Source of the DNA: Limnochorda sp. LNt
GTDB taxonomy: Bacteria > Bacillota > Limnochordia > Limnochordales > Geochordaceae
Reading direction: 5' to 3'
NCBI RefSeq assembly: GCF_035593265.1
Contig: NZ_CP141614.1
Location: forward strand, 1,674,001-1,738,000
DNA length: 64,000 nt
The position numbers and the translations under genes were made by a program. This document shows, in pieces, positions 1-64,000 of the stretch. The notes beneath the pieces were generated by a model. The model was not told the DNA's origin and searched no databases. It saw nothing but the letters and a program-made list of their open reading frames with translations. Each line of letters starts with the position of its first letter. Position 1 is the stretch's first letter.

Positions 1-180
1 GGTCATCGCCAGGGGATCGGCGACGCCGTGGCCGAAGACCCACTCCCCCACCTGCGATCCCCGGTAGGCCGGCTCGCCCTGCTGGGCCATCCAGTGCCGC
101 AGCTCGGACCGGGGCCGCACCAGGCCCAGCGGGAGCACCGTCTCGGGCAGGCCGGGTGCCCTCGCCGCAGCTCGGGCCAT
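1..180 (-). CDS. rlmN: 23S rRNA/tRNA adenine-C2 methyltransferase RlmN (N-terminal part)
   Basis: Only the first 60 codons are inside the window; the gene runs off its left edge. The reading frame encodes an N-terminal domain of the RlmN type: a leucine/arginine-rich start, then W-M-A-Q-Q-G-E-P-A-Y-R, then a G-E-W-V-F segment, matching the accessory domain that precedes the radical-SAM core (the core and its CxxxCxxC motif lie outside). RlmN methylates A2503 of 23S rRNA and A37 of some tRNAs. In Bacillus rlmN follows rsmB; here spo0A and a tRNA lie between. The ATG at 178-180 was chosen; an in-frame GTG five codons upstream is possible. Confidence 0.75.
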   Translation of the reverse strand, partial: MARAAARAPGLPETVLPLGLVRPRSELRHWMAQQGEPAYRGSQVGEWVFGHGVADPLAMT

Positions 181-202
181 CCCTGTGCGCTCCACCCCTC
201 AA

Positions 203-232
203 TTGACACGCTTCCCGACCGGGCAGTATACT
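203..232 (+). promoter_or_regulatory. sigma-A type promoter for tRNA-Pro
   Basis: A perfect -35 hexamer TTGACA (203-208) is followed after 18 bases by a -10 hexamer TATACT (227-232). It points towards the tRNA-Pro gene that starts about 90 bases downstream. It is the clearest vegetative promoter in this GC-rich window, and strong promoters are usual for tRNA genes. It also lies in the short region upstream of rlmN, which reads the other way. Confidence 0.8.
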
Positions 233-324
233 GGCGCTGCCCGGACGTAAGGGCCGGGGCACGGCCCAGCCGAGATTATACCACGGCAGGGTGCGCACCC
301 CGGCGGTCACGCCGGTGCCGGCGT

Positions 325-402
325 CGGGGCGTAGCTCAGTTTGGTCAGAGCGTGCGGTTCGGGACCGCAAGGCCGGAGGTTCAAGTCCTCTCGCCCCGAC
401 CA
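325..402 (+). tRNA. tRNA-Pro (anticodon CGG), CCA encoded
   Basis: The stretch folds as a complete tRNA cloverleaf. The acceptor stem pairs CGGGGCG (325-331) with CGCCCCG (392-398), followed by discriminator A and an encoded CCA (400-402). The anticodon stem TGCGG/CCGCA encloses loop TTCGGGA, giving anticodon CGG for the proline codon CCG, with G37 as usual for proline tRNAs. The T arm GGAGG-TTCAAGT-CCTCT is canonical. C1-G72 is typical of bacterial tRNA-Pro. The gene stands alone and converges on spo0A, whose stop codon is only 7 bases away. Confidence 0.97.
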
Positions 403-409
403 TTCTCCC

Positions 410-1264
410 CTAGGCGGACTTCTCCAGTCCCTGCAGCGGCGGCAGGCTCCCGTAGAAGCGCACCCGATCCGCGAGCTTCGCGATCATCAGGGAGTTGGTG
501 GGCAACCGATCGTCGCGGGTGCCGATGCCGGTCAGGGCCCGCAACAGGTCGCGGTTGCCGTGCTCCCACGCCGCCATGATGGCGTTTCGGATGGCGGCCT
601 CGACGCCTCCCGCCGTGGTGCCGTACTTGTCGGCCAGGCGCGGATAGATCTCCTTGGTCAGCGATCCGCCCAGCATCCGGTTCTCGCGCACCACCATCAA
701 GACCGCATCGCGCAGGTAGATGTAGCCCTTGAAGTGAGCCGGCACCCCCACCTGGTGGAGCAGCCCCGTGATGGCGGCCTCGGCGTCCTGGCCCTGCGTC
801 ACCCAGTCGCCGGCCCGGGCGCCGCGGGAGACGGGGGGACCGCTCTCATCGTCGTGCGCCGCGGACTCCTGCGCCGTGCCGAACTCCCGGATCCGTTGGG
901 CCAGCAGATCCAGGTCGAACGGTTTCACGATGAAGTATTGAGCACCCAGCTCGGTGAAGCGCTGGATCACGTCCTCCCGCCCGAAGGCGGTCAGGACGAT
1001 GACGGCCGGGCGAATCAACCGGCCCGAGTCGCTGGTCGCCACCCCGTCCATGTGCCGCAGGCGCTCCATGACGGCGAGCCCGTCCAGGTGCGGCATGGTG
1101 ATGTCCAGGATGACGACGTCGGGGCTCAGGCGCTCGATCTTGGCCAGGGCTTCCTCGCCATCGTAGGCCCGTCCGACCACCTCCATGTCGGGCAGGCTGT
1201 TGAGGTAGCTCTCCAGCGTCTCGACGAGCTCGATGTTGTTGTCGGCGACCAAGACGCGTATCAC
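410..1264 (-). CDS. spo0A: Sporulation master response regulator Spo0A
   Basis: The 284-residue protein has a CheY-like receiver (residues 1-125) with acidic D8, phosphoacceptor D54 in the V-I-L-D-I-T-M-P strand and a K-P-F-D loop. A linker of about 35 residues follows, then a C-terminal DNA-binding domain whose H-F-K-G-Y-I-Y-L-R and helix-turn-helix segments (about 175-235) match the sigA-interacting effector domain of Spo0A, ending with the conserved P-T-N-S patch. Phosphorylated Spo0A triggers sporulation and represses abrB-type genes. It starts at a GTG with an AGAGGAG about 13 bases upstream. It is not next to spoIVB as in Bacillus; it sits alone between rsmB and rlmN. Confidence 0.96.
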   Translation of the reverse strand: MIRVLVADNNIELVETLESYLNSLPDMEVVGRAYDGEEALAKIERLSPDVVILDITMPHLDGLAVMERLRHMDGVATSDSGRLIRPAVIVLTAFGREDVIQRFTELGAQYFIVKPFDLDLLAQRIREFGTAQESAAHDDESGPPVSRGARAGDWVTQGQDAEAAITGLLHQVGVPAHFKGYIYLRDAVLMVVRENRMLGGSLTKEIYPRLADKYGTTAGGVEAAIRNAIMAAWEHGNRDLLRALTGIGTRDDRLPTNSLMIAKLADRVRFYGSLPPLQGLEKSA

Positions 1265-1325
1265 TTTCGGTGTGACACTCCTCTCAGCCGGACTCGGTGA
1301 AAAGAAGCGGCCGCCCTGCCCCCAT

Positions 1326-1339
1326 CCTCACGCGTGAGG
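1326..1339. repeat. Perfect 14-bp palindrome upstream of spo0A
   Basis: CCTCACGCGTGAGG reads identically on both strands. It lies about 62 bases upstream of the spo0A start in the 110-base gap after the rsmB stop codon. A palindrome there could be an operator for spo0A or the stem of a weak terminator after rsmB. No uridine run follows it on the minus strand, so a regulatory site is at least as likely. No protein can be assigned to it. Confidence 0.4.
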
Positions 1340-1374
1340 CTCCCGGGTGCGGCCGTGTCGGTAACGATGGTGGC

Positions 1375-2784
1375 TCACTTTTCGTGTCCGGCAGCGCGCC
1401 CTCCTGCCGGTCGTGTGACGCGCGATCGGTCGAATCGCACGACAAAGAACCCATCGGTCCGACACCGGTGGGGAAGCAGGATGAGGCCCTCCGCCGTCTC
1501 CGGCTGCGCGCAGTCGAGGCCGGCCGGCGCCTGCGGCGGCGGGATGGGGACCCGCTCGAGGCGCGCGTCGGCTGACAGCCGCCGCACGTGCTCCACCGTC
1601 TCCTCCGCCTCGAAGGAGCAGACGCTGTAGATGAGGCGGCCGCCGGGGCGCAGCAGATCCACGGCCGCCTCCAACAGCTCGCGCTGAAGTCGGGCCATGG
1701 CCTCCACGTCCTCGAGACGGCGTCGCCACCGGACGTCGGGATGGCGCGCCAGCGTGCCGAGGGCCGTGCAGGGGGCGTCCAGCAGCACGAGATCGAAGCG
1801 ACCCGGCGCGAGGGGGACCCGGGTGGCGTCGCCGAGCACCGTGCGGATGGAGCGCAATCCCAGACGGCGGGCATTGCGGCGCACCAGACCGAGGCGTGCC
1901 GCGTGGGCGTCGATCGCGACGATTCGCGCCGCGTCGCCGCTCGACTCGGCCAGGTGGGTCGTCTTGCCGCCCGGGGCGGCGCACAGATCGGCGATCCGCT
2001 CGCCGGCTCGGGCGCCCGCGACGTGGCCCGCCAGCATCGCGGCCTCGCTCTGCGGCGTGAACCACCCTTCCTCGAAGCCCGGCAGCGACTCCACGGCTCC
2101 CCCGCCTCCCTCCAGCCACAGCCCCCCGGGCACCAGGGGGGTGGGATGGGCCCTCACTCCCCGGGCGCGCCAGACCTCGCCGAGCCGCTCGGGGGTGGCG
2201 CGTAGCGGATTGACCCGCACCGACAGGGGCAACGGCTCGTTGTCGGCCCGCAGGATGGCCTCGGTGGTGGTGGCGCCCCAGCGGTCGAGCCACCGGCGCA
2301 CGAGCCAGCGCGGATGTGAGTGGGTCACGGCCAGCCGGGCGTCGAGGGGGCCGTCGGAGGGAGCGGGAAGCCCGCCGTCGGCCTCTCGCACCAGGGCCCG
2401 CAACACGGCGTTGGCGAAGGCCGCCGGCCCGCCGCCCAGGTCGCGTGCCTGGCGGACAGCCAGGTCCACCGCGACGGGCGCGGGGGTCTCCCGGGAGAAG
2501 CCGATCTCGTAAGCGGCCACCCGCAGGATCTGCCACAGGGTGGGGTCGACGGAGTCGCGGGGGCGACGGCTCACCCGACCCAGGGCATAGTCGAGCCGGC
2601 TCCTCCATCGCACGACCCCCGTCGCCAGGGCGGTCGCGGCCGCGGCCTGCGCCGGCGAGGCGTGGCGCCGCGCCAGCAGGGCCCGCAACGCCAGCGACAG
2701 GTAGGCGCCCTCGCGCTCGAGGCGCTCCAGCGCCTGCACGGCCAGGCGCCGGGCGACGAGCCCGGGCACCTCCCGGCTCTCCAC
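1375..2784 (-). CDS. rsmB: 16S rRNA (cytosine-967-C5)-methyltransferase RsmB
   Basis: The 469-residue protein has an N-terminal NusB-like domain (about residues 8-135) and a C-terminal SAM-dependent m5C methyltransferase. The SAM loop D-L-C-A-A-P-G-G-K-T-T is at 266-276. The two catalytic cysteines are present: C339 in D-A-P-C-T and C389 in Y-S-V-C-S. It methylates C967 in 16S rRNA in the cytoplasm. Translation starts at GTG six bases after the fmt stop, so it belongs to the def-fmt-rsmB unit. Length and motifs agree with the family. Confidence 0.96.
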   Translation of the reverse strand: MESREVPGLVARRLAVQALERLEREGAYLSLALRALLARRHASPAQAAAATALATGVVRWRSRLDYALGRVSRRPRDSVDPTLWQILRVAAYEIGFSRETPAPVAVDLAVRQARDLGGGPAAFANAVLRALVREADGGLPAPSDGPLDARLAVTHSHPRWLVRRWLDRWGATTTEAILRADNEPLPLSVRVNPLRATPERLGEVWRARGVRAHPTPLVPGGLWLEGGGGAVESLPGFEEGWFTPQSEAAMLAGHVAGARAGERIADLCAAPGGKTTHLAESSGDAARIVAIDAHAARLGLVRRNARRLGLRSIRTVLGDATRVPLAPGRFDLVLLDAPCTALGTLARHPDVRWRRRLEDVEAMARLQRELLEAAVDLLRPGGRLIYSVCSFEAEETVEHVRRLSADARLERVPIPPPQAPAGLDCAQPETAEGLILLPHRCRTDGFFVVRFDRSRVTRPAGGRAAGHEK

Positions 2785-2790
2785 CGCCCC

Positions 2791-3735
2791 TCACCCGCCC
2801 AGGTGGCGCCCCGGCGTCAGGCGCAGGCCGTTGGCGAGGTCCAGGCCCGTCATGACCCGGCTCCCCTCCGGCTGCACCCGATGCAGCCTCAAGACGCTGC
2901 CCGCCCCGCACCCCACCAGCAGGGCGCCCGCTCGGGCGTCGACGCCCAAGATGGCGCCCGGTTGCACCCCCGGCCGGGGCTCGGGCTCGACTCGCGCCTC
3001 CACGAGACGCACCCGTCGGCCGTCGAGGGTGGTGTAGGCGCCAGGCCACGGCGTGAAGGCCCGCACCTGCCGTTCGATGCGCACGGCCGGCGCGCTCCAG
3101 TCGACCAGGCCCTCCTCCTTGTCGAGCCGGGGCGCCAGAGTGGCCCCGGTGGGCGGCTGGGCAACCGGGCGGAGCGTGCCGTGCTCCAGCCGGGCCAGCG
3201 CCTCCACCAGGAGCCCGGCCCCTCGCACGGCCAGGCGATCGTGCAGGGAGGCGGCCGTGTCGTGGTCGCCGATCACCTCGGTCGCCTGCAACAGGATGGG
3301 TCCCGTATCCCAGCCCTCGTCCATCCGCATGATGGTGACGCCCGTGATGCGGTCGCCCTCCAGGATGGCGCGGGCGATGGGAGCGGCTCCTCGCCACCGG
3401 GGCAGCAACGAGGCGTGGACGTTGATGCAGCCGTGCCGGGGATACGTCAGGACGGGCGGCGGGATCTTGTGGGCGAAGGCGACCACCACCAGCGCGTCGG
3501 CTCCCGTCTCGGCCAGCACCTCGAGCCACTGCTCGGCGTCGGGGCGCTCGGGCTGCCAGACGGCCATCCCCAACCTCGACGCGGCCTCCTTGACGGGCGG
3601 CGGAGCCAGTCGCTGACCCCGGCCCCGAGCCCGGTCGGGTTGCGTGACGACCCGCCCGATCTGGTGCCCCTCGCGCACCAGGGCCTCGAGGCTCGGCACG
3701 GCGAAGTCCGGCGTGCCGGCGAAGACCAGCTTCAG
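2791..3735 (-). CDS. fmt: Methionyl-tRNA formyltransferase
   Basis: The 314-residue protein transfers a formyl group from 10-formyl-THF to initiator Met-tRNA. The formyltransferase core begins directly with K-L-V-F-A-G-T-P-D-F-A and contains the catalytic N-V-H-A-S-L-L-P-R-W-R-G-A-A-P-I segment and a C-terminal OB-like domain. No ATG, GTG or TTG lies near the expected start. The only candidate is a CTG (3733-3735) that overlaps the def stop as CTGA, with GAGGAGG about 7 bases upstream. The gene is translationally coupled to def, its functional partner, and followed closely by rsmB. Confidence 0.95.
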   Translation of the reverse strand: MKLVFAGTPDFAVPSLEALVREGHQIGRVVTQPDRARGRGQRLAPPPVKEAASRLGMAVWQPERPDAEQWLEVLAETGADALVVVAFAHKIPPPVLTYPRHGCINVHASLLPRWRGAAPIARAILEGDRITGVTIMRMDEGWDTGPILLQATEVIGDHDTAASLHDRLAVRGAGLLVEALARLEHGTLRPVAQPPTGATLAPRLDKEEGLVDWSAPAVRIERQVRAFTPWPGAYTTLDGRRVRLVEARVEPEPRPGVQPGAILGVDARAGALLVGCGAGSVLRLHRVQPEGSRVMTGLDLANGLRLTPGRHLGG

Positions 3736-4259
3736 GGGCTCGCCTCCTCGGTACGGGCCGGGTGTTGGCCCCGCCCCCCGGCCGCGGCGGCCTCGCCCGC
3801 GGGCTCCGTCTCCTCCACCAGGCGGCTCGCCTTGTCGATGAAGAGCACCCCGTCCAGGTGATCCACCTCGTGCTGGATGATGCGCGCCAGGTACCCCTCG
3901 GCCTCGAGCTCGACCGGACGGCCGCGCTCGTCCAGCGCGCGTACGCGCACCACGGCCGCGCGCTCCACGTAGCCCGTCACGCCGGGGATGCTGAGGCAAC
4001 CCTCCACGTCGACGTCCACGCCGTGGTGCTCCACGATCTCCGGGTTGATCAGCGCCATGAACCGGTCGCCCGGATCCACCACGATGACGCGCTCCAGCAC
4101 ACCCACCTGGTTGGCCGCGAGGCCCACCCCGGGCGCCTCGTACATCGTCTGGCGCATGTCCTCGATCAGCTTGCGATGCCGGCGCGTGATGCGCTCCACC
4201 GGCTTCGCCCGCTGACGCAGCACCGGATCCGGATGCTTGCGAATGGGCAACAGAGCCAA
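3732..4259 (-). CDS. def: Peptide deformylase
   Basis: The 175-residue protein removes the N-formyl group from new proteins. All three deformylase motifs are visible: G-V-G-L-A-A-N-Q (44-51), E-G-C-L-S (86-90) and Q-H-E-V-D-H (129-134). C88, H130 and H134 are the metal ligands and E131 the catalytic base. The C-terminal tail of about 25 residues is alanine/glycine-rich and not conserved. The start is a TTG; an AGGAGG lies 16 bases upstream, which is rather far, so a slightly different start is possible. It overlaps fmt by four bases. Confidence 0.95.
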   Translation of the reverse strand: MALLPIRKHPDPVLRQRAKPVERITRRHRKLIEDMRQTMYEAPGVGLAANQVGVLERVIVVDPGDRFMALINPEIVEHHGVDVDVEGCLSIPGVTGYVERAAVVRVRALDERGRPVELEAEGYLARIIQHEVDHLDGVLFIDKASRLVEETEPAGEAAAAGGRGQHPARTEEASP

Positions 4260-4313
4260 CCGATCGCCCGCCTCGCCTCCTGGCCCTTCGCGGCCTGCTC
4301 GTCGTCAACGGGT

Positions 4314-4322
4314 ATTATAGCA
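4314..4322 (-). promoter_or_regulatory. Extended -10 promoter upstream of def-fmt-rsmB
   Basis: On the minus strand TGC precedes a perfect TATAAT (4314-4319) in the 81-base gap between the priA stop and the def start. This is an extended -10 element; no good -35 hexamer is seen at 17 bases. It would start transcription about 48 bases before def. Confidence 0.5.
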
Positions 4323-4340
4323 GGCGGTGACGACCCGCCC

Positions 4341-6368
<2,028 letters not shown>

Positions 6369-6407
6369 CGACGCCGGCGGGCGGGGACGATGTCCTGGCG
6401 CCGTGGT

Positions 6408-6638
6408 CTACTTGACCCCGCTCCGGGACGGCAGCTCGCAGAGCACGAGCCCCTGGTAGATCTCGTGCAGGGCGATGGTGACCGGCTTGGTGGAGTCGAT
6501 GGCCACCACCGGCGGCTCTCCCTCCAGGAGCTGCCGCGCACGCCGGGCGGCGGCCGCCACCAGCGTGTAGCGGCTGCGAGCCGGGTTCTTGGCCAGCATC
6601 TCGTAAAGCGGCGGCTGGTTGAGCACGGTCCCGCCCAC
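6408..6638 (-). CDS. rpoZ: DNA-directed RNA polymerase omega subunit
   Basis: The 76-residue protein matches the omega subunit: a short N-terminus, then K-N-P-A-R-S-R-Y-T-L-V-A-A-A-A-R-R-A-R-Q and a C-terminal K-P-V-T-I-A-L-H-E-I segment. Omega binds the beta-prime subunit and helps RNA polymerase assembly. It starts at a GTG five bases after the gmk stop, so gmk and rpoZ are co-transcribed, as in Bacillus and in E. coli. Confidence 0.93.
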   Translation of the reverse strand: MGGTVLNQPPLYEMLAKNPARSRYTLVAAAARRARQLLEGEPPVVAIDSTKPVTIALHEIYQGLVLCELPSRSGVK

Positions 6639-6643
6639 TCCCT

Positions 6644-7309
6644 CTACCGACCGGGCCGGGTCTCCTGTCGCGACGCGTCCGCCCGTGCCCCCGTCGGCCA
6701 GCGGAGCCGGTGGGGCCGACAGGCCTCGGCCCGGATGATGGACTCCAGCAGCAGGCTCGCCTCGTCCACGTTCGCGTTGACGATGACGTAGTCATAATCG
6801 GGCGCGGCTTCCATCTCTGTCAAGGCCATGGCCATCCGCCGCTCGATGGCACGAGGGTCGTCGGAGGCCCGGCGGATCAGGCGCTCCCGCAACGTCTCCA
6901 GCGACGGCGGCAACAAGAAGACGAAGACGGCGTCGAGCCGCCGGGAGGCCCGCAGCTGCTGTGCCCCCTGGATGTCGATGTCGAGCAGCACGATGCGCCC
7001 CGAACAGACCGCTTCGGAGACGTAGCGCGCCGGCGTGCCGTAAAGGTGGTCGCCGAAGCGGGCCCACTCCAGCAGCTCCCCCGCCTCCACCAACCGGGCG
7101 AAGCGTTCGGTGGTGACGAAGAAGTAGTCACGCCCGTGGATCTCACCGGGCCGCGGCGGCCGGGTCGTCACCGAGATCGAGTAGAGCAGCTCGGGCATGC
7201 GACGCCGCACGGCGTTGACCAGGGTATTCTTGCCGACGCCGCCGGGGCCGGAGACCACCACCAGGAAGCCGCGCTCGAGCGGGCCGGGTGTCGCGGGGGA
7301 GGCGGTCAT
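6644..7309 (-). CDS. gmk: Guanylate kinase
   Basis: The 221-residue protein phosphorylates GMP to GDP. The P-loop is [10 protein letters not shown] (20-29), where most guanylate kinases have G-P-S-G-V-G-K-G/S-T. The GMP-binding [11 protein letters not shown] segment, the Y-F-F region and the D-I-D-I-Q-G-A Walker B are all present. A basic tail of about 20 residues is extra. Its ATG overlaps the remA stop by four bases. The remA-gmk-rpoZ order is conserved in spore-formers. Confidence 0.95.
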
Positions 7310-7578
7310 TGGGCGGGCGCGGGCGTCTCCGCCTGATCCCGGCTCGTCAACCGGTGCGCGACCGTCTCGGGCTGCACGGCCGACAGGATGACGTGCTCGC
7401 TGTCGGTGATGATGACCGCCCGGGTCCGGCGCCCGTACGTCGCGTCGATGAGCCGGCCCCGGTCCCTGGACTCCTGGATGATGCGCTTGATGGGCGCCGA
7501 CTCGGGGCTGACGATGGCCACGATGCGATTGGCCGAGACGATGTTGCCGAAGCCGATGTTGATCAGTCGAATCTCCAC
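7306..7578 (-). CDS. remA: Extracellular matrix regulator RemA family protein (DUF370)
   Basis: The 90-residue protein is a clear RemA/YlzA homologue: it opens [11 protein letters not shown] and contains [11 protein letters not shown] and [10 protein letters not shown]. In Bacillus RemA is an oligomeric DNA-binding activator of biofilm-matrix and osmoprotection genes. The last 15 residues here are an unconserved tail. It starts at a GTG and overlaps gmk by four bases. Whether it controls the polysaccharide island in this window is unknown. Confidence 0.92.
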
Positions 7579-7590
7579 CCGCTGGCCCCC

Positions 7591-8541
7591 CTACTCGAAG
7601 TTGGCGATCTGCTCACGCATCCGCTCGACCTCGGCCCGAAGCTCGATGAGGCGGTGGACCGCCTCGGCCTGGGCGACCTTGGCGGTGGCCGTGGATAGCT
7701 CCCGGTCCATCTCCCTCAGCAAGAACTCCATCCGCCGGCCCGGCGCCGGCTCCGCCGCCAGCTGGCGCATGTGGGCCACGTGCTCCGCCAGGCGGTCCAG
7801 CTCCTCCGACACGTCGGCCTTGTCGGCGGCGATGGCCACCTCCTGGGCCAGGCGCTGGCGGAAGGCCTCGTCCTCCAGCAGGCGCCTCCCCTCCGTGATC
7901 AGCGCCGAGCCCGCCAGCAACCCCGCCAGCCTCTGCTCGAGCCGCTGCTGGTGGAGCCGGGCCCACTGGCCGCCCTGCTCGCGTAGGCGCCCCAGCGCCG
8001 CCTCCACCGCGTCCAGCCGGGCCGCGGTCTCCTGCCAGAGCCTGGTCCCCTCGACCCGGCGCATGCGCTCCACCTGGTCGAGGGCCGCGTCGACCAGCGG
8101 GGCCAGCGCCTCCCAGAGGGCATCCTCCTCGGGCGGCGTCTCATCGACCGAGACGACCTCCGGAAGCACCAGGAGGTCGGCGACCGAGAAGGCGACCGAG
8201 GATCCGATCTCCTGCTGGATTTGCGTCAACTGTTGCCAATACCGGCGCAAAACCGCCGCGTTCACCCGCACACTTCGCCGGGCGGTCTCCAACTCCTGCG
8301 CCACCACGCTCACCTCGACCCGCCCCCGCACCAGCCGGGCCGCCACCCGATCCCGGACCCGGGGATCCAGCGAGGGCCAGCCGCGCGGCCAGTGGCACGA
8401 GACGTCGAGACAGCGGTGGTTGAGGGTCCGGATCGCGACCTCCAGCGTGCCCCACGGGCTCGGCCCCCGGGCCGTCCCGAAGCCCGTCATGCTCGCAGGA
8501 GCGCAAGCGGGGGGCACCTCGCGTGGCGAGGGCAGCGCCAA
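7591..8541 (-). CDS. YicC family endoribonuclease-like protein
   Basis: The 316-residue protein belongs to the YicC/YloC family, whose members have been reported as endoribonucleases. The family signature S-M-T-G-F-G lies at residues 17-22, and the C-terminal G-R-R-M-E-F-L-L-R-E-M-D-R-E box is intact. Family proteins usually start at the methionine of that signature, but here a TTG 17 codons upstream has a good GGAGAGG 9 bases before it, while the internal ATG has none, so the longer form is given. It sits between the Ca-ATPase gene and remA as in Bacillus. Confidence 0.92.
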   Translation of the reverse strand: MALPSPREVPPACAPASMTGFGTARGPSPWGTLEVAIRTLNHRCLDVSCHWPRGWPSLDPRVRDRVAARLVRGRVEVSVVAQELETARRSVRVNAAVLRRYWQQLTQIQQEIGSSVAFSVADLLVLPEVVSVDETPPEEDALWEALAPLVDAALDQVERMRRVEGTRLWQETAARLDAVEAALGRLREQGGQWARLHQQRLEQRLAGLLAGSALITEGRRLLEDEAFRQRLAQEVAIAADKADVSEELDRLAEHVAHMRQLAAEPAPGRRMEFLLREMDRELSTATAKVAQAEAVHRLIELRAEVERMREQIANFE

Positions 8542-8573
8542 GGCTTGTCACCTCTCCGACGGGCCCCATCTTA

Positions 8574-11372
8574 TCACGACGCCCGTCCGCGTGACAGGGC
8601 GGGGATGAGCCTCGCCACGAGCCGGGAGGCACGGGCACCTCCCCAGTCCCCGAGGCTCTGCATGGCCGCGACCCCCACGGAGCCGGCCGCCACCAGGGCC
8701 CATACGCCCGCGGGCAGAGGGGTCGTGCCGAAGAGCGGCTGTAGCGCCGGCCAGGCGACGACGGCTCCCAGCAGCCCCGCCGAGATGAGCACCGAGCCCG
8801 CCAGGACCGGAGGCGGCAGTCCGTGGCGCCCGGCGTCGTAGCCCATCTTGAGGGCGTAGACGAGCTGCAGGAGCACCAGGCTGGCGAAGGCCGCCGTCCT
8901 GGCTTGGGCCTGGCTTCCGCCGAGGGCCAGGGTGGCGGCGAAGACGAGGAGGGTGCTCATCCCGATGACCGTGCCCTGCGCCACGATCTCCTCTCCCGCC
9001 CCACGGGCCAGGAGCCCCTCCTGCCGAGAGCGGGGCGGGCGCTGCATCACGCCCCTGGCCGGTGGCAGCAGCCCCAACGCCAGGGCCGGCAGGCCATCCG
9101 TCACCAGGTTGACCCACAGGATCTGCAAGGCCGTCAGCGGCACCGGCAGCCCCAGCAGGCTGGCGCCCAGCATGGTCAGCATCTCGCCGGTGTTGCAGGC
9201 CAGCAGGTATCGCACGAACCGCCGGATGTTGTCGTAGATGGCCCGCCCCTCCTCGATGGCGTCGACGATGGTGGCGTAGTTGTCGTCCAACAGCACCAGC
9301 GACGCCGCCTGGCGCGCCACGTCCGTGCCGGCGATCCCCATGGCCACCCCGATGTCGGCCTCCTTGAGGGCCGGTGCGTCGTTGATCCCGTCGCCGGTCA
9401 TCGCCACCACGTGGCCCTCCTGCCGGAGCAGCTGCACCAGCCGGCGCTTCTGATCCGGGGGCACCCGGGCGAAGAGGCGGCAGCGGCCGAGCTGGCCCTC
9501 GAGCTCCTCGTCGCTCATGCGCTCCATCTCACGTCCGATCAGGACGGGCTCGTCCTCCCGGGCCAGCCCGATGGCCGCCGCGACCGCCCGTGCGGTCGCC
9601 GGGTGATCGCCCGTCACCATCACGGTGCGCACGTGGGCCCTCCGCGCTCGCTCGATGGCCGCCGCCACGTCGGGACGCGGAGGATCCCGCAGCGCCACCA
9701 GCCCCAGGAAGGTCAGATCCCGCTCCAGGGCTGCGGCCAGCACCTCCGGGGACGACCGCGGATCGGGGAGGTCCGTGACCGCCGCCCGCCGGGCGGCCAC
9801 GGCCAGCACGCGCAACCCGTCCGCCGCGAGGTGCTCGGCTCGCTGGACGATGCGGGCCCGCTCCGCCCGCCCCATCCGCTGCTCGCCGGCCGTTCCCTGC
9901 CAGCGGGCGCAGGCGGCCAGGATGGCGTCGGGCGCCCCCTTGGCCATCACCTCGGCCACTCCCGGCACCTCCGACGCCACGCCCACGCTCATGCGCCGAC
10001 GCCCCGCCTCGAAGGGGGCCTCGGCCAGCACGCGGTAGCGGCCGCGCAAGCGCGACGGCTCCAGGCCGGCCTTTCGCGCGGCACAGACCAGGGCGGCCTC
10101 CGTCGGATCCCCCACCGCGACCCACCGCCCCGACCGGTGCGCCACGTCCCCGTGGCCGCACAGCACCCCAGCCCGCAGCAGCCGCGCCAGGACCGGTCGC
10201 CCCAGCGGATCGACGGCCTGGCCGTCGGCGAAGAAGCCCCCCGACGGGGAGAAGCCCTGGCCACTGATCTCCACGGCGCCCCAGGGCCCCTCGATGCGCA
10301 CGACGGTCATCTCGTTGAGGGTGAGGGTCCCCGTCTTGTCGGAGCAGATGACGGTGGCGCAGCCCAGGGTCTCGATGGCGCTGAGCTGCCGCACGACGGC
10401 GCGCCGCCGGCTCATCCGCTGGACTCCCAGGGCCAGGGCCGCCGTGATGGCGGCCGGCAGCCCTTCGGGGATGGCCGCCACGGCCAGGCTGATGGAGACC
10501 AGGAGCATGCCATACCAGGGCTGGCCCTGGGCCACCCCGACGGCGAAGACCACCGTCACCGCCAGCACACACACCGCCACCAGGCGGCGTGCGAGGTGGT
10601 CGAGAGCGTGCTGCAGCGGGCTGTCGGGACGGGGCGCCTCGGAGACCATGGCCGCGATGCGGCCGAGCTCGCTGTGGGCTCCGGTGCGGATCACCACCGC
10701 CCGTCCGCTGCCCGCCACCGCCGTCGTACCGGCAAAGAGTACGTGGCCGGCACGGCCCGGGCCGGTCTCGTCCGGCGCGGGCATGGGGACGACGACCTTG
10801 GGCACGGGCGCCGACTCGCCGCTCAGGGCCGACTCCTCCACCTGCAGGGCATACGCCTCGAGCAACCGGGCGTCCGCGGGGATGCGGTCGCCGGCCTCCA
10901 CCAGCAGCAGGTCCCCCACGACCAGCTCTCCTGCCGGCACCTCGACCACCTGGCCGCCTCGCACGACCCTCGCCTTTGGGGCCCGCCACTGGGCGAGGGC
11001 CCGGATGGCTTGCTCCGCCCGATGTTCCTGCACGAAGCCCAGCAGGACGTTGAGCACGACGATGGCCAGGATGGCCAGGGCGTCGGCCACCTCCCCCAGG
11101 CCCCACGCCAGGGCGCCGGCGCCCAGCAGCAGCAGGGTCATGAACGAGCGGATCTGATCCCACAGCAGCCGCCAGCCGACGGCCCCTGTGGACGCTGGCA
11201 ACTCGTTGGGGCCGTCGCGAAGGAGCCGGGCCCTGGCCTCGTGTGGGTCGAGCCCGGTGTGGGCGTCGGTGCGCAGGCGCCGCAACAGCTCCGGTAGCGC
11301 CAGAGACTCCCCGCCGTCGACGGCCGCGCCACCAGCGTGGGTGGGCTGGCGCTGCAACCGGCGTCGTCGCAT
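8574..11372 (-). CDS. Calcium-type P-type ATPase (P2 family)
   Basis: The 932-residue membrane pump has the full P-type architecture. The actuator domain S-G-E-S is at 184-187, transmembrane helix 4 has I-P-E-G-L-P (301-306), the ion-binding proline kink of Ca2+ pumps, and the phosphorylated D345 is in D-K-T-G-T. The hinge motif T-G-D-G-I-N-D-A-P follows. It opens with a basic cation-ATPase N-terminal domain and ends with about six hydrophobic helices. It is the positional equivalent of Bacillus YloB, next to yicC. The ATG has GGGAGG 10 bases upstream. Ca2+ specificity is inferred from the family. Confidence 0.93.
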   Translation of the reverse strand: MRRRRLQRQPTHAGGAAVDGGESLALPELLRRLRTDAHTGLDPHEARARLLRDGPNELPASTGAVGWRLLWDQIRSFMTLLLLGAGALAWGLGEVADALAILAIVVLNVLLGFVQEHRAEQAIRALAQWRAPKARVVRGGQVVEVPAGELVVGDLLLVEAGDRIPADARLLEAYALQVEESALSGESAPVPKVVVPMPAPDETGPGRAGHVLFAGTTAVAGSGRAVVIRTGAHSELGRIAAMVSEAPRPDSPLQHALDHLARRLVAVCVLAVTVVFAVGVAQGQPWYGMLLVSISLAVAAIPEGLPAAITAALALGVQRMSRRRAVVRQLSAIETLGCATVICSDKTGTLTLNEMTVVRIEGPWGAVEISGQGFSPSGGFFADGQAVDPLGRPVLARLLRAGVLCGHGDVAHRSGRWVAVGDPTEAALVCAARKAGLEPSRLRGRYRVLAEAPFEAGRRRMSVGVASEVPGVAEVMAKGAPDAILAACARWQGTAGEQRMGRAERARIVQRAEHLAADGLRVLAVAARRAAVTDLPDPRSSPEVLAAALERDLTFLGLVALRDPPRPDVAAAIERARRAHVRTVMVTGDHPATARAVAAAIGLAREDEPVLIGREMERMSDEELEGQLGRCRLFARVPPDQKRRLVQLLRQEGHVVAMTGDGINDAPALKEADIGVAMGIAGTDVARQAASLVLLDDNYATIVDAIEEGRAIYDNIRRFVRYLLACNTGEMLTMLGASLLGLPVPLTALQILWVNLVTDGLPALALGLLPPARGVMQRPPRSRQEGLLARGAGEEIVAQGTVIGMSTLLVFAATLALGGSQAQARTAAFASLVLLQLVYALKMGYDAGRHGLPPPVLAGSVLISAGLLGAVVAWPALQPLFGTTPLPAGVWALVAAGSVGVAAMQSLGDWGGARASRLVARLIPALSRGRAS

Positions 11373-11479
11373 CCCCGTCGAGCCTCCCGCGGTGCGATTG
11401 GGGGCTGTCCTGCTGCCTCCCCTTAAGGTCTATGGGCAGGAGGGGGAGGTGAGCCCCCGCGCGCCGGTCGGGGCGACGC

Positions 11480-12373
11480 TCACCCGTCGGAGCGGCTCGG
11501 CTCCAGTCGCTCGAGGCGAAGCAAGGCGGGGGTGAAGGAGGGGTCGGCCTCCAGGGCTCGCCGGTAGGCCGAGATGGCGGCCTGGCGGTCGCCCCGATGC
11601 TCGTAGACCTGCCCCAGGGAGAAGTGAACGCGGGCCGCGCGGAAGTCCACCCGCAGGGCCTGCCTCAGCAGCTCCTCCGCCTCGTCCCAGCGGTCCGACT
11701 CCATGAGGCTGCTGGCCAGCAGGACGTAGAGATCCACCCGGTCGGGGGCTCTTGCGATGGCATCCCGCAGGTGCGCCTCGGCGGTGGCCCGCCAGGCCTC
11801 CGATGAGGCCGGCGCCGGCGAGGCGGGCCATGCCTGCGACAGCCGCGCGCCCTGCTGCTCGTCGCGCGCGGCCGCGAGCGCCAGCTCGCCCAGTCCCTCG
11901 AGGGCCAGGACCGCGGCGGGGGCCTGCTCGAGGAGGGCCCCGTAGGCTCGGGCCGCCATCGGCAGGCGGCCCGTGGCATGGTAGGCCATGGCCAGCAGCC
12001 CCTGGGCCGCCAGGCGGCTCGACGGGTCCATCGACTCGAGAGGCAGCGATGCCCCCAGCTCCGCCGCCTGGTCCCACTCGCCGCGGGACCCGTGGACCCA
12101 GGCGAGGAGGATGGGGGCCTCGGGATCGTCGGGAGCATTCCATCGTGCCAGGCGGAGCTTGCCGATCGCGGACTCGGTCCGCCCTCGTGCCAGGTCCTCC
12201 AGGGCCGAGGCGAGCCACGGGGTCCCGGCCGTGCCGGCCGGCGGCGAGGGAGCCGCGCGGACGCCTACCCAGAGGAGCGCCCAGGCGCTGACCACCACCA
12301 ACGCCAGCAGGCCCGCCCCGCGTCGGCTCACCCGCCTCGCCCGAGCGCCCCGGCCGTCCCCTTGCGCCGTCAT
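11480..12373 (-). CDS. Membrane-anchored tetratricopeptide repeat protein
   Basis: The 297-residue protein has a short basic N-terminus, one transmembrane segment (about residues 22-40) and an outward-facing domain of TPR-like helix pairs. Repeats are seen around 50-80, 85-120, 125-155 and most clearly 215-290, where the W-D-E-A-E-E-L-L-R-Q-A-L and A-I-S-A-Y-R-R-A-L-E-A-D-P signatures stand. Such proteins mediate protein-protein contacts; no specific partner can be named. It is divergent to rqcH and followed by the Ca-ATPase gene about 107 bases later. Confidence 0.8.
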   Translation of the reverse strand: MTAQGDGRGARARRVSRRGAGLLALVVVSAWALLWVGVRAAPSPPAGTAGTPWLASALEDLARGRTESAIGKLRLARWNAPDDPEAPILLAWVHGSRGEWDQAAELGASLPLESMDPSSRLAAQGLLAMAYHATGRLPMAARAYGALLEQAPAAVLALEGLGELALAAARDEQQGARLSQAWPASPAPASSEAWRATAEAHLRDAIARAPDRVDLYVLLASSLMESDRWDEAEELLRQALRVDFRAARVHFSLGQVYEHRGDRQAAISAYRRALEADPSFTPALLRLERLEPSRSDG

Positions 12374-12409
12374 ACCTGTGGCTTACGCCCCTCGCCGGGA
12401 GGTTCCTCC

Positions 12410-12426
12410 GTGGTACGTGGTACAAT
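12410..12426 (+). promoter_or_regulatory. Possible promoter with tandem heptamers upstream of rqcH
   Basis: Two tandem GTGGTAC heptamers (12410-12416 and 12417-12423) run into a -10-like TACAAT (12421-12426) in the short divergent region between the TPR gene and rqcH. No convincing -35 box is seen. Transcription from here would give a leader of only about 10-15 bases. Confidence 0.3.
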
Positions 12427-12445
12427 CGCCGGGGGTCGGGTGCCC

Positions 12446-13948
12446 ATGCAGCTCACACCGCAGCGTCTCGCGCAGCTGGCCCAAGCCATCGCCTCGAGCC
12501 TCGCCGGGGCCTGGGTTCAGCGCATCTACCAGCCGGAGGCGAGCGTGCTGGTCTTTCACCTGTACGGGCCCGGCGGCGAGAGGGTCCTGGTGGCCGATAC
12601 GACGCCGGGGCGGCTGGCGCTGGGCGTGGTGAGCGGCGCTCGGCCGCCCAATCCGCTGCAGCCCCCCGCCTTCTGCATGCTCTTGCGCAAGCACCTGGAG
12701 GGCAGCCGCCTGACCGGCGCCTCGGCCGTGCCCGGCGATCGGGTGGTCCTGCTTCGCTTCCGGCGGGCGTCCGAGCCCCAGGCCATCCTGGCCCTGGAGA
12801 TGACGGGCCGCACCGCCAACGTGGTCCTGGTCGTCGATGGAAAGGTGGCCGGCTGGCTGCGCGCGCCCGGACCCCAGCGCGCACTGGCCCTCCATCGGCC
12901 CTACGCCCCTCCCCCGCCGCCACCGGCGAGCCCCGCGGCGCGCGGGCCGGCGTCGGGGGAGGAGGTGCCCACCCTGGAGGCGGTGGGGGCGTGGTGGGCG
13001 AAGCGGCTTTGCCAGGACCAGGTCGAGACGCGCCGGCGTGACCTGGCCCGGCGGCTCGAGGAGCAGTGCCGCCGGCTGGCCCGTCGCATCGCGCGACAGG
13101 AGGAGGACCTGCAGCGTGCGGGCGAGGCCGAGCGCTGGCGCCGGGCCGGGGAGCTCCTGCTCACCTTCCCCCACGATGTGCCGCCGGGGGCGACGCAGGT
13201 GACCCTGCCGCCCGCCGACCGGCCCACGGGCGAGCCGCCCCTTACCATCGAGCTGGACCCCGCGCGGTCGCCCGCTCAAAACGCGGCCGCCTGCTTCCGC
13301 CGTTACCAGAAGGCCCGACGGGCCGTCGCCGCGCTGGAGGCGACCCTCCAGGAGGGCCGTCGTCGCCTCGAGGCCCTGCAGACCCTGCGGGTCCTGGTGC
13401 AGACAGCCGACGACACCGACGTGCTGGCGACCCTGGAAGCCGAGACAGAGCAGCTGTCGGAGGAGCCGGGGCACCGGCGGCCACCCAGCGCCGGAGAGAG
13501 GAGCCGCCCGGCCTCGAGGGCCCGGAGCCAGGCGTCTCGCCGCACCGGCGATGGCATGCCCGTCACCCGCTACCGGTCCTCCGAGGGCCTCGAGATCCTG
13601 GTGGGGCGGAGCGCGGCGGCCAACGATCACCTCACCTTCCACCTGGCGCGGCCCGAGCATCTCTGGCTGCATGCCCGGGGCCTGCCCGGCGCGCACGTGG
13701 TGGTGCGGGCCGAGGCCGACCAGGTGGGCCCCGTCACCCTGCAGGAGGCCGCGGCCCTGGCCGCGCGCTACAGCGCGCAGGGCGAGGCGGGCGTGCCGGT
13801 GCCGGTCGACTACACCCGTCGCCGGCACGTCCGCAAGCCACCCGGTGCTCCGCCCGGCTTCGTCGTCTACGACCACGAGCGCACCGTCACCGTGCGGCCG
13901 GCCCCCCGGGAGGGCCCCCTCAGTGCCGGAAGTGGCGCACCCCGGTGA
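12446..13948 (+). CDS. rqcH: Ribosome quality control protein RqcH (NFACT family)
   Basis: The 500-residue protein is an NFACT/Rqc2 homologue. RqcH binds stalled 50S subunits with peptidyl-tRNA and adds alanine tails that mark the nascent chain for degradation. The N-terminal NFACT-N domain (1-220) includes N-P-L-Q-P-P-A-F-C-M-L-L-R-K-H. Long charged coiled coils span about 190-245 and 275-345. The NFACT-R domain carries L-W-L-H-A-R-G-L-P-G-A-H-V-V (about 407-420). It is a little shorter than Bacillus RqcH. An in-frame GTG two codons upstream is an alternative start. It is the only + strand protein gene in the left half, and its end overlaps purH by 29 bases. Confidence 0.93.
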   Translation: MQLTPQRLAQLAQAIASSLAGAWVQRIYQPEASVLVFHLYGPGGERVLVADTTPGRLALGVVSGARPPNPLQPPAFCMLLRKHLEGSRLTGASAVPGDRVVLLRFRRASEPQAILALEMTGRTANVVLVVDGKVAGWLRAPGPQRALALHRPYAPPPPPPASPAARGPASGEEVPTLEAVGAWWAKRLCQDQVETRRRDLARRLEEQCRRLARRIARQEEDLQRAGEAERWRRAGELLLTFPHDVPPGATQVTLPPADRPTGEPPLTIELDPARSPAQNAAACFRRYQKARRAVAALEATLQEGRRRLEALQTLRVLVQTADDTDVLATLEAETEQLSEEPGHRRPPSAGERSRPASRARSQASRRTGDGMPVTRYRSSEGLEILVGRSAAANDHLTFHLARPEHLWLHARGLPGAHVVVRAEADQVGPVTLQEAAALAARYSAQGEAGVPVPVDYTRRRHVRKPPGAPPGFVVYDHERTVTVRPAPREGPLSAGSGAPR

Positions 13949-15518
13949 AGACCATCGGCAGCCCGGCCCGGTCCGCGGCCGTGACGGACTCGTGGTCCCG
14001 CATGGACCCGCCGGGCTGGATGATGGCCCCGATCCCGTGCTCGGCCGCCAGCTCCACCACGTCCGAGAAGGGGAAGAAGCCATCGGAGGCCAGCACGGCT
14101 CCCGCCGCCCGCGCCCCGGCGCGCTGGATGGCCTGACGTGCCGCGTCGATGCGGTTGACCTGGCCTGCGCCGATGCCCAGGGTCTGACCCTCCTTGGCCA
14201 CCACGATCGCGTTGGACCGGGCGTGCTTGACCACGCGCCAGGCGAAGCGCAGGTCGGGCCACAAGGCGTCGGGCACCGGGGTCTGGGTGACGGTGCGCAA
14301 CTGCTCCTCCACCAGGTCCAGCTCGTCGGGCGTCTGCACCAAGAGCCCTCCGGGCACGCTGCGCACCTCCCAGGTGGGCCAGCCCGGCGCCCGCCCCCTG
14401 CCCTCGATGGGCCCCACCTCGATGAGCCGCAGGCGGGGCTTCTTGGCCAGGATGGCCAGGGCATCGGGCTCGAAGGAGGGCGCCACGACCACCTCGAGGA
14501 AGGTGCGCTCCATGAGCTGGGCCGTCGCCGCGTCCACGGGCCGGCTGAGGGCCACCACGCCGCCGAAGATGGAGACGGGGTCGGCCTCGTAGCAGCGCTC
14601 GTAGGCACGGGCCACCGTATCGGCCACCGCCGCGCCGCAGGGGCTCCCGTGTTTGATGGCGCAGGCCGCCGGGCGGTCGGCCAGCTCGGCGATCAGCGCC
14701 AGGGCCGCCGAGGCATCGGCCACGTTGTTGTAAGAGAGCTCCTTGCCCTGCAGCACGTTGCCCCAGGGCACCGACGGGCCCGACCAGGGGATGCGGTAGA
14801 TGGCGCCGCTCTGGTGGGGGTTTTCGCCGTAGCGCGCCAGGCGCCACCGCTCAGCCACCAGGTGGAGCACCTCGGGCAGCCGGGGCTCCGCTTGCTCGCC
14901 CGCCTCGACCCGCTCCAGGGTCGCCGCCACCAGGGCGTCGTAGGCCGCCGTGAGGCGAAAGGCGGCCACGGCCAGGCGGCGCCGGGTCGCGGGGCTGAGG
15001 CTGCCCGAGGGCGATCGGCGCAACTCGTCGAGCAGCGTGGCGTACTGCGAGGGCTCCGTGACGACCGCGACCCGCTCATGGTTTTTGGCGGCCGCGCGCA
15101 CCAGGGCCGGCCCGCCGATGTCGATGAGCTCCACCAGCTCCCGCACGTCCCAGGGCCGGTCACCCCCACGGGCCACATAGGCCCCGAAGGGATAGAAGTT
15201 GACGACCACCCAGTCGAAGGCCACGCCCCCCAGCCGCTCCAGCTCCGTCAGGTCGGCCTCGTCGGCTCGCGCCAGCACCCCGGCGAAGACGGCGGGATGC
15301 AACGACTTGACCCGCCCGCCGAGCAGGGTCCCGTGCCCGGTCAGCTCGGCGAGCCGCCGGACGGCGACGCCTCCCGACTCCAGGTGGGCGGCCGTGCCGT
15401 CGGTGGCCCAGATCTCCCACCCCATCTGCGACAACGTCCCTGCCAGCTCCACGAGGCCCTGCGTGTCGGAGACGCTCATCAGCGCCCGGCGCACGCCGTT
15501 GCCCGTCGGCGATGTCAT
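13920..15518 (-). CDS. purH: Bifunctional AICAR transformylase/IMP cyclohydrolase PurH
   Basis: The 532-residue protein performs the last two steps of IMP synthesis. The N-terminal cyclohydrolase domain (about 1-200) starts A-L-M-S-V-S-D-T and includes the T-D-G-T-A and V-K-S-L-H-P patches. The C-terminal transformylase domain contains R-Y-G-E-N-P-H-Q, the catalytic A-I-K-H-G-S-P-C-G-A, and ends G-V-R-H-F-R-H. It is full length. It is the last gene of a pyrimidine operon, 25 bases after pyrDE, with no other purine gene in the window, an unusual placement. Its 3' end overlaps the convergent rqcH. Confidence 0.96.
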   Translation of the reverse strand: MTSPTGNGVRRALMSVSDTQGLVELAGTLSQMGWEIWATDGTAAHLESGGVAVRRLAELTGHGTLLGGRVKSLHPAVFAGVLARADEADLTELERLGGVAFDWVVVNFYPFGAYVARGGDRPWDVRELVELIDIGGPALVRAAAKNHERVAVVTEPSQYATLLDELRRSPSGSLSPATRRRLAVAAFRLTAAYDALVAATLERVEAGEQAEPRLPEVLHLVAERWRLARYGENPHQSGAIYRIPWSGPSVPWGNVLQGKELSYNNVADASAALALIAELADRPAACAIKHGSPCGAAVADTVARAYERCYEADPVSIFGGVVALSRPVDAATAQLMERTFLEVVVAPSFEPDALAILAKKPRLRLIEVGPIEGRGRAPGWPTWEVRSVPGGLLVQTPDELDLVEEQLRTVTQTPVPDALWPDLRFAWRVVKHARSNAIVVAKEGQTLGIGAGQVNRIDAARQAIQRAGARAAGAVLASDGFFPFSDVVELAAEHGIGAIIQPGGSMRDHESVTAADRAGLPMVFTGVRHFRH

Positions 15519-15543
15519 GGTCGCGCCTCCCCGTCGAGGTCGG

Positions 15544-17055
15544 CTACCCGATGCGCCGGCTGCCCGGCTCGGCGATGGGCACGCCCTGCCAGCACAACGG
15601 GCACGCCGCCTGGTCCCACGTCTCGAAGTCGAGTCGGATCAGCGTCCGGTACGGAAAGGGCGGTCGGAAGCGGCCGCCGCTGCGATCGATGAGGGAGCAG
15701 GCACCCACGATCCGGCCGCCGGCGGCCTGGACGGCCTGCGCGGTCTCCATCAGGGAGCCGCCCGTGGTGATGACGTCCTCCACCAGGAGCACCGCCTCCC
15801 CCGCCGCGACCGAAAACCCTCGTCGCAGCGCCATCCGACCCCCGACCCGCTCGGTGAAGAAGGCCCGAGAGACCCCCAGCTGGCGCGCCAGCTCGTAGGC
15901 CAGCAGGATGCCGCCGGTAGCCGGTCCCACCACCACCTCCGGGCGCAGGTCCCAGCAGGCGATGGCCAGCAGCCGCACCAGGGCCTCCGCCACCCTGGGC
16001 CGCTCCAGCAGGCGGAACTTCTCTACGTACCGGTCGGAGTGGAGCCCCGAGCTCAGGCGAAAGTGGCCGTGCAGCAGCGCGCCCGTGCGCTCCAGGTACG
16101 CCGCCGCCTGCCCCTCGATGTCGGCGGCCGTCTCCTCGGGGGGCCCCACGGCCCTGCCCACCAGCGTCTCGAGGCTGGCCAGCCCCTGTCGGGCCACGTA
16201 GTCGCGCAGGCCCTCCAGGATCTCCAGCGCCGCGGTGGGACGGTAGAAGGTGGCCGTCCCCACCGCCACGGCTCGAGCGCCTGCCATCAAGTACTCCAAC
16301 GCGTCACGGGCCGTCTCCACGCCCCCGCTGCCGATGATGGGCAGCCCCGTCGCCCGCCAGATGCGAGCCGTCAACCGCACCGACAGGGGCCGGATGGCGG
16401 GGCCGGAGAGGCCGCCCACCTCGGCGGTCAAGGCGGGCTGCCCCCGCTCCACGTCGATGGAGAGGGCCGGATAGGTGTTGGCCACGGTGAAGCCGTCGGC
16501 CCCGGCAGCCGCGCACGCGAGGGCCACCTCCACGGGGTCGGCCGCCATGGGCGCCAGCTTGACGAAGACGGGCAGCCGTGACGCCGCCCGCACCGCCCGC
16601 ACGACGCTGGCCGCCATGACGGGCGAGGCGGCGAAGGCGACCCCGCCCTCCTTGACGTTGGGGCAGGAGATGTTGAGCTCGACCGCCGCCACCCCACCGG
16701 CGGCCTCGAGCCGGCGGGCCACCTCGGCGTACTCCTCCTGGGTCTTGCCCACGACGTTGGCGATGACCGTGGCACCCGTTGCCACCAGCTCCGGCAGCAG
16801 CCGCTCGACGAAGAGGTCGACCCCGGGGTTCTCCAGGCCGATGGCGTTGATGGCCCCACAGGGGCTCTCGACCAGCCGCGGGGGTGCATGCCCCACCCAG
16901 GGTTGGAGGCTGAGGCCCTTGGTGACGACGGCTCCCACCTGGTCGGGCTCGACCAGCCCCCGGTAGTCGAGCCCGAAGCCGAAGGTCCCCGAGGCCATCA
17001 CCAAGGGGTTGCGCAGCCGCAGCGGCCCCAGCTGGATCGCCAGATCGTCACGCAC
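15544..17055 (-). CDS. pyrDE: PyrD-PyrE fusion: dihydroorotate dehydrogenase (class 1B) + orotate phosphoribosyltransferase
   Basis: One uninterrupted frame of 503 residues holds two enzymes of UMP synthesis. Residues 1-302 are a class 1B dihydroorotate dehydrogenase, with the FMN-barrel start N-P-L-V-M-A-S-G-T-F-G, catalytic C131 in N-I-S-C-P-N, and I-G-S-G-G (241-245). After a linker of about ten residues (303-312), residues 313-503 are an orotate phosphoribosyltransferase with the S-S-G-L-H-S-D-R-Y substrate loop (335-343) and the PRPP motif L-V-E-D-V-I-T-T-G-G-S. There is no methionine or ribosome-binding site at the junction, so the fusion appears genuine. The dehydrogenase half should pair with PyrK, whose stop overlaps this start by 8 bases. 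Confidence 0.93.
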   Translation of the reverse strand: MRDDLAIQLGPLRLRNPLVMASGTFGFGLDYRGLVEPDQVGAVVTKGLSLQPWVGHAPPRLVESPCGAINAIGLENPGVDLFVERLLPELVATGATVIANVVGKTQEEYAEVARRLEAAGGVAAVELNISCPNVKEGGVAFAASPVMAASVVRAVRAASRLPVFVKLAPMAADPVEVALACAAAGADGFTVANTYPALSIDVERGQPALTAEVGGLSGPAIRPLSVRLTARIWRATGLPIIGSGGVETARDALEYLMAGARAVAVGTATFYRPTAALEILEGLRDYVARQGLASLETLVGRAVGPPEETAADIEGQAAAYLERTGALLHGHFRLSSGLHSDRYVEKFRLLERPRVAEALVRLLAIACWDLRPEVVVGPATGGILLAYELARQLGVSRAFFTERVGGRMALRRGFSVAAGEAVLLVEDVITTGGSLMETAQAVQAAGGRIVGACSLIDRSGGRFRPPFPYRTLIRLDFETWDQAACPLCWQGVPIAEPGSRRIG

Positions 17056-17929
17056 CGGCGCCCGGACACCCCTCCCAGATCAGGTCCGCGGCGTCGAAGA
17101 CCGGCCCCTCGACGCACGCCCTCGCCCAACCCGTCACCCGATACCCCTCGCGACGCCGCCAGGGCACCACGCACGACAGGCAGACCCCGGCGCCGCACCC
17201 CATCACGGTGTCGACGGCGACCTCGACCGGCCTGGGATCCGCTCGCCGCAGCCGCTCGACCGCCTGCAGCAGCCCCCATGGCCCGCACGCGTAGACCCGG
17301 GAGGCCTCCTGCCACAGCGTCTGGGCCACATGCGCCGCCGTGCCCCGACGACCCGCGCTGCCGTCCTCGGTGGCCACCACCAGACGGGCGCCGGTCGCCT
17401 CGAGCGCCGCCTCCAGGATGACGTCGGCCCGGCTGCGGAAGCCCGCCACCACCGTCACCTCGGGGCCCGTCCCCCGTGCCGCCAGCCGCTGGGCCAGGAA
17501 GAGCAGCGGGGCCAGGCCCGTGCCGCCGCCCACCAGCAGTACCGTCCCCGGTGTCGGCCCGGGTACCCCTATCGAGAAGCCCCGCCCCAGGGGCCCCAGC
17601 ACGTCCAGCACGTCGCCGGGCCGACGGGCGGCGAGCCAGCGGCTGCCGACCCCGACGGCCTTGACGACGATGGACGCGACGCCCTGCCGGGCGTCGACGC
17701 CGGCCAGGCTGTAGGGGCGCCGCAGCAGCGGCCCGGAGGACGTCCCCTCCCGGCACAGCACATGGACGAACTGCCCCGGCTGCGCGCCCACCAGCTCCGG
17801 CGCCTCGAAGTCGAGCCGCACGACGGCCTCGGCCAACCGCTCGAGCCGAACCACCAGCGCCCGCACCAGCGCCATTCGGGGCGGCCCGGCCCCCTCGTCC
17901 GGCGTGGACCCGACCCCCTCAGCCCCCAC
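17048..17929 (-). CDS. pyrK: Dihydroorotate dehydrogenase electron transfer subunit PyrK
   Basis: PyrK passes electrons from the FMN of dihydroorotate dehydrogenase B through FAD and a 2Fe-2S cluster to NAD+. The protein shows the R-P-Y-S-L FAD-binding motif, the G-G-G-T-G-L-A-P NAD-binding loop and a C-terminal four-cysteine cluster (C-G-A-G-V-C-L-S-C, then C in R-A-C-V-E-G-P). The GTG start at 17927-17929 overlaps carA by 11 bases and has GGGGAG upstream; family similarity begins at an internal ATG 18 codons later (17875), a real alternative. carB would normally be found just before it but is missing. Confidence 0.94.
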   Translation of the reverse strand: MGAEGVGSTPDEGAGPPRMALVRALVVRLERLAEAVVRLDFEAPELVGAQPGQFVHVLCREGTSSGPLLRRPYSLAGVDARQGVASIVVKAVGVGSRWLAARRPGDVLDVLGPLGRGFSIGVPGPTPGTVLLVGGGTGLAPLLFLAQRLAARGTGPEVTVVAGFRSRADVILEAALEATGARLVVATEDGSAGRRGTAAHVAQTLWQEASRVYACGPWGLLQAVERLRRADPRPVEVAVDTVMGCGAGVCLSCVVPWRRREGYRVTGWARACVEGPVFDAADLIWEGCPGAGA

Positions 17930-19052
17930 GGTGGCTCCCCGCCGCCCCCGGCCCCGCGCCCGAGTGCGCCCCCACCGTCGCCACGAAGGCGTCGAAGAGG
18001 TGGACGTTCTCCCGGGGCCCCGGGGTCGCCTCGGGGTGGAACTGCACCGACCAGGCCGGCAGGTCTCGGTGGCGCATCCCCTCGACGGTGCCGTCGTTGA
18101 GGCTGCGGTGCGTCACGATCAGCTCCGGGGGCAGGCTCGACTCGTCGAGGGCGTAACCGTGGTTGTGCGTCGTGATGTAGACGCGTCCGGTCTTGACCTC
18201 CTGCACGGGGTGGTTGCCGCCTCGGTGCCCGAACTTCATGCGGTAGGTGCGGGCTCCCATGGCCAGGCCCAGCAACTGGTGACCGAGGCAGATGCCAAAG
18301 AGGGGCACCTGCCCCAGCAGCCCCCGGACCGTCGCGATGGGCTGACGCGCCGCGGCGGGATCGCCCGGCCCGTTGGAGATGACCACGCCCTGCGGACGCA
18401 ACGCCAGGATCTGCTGGGCCGTGAAGTGAGACGGCACCACCGTCACCCGGCAGCCGCGCTCGACGAGGTTGAGCAGGATGTGGCGCTTGACGCCCAGGTC
18501 CAGCACCACCACGTGAGGCCCGGCTCCCTCCCCCAGGTGGTAGGGGGCCGCGGGGCTGACCTCCTCGATCAGCGACTGCTCGCCGAGCTCCGGCACCCGA
18601 CGGGACCGCTCCACCAGCTCCGACCGCTCGATGGGGCGGCTCGTCAGGAAGCCTCGCATCGTGCCTCGCGCACGCAGGCGTCGCACCAGCGAACGGGTGT
18701 CGACGCCGGCGATGCCCACGACCCCGTGCTCCGTCAACCAGGCCTCCAGCGAGCCGACGCCGGGCGGCAGCGCCTGAGGGTCGTCGGCCAGCTCCCTCAT
18801 GACGACGCCGCGCACCTGCACCGCACCCGACTCCACGTCGCAGGCCGAGGTGCCGTAGTTGCCGATGAGCGGCTGGGTGAAGACGACGATCTGCCCGCGG
18901 TAGGAGGGGTCCGTCAGCACCTCCTGGTAGCCCGTCTGGACGGTGGTGAAGACCACCTCCCCACTGGTCTCGCCGTCTCGACCGACTCGTACACCCTCGT
19001 AGACGGATCCGTCCTCCAGCGCCAGCCACGCCGGAGCCCGTCCCGCTCTCAT
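17919..19052 (-). CDS. carA: Carbamoyl-phosphate synthase small (glutaminase) subunit CarA
   Basis: The 377-residue protein has the CarA N-terminal domain (about 1-150) and a class I glutamine amidotransferase domain with the nucleophile C255 in F-G-I-C-L-G-H-Q-L-L and the H-P-E-A-T catalytic histidine near the C-terminus. It supplies ammonia from glutamine to CarB. The ATG at 19052 was chosen because GGAGGGGG lies about 9 bases upstream. The large subunit gene carB is not next to it: pyrK follows directly with an overlap. Either carB is elsewhere in the genome or another synthase is used. Confidence 0.95.
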   Translation of the reverse strand: MRAGRAPAWLALEDGSVYEGVRVGRDGETSGEVVFTTVQTGYQEVLTDPSYRGQIVVFTQPLIGNYGTSACDVESGAVQVRGVVMRELADDPQALPPGVGSLEAWLTEHGVVGIAGVDTRSLVRRLRARGTMRGFLTSRPIERSELVERSRRVPELGEQSLIEEVSPAAPYHLGEGAGPHVVVLDLGVKRHILLNLVERGCRVTVVPSHFTAQQILALRPQGVVISNGPGDPAAARQPIATVRGLLGQVPLFGICLGHQLLGLAMGARTYRMKFGHRGGNHPVQEVKTGRVYITTHNHGYALDESSLPPELIVTHRSLNDGTVEGMRHRDLPAWSVQFHPEATPGPRENVHLFDAFVATVGAHSGAGPGAAGSHRGG

Positions 19053-19089
19053 CCCATCGACCCCCTCCATCCCGACGGCCCGCCGGTCC

Positions 19090-20064
19090 TCACCGGGATG
19101 CCGCCGTGCGCGCCCGCTCCAGGGCCTCTTGCAGCTGGCTCGCGGCGGCCGCCGCGGCCGCGGCCCACCCCTGCGGATCCCCGCTCTGCTGGCGCCACGC
19201 CTCCAGCAGGGAGCGCGAGACGCTGACCAGCCCGCCGAGCCCCTCCCGGTCGAAGGCCGGCGCCAGGGCCTCGGGTGACGCCCCCTGCGCCCCGACGCCC
19301 GGCAAGAGCAGCCAGACGCCCGGCAGTCGGCGGCGCAGCGAGACGAGGGCCTCGGGGTAGGTGGCGCCCACCACGGCACCCACGGAGGCATAGCCGCTCG
19401 CTCCCCGGCGACTCATTGCCCACGAGTTTACGACATCTGCCACCGCCTCCGCTACCTGCCGGCCGTCTTGCAGGCGCAACTCCTGCAGCGCCGTCGCACC
19501 GGGGTTGGAGGTGTGCACCAGGGCGAAGAGCCCCCGCCCCGCGCCGTCGACCCACGCCAGGAACGGCTCCGCCGAGTCGGGCCCCAGGTAGGGGTTGAAG
19601 GTGCAGGCGTCGGCCCCCAGCACGGTCGCCTCGGAGATCCCGGCCAGCGGCGTGGTGCCGATGAGCGCACGGGCGTAGGCGGTCGAAGTGCTGGCGATGT
19701 CGCCGGGCTTGGCATCGGCGATGACGACGAGCCCCAGGCCCTGCGCGTGCACGATCAGGCGACGCAACGCCCCCAGGCCCCACGGGCCCAGGGCGAGGAA
19801 GAACGCGAACTGGAACTTGACCCCCACCGCATGGGGGGCGCACGCCTCCACCAGCGTGCGGCCGACCTGCTCGACCACCTCCGCCGCGAGCCGGAGGGCC
19901 TCCGTCTCCCCCAGGCCCGCCAGCCGGCGCCGCAGCGGCTCCACCACCGGGGGCGGGAGGCGGTCCAGGTCGGGGTCGTAACCGATGACCAGGCACGAGC
20001 GGCGGGCCCGAACGGCCTCGGCCAGCCGGTCCCCGAAGTGCCGGCGTCCGTCACCCTCGGCCAT
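19090..20064 (-). CDS. pyrF: Orotidine 5'-phosphate decarboxylase (type 2)
   Basis: The 324-residue protein catalyses the last step to UMP. The length and the D-A-K-P-G-D-I motif (catalytic D-x-K-x-x-D) identify the longer type 2 family rather than the 230-residue Bacillus type. Other supporting segments are K-F-Q-F-A-F-F, the N-P-Y-L-G loop and the L-L-L-P-G-V-G-A-Q-G phosphate-binding region. The last 40 residues are alanine-rich. It overlaps the end of pyrC by 14 bases and is followed 37 bases later by carA. Confidence 0.95.
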   Translation of the reverse strand: MAEGDGRRHFGDRLAEAVRARRSCLVIGYDPDLDRLPPPVVEPLRRRLAGLGETEALRLAAEVVEQVGRTLVEACAPHAVGVKFQFAFFLALGPWGLGALRRLIVHAQGLGLVVIADAKPGDIASTSTAYARALIGTTPLAGISEATVLGADACTFNPYLGPDSAEPFLAWVDGAGRGLFALVHTSNPGATALQELRLQDGRQVAEAVADVVNSWAMSRRGASGYASVGAVVGATYPEALVSLRRRLPGVWLLLPGVGAQGASPEALAPAFDREGLGGLVSVSRSLLEAWRQQSGDPQGWAAAAAAAASQLQEALERARTAASR

Positions 20065-21345
20065 CGAGCAGCTCGCCCTCCAGCATCACCACGCGCCCGC
20101 CGACCACGGTGGCGACCGGGCGCCCCTCCAGCCGCCAGCCGGCGAACGGCGTGTTCTTGCCGATGGAGTGCAGGCGCGCCGGGTCCACCTCCCAGCGCGC
20201 CGCGGGGTCGAAGAGGGTGACGTCGGCCACCGCCCCCTCGGCCAGTCGCCCGCCGGGCAGCCCCAGCACCGCCGCCGGGCCCGACGTGACCGTGGCGACG
20301 GCTCGCATCGGTGTCAGCACGCCCTCGCGCACCAGATGGCCCAGCACGAGGGCAAGCATGGTCTCCAGGCCCACCGCGCCGAACGGTGCCTGGTCGAGCT
20401 CCGCCTCCTTCTCCTCGGGGGCGTGGGGCGCGTGGTCGGAGGCCACCACGTCCACGATCCCCTCGGCCAGCGCCCGCCGCAACGCCTGGCGGTCCTCCTC
20501 GGTGCCCAGGGGCGGGTTGACCTTGGCCGACGAGTCGTAGCCGGTCAGCGCCTCGTCGGTGAGGAAGAGGTGGTGCGGCGTCACCTCCGCCGTCACCGCC
20601 GCTCCCGACGCCTTGGCCTCGGCCACGAGCCGCACCGACTGGGCGGTGCTGACGTGTGCCACGTGCAGGCGAGCCCCCGCCGCACGGGCCAGGGCGATGT
20701 CGCGGGCCACGATGACGCTCTCGGCCTCAGGGGGGATGCCCGGCAAGCCGAGCCGGGTCGCGACGGGCCCTTCGCGCATGACCCCGCCGCGGGCCAGGCT
20801 CGCGTCGACGCAGTGCACGACCACCGGCCGGCCGAGCTGGGCGGCGTAGAGCAGGGCACTCCGCATCAGGGCGGCGTCCATGACCGTGTCGCCATCGTCG
20901 GAGAAGGCCACCGCGCCGGCCTCGGCCATCTCGCCCATCTCGGCCAGCTCCTGCCCCTGCCGCCCCTTGGTCAGCGCGCCGATGACGTGGACCCTCACGA
21001 GGCCCCGTGCCCTGGCGATGGCCTGGACGTGCGAGACGATGGCGGCCGTGTCGACGGCGGGGTTGGTGTTGGGCATGCAGGCCACGGCCGTGATGCCCCC
21101 GGCCGCCGCCGCCCGTGTGCCGGTCTCGATGCGCTCCTTGTGCTCCTGGCCGGGCTCGCGCAGGTGCACGTGGATGTCGATGGCCCCGGGGATCACCCAG
21201 GCCCCCCGGGCCTCCACAACCTGATCGGCCCCCTCGCGGATCGGGGCGGCCAGGCGCCGGATACGGCCGTCCTCCACCAGCACGTCGAGCTCGTCATCGA
21301 TGCCCGAAGCCGGATCGATGACCCGTCCTCCGCGAATCAGCAGCC

Positions 21346-21349
<4 letters not shown>
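20051..21349 (-). CDS. pyrC: Dihydroorotase
   Basis: The 432-residue protein cyclises carbamoyl-aspartate to dihydroorotate. It is an amidohydrolase of the multifunctional dihydroorotase type: the metal motif H-V-H-L-R-E-P-G is near residue 58, and the N-P-P-L-G, A-S-D-H-A-P-H and V-T-S-G-P-A segments follow. The ATG at 21347-21349 overlaps the pyrB stop as ATGA, which argues for translational coupling. Metal ligands appear intact, so it should be active rather than a structural partner. Confidence 0.95.
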
Positions 21350-23931
<2,582 letters not shown>

Positions 23932-23964
23932 CGGTCGGCCCGCCTGGACGGGGCCCCTCCTGCC

Positions 23965-24462
23965 TCAGCGCTCGCTGCCGTCGGGATGCGGCGCCACCGT
24001 GGGGGGCGCCTCACGGGCGAGGTGCCACAGCAGCAGGGCCACGCCGGCCACGATGGCGGTGTCGGCCAGGTTGAAGACCGGCCACGCGGCCACGTCGATG
24101 AAGTCCAGCACGGCCCCGTGGCGCAGCCGGTCCACCAGGTTGCCCGAGGCACCGCCTGCGGCCAGCCCCAGCCCCGCCAGGGTCCGGGAAGACCGCGGCC
24201 CCATCCGGGCGGCCAGCACCCCCGCCAGCACCACCACGGCCAGGGTCGCCACCACGAAGAGACCGTAGCGCCCCTCCATCAGCCCGAAGGCCGCCCCCCG
24301 GTTGGTGACGTGGGTGAGGCGCACCGCCTCCCCTACCAGCGCGACCGACTCGCCCGGCCGCAACCACCGCCCGACGGCCCACTTGGCCGCCTGGTCGGCG
24401 GCCAGGGTCCCCAGGGCCCAGGCCGCCGTGATGCGCGGGCCGCGCAGCACCCCTCGTCTCAC
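23965..24462 (-). CDS. lspA: Lipoprotein signal peptidase
   Basis: The 165-residue integral membrane aspartic protease cleaves signal peptides of lipoproteins after diacylglyceryl transfer. Four hydrophobic segments are visible. The family boxes are D-Q-A-A-K (23-27), N-R-G-A-A-F-G (54-60), G-N-L-V-D-R-L ending at D120 in V-L-D-F, and F-N-L-A-D (130-134); D120 and D134 are the catalytic pair. It starts at a GTG 33 bases before rluD. An extended -10 element lies just upstream. Confidence 0.96.
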   Translation of the reverse strand: MRRGVLRGPRITAAWALGTLAADQAAKWAVGRWLRPGESVALVGEAVRLTHVTNRGAAFGLMEGRYGLFVVATLAVVVLAGVLAARMGPRSSRTLAGLGLAAGGASGNLVDRLRHGAVLDFIDVAAWPVFNLADTAIVAGVALLLWHLAREAPPTVAPHPDGSER

Positions 24463-24485
24463 CCGTCTCCGGCGCAGGTCGGCTT

Positions 24486-24494
24486 ATTTTACCA
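24486..24494 (-). promoter_or_regulatory. Extended -10 promoter upstream of lspA-rluD-pyr
   Basis: On the minus strand TGG directly precedes TAAAAT (24486-24491), an extended -10 element in the short gap between the DksA-like gene and lspA. Transcription would begin about 17 bases before the lspA GTG. It may drive lspA, rluD and the whole pyr operon. No clear -35 was found. Confidence 0.45.
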
Positions 24495-24505
24495 TGCGCC
24501 CCGCC

Positions 24506-25282
24506 TCACATCCACCGGTCGCCCTCGAGGTCGTCGTCGCCCCCCGTCTCCTCCGTCGGGCCACGCCGCGCACGCCGACGCCCCGACGTCGAGGGGTCAG
24601 GGTAGACCTGGTCGTAGTCGACCACGCCGGTGCCCGCCATGTCGGGGATGTACTCCACCTCGGTCACCCCGCCGGGCTGCTCGGTGTCGGCCCCCTCCCA
24701 GGTCTCGTCGTAGTCCACCGCACCGGGCACGTCCTGGGGCGAGTTGGCGTTGCCGTAGCGCGCCAGTGCCTGCCAGACGTCGCCCGGGTCGAAGCCGGTC
24801 TCCCCGGCGTTTCGCTGGTCGGCGCGGCCGAACGGGGGCATCAGGGCCGCCTCCTCCAGGGGGCGGCGCCCGACCGCCCGGTCCTCGACCCGGCGCTCCT
24901 CCTCCAGGTCGTGCGCCTGCTGGCAGGCGGCGCATCGCCGGGCCCAGGGCAGGGCCAGCAGGCGGGCGGTGCCGATGAAGCGGCCGCACTGCTCGCAGTA
25001 GCCGTATCGGCCCTCGTCGAGCCGGCGCAGCGCATCGTGCACCTCCTGGCCCGTGAGCTGGACCCGCTCGAGCAGCCCCAGGTCCTTGCTGCGCTCGAAG
25101 GTCTCGGCCGCCAGGTCCGAGGTGTGCTGGTCGTAGCTGGCCAGCTCGCCCACGCTCTCGTGCAGCGGGCGCTCCAGCCCGCCCTGCCGCAGCGAGCGGG
25201 CCCGGCGGTCCAGACGGGCCGCCATCCGCTCCAGTCGCCGGCGGAGCTTGGCACGGGTCGCCTCCGAGAGGCCACCGCTCAT
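24506..25282 (-). CDS. TraR/DksA-type zinc-finger protein (YlyA/YteA-like)
   Basis: The 258-residue protein has a charged N-terminal helical half (1-95) and a C4 zinc finger with C96, C99, C117 and C120, in the contexts Y-C-E-Q-C-G and R-C-A-A-C. This is the DksA/TraR family; Bacillus YlyA, encoded at the same place between ileS and lspA, binds RNA polymerase. The C-terminal 115 residues are acidic and rich in aspartate, glutamate and glycine, ending D-D-D-L-E-G-D-R-W-M. Family tails of this kind are common in spore-formers. A role in tuning sporulation-stage transcription is likely but not shown by the sequence. Confidence 0.85.
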   Translation of the reverse strand: MSGGLSEATRAKLRRRLERMAARLDRRARSLRQGGLERPLHESVGELASYDQHTSDLAAETFERSKDLGLLERVQLTGQEVHDALRRLDEGRYGYCEQCGRFIGTARLLALPWARRCAACQQAHDLEEERRVEDRAVGRRPLEEAALMPPFGRADQRNAGETGFDPGDVWQALARYGNANSPQDVPGAVDYDETWEGADTEQPGGVTEVEYIPDMAGTGVVDYDQVYPDPSTSGRRRARRGPTEETGGDDDLEGDRWM

Positions 25283-25364
25283 GGGACACCCGTCCCTTCA
25301 CCGCGTGGGATCTCCCCGCGAGGCCCGCACCGTCAGGGGCCCGGCGCACCCGGCACGCCCGCGG

Positions 25365-25652
25365 CTAGGGACGGCTCAACTCCACCTGGACGATGCGTAC
25401 CAGCTCGGCCACGAAGTTGCCGATGAAGGGCAAGTTGAGAGCGGCCAGCCGTCCCAGCGCGTAGACGAAGACCGCGCCGACGGCCGTGAAGCCGACGGCG
25501 ATGCCGAAGCCCCGGAAGACGCCCGCCACGAAGTTGAGTGACAAGAGACGCATCGGATGCCGGTACAGCTCGATGAACTCGGCCACGCTGGCCTTCTCCA
25601 TGGCTGCGACCAGCTCGTCGAGGCGTGCGATGAGCCGCCCCGCCGGCGGCAT
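25365..25652 (-). CDS. Small membrane protein, DUF5665-like
   Basis: The 95-residue protein has an amphipathic N-terminal half and one long hydrophobic stretch (about residues 40-72), then a short C-terminal helix. The core A-E-F-I-E-L-Y-R-H-P and G-F-G-I-A-V-G-F-T resembles DUF5665 proteins of Clostridia and relatives. The function is unknown. The ATG with GGGAG just upstream was chosen; an in-frame TTG 11 codons earlier is possible. It follows ileS by about 58 bases. Confidence 0.7.
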   Translation of the reverse strand: MPPAGRLIARLDELVAAMEKASVAEFIELYRHPMRLLSLNFVAGVFRGFGIAVGFTAVGAVFVYALGRLAALNLPFIGNFVAELVRIVQVELSRP

Positions 25653-25709
25653 GTGCTCCCGGCGGCTGCGCCTGGCCCCCCTCAAGGCGTATCCGGGCCT
25701 CCCGTGGGG

Positions 25710-28529
25710 CTAGTCTGCCCCCTCCAGCACCGCCGCACACCGGTCGCAGACGTCGGGCCACGCCGGCACCGAGCCCACCGACGGGACGTGCCGCCAGCAT
25801 CGCTGGCACTTGGGATGGGCCGTCGGCCTCACCTCCACACGCCAGGCCGACGCCCCGTCGCCCGAAGGGGTTCCATCCTCGGTGGCTCGCAGCTCCAGCG
25901 AGGCCACCATCAGCCAGCCGACCAGCTGCTCCACCGGTACCGGCAGCGACGCCACCACCGACGCCGACGCCTTCGCGGAGAGCTCGGCCTGTAACGACGA
26001 GCCGATCTGTCCCGCCGCCCGGGCCTGCTCCAGGGCCCGCAACGCCTCCCGCCGCAGGGCGAAGAAGGGCTCCATGGCCTCCAACAGCTCGGGGCGACGC
26101 CATGCGCTGACGTCGACCCACCGGGCCAGGTGGACGCTCTCGTGCGGTCGGGGCTCGGGCATGTGCTGCCAGATCTCCTCGGCGGTGTGCACCAGCACCG
26201 GCGCCACCAGCCGCACCAGCACGTCCAGGATGTGGTAGAGGGCGGTCTGGGCGGAGCGGCGCGTCCTCGAGTCGGCCGCCTCGCAGTAGAGGCGATCCTT
26301 GAGGACGTCCAGGTAGAAGCCGCCCATGTCGACCGTGCAGAAGCGGACGATCTCGTGGAAGGGCACGTGGAACTCGTAGCGACCGTAGGCCAGGGTGCAT
26401 CGGTCCGACAGCTCGGCCGTGCGCGCCAGGGCCCAGCGGTCCAGGTACTCCATCTGGTCGTAGGGCACGGCGTCCACGTCGGGGCGGAAGTCGAAGAGGC
26501 TCCCCAGCAGGAACCGAGCGGTGTTGCGGATGCGACGGTACGCCTCGGCCAGCCGGCCCAGGATCTCGTCGGAGACCCGCACCTCCTCGTGATAGTCGGA
26601 GGCGGCGACCAGCAACCGCAGCACGTCGGCCCCGTACCGCTCGATCACCTCCTGGGGGGCCACCGTGTTGCCCAGGGACTTGTGCATGGCCCGGCCCTGG
26701 CCGTCCACCACGAAGCCGTGGGTGACCACCGCCCGGTAGGGCGGCTCGCCCCTCGTGGCCACGGCCGTCAGCAGGGACGACTGAAACCAGCCGCGATGCT
26801 GGTCGGTGCCCTCCAGGTAGAGGTCGGCCGGCCAGCGGAGCTCCTCTCGCTGCTCCAGCACCGCGCGGTGGCTGGAGCCGGAGTCGAACCAGACGTCCAT
26901 GGTGTCGGTGCCCTTGACGAACCGCGTACCCCCGCAGTGCGGGCAGCGTGTCTGCGGCGGCAGGATGGCCTCGGGCTCGTGGGTGAACCACGCATCGGAG
27001 CCCTCGCGCCGGAAGAGCGCGGCCACCGCCTCGATGCTGCGCCGGTCCATCAGCGGCCGCCGGCAGCGGCCGCAGAAGAAGACCGGGATGGGCACCCCCC
27101 AGGCCCGCTGGCGGGAGATGCACCAATCCAGCCGTTCGGCCACCATCTGCCGGATCCGGTCCCGGCCCCAGGAGGGGACCCACTCGACCCGGTCGATGGC
27201 CTCCAGCGCCTGGCGGCGAAAGCCGTCGATGGAGGCGAACCACTGCTCCGTCGCCCGGAAGAGCACCGGTCCCTTGCATCGCCAGCAGTGGGGGTACTGG
27301 TGTTGGATGGAGCCGCTGGCCAACAGACGCCCCCGAGCCTCGAGATGGGCCACGATGACGGGATTGGCCTCGTCCACCGGCATGCCGGCGTACGGGCCCC
27401 CCTCGGCCGTGAAGCGACCCTGGTCGTCCACCGGCGTCACCACCGGCAGCTGGTAGCGCAGGCCCACCTCGTAGTCCTCGTGCCCGTGGCCCGGGGCGAT
27501 GTGAACGGCGCCGCTACCCTCCTCCATGCTGACCATGTCGTCGCCCACCACGGGCACCTCACGGGCCTCCAGCGGGTGGGAGAGGGTGGCCCCCATCAGC
27601 TCGAAGCCCTGACAGCGCCGCAGCACCTCGACGTCGTCGGCCCCGATGCGTTCGGCCACGGCCGCCAGGCGGGGCTCCGCCACCACCAGCAGGCGCCCCC
27701 CCATGCGTGCCAGCACGTAGGGGCGGTCCGGGTGCACCGCGACGGCCTGGTTGGCGGGCAGCGTCCATGGGGTCGTGGTCCAGATGACGATGGCCGCCCC
27801 GTCGCTCGCCAGCTCGCGGGCGACCCCCGTGCCCTCCTTGAAGGGGAAGGCGACGTAGATGCTGGGCGAGGTGTGGTCGCGGTACTCGACCTCGGCCTCG
27901 GCCAGGGCGGTCTCGCAGCGAGGGCACCAGTAGACGGGCTTGACGCCCCGGTAGATGTACCCGCGCTCCACCATCTGCCCGAAGAGCTCCACCTGCCGGG
28001 CCTCGTACTCCGGCTCCAGGGTCAGGTAGGGATGCTCCCAGTCGCCCCAGACCCCCAAGCGCTTGAACTCTTCGCGCTGGACGTCGACGAAGTGCAGGGC
28101 GTACTCCCGGCAGAGACGGCGAAACTCCACGACCGGCATCGCGTGGCGGTCGACGCCGTGGCGGCGCACCACCTCGTGCTCGATGGGCATGCCATGGGTG
28201 TCCCAGCCGGGGACGTAGGGGGCCAGCATCCCCTCCATGGCCCGCACCCTCACGATGAAGTCCTTGAGGATCTTGTTGAGCGCGGTGCCCAGGTGGATGT
28301 GCCCGTTGGCGTACGGCGGCCCGTCGTGCAGGACGAAGAGGGGCGCGCCCGCCGCCTTGCGCTCCTGTTGGAGACGCTGGTAGAGGCGGCGCTCTTCCCA
28401 GAAGGCCTGCCACTGTGGCTCTCGACGGGGCAGGTCTGCCTTCATGGGAAAGGCGGTCCTGGGCGTCAGGACCGTCCTGGAGTAGTCGGCGCCCGTCTGC
28501 CTTCGCTGCGCTTTGGTGTCGGTGCCCAT
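25710..28529 (-). CDS. ileS: Isoleucyl-tRNA synthetase
   Basis: The 939-residue class I synthetase charges tRNA-Ile. The HIGH signature appears as G-H-I-H-L-G (76-81), the editing domain has T-T-P-W-T-L-P-A-N, and the KMSKS loop reads A-M-H-K-S-L-G-N. A zinc-binding C-terminus carries the C-Q-R-C-W and C-D-R-C pairs. The domain order and length match the bacterial type 1 enzyme, not the mupirocin-resistant type. It is preceded by an isoleucine-specific T-box leader, so expression should rise when uncharged tRNA-Ile accumulates. Confidence 0.97.
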   Translation of the reverse strand: MGTDTKAQRRQTGADYSRTVLTPRTAFPMKADLPRREPQWQAFWEERRLYQRLQQERKAAGAPLFVLHDGPPYANGHIHLGTALNKILKDFIVRVRAMEGMLAPYVPGWDTHGMPIEHEVVRRHGVDRHAMPVVEFRRLCREYALHFVDVQREEFKRLGVWGDWEHPYLTLEPEYEARQVELFGQMVERGYIYRGVKPVYWCPRCETALAEAEVEYRDHTSPSIYVAFPFKEGTGVARELASDGAAIVIWTTTPWTLPANQAVAVHPDRPYVLARMGGRLLVVAEPRLAAVAERIGADDVEVLRRCQGFELMGATLSHPLEAREVPVVGDDMVSMEEGSGAVHIAPGHGHEDYEVGLRYQLPVVTPVDDQGRFTAEGGPYAGMPVDEANPVIVAHLEARGRLLASGSIQHQYPHCWRCKGPVLFRATEQWFASIDGFRRQALEAIDRVEWVPSWGRDRIRQMVAERLDWCISRQRAWGVPIPVFFCGRCRRPLMDRRSIEAVAALFRREGSDAWFTHEPEAILPPQTRCPHCGGTRFVKGTDTMDVWFDSGSSHRAVLEQREELRWPADLYLEGTDQHRGWFQSSLLTAVATRGEPPYRAVVTHGFVVDGQGRAMHKSLGNTVAPQEVIERYGADVLRLLVAASDYHEEVRVSDEILGRLAEAYRRIRNTARFLLGSLFDFRPDVDAVPYDQMEYLDRWALARTAELSDRCTLAYGRYEFHVPFHEIVRFCTVDMGGFYLDVLKDRLYCEAADSRTRRSAQTALYHILDVLVRLVAPVLVHTAEEIWQHMPEPRPHESVHLARWVDVSAWRRPELLEAMEPFFALRREALRALEQARAAGQIGSSLQAELSAKASASVVASLPVPVEQLVGWLMVASLELRATEDGTPSGDGASAWRVEVRPTAHPKCQRCWRHVPSVGSVPAWPDVCDRCAAVLEGAD

Positions 28530-28563
28530 GGTCGCTGCGGCCCTCCCGAGCGATCGGTGATGC

Positions 28564-28605
28564 TAAAACGAGAGCGGCCCTCGTCCCAAGGGACGAGAGC
28601 CGCTC
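28564..28605 (-). terminator. T-box-controlled intrinsic terminator before ileS
   Basis: On the minus strand a 16-bp stem (28590-28605 pairing with 28572-28587, one G-U pair) closes a tiny loop and is followed by TCGTTTTA. This is a strong Rho-independent terminator 35 bases upstream of ileS, positioned as the regulated terminator of the T-box switch. Confidence 0.93.
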
Positions 28606-28911
28606 GCACTCGCACGCTCCCGCGGTACCACCCTTGTTGGAGAGCGCCCGTCGGATCCCCGGACCCGACCCCGTGCCGGGGCGGGCACCCTCCCCCTCCG
28701 ATGGACGTGCGCCCCTGGCGCACGCCGCTGGCAGGATAACGGCCTGCCTCCGGCCCGGTCTACCCCGGATCGCCCCGGACGCCCGGCGTGGCGGCGAGCG
28801 GGCGAACCGGCTCGGCGGGCGGCTTGCGGGTGATCTTCACGGCAACCCGGGCGTCGGGCTCGCACCCTCCCCGACTCGCTGGCGGCTCCGGCGCATCGCC
28901 GCTACTCTCCC
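28564..28911 (-). ncRNA. Isoleucine-specific T-box riboswitch in the ileS leader
   Basis: The leader contains all main T-box elements in order on the minus strand. The Stem I distal part (28852-28880) has the A-G-C-G-A-G ... G-G-G-G-A-G-G-G-T-G pattern. On the 3' side of Stem I, GAAG-ATC-ACC presents the isoleucine specifier codon AUC (28832-28834). The T-box AGGGTGGTACCGCG is at 28621-28634, followed by a strong terminator hairpin. Uncharged tRNA-Ile should pair with AUC and with the T-box bulge and let transcription enter ileS. The exact 5' border is estimated. Confidence 0.93.
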
Positions 28912-28953
28912 GCGCATCGCCTGTGAGCCTGGATGGCATCCATGTTGAGGATG

Positions 28954-28983
28954 AGTATACCGTACGCATCAGAAGAGGCGCAA
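28954..28983 (-). promoter_or_regulatory. Promoter for the ileS leader
   Basis: On the minus strand TTGCGC (28978-28983) is followed after 18 bases by TATACT (28954-28959). Transcription would start near 28947, about 35 bases before the first T-box Stem I element. The -35 box lies inside the last codons of yggT. Confidence 0.6.
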
Positions 28984-29232
28984 GACCACCTGCTGCACGA
29001 CCGAGATCAACAGGAAGGCGACGATGGGCGAGTAGTCGAGGCCCGGCACCGTCGGCAGGGCGCGGCGGATGGGCGCCAGCACCGGCTCCGTCAGGTCCCG
29101 GAGCAACCGCACCGCCGGATGGTAGGGGTCGACGGGCAGCCACGAGACCAGCACCCGCGCCAGCATGATCCAGCTGTAGAGCGTCAGCAGCCGATAGATG
29201 AGCAGCCCCAGCCAGTGCCACAGTTCAGCCAT
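28969..29232 (-). CDS. YggT family membrane protein
   Basis: The 87-residue protein has two hydrophobic helices (about 8-28 and 63-85) separated by the family loop with W-L-P-V-D-P and L-T-E-P-V-L-A-P-I-R-R. YggT/YlmG proteins are linked to membrane organisation and cell division; the exact function is not settled. The ATG at 29230-29232 overlaps the proC stop by 8 bases and gives the usual family length. In Bacillus its equivalent ylmG follows sepF and precedes ylmH and divIVA, which are absent here. Confidence 0.88.
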   Translation of the reverse strand: MAELWHWLGLLIYRLLTLYSWIMLARVLVSWLPVDPYHPAVRLLRDLTEPVLAPIRRALPTVPGLDYSPIVAFLLISVVQQVVLRLF

Positions 29233-30067
29233 CTCGCGCGCCCCCCGTCCCGGCCTCTCCCAGCTCACGCGAGCGCCGCGTGCCCGCCAGGACCGCCTCC
29301 ATCAGCGCGCCCCGCACCCCCCGGCTCTCCAGCACGGTCAGACCCGCCGCGGTGGTGCCGGCGGGTGACGTGACCCAGTTGCGCAACTCCGCGGGATGGC
29401 GGCCCGTGTCGAGCACCATGCGCGCCGCCCCCGCCAGGGTCTGCGCCGCCAGGAAGAGCGCCGCCTCACGGGAGAGGCCAGCGGCCACCCCGCCGTCGGC
29501 CAGGGCCTCCACCACCAGGTAGGCGTAGGCAGGGCCGCTGCCGGACAGACCCGTCACGGCATCCATCAGCCCCTCGGGCACCACGACGGCTCGCCCGATG
29601 GCCTCGAAGATCTTGAGGGCCCGCTGCAGGTGGCCCTCCTGTGCGAAGGTGCCCCGGCACAGCCCCGTGGCCGCTTGCCCCACCAGCGCCGCGATGTTGG
29701 GCATGGCCCGCACCACCGCCGTACCCGGCGGCAGGCGGCGCTCGATGACCGAGGTGGGCACCCCGGCCGCGATGGAGATGACGAGGTGGCGGCCCACGTC
29801 GATGGCCGGCGCCATCTCCCGCAGGGCCTCCACGATGCTCTGCGGTTTGACCGCGACCACCGCCGTGTCAGCCCCTCGTAGCGCCTCGGCGTTGTCGTCG
29901 GTCACCAGGATGCCGTAGCCCTGCTCGATGTGGGCGCGCCGCTCCGGGCTCTTGTCGGTGGCCACGATCTCGTCGCGGCTCGAGAGACCTTGCCGCAACA
30001 GGCCCTTGATGAAGGCCTCGCCCATGGCCCCGGCGCCGATGACGGCCACCCGCTCGCCAAGTCTCAC
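29225..30067 (-). CDS. proC: Pyrroline-5-carboxylate reductase
   Basis: The 280-residue protein makes proline from pyrroline-5-carboxylate with NAD(P)H. The Rossmann motif is V-I-G-A-G-A-M-G near the N-terminus, and the catalytic region V-T-G-L-S-G-S-G-P-A-Y and T-S-P-A-G-T-T are intact. The GTG at 30065-30067 overlaps the sepF stop as GTGA with GGGAAGGG about 10 bases upstream; another GTG seven codons earlier is possible. It is inserted between sepF and yggT, an order also seen in some Clostridia. Confidence 0.94.
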   Translation of the reverse strand: MRLGERVAVIGAGAMGEAFIKGLLRQGLSSRDEIVATDKSPERRAHIEQGYGILVTDDNAEALRGADTAVVAVKPQSIVEALREMAPAIDVGRHLVISIAAGVPTSVIERRLPPGTAVVRAMPNIAALVGQAATGLCRGTFAQEGHLQRALKIFEAIGRAVVVPEGLMDAVTGLSGSGPAYAYLVVEALADGGVAAGLSREAALFLAAQTLAGAARMVLDTGRHPAELRNWVTSPAGTTAAGLTVLESRGVRGALMEAVLAGTRRSRELGEAGTGGARDG

Positions 30068-30519
30068 GGTGCGTTCAACCCTTCCCACTCGACGTCGACG
30101 CCGCTCGGGGAGCAGACGAAGATGTCGTCGTCGATGCGCCGCATGGAGCCGTCCAGCGCATACAAGGTCCCGGAGACGAAGTCGACGACGCGCCGGGCGG
30201 TCTCCCGGTCCGTTGACTTCAAGGTTAGCACAACGGGCCGGCCCTCGCGCAGGTGCCCGGCGACCGCCTGCACATCGTCGAAGGTCCTCGGTTCGAAGAC
30301 CACCAGCCGGCTCACCCCCCGCCCGGTGCCGCCCGGCGATGCCGTGGCCGCCGCAGCGGTGGGCAACGTCACCACCCGGCCCCGCCGCGCGGGACTCTCC
30401 CCCGATTCGCGGATCGGGGCCACGGACGTCGGCGGTGCGGGCGGCTCGGACGCCGCGCTCGGGTCCGCCTCGACACCCAGCCAGGCCAGCACCCGTTCGA
30501 TGAACCCCACGGCGCTCAC
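30064..30519 (-). CDS. sepF: Cell division protein SepF
   Basis: The 151-residue protein has a short N-terminal amphipathic membrane helix (G-F-I-E-R-V-L-A-W-L), a flexible proline/alanine-rich linker and a C-terminal SepF domain (about 70-148) with F-E-P-R-T-F-D-D-V-Q and Y-A-L-D-G-S-M-R-R. SepF assembles with FtsZ at the division septum. The GTG at 30519 gives the classic layout, with AAGGA upstream. It lies between an HlyD-like gene and proC. Confidence 0.93.
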   Translation of the reverse strand: MSAVGFIERVLAWLGVEADPSAASEPPAPPTSVAPIRESGESPARRGRVVTLPTAAAATASPGGTGRGVSRLVVFEPRTFDDVQAVAGHLREGRPVVLTLKSTDRETARRVVDFVSGTLYALDGSMRRIDDDIFVCSPSGVDVEWEGLNAP

Positions 30520-30535
30520 TCCACTTCCTTGGCGC

Positions 30536-31417
30536 TCAAAAGCCCTCCAGCCAACGGGGCCAGCGGTAGACCCGCACACCGTCGGGCACTCCGCGGGCCA
30601 CCACGTGCCGGCCCATCTGCTTGACCACTTCGACGGCGACGAAGGAGGGCCCCCCCGGCGTCGCCAGCCAGTAGCCCGGCCGCCCCCGCCGCCAGGCCAG
30701 CCCCGAAGCGGGCAGGATGACCCCCGCGTACCGGCCCACGACGAGGCGCACCTCTCGCTCGACGCGTCGATACAGCCAGTCCACGGGCTGGCGGTCGATG
30801 CGCAAGACGAGGCGCACGCCCTCGCCCGAGCTGGCCGCGACGCGCTCCACCACCCGGGCCGGCACGCCGTCGGCCGCGCTGGCCCCCACCAGTTCGATGC
30901 GGGCGCCCGGGCCGATGGCCTGGGGGAGCGAGCCGTCCACGAAGAAGACGCCCCAGAGCTCCCGCCGGTCGACGAGCCGCACCACCGGCTCTCCCCGCGC
31001 CACGGGCCGTCGGGGTACCAGCGGCGTGCTCCGGGGCTGGGGGCCTTCGGGCAGGCTCGCAGCGGCCAGCGCTTCGGGCGAGAAGGCCCCCTCCCACCCG
31101 TCGCCGAGGAAGCTGGCCACCCCCGAGAAGGGTGCGGTCACCAGCACGGCCGGCGCGCCGGGCGACTCAGGCTGGATGCGCACCAGCGGCGTGCCGGTCG
31201 CCACCGACTGACCCTCGTTGACCAGCGGGGTCACGTCGCCCGCCTGCGGCGCCGCCAACAGGCGCTCCACCCGCACGATGAGCAAGGTCCCCGGGTACGC
31301 CTCCAGGAGTTCGCCCCAACGCCCCACGTCGGTGGGGCCCAGGCGAGCCGCCACCCACGCCGCGGCGGCGCCCAGCCAGGCGTACGCCAGCCATGCGACG
31401 GCGGCCACCACCGCCAC
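30536..31417 (-). CDS. HlyD-like membrane-anchored protein
   Basis: The 293-residue protein has one N-terminal transmembrane helix (about 1-24) and an outside domain with two biotinyl-lipoyl-like halves around residues 60-120 and 135-170, then beta strands as in HlyD/RND adaptor proteins. No inner-membrane transporter is next to it. Proteins of this type are recurrent sepF neighbours in Clostridia, and a cell-envelope or division role is suspected. The start is uncertain: the basic stretch just upstream (RRRLRPLRLLRT) is open and could be part of the protein if a CTG start is used. Confidence 0.75.
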   Translation of the reverse strand: MAVVAAVAWLAYAWLGAAAAWVAARLGPTDVGRWGELLEAYPGTLLIVRVERLLAAPQAGDVTPLVNEGQSVATGTPLVRIQPESPGAPAVLVTAPFSGVASFLGDGWEGAFSPEALAAASLPEGPQPRSTPLVPRRPVARGEPVVRLVDRRELWGVFFVDGSLPQAIGPGARIELVGASAADGVPARVVERVAASSGEGVRLVLRIDRQPVDWLYRRVEREVRLVVGRYAGVILPASGLAWRRGRPGYWLATPGGPSFVAVEVVKQMGRHVVARGVPDGVRVYRWPRWLEGF

Positions 31418-31478
31418 CGTCCTCAGCAGCCGAAGCGGCCGAAGGCGCCGTCTCGTCCCCGCTCACCCCGTCTGTGGC

Positions 31479-32297
31479 CTACAGGCCGACGAGCACCCAG
31501 ACGCCCACCACGGCGACGTAGAGGGCGAAGTAGCGCAGGGCACCCCGCTGCAGCGTGGCCAGCAGGAGACGGATGGCGACGTACCCGGATAGGGCCGCCG
31601 CTCCGAAGCCCGTCAGCAGCACGGCGAACCCGGGCGAGGCCAGCCCGCCGCTGGCGCCCTTCAGCGCGGCCAGCAGGCCCGCCCCCGCGATGGTGGGCAC
31701 CGCCAGCAAGAAGGAGAAGCGCGCCGCCGCATCACGTTCGACGCCGGTCAGCAGGCCCGCCGCGATGGTGGAGCCCGAGCGCGAGATCCCGGGAACGACG
31801 GCCACGGCCTGGGCCAACCCGATGACGAGGGCCCTGACCCACCCCACCTCGCCCAGCCCTCGGGACCGGACCCGTGCGCGGTCGGCAACGGCCAGCAGCG
31901 TGGCCGTCGCCAGCAGGGCCAGGCCCACCGTCCTGACCGACCCGAAGAGCCCCTCGACGGCGTCGTCCAGGGCCAGGCCCACGACACCGGCCGGGATGGT
32001 ACCGACCAGCACCCACGCCGCCAGCTGCCCGTCGCGGGCGTCGCCTGCCGCCAGGGGCCTCCCGGCCAGGAGGCGTGGCCACGCGGCCACCCCACGCAGC
32101 ACCGCGATCACCTCGGCCCGCAGCGCCACCAGCACGGCCAGCAGCGTACCCAGGTGCACCACCACGTCGAAGAGCAGCTGTGGGGCCGTGATGCCCATCA
32201 GGTGCTGCACCAGCACCAGATGCCCCGAGCTGCTCACCGGCAGGAACTCCGTCAGGCCCTGCACCAGGCCCAAGACTACCGCCGCCCCTACGTCCAT
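31479..32297 (-). CDS. uppP: Undecaprenyl-diphosphatase UppP (BacA)
   Basis: The 272-residue multi-spanning membrane enzyme recycles undecaprenyl diphosphate for peptidoglycan and other polymers and gives bacitracin tolerance. Both catalytic motifs are intact: Q-G-L-T-E-F-L-P-V-S-S-S-G-H-L (13-27) and P-G-I-S-R-S-G-S-T-I (about 170-179). It starts at an ATG. Its position between an HlyD-like gene and a Na/Pi transporter gives no further clue, but it serves the same lipid carrier as the envelope polysaccharides encoded nearby. Confidence 0.96.
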   Translation of the reverse strand: MDVGAAVVLGLVQGLTEFLPVSSSGHLVLVQHLMGITAPQLLFDVVVHLGTLLAVLVALRAEVIAVLRGVAAWPRLLAGRPLAAGDARDGQLAAWVLVGTIPAGVVGLALDDAVEGLFGSVRTVGLALLATATLLAVADRARVRSRGLGEVGWVRALVIGLAQAVAVVPGISRSGSTIAAGLLTGVERDAAARFSFLLAVPTIAGAGLLAALKGASGGLASPGFAVLLTGFGAAALSGYVAIRLLLATLQRGALRYFALYVAVVGVWVLVGL

Positions 32298-32388
32298 CCT
32301 GCGCGCTCCCCTGCCTTCCCGGCGCCGTTTCGGCGCCCTCGAGGCGAGTCCTGCCGGCGGGCGGGCCTCGGAGCGGTGGGGCGGGGCG

Positions 32389-33297
32389 TCACCCGAGGTG
32401 GGAGGCCAGACGCCGTCCGAGGGGACGCACGAACGGCCAGGCGAGGAGCAGCGAGGCCACGTTGAACGCGGTATGGGCGTGGGCGACCACCTGCGCGGGG
32501 CTCCCGGCCAGCCGCTCGAGCAGCCCCACGAACCATCCGAACAGGACGAGGGTCAGCACGGCGCCCCCCAGGTTGAGGGCGAAGTCGGCCAGCGCCAGCC
32601 AGCGGGCCCCTTTCCCCACGAACAGCGAGGCGACCAGCCCGGTCGTCACCGTCCCCACGTTGGCCCCCAGGACGGCGGCCACGCCCACCTCGGGCGCCAG
32701 CAGGCCCTCGCCGGCCATCTTGACCAGCGCCGAGGAGACCACCGTGCTGCTCTGCACGAGGGAGGTCAGCAGCCAGCCCCAGACGAACCCGCTGGCGGGC
32801 GAGGCGACACCGGTACGCCCCAGCGACGCCAGCTGCGTGCCCACCCACGGTCCCACGCCGGTGGCCACGAGGTCGAGCCCCTGCAGCAAGCAGCCGAGAC
32901 TGAAGAGGGCCAGGGCCGTCGCGCCTCGACGGACGACCAGCATCCCCAGCAGCCCCAGCCCCATGGCCAGGGCTCCCAGCCCCGGCAGGCGCAGCGCGAC
33001 CAGCTGGGCGGTGGCCGTCGTCCCCACGTTGGCGCCCAGCACGACCAAGAGCCCGTCGTCGAGCGCGAGGGTGCGTGCCTGCACCAGGCTCAGCACCACC
33101 ACCTCGACGGCGCTGGAGCTGTGGAGGGCCGCCGCCGCCACGGCCCCCGCCAGCACCAGCCAGCCCGACCGGCCCGCGAGCGTCCGCAGGACACGGCTCG
33201 CCCAGCTCCCCGCGGCATCCCGGGCCGCGGCGTACCCCAGCCGGACGCCGGCCAGCGCGAGTACGAGTCCGATCGGCACGGTTACGACGGGCGGCAC
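32389..33297 (-). CDS. Na+/phosphate cotransporter family protein
   Basis: The 302-residue membrane protein consists of two inverted halves typical of the Na/Pi (NptA/PhoU-linked) family. Each half has a G-A-N-V-G-T motif (88-93 and 214-219 approximately) and a serine-rich Q-S-S-T or H-S-S-S motif. It lacks the C-terminal PhoU-like cytoplasmic domain found in many bacterial members. Phosphate import with sodium is inferred. The GTG start has no strong ribosome-binding site. Confidence 0.85.
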   Translation of the reverse strand: MPPVVTVPIGLVLALAGVRLGYAAARDAAGSWASRVLRTLAGRSGWLVLAGAVAAAALHSSSAVEVVVLSLVQARTLALDDGLLVVLGANVGTTATAQLVALRLPGLGALAMGLGLLGMLVVRRGATALALFSLGCLLQGLDLVATGVGPWVGTQLASLGRTGVASPASGFVWGWLLTSLVQSSTVVSSALVKMAGEGLLAPEVGVAAVLGANVGTVTTGLVASLFVGKGARWLALADFALNLGGAVLTLVLFGWFVGLLERLAGSPAQVVAHAHTAFNVASLLLAWPFVRPLGRRLASHLG

Positions 33298-33357
33298 GGG
33301 GCAACTCTACGTCAGCAGTGACCCCTCGTATGACCCGCTGGGGCCAGGCAGGGACCG

Positions 33358-34728
33358 TCACGCGCCGCCGGTGCCCTCCGCCAGCGAAGCCGGGGCCACG
33401 TCGGCGTCGCCGGTCGCTGGTGCGACCCGTCGTCCCACGCCCACGTACCGAAAGCCCATCGCAGCGAGTCGCGCCGCGTCGAGACAATTGCGACCGTCGA
33501 AGACGACGCGGGGAGCCGCCATCAGCCGGTAGAGTCGCTCCCAGTCGGCTTCGACGAACTCCGGCCACTCGGTAGCGACGACGACCGCCTGTGCCGAGCG
33601 AACCGCATCCTCCAACGATGCGACTCGGACCAATCCGGGTGAGAGCACGACGGGGGAGCCGGGAGGCCCGCCACTATCGGGCAAGACCGCCGCCGGGTCG
33701 TACACCTGCACCTTCGCGCCGTACCCGGCCAGCGTCCGCGCGATCTCGAGCCCCGGAGACTCACGAGTGTCGTCGGTGCCCGGCTTGAAGGCGAGTCCCA
33801 AGACCGCCACGCTGCGCTCCGCCAGTCCCCCGAGGAGTGTGTTGAGCCGGTGCACGACGCGAATGCGTTGGCGCCGGTTGACCTCGATGACGGCACGCAA
33901 GAGCTCGAAGGCGTACCCGTTGACGGCGGCCGTGAAGTAGAGGGCCCGCGTGTCCTTGGGAAAGCACGAGCCTCCGTACCCGATGCCGGCTTGCAGGAAG
34001 TGGGGACCGAGGCGGGGGTCCATGCCGACGCCCGTGGCGACGTCGTCGATGTGCGCCCCCACGAGTTCGCAGAGATTGGCGATCTCGTTGATGAAGGAGA
34101 TCTTGGTGGCGAGCAGCGCATTGGCTGCGTACTTGATCATCTCGGCGCTGGTGATGTCGGTCCGCAGCACCGGGGCATCGATCCCCCGGTAGAGCTCGGC
34201 CACTCGCTCCGCCGCCCATGCCTCCTCCGCGCCGACGACGATGCGGTCCGGGTGGAGCCAATCGTGGAGCGCCTTGCCCTCCCTCAGGAACTCAGGGTTG
34301 CTCACGTAGGCAAGCCCGCGCCTCGCCGGAGCGACATACTGGCGCACGAGCTCTCGCCCCGTGCCGGGGGGTACGGTGCTCTTCATGACGATGACCGTCC
34401 CCGGAGCGGCTGTTCTGACCACTTCCTCGACGGCCTGCCGCACTTGGGTCAGGTCTCCTTGCCCCGACACCCCGGACGGCGTCCCTACAGCGATCATGAT
34501 GGCGTCCCTGGGGCCCATCTCCCTCACGGAGCTCACCACGGACAACCTCTCCCCCGCGCGACGCAGCCACTCGTCCAGCCCGGGCTCCAGGAAGGGGGCG
34601 CGTCGCTCACGCAGCCGAGCCAGGCGGGATGGGTTGGCCTCGGCGATGACCGTCTGATGCCCCCCCAGCGCCAGCCCAGCCGCCGCTACCAGTCCCACGT
34701 AGCCCGCGCCTACCACACCCACCCGCAT
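33358..34728 (-). CDS. UDP-glucose/GDP-mannose dehydrogenase family protein (UDP-glucose 6-dehydrogenase)
   Basis: The 456-residue protein oxidises a nucleotide sugar twice to the uronic acid, most likely UDP-glucose to UDP-glucuronate. It shows the NAD loop G-A-G-Y-V-G-L (7-13), the E-F-L-R-E-G segment, catalytic C255 in G-G-S-C-F-P-K-D and the central-helix K-Y-A-A-N-A. UDP-ManNAc dehydrogenase is a less likely alternative. The ATG has GGGAGGG 6 bases upstream. It supplies precursors to the glycosyltransferases that follow. Confidence 0.92.
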   Translation of the reverse strand: MRVGVVGAGYVGLVAAAGLALGGHQTVIAEANPSRLARLRERRAPFLEPGLDEWLRRAGERLSVVSSVREMGPRDAIMIAVGTPSGVSGQGDLTQVRQAVEEVVRTAAPGTVIVMKSTVPPGTGRELVRQYVAPARRGLAYVSNPEFLREGKALHDWLHPDRIVVGAEEAWAAERVAELYRGIDAPVLRTDITSAEMIKYAANALLATKISFINEIANLCELVGAHIDDVATGVGMDPRLGPHFLQAGIGYGGSCFPKDTRALYFTAAVNGYAFELLRAVIEVNRRQRIRVVHRLNTLLGGLAERSVAVLGLAFKPGTDDTRESPGLEIARTLAGYGAKVQVYDPAAVLPDSGGPPGSPVVLSPGLVRVASLEDAVRSAQAVVVATEWPEFVEADWERLYRLMAAPRVVFDGRNCLDAARLAAMGFRYVGVGRRVAPATGDADVAPASLAEGTGGA

Positions 34729-34751
34729 GACGGGCCCTCCCTCCCCGCCTG

Positions 34752-35705
34752 TCACAAGGCCTCGTGCGCGCCCCCGGTGCTGCCGGAACGATGAAAGCTC
34801 ATGAGATACGCCCGATTGAGCACACCAGACAACCAGATCACCTCGAGGGCGGCGAGGTTGCGCCGGCGGGCCCAGCTCACCCAGTCCAGCACGTTGCGTT
34901 CGTCGACGAGTCCCCCCATGCGGGAGACCCAGTTGATCACCCGATGCAAGACGGTGGCCTGCACCGCCAGTCGGCTCGTCAGGCCGGGGTGCTTTGCCAG
35001 GAAGTGGTGAGCCGATCGGCCCCTCTCCCGTTCCTTCACCAGCATCAAGGCAAGTTGTGACGGCTCCGTGAGAGGTGGCTTGACATGATACCCCACGGCT
35101 CCCCTTGCCCGGGCACGCACGAGCCCGCGCTGGAGCAGGCGGAGCCCCAGGTCGATGTCCTGCCACCCCATCCCCTCGAAGCGGCTGTCGAACGCCCCTA
35201 CCGCAAGCAGATGCTCTCTCCTGACGGAAGCGTTGGCCGTATCCAGTGGGTTGGTCGAGAAGTCCCAGACCCTCCCCCTCGGAGCACGCAAGGCGGCCTC
35301 TACCGAGGGTACGGAGATGACGGGGCCGAGCACCAGCGCACGGGGGCCTGCACGGTCATGAGCCTCGAGATGGACCTGAAAGAACCGGTCGACCACGATC
35401 ACGTCACTGTCGACGAAGACGACGAGCTCCCCCGTGGCGAGCTCCAGCGCCGCGTTGCGGGCGCGAGCGGGCCCCTGGCGCTCCGACAATCGGATGTGGC
35501 GGATGGGTACCCGGCTCCGCGCCGCCATGGCGTCGACCATCTCGCCCGTGCCATCCGTCGAGGCGTCGTTGGCCACGACGATCTCGAAGCGGTGCCCCCT
35601 GCCCGCAGCCAGCTCGGCAGCACGCAGCAGGTGCTCGAGGCAGGGGCCGATGAGCTTTTCGCGGTTTCGTACCGGGACGACTACCGAGACGGACGCAGCG
35701 GACAT
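34752..35705 (-). CDS. Glycosyltransferase family 2 protein
   Basis: The 317-residue protein has a GT-A fold starting S-V-V-V-P-V-R-N-R, a V-F-V-D-S-D DxD motif near residue 108 and a G-M-G-W-Q-D-I-D-L-G motif about residue 185. Such enzymes add a sugar to a lipid-linked or growing glycan. It has no evident membrane helix. The ATG with GGGGAGGAT upstream was chosen. It is the first gene leftwards from a divergent 188-base promoter region shared with the frameshifted GT4. Confidence 0.88.
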   Translation of the reverse strand: MSAASVSVVVPVRNREKLIGPCLEHLLRAAELAAGRGHRFEIVVANDASTDGTGEMVDAMAARSRVPIRHIRLSERQGPARARNAALELATGELVVFVDSDVIVVDRFFQVHLEAHDRAGPRALVLGPVISVPSVEAALRAPRGRVWDFSTNPLDTANASVRREHLLAVGAFDSRFEGMGWQDIDLGLRLLQRGLVRARARGAVGYHVKPPLTEPSQLALMLVKERERGRSAHHFLAKHPGLTSRLAVQATVLHRVINWVSRMGGLVDERNVLDWVSWARRRNLAALEVIWLSGVLNRAYLMSFHRSGSTGGAHEAL

Positions 35706-35893
35706 GCCCCATCCTCCCCGCACGAACATACCACACCGGACCGCTGACCAGGGGAACGACGTTGGCCATCGAGGGACGCGCCCCCTGCATCCCCCATCGT
35801 CCGTCCAAGCGAGCGGCACATGGACGTGCAGGGTTTCGACGAGCCCAGTGGAAGGACCAGGAAGCGGCAATTCCACGTCACCTGGGAGGTACC

Positions 35894-37016
35894 ATGCGCA
35901 TCTGGTTTTTCGCACGACAATCCGAGCCCTTCTCGCCCCGGACGCTCTCCACCAGCGGCCTGGGCGGCAGTGAGAGCGCGTTGTACTACGTGGCTCAGGG
36001 ATTGGCCCGGCTGGGGCACGACGTGACGGTGCTCAACCATTGCGGAGCCGAGGCCGGCAAGCATGATGGTTGTCCTCTACCTCGATCTCCATGGCCAGTC
36101 CGCGCAGTGGCGGAGGCTGGCCATGGCGAGCCCCCCGGACGTGCTCGTGCTCTTTCGTCGCATGCTCGACGTGGCGGTGCGCATCCCCTCGAGAGTGCGT
36201 GTCTTCTGGGTACACGACTACCAGGGAGTCTCCCGCGACTCCCCACGGGGAAGGATGGTTCGAGCGCTGGCGATCGGGTGGCGGCAACTGACCGGACCTT
36301 TGTGGCATGAGCGGGTCGACGCGGTGTTCGCGGTGAGCGAATTCATGGCGCGTCAGCTCGCCTGGTTGCTTCGGGTACCCGAGCACAAGCTGCGAATCAT
36401 GCCCAACGGCATCGATCCCTCCCTGTTTCGTGAGGGGCAGGTGTCGGCGCGGGATCCGTGGCGCCTGGTCTACACGTCGGTACCCGAGCGAGGCCTGCAG
36501 ACGTTACTGCGCGACATCTACCCTGCGATCCGCTCGGAGCTGCCCGAGACCGAGCTTCACGTCTTCTCGTATCGCTCGCTGGAAGCATTCCGGGCGGTCA
36601 CGGGCCCAGGGGTCCACCTCCGTGGCTCCCTGCCCAAGCACCGGTTGGCCCGGGAACTCATGGCGTCGTCGTTGATGACCTACCCTTCCAACTTCGAGGA
36701 GCTAGGCGCCATCGCCGTGCTGGAGGCCATGGCAGCCGGGGTGCCGGTGGTGACCAGCGCGCTGGGGGTCCTTCCCGAGTTGGTCGGCGACGATGAACGG
36801 GGAGTCGTGGTCGGGGGTGTCCCCGGCACTCCGGAGTTCGCAACCGACTATGCCAGGGCCGTCGTGCGCCTGCTCCGGGACCCCCATCGATTGGAGCGGA
36901 TGCGGCTCGCCGCACGTGAGTTTGCCTTGCAGCAGCGCTCGTGGGACGCGATTGCCGAGACGTGGGAGCGCACCCTGGCCGAGTTGCTGTCGGCTCGCCG
37001 GCTTGGACGGGGATGA
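35894..37016 (+). pseudogene. GT4 family glycosyltransferase interrupted by a frameshift
   Basis: The 5' part (from ATG 35894, GGGAGGT upstream) encodes the start of a GT4 enzyme, including G-L-G-G-S-E-S-A-L-Y-Y-V. Near 36060-36070 the similarity moves to another frame, which continues from V-V-L-Y-L-D to the end at 37016 with V-Y-T-S-V-P-E-R-G-L and a C-terminal E-x7-E type region. The intact paralogue at 38274-39410 aligns across both parts (A-M-G-G-S-E-T-A-L-F-Y-V and A-Y-T-S-V-P-E-R-G-L) in one frame. One extra base, or two missing, explains the break. It may be a true pseudogene, a sequencing error, or less likely programmed frameshifting. Confidence 0.8.
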
Positions 37017-37020
37017 CGCC

Positions 37021-38283
37021 ATGCCAGCAGACCAAGGTCGCCCCGCCGTGCTCTTCCTCAGCAATGGCCATGGCGAGGATGCAGTCGGTGCGGCCATCGC
37101 ACGCGAACTGAGCGACACGCTTCCGTCTGCCCGCGTGCTGGCCGCCCCCATCGTGGGAGACGGAGGCCCCTACCGGCGCCTTGGGATCGCCGTCGTCACC
37201 CCGACTCGGCCGATGCCGAGCGGAGGCTTCGTGGGCCTGAAACGGTCCCGGGCCCTGTGGCATGACCTGCGAGCGGGGTTGATCCGCCTCCACCTACGAC
37301 AGGCACGGGCCCTCCGACGATGGGCCCCCGGGGTCGACCTGGTCGTCGGCGTGGGAGATCGGCTCATCCTTTACCTGGCGCGCTGGGTCATCAGGCGCCC
37401 CCTCGTCTTCGTGGCCATCGCGGACTCGGCCTACCTCACCCAGGGACGGGAGATCTCCAACCCTGGCGAGAGGAGCCTCATGCGGAAGTGTGCCCGCGTC
37501 GTCTTCACCCGGGACCATCTCAGCGCCGACATGTTACGAAAGTACGGGGTGCCGGCGATGTTCGTGGGCAATCCCATGATGGACGCCTTCGATATCACCG
37601 GCACACGCCTGGGCGACGCTCGCGACGGGGACCCGAGGCCCACGGTCGCGATTCTGCCGGGCAGCCGGGCCGAGGCGTACGCGAACTTCAGGCTCGCGCT
37701 GGACGGCGTGTTGTGCGCGTTCCGCGCAGGGCTCCGCCACTGCCGGTTCGTCGCCGCGTGGGCTGACAACCTCCCGGTCGCTCCCCTGTCAGATGCCCTG
37801 GCCGGGACGCAGTGGTGCCTCGTACCCGCCCCGGGGGCGTTCGGGGAAGAGGAGGCGTGGGCCGTGGCCCACCCGGACGGTGCGACCGTCACGATCGTCA
37901 CTCATCGGTTCGGCGACGTGATCAGTCAGGCGACCGCGGTGATCGGCCTGGCGGGCACGGCCAACGAGCAGGCAGCCGGTCTCGGGAAACCCGTCATCCT
38001 GCCTCGCGGCACGGGGCCGCAGCTGAATGACGCGATGGTACGACGCCAACGCCTCCTGCTCGGCGAAGCGGTCCGGGCCGTAGAGCCCAACGGCGCCGCC
38101 ATCGCCGGGGCGCTGCGTGCGGTGCTCGATGACCCGGAGCGCTACCGACGCATGAGCGAGGTGGGTCGCTCCCGCATGGGCCCGAGGGGCGGGGCTCGCC
38201 GGATCGCTCAGGCCATCGCGGCTCAGCTGACCCATGGGGCGGGTTCGCCCGGTACGACGCCTGCCCGAGACCTTCACGGGTGA
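37021..38283 (+). CDS. Lipid-A-disaccharide synthase-related glycosyltransferase (LpxB-like)
   Basis: The 420-residue protein begins with the signature L-F-L-S-N-G-H-G-E-D-A-V-G of the LpxB-related family known mainly from Cyanobacteria, Deinococci and some Firmicutes, which is distinct from true LpxB. A second half with I-L-P-G-S-R-A-E-A-Y-A-N-F and G-L-A-G-T-A-N-E-Q matches the GT-B donor-binding lobe. The substrate is unknown; a UDP-sugar-dependent membrane glycolipid is possible. It starts at ATG four bases after the frameshifted GT4 and its end overlaps the convergent GT4 gene by 10 bases. Confidence 0.8.
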   Translation: MPADQGRPAVLFLSNGHGEDAVGAAIARELSDTLPSARVLAAPIVGDGGPYRRLGIAVVTPTRPMPSGGFVGLKRSRALWHDLRAGLIRLHLRQARALRRWAPGVDLVVGVGDRLILYLARWVIRRPLVFVAIADSAYLTQGREISNPGERSLMRKCARVVFTRDHLSADMLRKYGVPAMFVGNPMMDAFDITGTRLGDARDGDPRPTVAILPGSRAEAYANFRLALDGVLCAFRAGLRHCRFVAAWADNLPVAPLSDALAGTQWCLVPAPGAFGEEEAWAVAHPDGATVTIVTHRFGDVISQATAVIGLAGTANEQAAGLGKPVILPRGTGPQLNDAMVRRQRLLLGEAVRAVEPNGAAIAGALRAVLDDPERYRRMSEVGRSRMGPRGGARRIAQAIAAQLTHGAGSPGTTPARDLHG

Positions 38284-39410
38284 CTCCCGGCATCCGTCGC
38301 CACTTCGTACAGCAGTTGGCTCCACCGCTGCGCGGCCTTGCTCCACGTAAACTCGGTCAAGACGCGGCGACGGGCACGCTCTCCCATCTCTCGCCGGAGG
38401 CGGGCATCCTGCAACAGTCTCACTGCGGCGCTGGCGAAGCGCTCCACGTACTCGGCCGACCCGACCGTCCCCTCGATGAGGATGCCGGTGCGGCCGTCCT
38501 CCACCGTCTCTCGAAGCGCATAGCGGGCGGAGGTGACGACAGGCAAACCCGCCGCCTGAGCCTCCATCGCCGCGATGCACGAGGTTTCCGGAAAGTCGGT
38601 CGGGTAGAGCCAGAGATCGTAAGACGCAAGCGTCCGAGCCAGGTCCCGCTGCGGGAGCCCGCCGTGGAAGACCACTCGGGAGCCGGCCGAGGAAGCCAGT
38701 GCGCGATAGGCCTCGAGCGGCCGGTAGCTAAAGACATGCAGCTCCACGTCCGGGACCTGTGCCCAAATGGCCGGCATCACGCGGGAGATGAGCAGGCCAA
38801 GGCCACGTTCGGGCACCGAGGTGTAGGCCACCCGTAGCGGCCGGTTCTCGTCGGCGGGAGGGCGCGGGTCGGCGTCGCGAAAGAGTTCCGGGTTGACCCC
38901 GTTGGGGATGACCCAGGCTCGGTCGGAGCGCCAGCCAGCAAACTCGACATAACAATTGGCCAGCCACCGGCTCACGGCAACCACGCCGGGCGCGTGCCGG
39001 CTGAAGAGCCGGTAGCCGAGACGCCAAGCTGCGGCAAGCAAGCTGCGCTTGATGCCGTGCGGAAGCTCGGGATACAGGCCGATGTGGTCGTGGCCCCAGA
39101 AGAGTCGATGACGGCCGGGCAATGGACGGCGTGCGTGCGGGAGCTGCCGGAAGACGACCGTCACGTCCACGTTGCGGTATTCCCGCCATTCGGCGCCACC
39201 TATATCGACATAGGTGACGCCGTCATACACACCCTGGCGAGCCCCCGGATGGGCGACGACCGTGACCTGGTGACCCAGTGCTGCCAGGTCCCGAGCGACA
39301 TAAAACAGGGCAGTCTCGCTCCCACCCATGGCCCGGGTCTCGAAGTCCGGCGGCGCGAACGGCCGGCACAAGTCGGCATAAAAGAGCACGGACGGTGACT
39401 CAGCGCTCAT
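38274..39410 (-). CDS. GT4 family glycosyltransferase
   Basis: The 378-residue protein is a GT-B enzyme with an N-terminal G-G-S-E-T-A-L-F-Y-V acceptor region, a V-I-P-N-G-V-N-P-E-L-F linker and a C-terminal donor site (Y-T-S-V-P-E-R-G-L and the D-F-P-E-T-S-C-I-A-A-M-E-A E-x7-E region). It is clearly a paralogue of the broken gene at 35894-37016. The ATG at 39410 overlaps the O-antigen-ligase-like gene by 11 bases, so the two are translated together. It should transfer a sugar from a nucleotide donor in the cytoplasm. Confidence 0.9.
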   Translation of the reverse strand: MSAESPSVLFYADLCRPFAPPDFETRAMGGSETALFYVARDLAALGHQVTVVAHPGARQGVYDGVTYVDIGGAEWREYRNVDVTVVFRQLPHARRPLPGRHRLFWGHDHIGLYPELPHGIKRSLLAAAWRLGYRLFSRHAPGVVAVSRWLANCYVEFAGWRSDRAWVIPNGVNPELFRDADPRPPADENRPLRVAYTSVPERGLGLLISRVMPAIWAQVPDVELHVFSYRPLEAYRALASSAGSRVVFHGGLPQRDLARTLASYDLWLYPTDFPETSCIAAMEAQAAGLPVVTSARYALRETVEDGRTGILIEGTVGSAEYVERFASAAVRLLQDARLRREMGERARRRVLTEFTWSKAAQRWSQLLYEVATDAGSHP

Positions 39411-40548
39411 CGCCGCTCCCGCGCCGGAATCCATCGCGATGACCGGCGTACAGCCCATCGAGCAGGCCGAAGCCGATCCACATGACGGAAGCTACCTCCA
39501 TGGCGTAGAAACCCTGGCCGAACAGGTCATTGACCACGATCGCGACGACGGACGCCACGAGCCCGACGGAGAAGATGTCGCCATGTCGCCACACCTTCCA
39601 GGCCATGCCGAGGGCTCTCGCCAGCAACCAGCCGAAGGCTGCCAGTCCAAGCAGCCCTGTATCAGCGGCCAGCCCGAACAACACACTGTGGGGCGTCGAG
39701 GAGATGGGGACCCGGGCAGGGGCAGGGTCGGGCATGAAGGCGGCTTGCAACTGAGGGAAACTGCCAGGACCGCGCCCCACGAGGGGACTGGATGCGAAGA
39801 TGCGTAACGCCGTCCACCAAAGCGTGATGCGATCGAGGTTGTCTTGCAGGTCGAAGATGCTTTGCCAGCGACCAACCCACCGCGACTGCAAGCTCCCCAC
39901 GGCGGCGACGAGGATGCACGCGAGCAGCAATATCGCCACTCCCCGCCGTCCCCATCGCAGGGCCATCACCGCGGCCCCCGCCACCACCGCTACCCAAGCA
40001 GCCCGCGACATACTGGCGCCGATGCCGGTCAGCACGAGTGCGGCAAAAGGTATCGATATCCATCGCCACCGGCGGGGCAGCGTCAACAAGTAACCGAGCC
40101 CTACGAACCCGAAGAAGGCCAGCAGCGTACCGAGCCGGTTGGCGAAGCCACCGAATCCCGTCGCCCTGGCTATGTGCAGCCCAAAATGCTGGTAGACAGC
40201 GTACGTGGCCATCACCGCCGTACTGACAGTGGCCACGGCGAGCCATCGATGTCTCAGCAAGACCGCGTCCGAAGCGAGGGCGTGACCACCCGCTAACCCT
40301 ATCGCCGCCAGCAGCAACAGCCCCACGACGTGACCGAATCCGACCAGCTTGTCGACCCCAAACGCCGCAGAAATCAACGTTGCCCCGACCAGGCTCGCCG
40401 CGGGCCACGCAAGCCGGGGCACCTGCTGAAGCTGTCGAAGCAGCACCGGCAGCGACAGGGCTAGCGGCAACAGGGCCAACCCGCCCCCGCTCAAGGGGGC
40501 AGCCAGCGCGAAGAGCAGCAACGAGCCCTCGACCATGTAGCGGGCCAC
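39400..40548 (-). CDS. O-antigen ligase/polymerase family membrane protein
   Basis: The 382-residue protein has about ten hydrophobic segments and, in its C-terminal half, the Wzy_C/WaaL-type outside loop with G-R-G-P-G-S-F and T-P-H-S-V-L. Proteins of this family link or polymerise lipid-carried oligosaccharides at the outer face of the membrane. It starts at a GTG and is followed by the overlapping GT4 gene. Whether it makes an exopolysaccharide, decorates a surface protein or acts on an outer-membrane glycolipid cannot be told from sequence. Confidence 0.85.
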   Translation of the reverse strand: MARYMVEGSLLLFALAAPLSGGGLALLPLALSLPVLLRQLQQVPRLAWPAASLVGATLISAAFGVDKLVGFGHVVGLLLLAAIGLAGGHALASDAVLLRHRWLAVATVSTAVMATYAVYQHFGLHIARATGFGGFANRLGTLLAFFGFVGLGYLLTLPRRWRWISIPFAALVLTGIGASMSRAAWVAVVAGAAVMALRWGRRGVAILLLACILVAAVGSLQSRWVGRWQSIFDLQDNLDRITLWWTALRIFASSPLVGRGPGSFPQLQAAFMPDPAPARVPISSTPHSVLFGLAADTGLLGLAAFGWLLARALGMAWKVWRHGDIFSVGLVASVVAIVVNDLFGQGFYAMEVASVMWIGFGLLDGLYAGHRDGFRRGSGDER

Positions 40549-40746
40549 GCTACGGGGGCGATCAGCCGGATCCGCGATGAGGTCCGCGACGGATTGCCTC
40601 GACGTAGACGGTACCCCCTCTGAAGCACCACCAGAATGGGTGCCGCTGCGACATGAGGAAGCGGATTCCCAAAGAGACGGCCGAAGAAGTTCGATTGCCG
40701 TCGAGTGGGATCCTGCCGGGCTGCGGCTCCCGTCAGTGCCGCGCGC

Positions 40747-41555
<809 letters not shown>

Positions 41556-41559
<4 letters not shown>

Positions 41560-43265
41560 CCTCCCGCCGGCCGGGCCGCGACCCCAGAGGCGGCCGGCAG
41601 CGTGAAGCTGAACGTGCTGCCCTGGCCGGGCGCGCTCCGGACCCAGATGCGTCCCCCGTGCATCTCGACCAGGTGACGGGCCAGGGCCAGGCCCAGTCCC
41701 GAGCCGGGGTACTCGCGGGAGGCCGAGCTATCCACCTGGCGGAACTTCTCGAAGATGATGGCTTGGTGCTCGGGCCGGATGCCGATGCCCGTGTCGCTCA
41801 CGTCGATCCGCACCATGCCCCCGTCCGGCTCCGCGCCGGGCTCGATCTCGACCGCGATGCGGCCCGCACGGGTGAACTTGACCGCATTGGAGAGCAGGTT
41901 CATCAGGATCTGCTCCACCCGGCTGCGGTCCGCCTCCACCCAGACGGCCGCGGCCCCCTGCGGGTGGAGCACCGCCAACCCCTTGCGTGTCGCCAGGGGC
42001 TCGATGCGGCGCAGGCAGGCCTCCACCGCCTCGCGCACGTCGAAGGGCTGCCGGTCGAGCTGCATCCGGCCCGCCTCGATGCGGGCCAGATCCAGCAGGT
42101 CGTTGATCTGGCCGTAAAGCCGCTGGGCGCACTCCCGGATGTCGGTGAGGTACTCGCGCAGCGCCGCGTCCTGGGCCACCCGCTCCTCCTCCAGCATGAG
42201 CTCGGTGAAGGCCAGGATGGAGGTGAGCGGCGTGCGCAGCTCGTGGGATACCGTGGCCAAGAACTCGGACTGCAGCTGCTGTGCCCGCTCCAGCTCCGCC
42301 TGCTTCTCCCGCAGGATGGCGTTGGCCTCCTGCAGCCGGCGGGTGCGCTCCTCCACCTTGGACTCCAGATCCTCGTAGAGCTCGCGGAGCGCGGCGGCCA
42401 TGTCGTTCATCACCGAAGCCAGCATCGCCGTCTCCCCGGCCGCTCCTCGGGGGACCGGCGCCGGCCGCAAGTCGCCGGTGGCGAAGCGTGACGCCATGGC
42501 CGTCAGCTTTCCCAGCGGCCCGATCACTTGACGGCGCAGCAGGAAGGCCAGCACGGCCAGCGAGATCCCCGTCAGGTAGACGGTGAACCAGAGCCGGTCG
42601 CGGATCGCCGACGCCACCGAGGCCTCGAAGGAGTCGATGGGCACGGCGATACTGATGGCTCCCATCACATCGCCCACCGCCGGGGGCTCCGCCCCCGTCT
42701 GCCCGGCCCACGCGCCTTGCTGGTGGCAGCTGAGGCAGCTCGCCTCCAGGTAGATGGGTGCCACGTAGCGGAAGAGCCGGCCGGTCCCGGAGACCGGTTC
42801 GGGGCCTCCCGCCGCCGGCGTCGCCTCGGGCCCGCTCACCACCGCGTACTCGGTGACGCCCGGCTCCGCCTCGAATCGGGCCAAGGCGGCCTGCTCGACG
42901 GGGTCGGGCCGGTGCTGGGGTGAGGCGGCGCCCACCCACACCTCCCGCACCGTGGCCTCCGAGCCGGCGCCGAAGATCTCGCCCACTACCCGCGCGACGG
43001 CCACGGGGTCCAGGTGGTGGAAGCTGCCCGGCTCCGAATGCAGCCGCTCGGTCTCGGCCTGGGCCACGAAGGAGCGGACGGCCAGGAACTGCTTGGTGAC
43101 GGCTCGTGCGCGGTCCGTGAGGGTGCGCTCGGCATCGAGGCGCTGGCGGTACGCATCCCAGCCGAAGCTGGCCAGGCTCATGGCCAGCGCGACGGCCGCC
43201 ACGCTGCCCAGCAGGCGCACCTCCAGCCGCTCCCAGAGCCGCACGCTTTCACCGCCCGGGGTCAA
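41556..43265 (-). CDS. Membrane histidine kinase with c-type-heme-like (DUF3365-type) sensor
   Basis: The 569-residue kinase has two transmembrane helices (about 17-37 and 226-244). The domain between them carries C177-L-S-C-H181, a CxxCH heme c attachment motif in the context A-S-C-L-S-C-H-Q-Q, and resembles DUF3365/Tll0287-like sensor domains. A HAMP region (245-300) and coiled coil lead to the H-box with H341 in S-H-E-L-R-T-P, then N, G1 and G2 boxes of an ATPase. Redox or gas sensing is inferred. The TTG start at 43265 is uncertain; a GTG seven codons later fits the GGTGA site better. Confidence 0.9.
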
Positions 43266-43280
43266 GTTCCGCCCGGCGCC

Positions 43281-43286
43281 ATTATA
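43281..43286 (-). promoter_or_regulatory. -10 element of the two-component operon promoter
   Basis: TATAAT lies on the minus strand 16 bases upstream of the TTG start of the kinase. No good -35 hexamer is present; the position where it would be is covered by an inverted repeat (43292-43313). The site would therefore suit regulated rather than constitutive transcription. Confidence 0.45.
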
Positions 43287-43291
43287 CCTGA

Positions 43292-43313
43292 TCTCGTGAA
43301 CGCCATCACGAGA
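43292..43313. repeat. Inverted repeat TCTCGTGA-N6-TCACGAGA at the kinase promoter
   Basis: Two perfect 8-base arms (43292-43299 and 43306-43313) are separated by six bases and lie just upstream of the -10 element of the sensor kinase operon. The spacing and place suit a dimeric regulator binding site. It could instead form a hairpin ending the ylzJ transcript, but no uridine run follows. Confidence 0.5.
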
Positions 43314-43343
43314 CGGCGCCCGCTACCGCACCGGAGCCCCGGC

Positions 43344-43580
43344 TCAGGCGGGCGGTAACACCGCCCCGGGCCCCAGCGCCGGCCACAGGTACAGCTCGGG
43401 ATCGGTGGTGACGAGGCGCTCGACGACCAGGCGCCCCCCGGGCCCCTGGCGACACTCCACCCAGACGGGCACGCCCCGCCAGGACCCCAGGGCCACCTGC
43501 ACGACTCCCTCCGGCGCCTCTCCACCAGCCTCTTCCTCTCGGCCCTCCAGGGGCTCGGTGAGCACGCTCCAGGGGATCAC
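43344..43580 (-). CDS. YlzJ-like protein
   Basis: The 78-residue protein opens [12 protein letters not shown] and ends with [15 protein letters not shown] and G-P-G-A-V-L, the C-terminal signature of YlzJ proteins (R-L-x-S-T-D-P-x-x-Y-L-x-P). In Bacillus ylzJ lies immediately after tepA, exactly as here. The GTG start overlaps the tepA stop as GTGA. Its role is unknown. Confidence 0.75.
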
Positions 43581-44365
43581 AGCCCCGGCGCCTCCGTCGG
43601 GACGGCCTCGCGACTGCGCTCCGCCAGCTCGTGCAGCTTGCGCACCGCCTGCGAGAGCCCCCCTATCTCGTCGATGAGCCCCACGTTGACCGCCTCCCGC
43701 CCGACCAGCACGGTGCCCACGTCGCGCACCAGATCGCCGGTGCGAAACATCAGCTCGCGCAGCTTGGCTTCGGAGATGCGGGAGTTGTCGACGATGAAGC
43801 GGATGATCCGGTCCTGCATCTTGTCGAGGTACTCGTAGGCCTGGGGCATGCCCACCAGCACCCCCGACAGGCGCACCGGATGGATGGTGATGGTGGCCGT
43901 CTCCGCCACGAAGCTGTAGTCGGCCGCCACCGCGATGGGAATCCCGATGGAGTGCCCGCCCCCCAGCACCACGGAGACGGCAGGCTTGGAGAGGGTGCGC
44001 ACCATCTCGGCGATGGCGAGCCCGGCCTCGATGTCGCCGCCGACGGTGTTGAGGACGATGAGCACGCCCTTCACCCGGGGGCTCTGCTCGACCGCCACGA
44101 GCTGGGGGATGACGTGCTCGTACTTGGTCGCCTTGTTCTTGGGAGGCAGGCTGACGTGCCCCTCGATCTGCCCCACGATGGGCAGCACGTGGATGCCCTG
44201 CTCCCCCGAGGGGACCGGCGAGAGCTGACCCAGCTGCCGCAGATACTCCAGGGGGCCGGGCGCCGGCGGCTGGGATCTGCCCTGCCCGTCCGGCGCCTCC
44301 CCGTCCGCCGCCTCTGCCCCGCCGTCGTTGCCGCCGACGGCCGGCCAGGACCCCTTCCACTCCAT
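43577..44365 (-). CDS. tepA: ClpP-like translocation-enhancing protein (TepA/YmfB)
   Basis: The 262-residue protein belongs to the ClpP/crotonase fold family, TepA branch. The serine of G-G-G-H-S-I-G (S139) corresponds to the catalytic serine, and the V-L-N-T-V-G-G-D region is conserved. The first 55 residues are a glycine/proline-rich extension. TepA is linked to protein export in Bacillus and its gene stands next to rnjB, ylzJ and spoIIIE. The ATG has GGAGG 10 bases upstream. Confidence 0.9.
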
Positions 44366-44429
44366 GACGCCACCGCCTCCTGCCTCGCCCGTTGCGTCGA
44401 TGGCAGGAGGTAGTATGCGCCCGAGCGCC

Positions 44430-46112
44430 TCACACCTCGACGATGATGGGCAGGATCATGGGGCGCCGCTTGAGCCGCTCGTAGACGAACTGCCCCAGCG
44501 CATCCTTCACCCGCCCCTTGAGCGCGCCCCATTCGGTGCCGTTGCGGTGCAGGGCCTCGAGCAGGGCGGCCTTCGCCTGCTGACGGGCCTCCTCCAGCAG
44601 CGCCTCCGACTCCCGAGCGTAGACGAAGCCCCTCGAGACCAGCTCGGGCCCCGCCACCAGCTCGCCCGATCGGGCGTCCACCGTGGCCACCACCACCACG
44701 ATGCCGTCCTGCGCCAGCTGGCGGCGGTCGCGCAGCACCACGCTGCCGACGTCGCCCACGCTGAGGCCGTCGACGAAGACCTGGCCGGCCGGGACGCTGC
44801 CCCGCCGCACCAGACGCTGGCCGGACAGCTCCAGCACGTCCCCGTTCTCGACCAGCAGCACCCGGTCGGGGGCGATGCCCACCTCCCGGGCGAGACGCGC
44901 GTGCTTGACCAGCATCCGGTACTCGCCGTGCACCGGCACGAAGAAGCGGGGCCGCACCAGGTTGAGCAACAGCTTGAGCTCCTCCTGGCTGGCGTGCCCG
45001 GAGGCGTGGATCTCCTCGAAGGGCTCGTAGATGACGTTGGCCCCCAGCTTGAAGAGCAAGTTGATGGTGCGGCCCACCAACCGCTCGTTGCCCGGGATGG
45101 GATGGGCCGAGATGACCACCGTGTCACCGGGCACGATGGCCACCTGGCGGTGATCCCCCGACGCCATGCGCGACAGGGCCGACATCGGCTCGCCCTGGCT
45201 GCCGGTGGTCAGGATGACGAGCCGATCGTGGGGCCGGCGCCCGATCTCGTCCAGCCCCACCAGGGTTCCCGGCGGGATGTGCAGGTAGTCCAGCTCCGAG
45301 GCGATGCCCACCACGTTCTCCATGCTGCGGCCCACCACCGCCACCTTGCGCCCGGTGGCCACGGCCGCGTCGATGGCCTGCTGGATGCGGTGGACGTTGG
45401 TGGCGAAGGTGGCCAGCAACACCCGCCCCGGGGCCCGCTGGAACACCTCCAGCAGGGATTGCCCCACGGAGCGCTCCGAGGGCGTCCAACCCGGACGCTC
45501 CGCGTTGGTGCTGTCGGAGAGGAGCACCGCCACGCCCTGCTTGCCCAGTTCGGCCAGCCGGTGGTAGTCGGCCGGCTGGTTGTCGATGGGCGTCTGGTCG
45601 AACTTGAAGTCCGTCACGTGCAGGACGATGCCCGCGGGCGTGTGGGCGGCGATGGCGACGGCCCCGGGGATGGAGTGATTGAGGTGGATGAACTCCACGT
45701 CGAAGCTCCCCGGCCGGTGCCGCTCGCCGGGCTTCACCTCCACCAGGACCGGGTCGAAGTCGAGCCGGTGCTCCGCCAACCGCGCCCGCACCAGCCCCAG
45801 CGTCAGGCGGGTGCCGTAGACCGGCACCCGGATCTCCCGGAGCAGGTAGGGCAACGCGCCGATGTGGTCCTCGTGCCCGTGGGTCAGCAGGACGGCCCGG
45901 ACCTTCTGGCGACGCTCCCAGAGGTAGCTCATGTCGGGGATGACGAGGTCGATCCCCAGCATCTCCTCTTCGGGGAACATCACCCCGGCGTCGATGACCA
46001 GGATCTCCTTCTCCGTCTCCAATAGCAACATGTTCTTCCCTATCTCGCCCAGCCCCCCGAGAGGGATCAGCTGGACGGCCGGGCCGTTGGAGCCCATTCC
46101 CTTGGACGACAC
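44430..46112 (-). CDS. Ribonuclease J
   Basis: The 560-residue metallo-beta-lactamase/beta-CASP enzyme is a 5'-exo/endoribonuclease of mRNA decay and rRNA maturation. The metal motif H-G-H-E-D-H is at 78-83, further ligands appear in N-H-S-I-P and the H-G-E-Y motif, and a beta-CASP domain and C-terminal dimerisation domain follow, giving normal RNase J length. By position before tepA it corresponds to Bacillus rnjB, but it may be the only RNase J here. The start is a GTG; an ATG five codons later is possible. Confidence 0.95.
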
Positions 46113-46165
46113 CTCCGTCTTGTCCTCGTGTGATCGACCGGCCGGGGGCGGCCAGGCCCTCGCCG

Positions 46166-47053
46166 TCAGGCCACGAGCCCCAGCTCGGCCATGGCGTCGC
46201 GTATCACCTTGGTCTCGGCCTCCGAGGCCTCCACCAGCGGAGGGCGCACGGGGCCCACGTCGATGCCAGCCAGCTTGAGGGCCCGCTTGACGGGGATGGG
46301 GTTGGTCGTGACGAACAGCGCCCTGAACAACCCGAACATCTCCAGGTGGATCTGGCGTGCCCCCTGCACGTTGCCCGCCAGGAACGCGTCGATCATGTCC
46401 CGGATGCGTCGTCCGACCAGGTGGGAGGCGACGCTGATCACGCCGTCACCGCCCACCGAGAGGATGGGCAGCGTCAGGCTGTCATCACCGCTGTAGATGA
46501 GGAACTCCGGCGGCACCAACCGCCGCACCTGGGAGACGTGATCGATCTGCCCCGTCGAATCCTTGAGCGCCACCACGTTGGAAATGGCAGCCAGCCGGGC
46601 CGTCGTCTCGGCCGTCAGGTGCTGGCCGGTCCGGCCGGGGATATTGTACAGGATCACCGGCAGGCTCGTCGCCTTGGCGATGGCCTCGAAGTGCCGGAAG
46701 AGCCCCTCCTGCGGGGGGCGGTTGTAGTAGGGCACCACCGCCAGGATGGCGTCGACGCCCACCTTCTCGGCTCGCCGCGTCAGCTCGATGCTGTGGTGGG
46801 TGTCGTAGGTGCCCGTGCCGGCCACCACGGTGGCGCGGCCCCCGATGGCCTCCACCACCGCCTCGAAGAGGCCCACCTTCTCCTCGTCGGTCAGCGTCGG
46901 CGACTCGCCCGTCGTGCCGCAGACGACGACGCCGTCCGATCCGGACTCCACCAGGCGCGCCGCCAGCGTGGCGGCGGCGGCGTAGTCCACGCTCGCGTCC
47001 GCCCGCATCGGGGTCACCATCGCCGTCAGCAGGCGTCCCAGCCCCTTTGCCAT
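46166..47053 (-). CDS. dapA: 4-hydroxy-tetrahydrodipicolinate synthase
   Basis: The 295-residue TIM-barrel aldolase condenses pyruvate with aspartate semialdehyde. The Schiff-base lysine is K164 in A-L-K-D-S-T-G, and Y136 in L-Y-N-I-P-G-R-T is the catalytic tyrosine; the C-G-T-T-G-E substrate loop (45-50) is intact. The ATG at 47053 has GGGAGGT about 9 bases upstream and gives the normal length. The product leads to lysine, meso-DAP and spore dipicolinate, for which dpaA/dpaB are encoded in the same cluster. Confidence 0.96.
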   Translation of the reverse strand: MAKGLGRLLTAMVTPMRADASVDYAAAATLAARLVESGSDGVVVCGTTGESPTLTDEEKVGLFEAVVEAIGGRATVVAGTGTYDTHHSIELTRRAEKVGVDAILAVVPYYNRPPQEGLFRHFEAIAKATSLPVILYNIPGRTGQHLTAETTARLAAISNVVALKDSTGQIDHVSQVRRLVPPEFLIYSGDDSLTLPILSVGGDGVISVASHLVGRRIRDMIDAFLAGNVQGARQIHLEMFGLFRALFVTTNPIPVKRALKLAGIDVGPVRPPLVEASEAETKVIRDAMAELGLVA

Positions 47054-47060
47054 GGTCGGC

Positions 47061-48293
47061 CTACCTCCCCTTTCCCAGCTCGAACTCCTCGAACAGCGCC
47101 CGGATAGCCTGGGGCAGCCGGTCGGCATCCACCAGGCACGAGATGCTGGCGTGCGAGTCCGAGGTCTGCAGGATCTCGACCCCGGCGCCCGTCAGCGCGC
47201 GGGCGATGCGTGCCATCACGCCCGGCACCCCGTGCATGCCGGCGCCCACCACCGAGACCTTGGCCAGCCGCCCGGTGAGGGCCACCTCCACGTCGAAGTC
47301 GGCCAGCGCCTCCTGCACCGACGCGGCGGCGCCCTCGGGCACCGTGAACATGAGCTGGTGGGGGCTGACCAGGATGAGGTCGATGCTGACGCCTCGCCGG
47401 GCCACCGCCTCCAGCATCCGGGCGTTGAGGGAGCCCTCGTTGAAGTCGCGGTGGCCGCTGACGACCACCTGGGTCAGGGGCGCCACGTGCGCCACCCCCA
47501 CCACCGGCCGGTCGGAGCGGATCTCGATGCGACCGCCGTGGGGCCGGTCCCAGACCAGGGTGCCCGGGTCGTCCGAGCCGGTGCGGCGGATCCGCAGGGG
47601 CACGTGCCCCTCCATGGCGATCTCCACGGCCCGCGGGTGGATGACCCGAGCCCCCAGGTGGGCCAGCTCCGACGCCTCCCGGTAGGTGACCCCGCTCAGG
47701 GTCGGTGCCTCCGGCACGAGCCGGGGGTCGGCCGCCTTCATGCCGTCGACATCGGTGTAGATCTCGACCAGCTCGGCTCCCAGCGCGACCCCGAGAGCCG
47801 CGGCGGTGGTGTCGCTGCCGCCCCGGCCCAGGGTCGTCACCTCCCCGTCTTCGCTGACCCCCTGGAAGCCCGCCACCACGGGCACCTTGCCCGCCGATAG
47901 CAGCCGGTGCAGGACGTCGGTCTTCACCCGGAGGATGCGCGCCTCGCCGTAGCGGCCGTCGGTCACGATCCCCGCCTGCGCCCCCGTCAGGGAGATCGCG
48001 GGCAGCCCTTCCCTCAGCAGGGTCTGAGCCACCACCGCACAGGCCACGATCTCGCCGCAGCTCAGGAGCTGGTCCTGTTCGCGGGGATCGGGGGCATGCG
48101 GCGCGGCCACGTGGGTCAGCAGGTCCAGCAGGGTGTCGGTGGCATAGGGCTCACCCCGGCGACCCATGGCCGACACCACCGCCACCACCGCATGGCCCTC
48201 CTCCCGAGCCCGGCGGATGTGCTCGGCGACCTGCCGCCGCCGCTCCTCGGAGGCGACGGAGGTGCCGCCGAACTTCTGCACCACGATGCGCAC
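47061..48293 (-). CDS. Aspartate kinase (DapG/LysC type)
   Basis: The 410-residue protein phosphorylates aspartate. The N-terminal K-F-G-G-T-S-V motif, the G-R-G-G-S-D-T-T-A loop and the Y-T-D-V-D-G region form the kinase domain; two ACT domains (about 265-405) allow feedback by end products. In Bacillus the dapG gene at this place is the diaminopimelate-sensitive isozyme, but the inhibitor cannot be read from this sequence. GTG start, seven bases before dapA, same transcript. Confidence 0.95.
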   Translation of the reverse strand: MRIVVQKFGGTSVASEERRRQVAEHIRRAREEGHAVVAVVSAMGRRGEPYATDTLLDLLTHVAAPHAPDPREQDQLLSCGEIVACAVVAQTLLREGLPAISLTGAQAGIVTDGRYGEARILRVKTDVLHRLLSAGKVPVVAGFQGVSEDGEVTTLGRGGSDTTAAALGVALGAELVEIYTDVDGMKAADPRLVPEAPTLSGVTYREASELAHLGARVIHPRAVEIAMEGHVPLRIRRTGSDDPGTLVWDRPHGGRIEIRSDRPVVGVAHVAPLTQVVVSGHRDFNEGSLNARMLEAVARRGVSIDLILVSPHQLMFTVPEGAAASVQEALADFDVEVALTGRLAKVSVVGAGMHGVPGVMARIARALTGAGVEILQTSDSHASISCLVDADRLPQAIRALFEEFELGKGR

Positions 48294-48338
48294 GCCGAAG
48301 ACGCCTGCCTTTCGTCCTCTCGGGCGCGGTGGACCGCC

Positions 48339-49364
48339 TCAGGCGAAGAGGCCCTCGGCGATCTGCACCGCATTGAGGGCCGCACCCTTGCGGATCTGGT
48401 CGCCGACCACCCAGAGGTTGAGGGCCGTCGGGCACGAGTAGTCGGCGCGGATCCTTCCCACCGCCACCGTGTCCCGGCCCGACCAGTCACGGGGCATGGG
48501 ATAGAGCTGACGGTCGGGGTCGTCGACCACCTCGACGCCGGGGGCCTCGCGCAGCAGCGCCCTTGCCTCGTCGACGTCGACCGGCCGCGCCAGCTCCACG
48601 TTGATGGACTCGCTGTGCGAGCGCAGCACCGGCACCCGCACGGTCGTGGCCGTCACGGCCAGCTCGGGCTCGTGGAAGATCTTGCGGGTCTCGTGGACCA
48701 TCTTCCACTCCTCTTTGGTGTAGCCTCCTTGGTCGAAGCGGTCCACCTGGGGGATCACGTTGAAGGCGATGGGATAGTGCCGCGCGCCCGCCGCATAGGG
48801 CAGGATGGCGGGCTCGTAGGGCTCCCCTCGTCGCTCCGCGTCCACCTGGGCCAAGAGCTCGGCCATGGCCCTGGCCCCGGCCCCCGAGACCGCCTGGTAC
48901 GTGGAGACCACGATCCTCCGGATGCGGGCGGCTCGATGCAGGGGCCACAGCGCCACCGCCATGATGATGGTGCTGCAGTTGGGGTTGGCCACGATACCCC
49001 GGTGGGCCCGGGCGTCTTGCATGTTGACCTCGGGCACCACCAGGGGCACGTCGGGCTCCATGCGAAAGGCGCTGGAGTTGTCGATGACGACGGCGCCCCT
49101 TCGGACGGCCTCGGGCGCCAGCTCCCGGCTCACCGAGGCGCCGGCCGAGAAGAAGATGACGTCCAACCCCGACAGACGCTGCGGCTCGGCGGCCTCCACC
49201 ACCAGCTCCTCGTCGCCGAAGCGCAGGCGACGGCCGGCCGACGCCGGTGACGCCATGAGCCGGAGCTCCGCCACCGACCAGCCCCGGCTCGGCAGGATCC
49301 GCATCAGCTCCTGCCCGACGGCCCCCGTCGCCCCGACGATCCCCACACGCAAGCCAGCTCGCAT
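48339..49364 (-). CDS. asd: Aspartate-semialdehyde dehydrogenase
   Basis: The 341-residue protein reduces aspartyl phosphate to aspartate semialdehyde. It has the NADP loop G-A-T-G-A-V-G near residue 11, catalytic C130 in N-P-N-C-S-T, and the acid-binding H-S-E-S-I-N region. Length fits the Gram-positive type. It is placed between dpaB and the aspartate kinase gene, 45 bases before the latter, in the conserved dpaA-dpaB-asd-dapG-dapA order. Confidence 0.96.
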   Translation of the reverse strand: MRAGLRVGIVGATGAVGQELMRILPSRGWSVAELRLMASPASAGRRLRFGDEELVVEAAEPQRLSGLDVIFFSAGASVSRELAPEAVRRGAVVIDNSSAFRMEPDVPLVVPEVNMQDARAHRGIVANPNCSTIIMAVALWPLHRAARIRRIVVSTYQAVSGAGARAMAELLAQVDAERRGEPYEPAILPYAAGARHYPIAFNVIPQVDRFDQGGYTKEEWKMVHETRKIFHEPELAVTATTVRVPVLRSHSESINVELARPVDVDEARALLREAPGVEVVDDPDRQLYPMPRDWSGRDTVAVGRIRADYSCPTALNLWVVGDQIRKGAALNAVQIAEGLFA

Positions 49365-49399
49365 CGCCCGTCAACCCCCCGATGGCTGTCGCGTCGCCC

Positions 49400-49999
49400 T
49401 CAACGCACCTGGCGCCGAGCACGTTCGATGATCATCGGCTGGAGCTGGCGACCCTCGAGGGCGGCTTCCAGCGTCGGCACGATGAGATCGAAGTCGGCCA
49501 CCATGGACGTCGGCTTCGCCTCCGGATTGTCCTGACCGAAGGGTACCATGTAGACATGCTTCGTGTTGAGCAACAGCCCCAGGTTTTTCGCATTGGCCCC
49601 CAGGGCGTCGTTGGTGGAGATGGCCAGCACCACCGGACGCCCGTTGCGAAAGGTCGCCTTGGCCGCCATCAGGACGGCGCCATCGGTGATGGCCAGGGCG
49701 AGCTTGGCCAGGGTGTTGCCGGTGCAGGGCGCGATGAGGAGCGCGTCGAGGAGTCTCTGAGGCCCCAGGGGCTCGGTCTCCACGATGCTGCGCATCACGG
49801 TACGCCCGGTGGCGCGTTCGAGGCGCTCCACCCACTCCTGCACGGTGCCGAAGCGCGTGTCGGTGGCATGCTCCGAGAGGATGGCCCAGACCTCGGCCCC
49901 CTCCCGGCGGAGCCATTCGATGTGCGGCAGCACCTCCTCGAAGGAGCAGTGCGAGGCGGCCAGGGCCCACCCGATGCGCTTGCCTGCCAGCGTACCCAT
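49400..49999 (-). CDS. dpaB: Dipicolinate synthase subunit B (SpoVFB)
   Basis: The 199-residue flavoprotein-like subunit forms dipicolinate synthase with DpaA in the mother cell during sporulation. The flavoprotein fold shows A-L-A-A-S-H-C-S-F, the A-P-C-T-G-N-T-L-A-K phosphate loop and an N-T-K-H-V-Y-M-V-P-F-G-Q-D motif. The ATG has GAGGAGGGG upstream. A gap of 120 bases separates it from dpaA, with a candidate promoter, so it may be transcribed separately from dpaA. Confidence 0.95.
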   Translation of the reverse strand: MGTLAGKRIGWALAASHCSFEEVLPHIEWLRREGAEVWAILSEHATDTRFGTVQEWVERLERATGRTVMRSIVETEPLGPQRLLDALLIAPCTGNTLAKLALAITDGAVLMAAKATFRNGRPVVLAISTNDALGANAKNLGLLLNTKHVYMVPFGQDNPEAKPTSMVADFDLIVPTLEAALEGRQLQPMIIERARRQVR

Positions 50000-50086
50000 A
50001 CGTCCCCTCCTCAGCGCCGGCGCACGCCGGGGGGCGCCGTCCGCCTTCCCCGCAGGTGCACCGGCCTGCTCGATGCTGGCGCCCGC

Positions 50087-50107
50087 AGTATATGAGTCCC
50101 ATGGGAC
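50087..50107 (-). promoter_or_regulatory. Candidate sporulation-type promoter with palindrome between dpaA and dpaB
   Basis: The minus strand carries CATATACT (50087-50094) without a sigma-A -35 at the proper distance; the core resembles -10 elements of mother-cell sigma factors (CATA-rich). Just upstream is the perfect palindrome GTCCCATGGGAC (50096-50107). It lies 88 bases before dpaB. In Bacillus the spoVF genes are under sigma-K; assigning that here is inference. Confidence 0.35.
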
Positions 50108-50119
50108 GACGGGGCCACG

Positions 50120-51025
50120 TCAGGACGCATCGGTCGACGCCGTGAGGCTGGCCAGCAGGTCCGGTACCACCGAGGCCAGGATGCGGCCGGCGGTGACGGG
50201 CGCGACCCGGCCGGGCAGGGCCACGGCATGGATGGCGCGCAGCCCGAGGCGCTGGGCCGCCTGGAAGTCGGTGCCGCCCGGCTCGGAGGCGATGTCGACG
50301 ATGACCGCGTCGCGCCGCATCCGCGCCAGGACCGGCTCCGTCAGCGTCACCACCGGCGCGGTGTTGAAGACGACGTCGGCTCCGGCGGCCGCCCGCTCGA
50401 TGACGGGCGGCTCCACCACCGGCACCCCCCACACGAAGCCCCGTGCCGCCTCCAGGCGGTCGAAGCCGACGGCCGTCACGTGCGCACCGAACGCGAGCAG
50501 CAGGCGGAGGATCTGCTGACCGCACCGCCCCAGGCCGATGACGAGGGCCTGGCTGTCGTGTAGCGTGATGCGCATGTTGGCCATGGCCAGCGCGATGGCA
50601 CCCTCGGCGGTCGGGATCGCGTTGAGCAGCGCCAGGGCCTCGTCGCGCAGCAGCTCCACCAGGCGCAAGCCCCGGCGCTGCGCCAGCTCCCGCACCAAGG
50701 GACGAGCCGACCCGATCATGAGCACCGTCCCGGGCCGGCACGCCCCCAGGGTCGTCTCGTCCAGTCGCAACGCCCTCGCCGGATCCATCCGGGTGCGGAT
50801 GAAGCCCTGGGCGTCGGTGCCGCTCAACGGACAGAGGATGGCCCCGACCTCGGCCGACACCTCCGCGATGCCGGGCGCCGCCACGGCACCCTCGGGCAGG
50901 AGAGCCGGGGGGAAGCCGGCCATCCAGACGCGGGCCCCCAGCTCGATGAGCCGGCGAGCCAGGTGGATCTCCCGCTCGTCGCCGCCGGCCACCAGGATCC
51001 CCAGGGATTGCAACGAGCCGCTCAT
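50120..51025 (-). CDS. dpaA: Dipicolinate synthase subunit A (SpoVFA)
   Basis: The 301-residue protein is the NAD(P)-binding subunit of dipicolinate synthase. The N-terminal domain opens I-L-V-A-G-G-D-E-R-E, the Rossmann loop is V-I-G-L-G-R-C-G-Q near residue 162, and the C-terminal A-L-P-G-R-V-A-P-x-T-A-G segment is typical. It converts the dapA product to dipicolinate, which fills the spore core with calcium. It comes between dapB and dpaB, with gaps of about 67 and 120 bases. Confidence 0.95.
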   Translation of the reverse strand: MSGSLQSLGILVAGGDEREIHLARRLIELGARVWMAGFPPALLPEGAVAAPGIAEVSAEVGAILCPLSGTDAQGFIRTRMDPARALRLDETTLGACRPGTVLMIGSARPLVRELAQRRGLRLVELLRDEALALLNAIPTAEGAIALAMANMRITLHDSQALVIGLGRCGQQILRLLLAFGAHVTAVGFDRLEAARGFVWGVPVVEPPVIERAAAGADVVFNTAPVVTLTEPVLARMRRDAVIVDIASEPGGTDFQAAQRLGLRAIHAVALPGRVAPVTAGRILASVVPDLLASLTASTDAS

Positions 51026-51092
51026 GCGCGCTCCCGTGCCGCCGCTCGACGGGCTACCGCAGGACGCCCGTCGTCGTCTCAGCCCGGTCAGC

Positions 51093-51899
51093 CTATGCGG
51101 GATAGGGCCGTGGTGTCAGGCCGGCACCGCCCGCCCCGGCCGGCGGAGCGCCGAAGAGGATCTCCTCGAGGGAGTGGACGCCCCGCAACTCCGTCACCCG
51201 GCGCACGGCCAGGAGCACCCCGGGCACGTAGCTGCGCCGGCTCGTGCTGTCGTGGCGGATGGTCAGGGTCTGACCCTCCAGGCCGAAGATGACCGCCTGG
51301 TGCGCCACCAACCCCGGCAACCGCACGCTGTGGATGGGCACGGCCGGACGGTCGTCGTCGCCCTGGCCCCGGGCCTGGGCGATGAGGGCGGCGGTGCGAA
51401 GTGCGGTGCCCGAGGGGGCGTCGAGCTTGGCGTCGTGGTGCATCTCCACGATCTCGCAACGAGGCATGTACGGGGCCACGATGGCGGCCAGGCGCATCAT
51501 CAGCAGGGCGCCGACGGCGAAGTTGGGCGAGACCACGGCGCCGACCCCCCGCTGGCGGCACCGGGTCTCCAGGTCCTCCAGCTCGGCTCGGCTCATCCCC
51601 GTGGTGCCCACCACCAGGTGCACCCCGGCGTCGACACAGGCGAAGGCATGGGCCAGGGCCGCCTGAGCCTCGGTGAAGTCCACCAGAACGTCCACGGGAG
51701 TCCTCTGGAGCAGCTGACGGACGTCGCGGTCGATGGGGATGCCGATGCGCCCGGCACCGGCCACCTCGCCGATGTCCTGGCCGGCCGACCGCCGGCCGAT
51801 GCCCCCCACCAGCTGCAGGTCGGGCTCCCGCAGGAGGGCCGTCACCACCTCGCGGCCCACCTTCCCCGAAGCCCCTGCCACCGCCACCCTCAGTGCCAC
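51093..51899 (-). CDS. dapB: 4-hydroxy-tetrahydrodipicolinate reductase
   Basis: The 268-residue protein reduces the dapA product on the way to lysine. It shows the N-terminal G-A-S-G-K-V-G nucleotide loop, V-D-F-T, G-T-T-G, the catalytic E-M-H-H-D-A-K-L-D-A-P-S-G-T-A and S-P-N-F-A motifs. The GTG at 51899 has GGTGGAG 5 bases upstream and gives the same length as Bacillus DapB; an upstream GTG adds six residues. dapA and dapB bracket dpaA-dpaB, so lysine and dipicolinate genes are mixed in one cluster. Confidence 0.95.
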   Translation of the reverse strand: MALRVAVAGASGKVGREVVTALLREPDLQLVGGIGRRSAGQDIGEVAGAGRIGIPIDRDVRQLLQRTPVDVLVDFTEAQAALAHAFACVDAGVHLVVGTTGMSRAELEDLETRCRQRGVGAVVSPNFAVGALLMMRLAAIVAPYMPRCEIVEMHHDAKLDAPSGTALRTAALIAQARGQGDDDRPAVPIHSVRLPGLVAHQAVIFGLEGQTLTIRHDSTSRRSYVPGVLLAVRRVTELRGVHSLEEILFGAPPAGAGGAGLTPRPYPA

Positions 51900-51984
51900 C
51901 ACGGCTCCACCCCGCACCCACGCCCGGCGGCCGGATCGGTATTTCCATTCTCACCCTGGTGCGCGCGGGCCGTCAATAGCCGGC

Positions 51985-52014
51985 AAAAAGCCCGCTCCCG
52001 ACGGGAAGCGGGCT
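51985..52014 (-). terminator. Intrinsic terminator after the stress-protein gene
   Basis: On the minus strand AGCCCGCT (52007-52014) pairs with AGCGGGCT (51989-51996), with an inner CCCG/CGGG extension, followed by five T residues (51985-51989). It ends the transcript of the stress protein (stop at 52042) 28 bases after the gene and separates it from dapB downstream. Confidence 0.9.
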
Positions 52015-52041
52015 CGTACAGCCGTCCGGTGGTGGGCTCCC

Positions 52042-52584
52042 TCATCGCCCGGCGTTGCCGTCGCCTTGCCCCTTGGCCATGCGAGCGGCCCGCCCCGAGC
52101 CCACGTGGGCCTCCACGCGGTTGGCTCCCTCATCCCGCAGCACCTGGGAGGCCTCCTCCAGGCGGTCGGAGCCAGTCTGCACCACAGCCAGCATCTTGCC
52201 CGCCTTGAGGTCCTCCTCGATGGCACGACCGCGGTCCTCGGGGATGCCCAGGTCGAGGAGACCGCCGGCCACGCCTCCCGTCACGGCTCCGCCCAGGGTG
52301 GCCGCCAGCGGGCCCGCCGCCACCACCGGCCCCACCCCGGGGATGGTCAGGGCTCCGATGCCGGCCAGCAGCCCGGCCAGCCCCCCCAGGGTGCCGCCCC
52401 AGGTGACCCCCTCCCCGACGTCCACGCCGGCCTCCGCGTCGTCCCGGCCCCCCGCGGCCCCTCGCCTCTGCTGGCCGCGAGCCAGCACCGAGATCTCGTT
52501 CTCGCGGAAGCCGCGCTGGCGCAGGCTGCGCACCGCCTGCTCGCACCGGTCGCGCGTGTCAAAGACGCCAATGACCGTTGCCAC
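52042..52584 (-). CDS. General stress protein, YflT/DUF1269-like
   Basis: The 180-residue protein begins with a ferredoxin-like fold V-I-G-V-F-D-T-R-D-R-C-E-Q-A-V typical of heat-induced stress protein YflT. A central glycine/alanine-rich hydrophobic stretch (about 62-112) looks membrane-associating or glycine-zipper-like. A second alpha/beta half follows (A-V-V-Q-T-G, E-E-A-S-Q-V-L-R) and a polar tail. Its start overlaps the 3' end of the ymxH-like gene by 26 bases. Function unknown beyond stress association of the family. Confidence 0.8.
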   Translation of the reverse strand: MATVIGVFDTRDRCEQAVRSLRQRGFRENEISVLARGQQRRGAAGGRDDAEAGVDVGEGVTWGGTLGGLAGLLAGIGALTIPGVGPVVAAGPLAATLGGAVTGGVAGGLLDLGIPEDRGRAIEEDLKAGKMLAVVQTGSDRLEEASQVLRDEGANRVEAHVGSGRAARMAKGQGDGNAGR

Positions 52585-52900
52585 CTTCGACCGACTCCCC
52601 TCTCACCAGGCGCCGTGATGCGCTCGCCCTTAGTCTCTCCGGGGCCGGCCTGGATATGCCCTCGGCAGGGGAGCCGGTGCCGAGGTCGACGACGATCACC
52701 TCGCGACCGACTTTGACCACCCGCTCCCAGGGGATCACCATCTCCGAACGCCCCATCCAGCCCCGCCGCACCGGGAGGATGAGCGCCTCCACGTGGCCGT
52801 CGCGCAGATCGACCAGGAGGTCGGCATCCCGCAACGGCCCCCAGCGGACCCCCTGCGACAGGTCCACGATCTCCTTGCCGATCAGCTCGCTCATCAACAT
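52559..52900 (-). CDS. YlmC/YmxH family PRC-barrel sporulation protein
   Basis: The 113-residue protein has a PRC-barrel-like core (1-75): M-S-E-L-I-G-K-E-I-V-D-L, D-A-D-L-L-V-D and the V-I-P-W-E-R-V-V-K-V-G strand. It matches YlmC/YmxH proteins, which are typical of spore-formers; ymxH lies between the M16 peptidase gene and dpaA in Bacillus, nearly the same context as here. The last 40 residues are a polar extension. The second ATG (52894) is an alternative start. Function unknown. Confidence 0.85.
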   Translation of the reverse strand: MLMSELIGKEIVDLSQGVRWGPLRDADLLVDLRDGHVEALILPVRRGWMGRSEMVIPWERVVKVGREVIVVDLGTGSPAEGISRPAPERLRASASRRLVRGESVEGGNGHWRL

Positions 52901-52920
52901 GGCCGTGCGCTCAACGGAGC

Positions 52921-54405
52921 CTATGCCGTCTCCCAGGCCAGCATGATCAGCACCGGCCAGGGCCCGGGGACGAAGACCTCGGGCCTGCCCTCGTCCCATC
53001 GCCCCACCCGCACGCCCAGGGTGGCGCCCCCGCCGACGGGCCACCCCGCCTCGCCGTAGAGGTGCGGCTCGCCGCCGCCCCGCCGCCACTTGAGCACCAG
53101 GCGCCACCCTCGGGCGGGCCATGCGCCCCACGCCGGCTCCGGCGACCACCCGCACTCGAGCCGGACGGTCTCGAGGGAAGGCCAGGCGGTGGCCGCCACA
53201 CGCCACGGCCCCCACGCGGTCCATCCGCTCCACGAAGCCGCGGGCCCCTCCACCTCGACGGCGGCCCCCGCACCCCCGATGCGGTACGCCAGGCTGGCGA
53301 CGCCCAGCAGCGCCATCTCGTCGTCGTCGAGCTCCAGACCCGCGCCGGCGTCCAGTCGTCCGATGCCGGCCGTCCAGGTACCCCCGGCTGCCAGTCGCCC
53401 TCGGACCCACCGGCCGTCCAGCCGCCGGCCGACCTCGCCCTCCACCCAGCGACCCGCCGCGTTGGCCGTGCGCGGCCGCGACCACCGGCCCTGCAGCGTC
53501 ACCCGGTCCCGGGCCGGCGCGTCGTCGCCCCACAGGGGCGAGTCGAAGGAGGGGCTGACCGCGCTGGCCTCCAGGCGCCACGCGGGCCGACGCCCGAGAC
53601 CCCGGGCTCGCAGCCACAGGGCCCACCCATCCTCGACATCCAACGACGCGTCCTCACGCCGGGCCCGCTGGGAGACCCCCAGGCGAGCGGTCCACTCGGT
53701 GCCGGGAGGTCCGATCCACCCCGTGCCCAGCAAGAGGGCCGCCTCCACCTGCCGGGCCTCGATGGGAGGCCGCTCGGCGAAGAGCAGCCGCTGGTCGCCG
53801 GTGTCGGAAGCCACAGCCTGGAGCTGGGTGCGCCCCAGCTGGAGGCCGAGGGCCCATGCCTCTCCCTGGAGCTGGCGGTTGTGGGTGTACCAGAGCGGCA
53901 GGCCCGTGCCGTGGAGCAACGCGAAGGCCCGGTCCTCCCAGTCGAGCCGTATCCCGCTCACCCGGCTGACCGGGCCGTACACCGACCCGTCCACCAGCCT
54001 CCACGGGCCGGGCAGGCCGGCATAGGGACGCCCGTGGGCCCACCGCGCCGAGACGAGGAGGTCGCCCCTCTCCCATCCCACCGCGACGGCGTGGCCGGGC
54101 CAGTCGACCGGGGCACGGGCGCCGACGGGGACACTGCCCGTCGCGGCATCGTGGGCCTGCAGGCGCCAGGCCCCCGCCTCACCGGCGGGGACCCTCATCT
54201 CCAGCGCCCACGAGCCGGCCTCCGCTTGCTCCACCCACCCGGCCCGCAACCCGGCCGAAAGCCGGTTCGACTCCGCCGCCCTTGCCGTCTCCCAGCGGCT
54301 CCCCGTCCAGCCGCCGGGCACGGCGAGGCCGCAGATCGTTAGTGTTACTAACTTCCCGACCCAACGCGAACGCGCAGCCCGCCTTGCCTGGCCGATGGCC
54401 CGCAC
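52921..54405 (-). CDS. Predicted exported beta-strand-rich protein (possible outer-membrane barrel)
   Basis: The protein of about 494 residues was not recognised. It has an arginine-rich start, a hydrophobic signal-like stretch (V-T-L-T-I-C-G-L-A-V) and a possible cleavage site near residue 40. The rest consists of many short segments of alternating polar and hydrophobic residues with W, G and R at turns (for example W-A-L-E-M-R-V, A-V-A-V-G-W-E, L-V-V-like strands), ending V-L-I-M-L-A-W-E-T-A. This is the pattern of a membrane beta-barrel. There are no helices that could span a membrane apart from the signal. The GTG start is tentative. It stands between the M16 peptidase and the ymxH-like gene, where Bacillus has nothing. 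Confidence 0.6.
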   Translation of the reverse strand: MRAIGQARRAARSRWVGKLVTLTICGLAVPGGWTGSRWETARAAESNRLSAGLRAGWVEQAEAGSWALEMRVPAGEAGAWRLQAHDAATGSVPVGARAPVDWPGHAVAVGWERGDLLVSARWAHGRPYAGLPGPWRLVDGSVYGPVSRVSGIRLDWEDRAFALLHGTGLPLWYTHNRQLQGEAWALGLQLGRTQLQAVASDTGDQRLLFAERPPIEARQVEAALLLGTGWIGPPGTEWTARLGVSQRARREDASLDVEDGWALWLRARGLGRRPAWRLEASAVSPSFDSPLWGDDAPARDRVTLQGRWSRPRTANAAGRWVEGEVGRRLDGRWVRGRLAAGGTWTAGIGRLDAGAGLELDDDEMALLGVASLAYRIGGAGAAVEVEGPAASWSGWTAWGPWRVAATAWPSLETVRLECGWSPEPAWGAWPARGWRLVLKWRRGGGEPHLYGEAGWPVGGGATLGVRVGRWDEGRPEVFVPGPWPVLIMLAWETA

Positions 54406-54478
54406 CTCCCGTCCGGTTCCTGTCAGGGATTGGATCGGGCGGGGCGGGACTCCTGCCGGGCCGGCTCCCGGCCCGGCC

Positions 54479-55744
54479 TCAGCCGGCGGCCGCGAGGCGC
54501 CGCCGGGTCTTCCACGGCACCGGGCCGACCGCGGCGTAGGCGTACGCGTCGGGTACGAACAGCCGCGCCGCCAGCCGGTGCACCTGCTCGCACCGAACCG
54601 ACTCGATGCGCGCGATGAGCTCATCGGGCGCGAGGTAGGGCTCCCCCGACAGCTCGGCCCGGGCCAGGCGGTTGGCACGGTAGCTCATGCTCTCCATGCT
54701 GAGCAGGATGGAGCCCTTGAGGTGCTCCTGCGCGCGGCGCAGCTCCGCCTCGGTGATGCCCGATGCGGCCAGGGCCGCCAGCTGCTGCTCCACCAGCTCC
54801 AGCACGGCCGGGGCCCGGTCGGGGCTCGCGCCCGCGTAGACGGTGAAGTAGCCCGCGTCGGCGAAGGCGGTGTGGTACGAGTAGGTCGAGTAGACCCAGC
54901 CCCGCTCCTCGCGCAGCTCCTGGAAGAGTCGCGAGCTGACCCCGCCACCCAGCACCGTATCCAGGATCAGCATGGTCCACTTGTCGGGGCTGTTGGCGCG
55001 GAGGCCGGGTGCGGTGAGGCAGAGATGCGCCTGCTCGGTCTTGCGGCTGCGCACCAGCCATCGATAGTCGGCCTGCACGGGCGCCCCCCGCTGCGGCGCC
55101 TCCCCGGCCGCCAGGCCGCCGAAGTGGCATGCGATCCGCTCCACCAGCTCGTCGTGGTCCACCTTGCCGGCGGCCGCCACCACCAGCCGGCGCCCCGTGT
55201 AGTGGCGACGCACGAACGCCTGCAGGCGCTCCCGCGTCAAGGCCTGGACCGACTCCCGCGTGCCCAGCACGGCGCGCCCGGCCGGATGCCGCCCCAGGTA
55301 GGCTCGAGCCGCCAGATCGTGGATGAGCTCGTCGGGGGTATCTTCGTACATCCCGATCTCCTCGACGATGACGCCCTGCTCCTTGGCGACGTCGGCGGGG
55401 TCCATCCGGGAGCCCAGCAGCATGTCGGCCAGCAAGTCGACGGCCTCCGGCACGTGCTCGCCCAGCACCCGCGCGTAGTAGCAGGTCTGCTCCTTGGTCG
55501 TGAAGGCGTTGAGCTGGCCCCCGATGGCGTCGATGCGCTCGGCGATCTCCCGGGCGCTGAGCCGCTCGGTGCCCTTGAACATCATGTGCTCGATGAAGTG
55601 GCAGATGCCCTGCTCTTCGGGCCCCTCGTCACGGGATCCCACGTCGACCCAGATGCTCAGGGCCGTCGAGCGCAGGTCGTCCACCGATTCGGTGACGATG
55701 CGCACCCCGTTGTCGAGCACCGTCTTGCGTATCGTCGATGGCAA
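54479..55744 (-). CDS. M16 family zinc metallopeptidase (MlpA/YmxG-like)
   Basis: The 421-residue protein has the inverted zinc motif H49-F-I-E52-H53 and a downstream glutamate ligand region (E-E-I-G-M-Y-E), followed by a second, inactive M16 half with the R/Y pair in the G-G-V-S-S-R-L-F and Y-S-Y-H region. It resembles the processing-peptidase-like YmxG/MlpA proteins. The start is TTG with GGGGAGG upstream. It keeps the Bacillus order ylxY-mlpA-ymxH. A role in peptide turnover is inferred. Confidence 0.93.
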   Translation of the reverse strand: MPSTIRKTVLDNGVRIVTESVDDLRSTALSIWVDVGSRDEGPEEQGICHFIEHMMFKGTERLSAREIAERIDAIGGQLNAFTTKEQTCYYARVLGEHVPEAVDLLADMLLGSRMDPADVAKEQGVIVEEIGMYEDTPDELIHDLAARAYLGRHPAGRAVLGTRESVQALTRERLQAFVRRHYTGRRLVVAAAGKVDHDELVERIACHFGGLAAGEAPQRGAPVQADYRWLVRSRKTEQAHLCLTAPGLRANSPDKWTMLILDTVLGGGVSSRLFQELREERGWVYSTYSYHTAFADAGYFTVYAGASPDRAPAVLELVEQQLAALAASGITEAELRRAQEHLKGSILLSMESMSYRANRLARAELSGEPYLAPDELIARIESVRCEQVHRLAARLFVPDAYAYAAVGPVPWKTRRRLAAAG

Positions 55745-55780
55745 GCGTCCGCCTCCCCGTGCGATGCCGGACTCTCCCCA

Positions 55781-56665
55781 TTATAGCCTCCCGGCGGTCG
55801 GTCGTCGGTCGATTGGCCTTGTGATGGCCCATCCCCCGGGTCCGGCCAGCACCCCTTGGGAAGACCAGCCGGGGAGGTCAGGGGTGACGCCCGGGCCCGC
55901 GAGCCCACCGTGCTCCAGCGCCTCCACCATCTGCCCGACGGGCACCACCATCAGCCCCCGGTGGGCGATGAGGCGCAGCATGTCGGGCAGCGCCTGCAGG
56001 GCGGGCTGGGTGGGGTGCATCAGGATGATGGCCCCCGGCGCCAGCCGGCGGCCCACGCGGTCGAGGATGACGTCAGGGGCCGGCCGCTGCCAGTCGATGG
56101 TGTCGACGGTCCACATGACGGTGTAGTGCCCGGCCGATCGGGCCACCCTGACCACACGCTCGTCCACCTCCCCGTAGGGCGGCGCGAACAGCGTCGGGCG
56201 CCTTCCCGTCAGCGACTCCAGCAGCCGGGCGTTCTCCTCCACCAGCCGGTGCAGCTCGGCATCGGCCAGCTCGGTGGGGTGCAGGTGATCCAGCCCGTGA
56301 TTGCCGATCTCGTGGCCCCCTTCGGCGATGAGCCGTGCCACGTCCGGAAACTTGCGGGCCCATCGCCCGGTCAGGAAGAAGGTGGCGCGCACGCCATGCC
56401 AGCGCAGCACGGCCAGCATCTCGGGCAGGACCTCCTCGCCCCAGTCCACGTTGATGGCCAGCGCTGCCCACGGCAGCTCTGCAGGGCCTCGATAGATGGC
56501 CCCGATCGATGCCGCCCCCGCCGCACTCGCGTCGTGGAGGGCCGGGGCCGCCACCTGACGGGGACGGTGCCGCATCTCGGACCAGAGGACCGCCACCGCG
56601 CCGGCTGCCAGCAGCAGGACCCCCACGATGGTCCGCAGGCGTCGGACATCGACCGCGACGAACAC
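55781..56665 (-). CDS. Polysaccharide deacetylase family protein (YlxY-like)
   Basis: The 294-residue protein has one N-terminal transmembrane helix (about 12-30) and a NodB-fold domain. The first motif, normally T-F-D-D-G, reads I-N-V-D-W-G-E-E, while the zinc pair H-E-I-G-N-H-G-L-D-H is kept and P-P-Y-G-E and M-W-T-V-D-T-I-D-W follow. The same altered first motif (N-V-A-W-G) is known from Bacillus YlxY, at the same gene position before the M16 peptidase. It may act on spore or cell-wall peptidoglycan with altered activity. Confidence 0.87.
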   Translation of the reverse strand: MFVAVDVRRLRTIVGVLLLAAGAVAVLWSEMRHRPRQVAAPALHDASAAGAASIGAIYRGPAELPWAALAINVDWGEEVLPEMLAVLRWHGVRATFFLTGRWARKFPDVARLIAEGGHEIGNHGLDHLHPTELADAELHRLVEENARLLESLTGRRPTLFAPPYGEVDERVVRVARSAGHYTVMWTVDTIDWQRPAPDVILDRVGRRLAPGAIILMHPTQPALQALPDMLRLIAHRGLMVVPVGQMVEALEHGGLAGPGVTPDLPGWSSQGVLAGPGGWAITRPIDRRPTAGRL

Positions 56666-56680
56666 CTCTCGGCTCCCCTC

Positions 56681-57514
56681 TCAGCGGGTCGGCTGCGGCT
56701 GCGGCGCCTGGGGCGGCGTCTGCGGCGGGGCGAGGGGCGGCAGGGGGCGGCGGCGCTGCAGCCCCGAGCTGGGGTCGATGATGTAGAAGGTGTGGTAGAT
56801 GAGCTGGGAGACCGGGACGATCTGGAAGCCCCGCGCCTCGAGCGTGGGGATGAGGCGGTCCACCGCCTCCGGCGTGTGGGTGCCGTCGTTGTGAAACAGG
56901 ATGATGTCACCGGGCTCGACGCTGCGCAGGATGCGCGCGACCATGGCCTCCGCGTTCAGATCCTGCCAGTCCAGGGAGTCGACCGACCACTGCACGGTGT
57001 AGTAGCCCAGCTCCGAGGCCACCTCGATGACCGTGTCGTCGTACTCGCCGAAGGGGGGTCGGAAGAGCAGGACGTCGGGCCGCCCCACCAGCGCGTCGAT
57101 GCGCCGTTGGTTCTCCTCCAGCTCCCGGCGGATCTGCTCGCGGCTGAGGGTCGCCATGTGGGGGTGGGTGTAGGAGTGGTTGCCGATCTCGTGACCCTCG
57201 GAGGCGATCTTGCGCACGTACTCCGGATAGCGTTCGAGCCAGTTGCCGGCCAGGAAGAACGTGGTCTTGACGCCGTGGCGCCGCAGGATCTCCAGCAGGC
57301 GATCCGTCCGCGACGTGCCCCACGTCGCATCGAACGAGAGCGCGATGCGGGGCTGCTCCACCTCCACCTTGTAGATGGGCACCAGGCGCGCCACGACGTA
57401 CCGGGAGAGGACCGCCACGGTGCGGCTGCCGATCCAGTAGGCCAGCACCGACCCCACCCAGATGGCGATCCCTACCACGAGCCAGGATCGAAGCCCCCGC
57501 CAACGGACGACCAT
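56681..57514 (-). CDS. Polysaccharide deacetylase, PdaB-like
   Basis: The 277-residue protein has a transmembrane helix near residues 12-30 and a NodB domain: A-L-S-F-D-A-T-W-G (first motif, with the tryptophan variant of sporulation PdaB proteins), H-E-I-G-N-H-S-Y-T-H zinc site, and R-P-P-F-G-E-Y-D. The C-terminal 30 residues are proline/glutamine-rich. PdaB-type enzymes keep spore cortex intact in Bacillus. It lies 15 bases before the YlxY-like gene, so the two deacetylases are probably co-expressed. Confidence 0.9.
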   Translation of the reverse strand: MVVRWRGLRSWLVVGIAIWVGSVLAYWIGSRTVAVLSRYVVARLVPIYKVEVEQPRIALSFDATWGTSRTDRLLEILRRHGVKTTFFLAGNWLERYPEYVRKIASEGHEIGNHSYTHPHMATLSREQIRRELEENQRRIDALVGRPDVLLFRPPFGEYDDTVIEVASELGYYTVQWSVDSLDWQDLNAEAMVARILRSVEPGDIILFHNDGTHTPEAVDRLIPTLEARGFQIVPVSQLIYHTFYIIDPSSGLQRRRPLPPLAPPQTPPQAPQPQPTR

Positions 57515-57592
57515 CGCCGGGCCCCTCGGCTAGCTGTATCGGCCGGGAGCGCCGGCTAGAACCTCAGGGGGCCCTCGGGCTCATCGCGCCTC

Positions 57593-58348
57593 TCAGCGCG
57601 TGAAGACGTGCTGGCCGATGCGCGCCACCACGGGCCGGGTGGCCCAAAACTCCGGCGTGGTCGTCTTGGCCGGGTTGTAGAAGTAGAGGGCCCCACCGGT
57701 GGGATCCTCGCCGGCCAGTGCCCGGTCGGCGGCCGCGTAGGCCCAGGCATCGGGACGGGTGCGCTGGAGCTGCTCCAGGGAGAAGGGGAACTGACCGGGC
57801 TGCGTCACCACACCCAGGATGGAGTCGGGAAAGCGCGGATCGTCCACCCGGTTGAGCACCACGGCGCCCACCGCGATCTGCCCCTCGAAGGGCTCGCCCC
57901 GGGCCTCGTGCCAGATGAGGCTGGCCAGCAGGTGGCGTTCCCAGTCGGAGACGGGCCCGTACCTGCCCGGCGATGGACGGGCCACCGCCCCCAGCGTCGG
58001 CACCACGCCCGCCGCCTCCCCCGCCCCCGCCGGGACCCGCAGCACCTGACCCGCCCCGATGCGGTCCGGATCGTCGAGGTCGTTGAGACGCTGCAAGACG
58101 GCCACCGTCGTACCGAAGCGGGAGGCGATGCCGTAAAGGGTGTCGCCCGGCTTGACCACGTAGAGCTGCACCGCCGGCGGCTGCCCCGAAGGCGTCGTCG
58201 CACCCTCGGCTCGTCCCTGCAGCCCGGCGGCGTGGCCCGCCTGGGCCAGAGCGGACGGCTCCTCGCCCTGGCGGGCGAGCCCGTAGAGGACCGCCGTCCC
58301 CAGGGCCAGGCCCAGGACCAGGATCACCGTGGCGGCATCGCGACCCAC
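57593..58348 (-). CDS. LysM-containing cell wall hydrolase (SleB-like)
   Basis: The 251-residue protein has an N-terminal signal/transmembrane segment (about 6-25), one LysM repeat (62-106, Y-V-V-K-P-G-D-T-L) and a C-terminal hydrolase_2 domain (136-251) with catalytic glutamate E148 in W-H-E-A-R-G-E. The domain is shared by spore cortex-lytic SleB and by CwlJ-type enzymes. The GTG start overlaps dinG by 25 bases and has GGGAGGTGG upstream. A role in cortex or wall lysis during germination is inferred. Confidence 0.9.
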   Translation of the reverse strand: MGRDAATVILVLGLALGTAVLYGLARQGEEPSALAQAGHAAGLQGRAEGATTPSGQPPAVQLYVVKPGDTLYGIASRFGTTVAVLQRLNDLDDPDRIGAGQVLRVPAGAGEAAGVVPTLGAVARPSPGRYGPVSDWERHLLASLIWHEARGEPFEGQIAVGAVVLNRVDDPRFPDSILGVVTQPGQFPFSLEQLQRTRPDAWAYAAADRALAGEDPTGGALYFYNPAKTTTPEFWATRPVVARIGQHVFTR

Positions 58349-60561
58349 GCGCCCACCTCCCTTACGATCCGTTCGGCAGGCGCCACCAGAAGCTGACAGC
58401 GCGGCAGGGCGCCCAGGAAGCTGGCGCGGTAAGGTCGGGTGAGCAGGCGCCGATCGGCCACCACGACCGCGCCCCGGTCCTGCTGCGACCGCACGAGCCG
58501 ACCGAAGCCCTGGCGGAACTTGACCACGGCTCGGGGCAACGCGTCCTCCCGGAAGGGGTGGAGTCCCAGGCGCCGCAGGCGTTCGGCCCGGGCCAGGGCG
58601 ACGGGGTGATCGGGGATGGGGAAGGGCAGCCGCGCCATGACGACGCACGACAGGGCCGCCCCGGGGACGTCGACCCCCTCCCAGAAGCTGTCGGTGCCCA
58701 GCAGCACCCATCCTGCCCCCTCCGCCTCGCGAAAGGTGTCGAGCAGCGCGGTGCGGGGCATGTCCCCCTGACAGAGCAGCCCGATCCCGTAGGGCTCGAG
58801 GCAGGATGCCAGCCGAGCCCGGGTCTCAGCCAGCGCCCGGTACGACGTGAACAGGCAGAAGGTGCGCCCGCCCAGCCTTCGCGCCACGTCCGCGACGAGC
58901 CGGGCCAGGTGCTCCGCATAGGGAGAGGCGTCGACGTCGGGCATGTCGACGGGGACGGCCAGCAGCGCCTGTCGACGAAAGTCGAAGGGCGACGGGATGA
59001 CGCACTCCAGCACCCGGCCGTCGTCACGCACCACCGACGGGGCACCCGCGTCCCCCACGACCACCCGCCAGACGCCGTCCTCCTCTTGCTCCACCAGCAG
59101 CTCGGACTCGGGCGCCGGGCTCTCACCCCTCTCTCCCACCGAGAAGTCGCCTGGCGTCGGCCGATCCCCCAGTCCCCACCGACGGCGCACCGCGTCCATC
59201 CGTCCGTCGCAGGCCAGGGTGGCGCTGGTCAGCACCGCCGCCCTGACCTGACCCAGCAGCTCACCCGCCAGCACCGGCCCCACGTCCAGAGGAGCCGCCC
59301 GCAGGGTCAGCTCCGAGGAGGGGCCGGCCTCCAGCCAGTAGACCGCGTCGTCGTCTTGCGCCTCGGTCCACTGCCGCAGGGCTTCTGCGGTCTGCTGCGC
59401 CCATCGGGCCAGCGCGCGCAGCTCGACGACCCGGTCGTCGGCGGGAGAGACGCCCTCGCCCGCCTCCTCCACCTCCAGCGTCTCGGCCAGCCGCTGCGCC
59501 GTCGAGGCCAGGTGCTCCAGCGAGTCGGTGGCGGCATCCAGGGCCGACGCGGGCACCCACCGGCTGGACTCGCCCGGGCGAAGGCGCACCGTGCGGGCAA
59601 CGCCGCTCTCCAGCCCCCGTCCGTCGACGGGGGCCACGAGCGCGGCCCGCCCGAGCCCGTCAAGGACCAGCCGCACGTCCTCCAGTGCCGCCGTGGCGGC
59701 CTGTGAGAGGGCCCGCCCGCTGCGCCCACGTGCCACCCGCTGCAGACGCCCCAAGAGCGCCGAGCGCCGGAGCTCCAGCCCCAGGTGCCCTGTCGCCACG
59801 TCGTCGAGGTGATGGGCCTCGTCCACCACCAGGTAGCGAAAGGGCGGCAACACGGCGGCGTCGGCGCCCCCCGCCTCCCGCCTCACCACCAGGTCGGAGA
59901 GCAGCAGGTGGTGGTTGGCCACGATGAGTTGTGCCTGCAGCATACGCTGGCGAGCCGCGAAGTAGAAGCACGTCTCGTAGAAGGGACACCGCCGGCGACT
60001 GCACCGGTCCGGGTGGGCGGCGACCAGGCTCCAGACGTCGCCCCCCACGCCCGCCGGGGCAGTCGAGAGGCTGCCATCGTCGGTGGCGTCGGCCCAGCGG
60101 GCCAGGCGGTCGACGACGTCGGTGGACGGCGTCTCGACCTCCAGCGCCTCGAGCCAGGAGGCCTGCCCCTGCCGCACCCGCTCGAGGCGAAGACGGCAGA
60201 GGTAGTTGCCCCAGCCCTTGGCCACCGCGCTGGTCAAGGGGCGTCCCAGGGCGCGCTGCACGACGGGGAGGTCCCGTACCGTCAGCTGCTCCTGGAGGTG
60301 GATGGTGTAGGTGGCCACCACCGCCCGGGCCTCCGGGCCCTCCTCCAGCAGCCGCGACGCCAGCGGCAGGAGATAGGCCAGCGACTTGCCCGTGCCGGTG
60401 CCGGCTTCGATGAGGGCGACGGCCCCCGTTTCGAGGGTCCGCGCCACCTGCCGGGCCATCCACTCCTGGGGGAGGCGGCGCTCCCACCGGCCACCCAGCG
60501 CGCCGGCCAGAGGCCCCTCATCGTCGAAGAGTGCGCCCACTCCGTCCGGATGCGCGGCCAC
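58324..60561 (-). CDS. DinG-type ATP-dependent DNA helicase (XPD/DinG family)
   Basis: The 745-residue helicase has Walker A A-G-T-G-T-G-K-S (53-60), a cysteine-rich patch (Y-L-C, R-C, R-R-C and T-C) likely to hold a 4Fe-4S cluster, a D-E-A-H-H box, and C-terminal motif V-I-like G-T-D-S-F-W-E-G-V-D and Q-G-F-G-R-L-V-R-S. The N-terminal exonuclease domain of Bacillus DinG is missing, so it is the helicase-only type. It unwinds DNA 5'-3' by family knowledge. GTG start with GGGGGG upstream. Confidence 0.93.
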   Translation of the reverse strand: MAAHPDGVGALFDDEGPLAGALGGRWERRLPQEWMARQVARTLETGAVALIEAGTGTGKSLAYLLPLASRLLEEGPEARAVVATYTIHLQEQLTVRDLPVVQRALGRPLTSAVAKGWGNYLCRLRLERVRQGQASWLEALEVETPSTDVVDRLARWADATDDGSLSTAPAGVGGDVWSLVAAHPDRCSRRRCPFYETCFYFAARQRMLQAQLIVANHHLLLSDLVVRREAGGADAAVLPPFRYLVVDEAHHLDDVATGHLGLELRRSALLGRLQRVARGRSGRALSQAATAALEDVRLVLDGLGRAALVAPVDGRGLESGVARTVRLRPGESSRWVPASALDAATDSLEHLASTAQRLAETLEVEEAGEGVSPADDRVVELRALARWAQQTAEALRQWTEAQDDDAVYWLEAGPSSELTLRAAPLDVGPVLAGELLGQVRAAVLTSATLACDGRMDAVRRRWGLGDRPTPGDFSVGERGESPAPESELLVEQEEDGVWRVVVGDAGAPSVVRDDGRVLECVIPSPFDFRRQALLAVPVDMPDVDASPYAEHLARLVADVARRLGGRTFCLFTSYRALAETRARLASCLEPYGIGLLCQGDMPRTALLDTFREAEGAGWVLLGTDSFWEGVDVPGAALSCVVMARLPFPIPDHPVALARAERLRRLGLHPFREDALPRAVVKFRQGFGRLVRSQQDRGAVVVADRRLLTRPYRASFLGALPRCQLLVAPAERIVREVGAWVAMPPR

Positions 60562-60625
60562 ACCGACCCCCCTGCCCGGCGCCCGGGAGGCCGACCCGCC
60601 GCTTGCTGAGCCAGCCGCCGGGGCG

Positions 60626-61516
60626 TCAACCGAGCGCGGAGGGCACCTTCGCCCCCGCCGGGGAGACTCCCTGCCCGTGCGCGGCGGTCGGCCCCGCCAT
60701 TGCCAGCGGTCGGCGGGCTCGCAGCGCCGACCGGCGCAACTCGACCCAGCGGCTCAACGACCACCGGTCCAGGAGCCCGTTGACGGCCAGCAGGGTCGCC
60801 GTCCAGGCCACCAGGCGCCGGAGCGAGAGGCTCTCGCCAGCCACCCAGCCCAACGCGGCGCCGAGGGCATTGGCCCCCGCGTCCCCCATCATGACCGCGC
60901 CACGGCGGTCGTGCGGCCAGTAGCCGAGCACGGCGGCGGCCAGTGGCAGTGCGGCCAGCCACCCCTCCCGACGGGTGGGGTCGGCCATCAGTCCCACCGC
61001 CGCATAGCCGGCCACGAATGCGCCCGCGGCCCGTCCCGGCCCCGTGTCCAGCTGGTTGAGGGCGTTGGCTGCCAGCACCGCGCTGGCTCCCGTCAGGATG
61101 GACCGGGCGGCCCCCCGGCGCCGGACACCGCCCGAGGCCGCCGCGCCCACCATGAGCCCGATGAGGGCGGCCTTGAGGATGCCGGTGCTAGGCCGTCCGT
61201 CTCGCAGGGATTGCCAGTGGGCGCGCCAGCCGCGAGGCCCGCCGACGGCTGCGTCGTCCACCACGCCCGCCAGGGCCCCGGCCAGCACCGGGAGGTAGAG
61301 ACGCCGCACCGAGCGGTCGTCGTCGTCGGCCGCCGCAGCCGCCGCCACCCCGGCCCCGACAGGGCCCAGCCCGGCAGCGGTGGGCACCACCCTCCCATCC
61401 CGGCGCCGTCGCCTGACCAGCCGCGCGCCATCCAGCACAGCCGCCAAGAGCGGCGTGCCCCGCCGGGTCATCCAGAAGGCCGCCGCCCCAGCCGTGGCGG
61501 CTCGCCACGCCTCCAT
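60626..61516 (-). CDS. MraY/WecA-like glycosyl-1-phosphate transferase homologue
   Basis: The 296-residue membrane protein has about seven hydrophobic segments. The phospho-N-acetylglucosamine transferase family loop appears as M-M-G-D-A-G-A-N-A-L-G, and N-A-L-N-Q-L-D matches the family N-x-x-N-x-x-D motif. The usual D-D pair at the first loop is reduced to V-V-D-D-A-A. It may be a divergent transferase or a non-catalytic relative. It follows a GT2 gene in a steA-steB cluster, as in other Firmicutes. Confidence 0.75.
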   Translation of the reverse strand: MEAWRAATAGAAAFWMTRRGTPLLAAVLDGARLVRRRRRDGRVVPTAAGLGPVGAGVAAAAAADDDDRSVRRLYLPVLAGALAGVVDDAAVGGPRGWRAHWQSLRDGRPSTGILKAALIGLMVGAAASGGVRRRGAARSILTGASAVLAANALNQLDTGPGRAAGAFVAGYAAVGLMADPTRREGWLAALPLAAAVLGYWPHDRRGAVMMGDAGANALGAALGWVAGESLSLRRLVAWTATLLAVNGLLDRWSLSRWVELRRSALRARRPLAMAGPTAAHGQGVSPAGAKVPSALG

Positions 61517-61531
61517 CCGTCCCGTCCCCCT

Positions 61532-62206
61532 TCAGCGGCCTGTGCGCTCGCCTGCCAGCTGCACCAGGGTCACCAGCACGTCGCCCAGCTGGCGGGCCCG
61601 GTGCAGCCATCCCGCCGGCCCGCGCCCGTAGCGGCGATGGCGAATCCGGATGGGCCGCTGGACCACCCGAAGGCGTCGGCGACCGGCCTGCACGTTGATG
61701 TAGGTCTCGATGCCGTAGCCCCTCGCTGCCCGCGAAAGGAGCCACGGGGCCACCGCCGCCCGCAACGCCCGTTGCCCGCAGAGGGGAGCCGCCAGGCGCG
61801 TCCCGCCCAGCGTCTCGCTACCCCATCCAGCCACGGCTCGCACCAGACCGATCCCGCCATCGCCGCCGGGCCCGGGTACTCCCACGACGACGTCCGCCTG
61901 CCCGTCGACGACCGGACCGCACAGGTCGGCTAGGGCACCGGCCGACTCCGCCAGGTCAGCGTCGGCCAGCAGCAACACGTCGCCGCGCGCGGCCCGGGCG
62001 CCCAGGTAGAGCGCCGAGGCCTTGCCGCCGCAACGGCTCAGCCGCACCAGTCGGGCCCCGGCACGGCGCGCCACCCAGGCCGTGGCGTCCGTGGAGCCGT
62101 CGTCCACCACCACGACCTCTCGTACGCCGGCGATCCGGCGCAGGGACCGGACGGTCCGCCCCACCCGGTCAGCCTCGTCACGGGCAGGCACGACGGCGCT
62201 CACCAC
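61532..62206 (-). CDS. Glycosyltransferase family 2 (dolichol-phosphate-sugar type)
   Basis: The protein of about 224 residues starts V-S-A-V-V-P-A-R-D-E-A and has V-V-D-D-G-S-T-D and D-A-D-L-A-E motifs of a GT-A enzyme; the G-G-K-A-S-A-L loop is also typical. It ends in a basic, aromatic tail. It may move a sugar to polyprenyl phosphate. The start is uncertain because it lies within the end of steB: GTG 62206 is given, an ATG 20 codons upstream (62266) is possible. Confidence 0.85.
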   Translation of the reverse strand: MVSAVVPARDEADRVGRTVRSLRRIAGVREVVVVDDGSTDATAWVARRAGARLVRLSRCGGKASALYLGARAARGDVLLLADADLAESAGALADLCGPVVDGQADVVVGVPGPGGDGGIGLVRAVAGWGSETLGGTRLAAPLCGQRALRAAVAPWLLSRAARGYGIETYINVQAGRRRLRVVQRPIRIRHRRYGRGPAGWLHRARQLGDVLVTLVQLAGERTGR

Positions 62207-62933
62207 GGGAGGCCAGAGAGCCCCCCTCCGCCATGGCGGCCAGCCGCTCCGCTGCCCACCGGGCATCTACGGGGCCCACCGCGCGACACGCCAGCGCCAC
62301 CAGGAGGGTCGCCCGGCCGCCCGCCCCCTCCGCCTGCCACCCCCAGGCCACCGGGCCCTGGGCGGAGACGGCCCAGGTGCCGTCGTCCACCACCGGTTGG
62401 CTCGACGCCTCGAGCCCTGCCGGCCCCGACGCGACGGACTGCAGGATCGCCGTCACCCCGGCGGGGACCGGCAAGACCTCCGACTCGTCGGGCGGGCCCA
62501 CCAGCCCCACGACCAGCCGCTCCTCCGCCTGCAGCACGACGGCGGCGGGGGCCGTCTGGGCGGCCGCGCTCGACACCTGCACCCGGGCGCCGGCCTCCTG
62601 CAGCAGGCGCACCAGCGCCGCGGTCGCCCGATCGGACCGCCCCCATGGCCTCACCTGGACGGGCTGCCCCTCGAGCCGCGGCCGCACCAGCGCCGGCGCC
62701 ATGCGGGCCAGGGCCGCCTCGTAGCTCTGGGCCCTCGCGACCAGTTCGCGCTCTCGGGCCGCCGCCTGGCGCAGCTGGCCCTCCAGCCGATCGAACTCTC
62801 GCTCCAGCGCCCGCACCACCGACTCCTGATCGCCCAGTCGCCCTCCCACCGCGGCCGCCCCCGCGGCCACCCCCACGGCGAGCGCGACGAAGATGGCGGT
62901 CAGCGAGAACATCTGTTGCTGAGGGTCCGCCAC
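62178..62933 (-). CDS. SteB-like protein (MctB/DUF3186 family)
   Basis: The 251-residue protein has an N-terminal transmembrane helix (about 8-30) with the F-S-L-T-A-I-F-V-A-L-A-V-G-V signature, a coiled coil (35-75) and an extracellular alpha/beta domain. It is homologous to SteB, the partner of SteA in corynebacteria, and to MctB called a copper transport protein in mycobacteria. The copper assignment is not supported here. It starts at a GTG one base after the steA stop. Confidence 0.85.
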   Translation of the reverse strand: MADPQQQMFSLTAIFVALAVGVAAGAAAVGGRLGDQESVVRALEREFDRLEGQLRQAAARERELVARAQSYEAALARMAPALVRPRLEGQPVQVRPWGRSDRATAALVRLLQEAGARVQVSSAAAQTAPAAVVLQAEERLVVGLVGPPDESEVLPVPAGVTAILQSVASGPAGLEASSQPVVDDGTWAVSAQGPVAWGWQAEGAGGRATLLVALACRAVGPVDARWAAERLAAMAEGGSLASRGERRRACP

Positions 62934-62934
62934 G

Positions 62935-64000
62935 CTACCCCAGGCCCCCCAACCAGAGCCCGGTCTGCAGTCGCATCCACAGCAGCCTCGCCATCAACCG
63001 CAACGCAGGGGAGGCCAGCGCCAGGGCCGCGACGCACCCCAGCGCGGCCGTCACCATGGAGGCGTAGGCAGGCCAGTCGGGACGCCCCTCCGCCAGTCGC
63101 GCCAGCCCCCGAGCGTCGACCAGGACGTGCCCGACCCTCATCCTGACCAGGAGCGTGCTGGCCATCCCCGCTCGGCCGCGCTCGACGAAGTCCAGCACGC
63201 CCCAGTGCGCGCCGACCGCGACGATGGGGGCGGCCCCCGCCTCGTAGGCCAGGAGCATGGCCATGTCCTCGCTGGTGCCGAAGGAGGGCATCACGTGGGC
63301 GAAGCGTCCCGCCCGCCGCAGCCGCGCCAGCCCCGGCGCCGCGCCATCGGGGTAGGCGTGCACCACGATCTCCCGGGCGCGGGCCAGGGCCCGGTCGCTG
63401 ACCGAATCCATGTCGCCCACCACCAGGTCGGGCCTCCATCCCTCGGCCAGCAGCGCATCGGCTCCACCGTCGACGCCGATCAACACGGGGCGCCCTCGGC
63501 GGATGAAGGGTCGGATGGCGCGCAGGTCGGCCCGTGCCGTGGCGCTGCGCACCACGACCACCGCCGGCCGACCGGCCATGGGCGTCCGGAGCGGAGGGAT
63601 CCAGACCGGCTCGGTGAGGATGGCCGCCTCCCGGCGCAGGTAGGCCAGGGTGTTGTCGACGAACTCGCGTGAGAGCCGCGGGAGCTGCTGCCGGGCCTCG
63701 AGCAGCCGGTGACGCACGTGCTCCGCATCGAGCCGCGTGCCCCGGGCGAGGACCCGTCCCCGCCCGTCCAGCAAGCGCTGGCCATCGAGCCGCACCCACT
63801 GGCCCTCGGCCAGCCGCCCGAGCACCGCCCGGTCCACCCCATCCAGCACCGGGATGCCTGCCTCGAGCAGCAGGCGGGCACCTTCCACCGGGACCCGGCC
63901 CGTCACCAGCGCGCCCGCGTTGACGACGGCGGCCGGCCGCGCCTCGATGAGCGCCGTGGCCGTCGCCGAGTCCAGGTCGTCATGGGCGATGACGGCCACC
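62935..64000 (-). CDS. SteA-like cytokinetic ring protein (right end cut by the window)
   Basis: The 3' part of the gene is present (about 354 residues); its start lies beyond the window edge. The C-terminal domain has the thiamine-pyrophosphokinase-like fold with G-V-D-G-G-A-D-A-L and V-V-G-D-M-D-S-V-S, and a hydrophobic helix near the end (about 310-335). The N-terminal part has A-A-V-V-N-A-G-A and L-L-L-E-A-G-I-P, matching SteA family proteins, which join the cell division machinery in corynebacteria. It precedes steB, as usual. Confidence 0.87.
   Translation of the reverse strand, partial: VAVIAHDDLDSATATALIEARPAAVVNAGALVTGRVPVEGARLLLEAGIPVLDGVDRAVLGRLAEGQWVRLDGQRLLDGRGRVLARGTRLDAEHVRHRLLEARQQLPRLSREFVDNTLAYLRREAAILTEPVWIPPLRTPMAGRPAVVVVRSATARADLRAIRPFIRRGRPVLIGVDGGADALLAEGWRPDLVVGDMDSVSDRALARAREIVVHAYPDGAAPGLARLRRAGRFAHVMPSFGTSEDMAMLLAYEAGAAPIVAVGAHWGVLDFVERGRAGMASTLLVRMRVGHVLVDARGLARLAEGRPDWPAYASMVTAALGCVAALALASPALRLMARLLWMRLQTGLWLGGLG

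Follow-up and report, generated by a model that had tools for sequence, protein, structure and literature searches.

Limnochorda sp. LNt encodes, within a 64,000-nucleotide stretch of its genome (the window; contig NZ_CP141614.1, positions 1,674,001 to 1,738,000), a protein here called X, which appears to belong to an unnamed, single-copy family of large outer-membrane barrel proteins unmatched in the named families. Limnochordia are one of the three diderm lineages of the Firmicutes, and to our knowledge little has been learned of the proteins that populate their outer membrane. The predicted fold of a relative makes it very probable that X is an outer-membrane beta-barrel, and it may well act as a channel in vegetative cells. 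The locus comprises the following features:

54479..55744, minus strand: M16 peptidase (MlpA/YmxG-like), upstream of X (PF00675, PF05193)
52921..54405, minus strand: X, a predicted large outer-membrane beta-barrel, exported, 494 aa (fold read from the relative L138 and from the C-terminal part of X's own model)
54277..54405, minus strand: putative signal peptide of X, residues 1–43, ARA-AES (from sequence; helix 3–24 in a low-confidence model; start codon uncertain)
53980..54036, minus strand: predicted conserved surface loop 1 of X (AHGRPYAGLPGPWRLVDGS), from alignments, its side by strand parity; equivalent to H.TS.DLFRL after strand 5 in relatives
53503..53556, minus strand: predicted conserved surface loop 2 of X (SPSFDSPLWGDDAPARDR), from alignments and strand parity; equivalent to PGF.SLLAK.NRYTPNR after strand 13 in relatives
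52972..53004, minus strand: predicted conserved surface loop 3 of X (GRWDEGRPEVF), from alignments and strand parity; equivalent to G.YD.GNL.A.F after strand 25 in relatives
52559..52900, minus strand: YlmC/YmxH PRC-barrel sporulation protein (TIGR02888, 64.7 bits; PF05239), beginning 20 nt past the stop codon of X
52042..52584, minus strand: YflT-like protein, downstream of YlmC (PF11181; alignment A2)

On the minus strand, the frame of X is uninterrupted between its GTG (54405) and its TAG (52921), and its codon-position GC (0.76/0.63/0.90) has the pattern of a coding frame. Its true start is uncertain because the frame stays open upstream of the GTG, to 54678, and the sole purine-rich ribosome site, GGGAG, immediately abuts that codon. 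At the N-terminus a basic stretch is followed by a hydrophobic region (LVTLTICGLAV) and an AxA site (ARA-AES), which plausibly form a signal peptide; the model of L138, a relative from the same class, has a helix at residues 4–22. Beyond the N-terminus, the maximum Kyte-Doolittle value in 19-residue windows is 1.42, below that of a typical transmembrane helix. The first-pass annotation had described just such a protein, about 494 residues long with a signal-like N-terminus and no other transmembrane helix, and the sporulation gene block in which it placed the protein is also there: the M16 peptidase gene lies upstream and, downstream, those for YlmC/YmxH, the YflT-like protein, DapB, DpaA, DpaB, Asd and LysC (the names from DapB to LysC come from sequence comparison with loci of the class and from reading rather than from a family scan).

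Searches with X, with family members and with family profiles against Pfam, NCBIfam and PDB sequences returned nothing above chance, the single stray match being OmpG at E 0.047. A pairwise search found X only in its own family, f1, that is, in three other genomes, at the same place and with 37–42% identity; class-wide detection needed a profile. When the corresponding place was read in other class genomes, using the YflT-like protein as locus marker (56–90% identity to the first A2 sequence across the class), it held in most of them an exported, beta-rich protein of about 410–530 aa. These proteins align over their full length and share common motifs and an invariant C-terminal D-x-G; the invariant residues D471 and G473 of X both lie within surface loop 3. 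A profile of 33 members detected X in about 58 of the 73 Limnochordia genomes. It matched 59, from which we left out G009 (E 7e-6, long frames off the locus), whose M16-YlmC locus lacks X and whose weak profile matches lie elsewhere. A chance frame is ruled out by the homologues that the three other f1 genomes carry at this position and by those that the profile finds across the class. In a phylum sample of 398 genomes, profile matches were confined to members of the class (none in about 380 others); a search of 12 genomes outside the class also gave no match, although this search was weak and held no positive control. X is single-copy, with one locus per genome (seeming second matches are fragments), and each family with at least two members is monophyletic in the X tree.

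Two variations of the locus were seen. The gene between those for M16 and X encodes a dimeric-type dUTPase in some families and a trimeric one in others, and is absent in the window's family. In genome G016, X, ylmC and yflT are relocated together (locus L094, C9:64000-73000), with the M16 gene at C9:31487.

We measured the beta pattern of X as the mean two-residue hydrophobic moment, compared for each protein with shuffles of its own sequence. The alternating strands that had been claimed from the sequence are clear in this measure: X has a z of 5.75, in the range of the same genome's BamA (2.97) and LptD-like (6.5) barrels, and seven cytosolic neighbours from the window lie between -1.5 and 0.8. 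The strands at the C-terminus of X that are modelled with confidence alternate at 3.54, against 1.67 when shuffled (reached by 0 of 2,000 shuffles). A C-terminal aromatic residue is the usual, though not obligatory, ending (beta signal) of outer-membrane proteins. The last residue is F, W or Y in 29 of the 33 X members compared; family f1, including window X, lacks the aromatic and has the endings LAWETA, WRFA and RGQV.

AlphaFold2 modelled L138 with a pLDDT of 91.4 and a pTM of 0.77, as a signal helix followed by an amphipathic up-and-down meander with an even number of predicted strands, 26. Window X, modelled with nearly the same alignment, reached a pLDDT of 49.9 and was confident solely at residues 372–494, the last 120 or so, which are beta; thus, that window X itself forms a barrel is inferred from homology. 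Several features of the L138 model are those of a membrane barrel: (i) strand residues alternate at 2.96, against 1.22 +- 0.18 when shuffled; (ii) turns after even strands (the periplasmic side) have 2–4 residues, mean 2.6, and loops after odd strands (the outer side) average 7.7; (iii) all three loops of at least 17 residues are on the odd, outer side, and the conserved motifs sit there; and (iv) conserved Arg and Lys residues (R247, R268, R325, R347, R359 and K363) face the lumen. The modelled chain, some 390 residues, is all barrel, with no separate plug or periplasmic domain. The best Foldseek matches of this model in the PDB are all outer-membrane barrels (PapC, FimD, TonB-dependent receptors, LptD and Occ). 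Because no single PDB barrel reaches a high TM-score (0.28–0.52 of the query), the strand number and closure of the barrel are predictions. In VIA-align the PapC usher pore came first, with Z 18.1 (336 residues, 4.5 A), and the OprD/Occ porins, AlgE and Veillonella OmpM1 scored Z 15–17. The first-pass annotation had proposed an outer-membrane barrel and named a soluble beta-propeller or beta-helix as the outcome that would speak against it. No such soluble fold appeared, and the L138 model with its matches, the C-terminal aromatics, the one-sided long loops and the assembly genes of the host leave us with high confidence in a barrel.

Such a protein presupposes a diderm cell, as had also been pointed out, and the other outcome named as speaking against it, a genome without any outer-membrane assembly gene, did not occur either. 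A cluster in the window genome (G000:C1:258000-277000) holds genes for Omp85/BamA with POTRA domains, OmpH, TamB and LptC (TIGR04409, score above cut-off), and a weak LptD-like gene. The 792-aa LptD-like protein (L058:13320-15698, on G000:C1) matches no Pfam model and has weak NCBIfam LptD matches alone; it is possibly a divergent LptD. Across the class, BamA is found in 71 of the 73 genomes. That Limnochordia are diderm was already known, from electron micrographs showing an outer membrane in two Geochordaceae strains and from the reported presence of an outer-membrane gene cluster in each of the 46 Limnochordia genomes that had been surveyed before (both PMC11456536).

What would such a barrel do? 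X would be synthesised with its signal peptide, exported by Sec and inserted into the outer membrane by the cell's BamA, to form a barrel of about 26 strands in some 390 residues, with short periplasmic turns of 2–4 residues and no plug. The three long conserved surface loops would probably fold over or into the pore mouth, where they would gate the channel or make it selective, and the pore would pass a bulky or anionic solute in vegetative cells. Membrane location, channel activity, selectivity and gating are all things that we infer. We found no substrate, partner or co-occurring pathway for X, and the whole of the evidence for a channel is the fold and the conserved lumen charges. A single-copy, constitutively useful vegetative channel with gating or selective loops is the best-supported reading, though about as likely to be wrong as right.

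The main alternative is that X serves as the barrel component of a dedicated machine for export or assembly, like LptD (for lipopolysaccharide), GfcD (for lipid-anchored polysaccharide) or an usher, with a very wide pore that either opens laterally or has a partner inside it. It is the main one because 24–26 strands, as in LptD, MtrB and the ushers, are unusual among simple porins; that usher pores are the best structural matches, and that X is machine-like in being single-copy, syntenic and vertically inherited, also speak for it. However, X lacks a periplasmic jellyroll, a plug and usher domains, a separate LptD-like gene is already present in the genome, the loci read show no partner gene linked to X, and about 14 class genomes exist without X. 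Profile comparison of X with the LptD-like protein (hhalign probability 0.3%), BamA (likewise under 1%) and M16 gave nothing. We consider a machine of this kind possible but doubtful.

Possible control elements precede X in several relatives. A sigmaA-like promoter (TTGACA-like, 16–18 nt spacer, TATAAT-like, extended TG), rare in shuffles, lies directly before X in f2, f9, f13 and the f15 locus L095; no sigmaA promoter stands out upstream of window X. A leader hairpin precedes X in f13, f8, f14 and f15, and in f13 and f15 L095 the promoter comes ahead of it:

L138:4347-4432, L092:3601-3690, L096:3470-3555 and 13 others: leader hairpin, 16 loci (alignment A6)

In the predicted outer stem, upstream sequence pairs with the start-codon region; the ribosome site is paired in the inner stem, and the hairpin is followed by a U-run. 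Pairing is kept in 94.8% of pair cells across the 16 sequences, and 15 double changes occur, against 6.1 when shuffled and 1–3 when slid. The 3' arm is constrained by also being coding, yet its changes have counterparts in the 5' arm, which is non-coding. Folded one at a time, the two f13 leaders reach z -3.1 and -4.1. We do not claim the hairpin for f2 overall because only L042, of three folded leaders, beats shuffles. The leader of window X folds no better than shuffles (z -0.84), the leader model R1 matches neither the window nor any f1, f2 or f9 locus, and Rfam gave no match for four leader-bearing loci. The f9 leader differs (L107, L108, L109, L110, L106, L050 and L048): its extended promoter is followed by a terminator-like hairpin (GCCCG...CGGGCTTTTTGTC) and then by a ribosome-site hairpin.

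The leader's invariant AGGGA and the ribosome-site AAGGA look like CsrA sites. CsrA is found in 65 of the 73 class genomes; since it is nearly universal, its presence is neither for nor against a regulatory role, and reading of the leader by CsrA is a lead only. The fullest version of the export alternative, that X is a plug-less 26-strand translocon serving an as yet undescribed export route found only in Limnochordia, and that the leader hairpin, hiding the ribosome site and start and ending in a U-run, sets its synthesis in many members, seems to us unlikely. If true, the composition of the outer membrane would be under a new form of RNA control through the hairpin, possibly with CsrA as its reader.

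Does X serve sporulation? It lies directly 5' of ylmC, with a gap of 0–118 nt, in nearly all class loci, and the pair stays joined in G016 though away from the M16 gene. In C. perfringens, ylmC is sporulation-specific and depends on Spo0A and sigmaE, and it is reported so in B. subtilis (PMC9332280). These facts favour a sporulation or germination protein that works with YlmC, for example in converting the spore membrane to an outer membrane. X and the sporulation genes, however, part in both directions (some of the genomes compared are drafts; G054 is 98% complete). X is retained in G054 and G062 (f15) and in G060 (f16), all without SpoIVA and YlmC; their loci (L095, L202 and L203, respectively) run from X to DapB with no ylmC, yflT, dpaA or dpaB between, consistent with loss of sporulation. 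Conversely, X is missing from f4, f6, f10, f12 and several f8 genomes, sporulating lineages that keep SpoIVA (and YlmC where read or tested). The promoter before X in f2, f9, f13 and f15 L095 is, moreover, of housekeeping type. Thus, X is not a dedicated sporulation protein, and a part in sporulation or germination alongside YlmC is decidedly improbable. The first-pass description of X as lying inside a sporulation gene block therefore stands for its location, next to ylmC, but not for its function. Since relatives that lost the neighbouring sporulation genes kept X, its role is probably an ordinary one at the cell surface, as the vegetative channel would be.

Among sporulating lineages, X is cleanly missing beside ylmC at f4 L051, L052 and L057, at L206 (G028) and at L056 (G017); two of these lineages belong to a genus in which another species keeps X. 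The window genome has a second YlmC/YmxH paralogue (G000:C1:1441208-1441429).

Two further alternatives fare worse. A sheath of MtrB/PioB type around an outer-membrane electron conduit would suit the 26 strands and the structural match to the Mtr complex (Z 14.6, 301 residues, 4.8 A), but we noticed no multiheme cytochrome gene among the neighbours of X that were read, and we think it very improbable. A soluble exported beta-propeller, beta-helix or spore-coat protein, suggested by the missing C-terminal aromatic and poor model of window X, is scarcely credible against the high-confidence meander of L138, whose best matches are all outer-membrane barrels and which has lipid/lumen alternation and its loops on one side.

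The family, single-copy, at one locus and class-wide, is a defined target for localisation, knock-out and structural work, and a marker for tracing the evolution of the outer membrane beside sporulation genes. Its natural losses, of ylmC where X stays and of X where ylmC stays, allow a test of the link that has been suggested between sporulation and the outer membrane, and in the case of X they argue against it.

How does X compare with known barrels? The ushers PapC and FimD are large barrels of similar strand number and, in PapC, the best VIA-align match, but they have a plug and N- and C-terminal domains, and no chaperone-usher genes were seen near X. As a candidate, the fimbrial usher was rejected: no Pfam match, and L138 is all barrel without plug or terminal domains. 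LptD shares with X a single copy and 26 strands (predicted for X) and is among the Foldseek matches, but X lacks an LptA-like jellyroll and profile similarity; membership of the LptD family was rejected, there being no Pfam or NCBIfam match, no N-terminal jellyroll/OstA and an hhalign value of 0.3% to the genome's own LptD-like protein. The GfcD-type barrel of group 4 capsules enters the comparison by description, through the literature on 26-stranded barrels (PMC11494523), but X has no Pfam match to it and no capsule operon was seen at the X locus. OprD/Occ porins and AlgE are, like X as predicted, plain barrels with surface loops, but have 18 strands, longer loops and no sequence similarity to X. 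Their lumen carries basic residues. OmpM is a smaller, trimeric barrel. It has an SLH tether, and was rejected as an identity for X, none of whose scanned members has an SLH match. Nevertheless, OmpM of Veillonella, a tether and porin in that diderm Firmicute (PMC10628300), is, like X as predicted, an outer-membrane barrel of a diderm Firmicute and aligns structurally with the L138 model (Z about 15).
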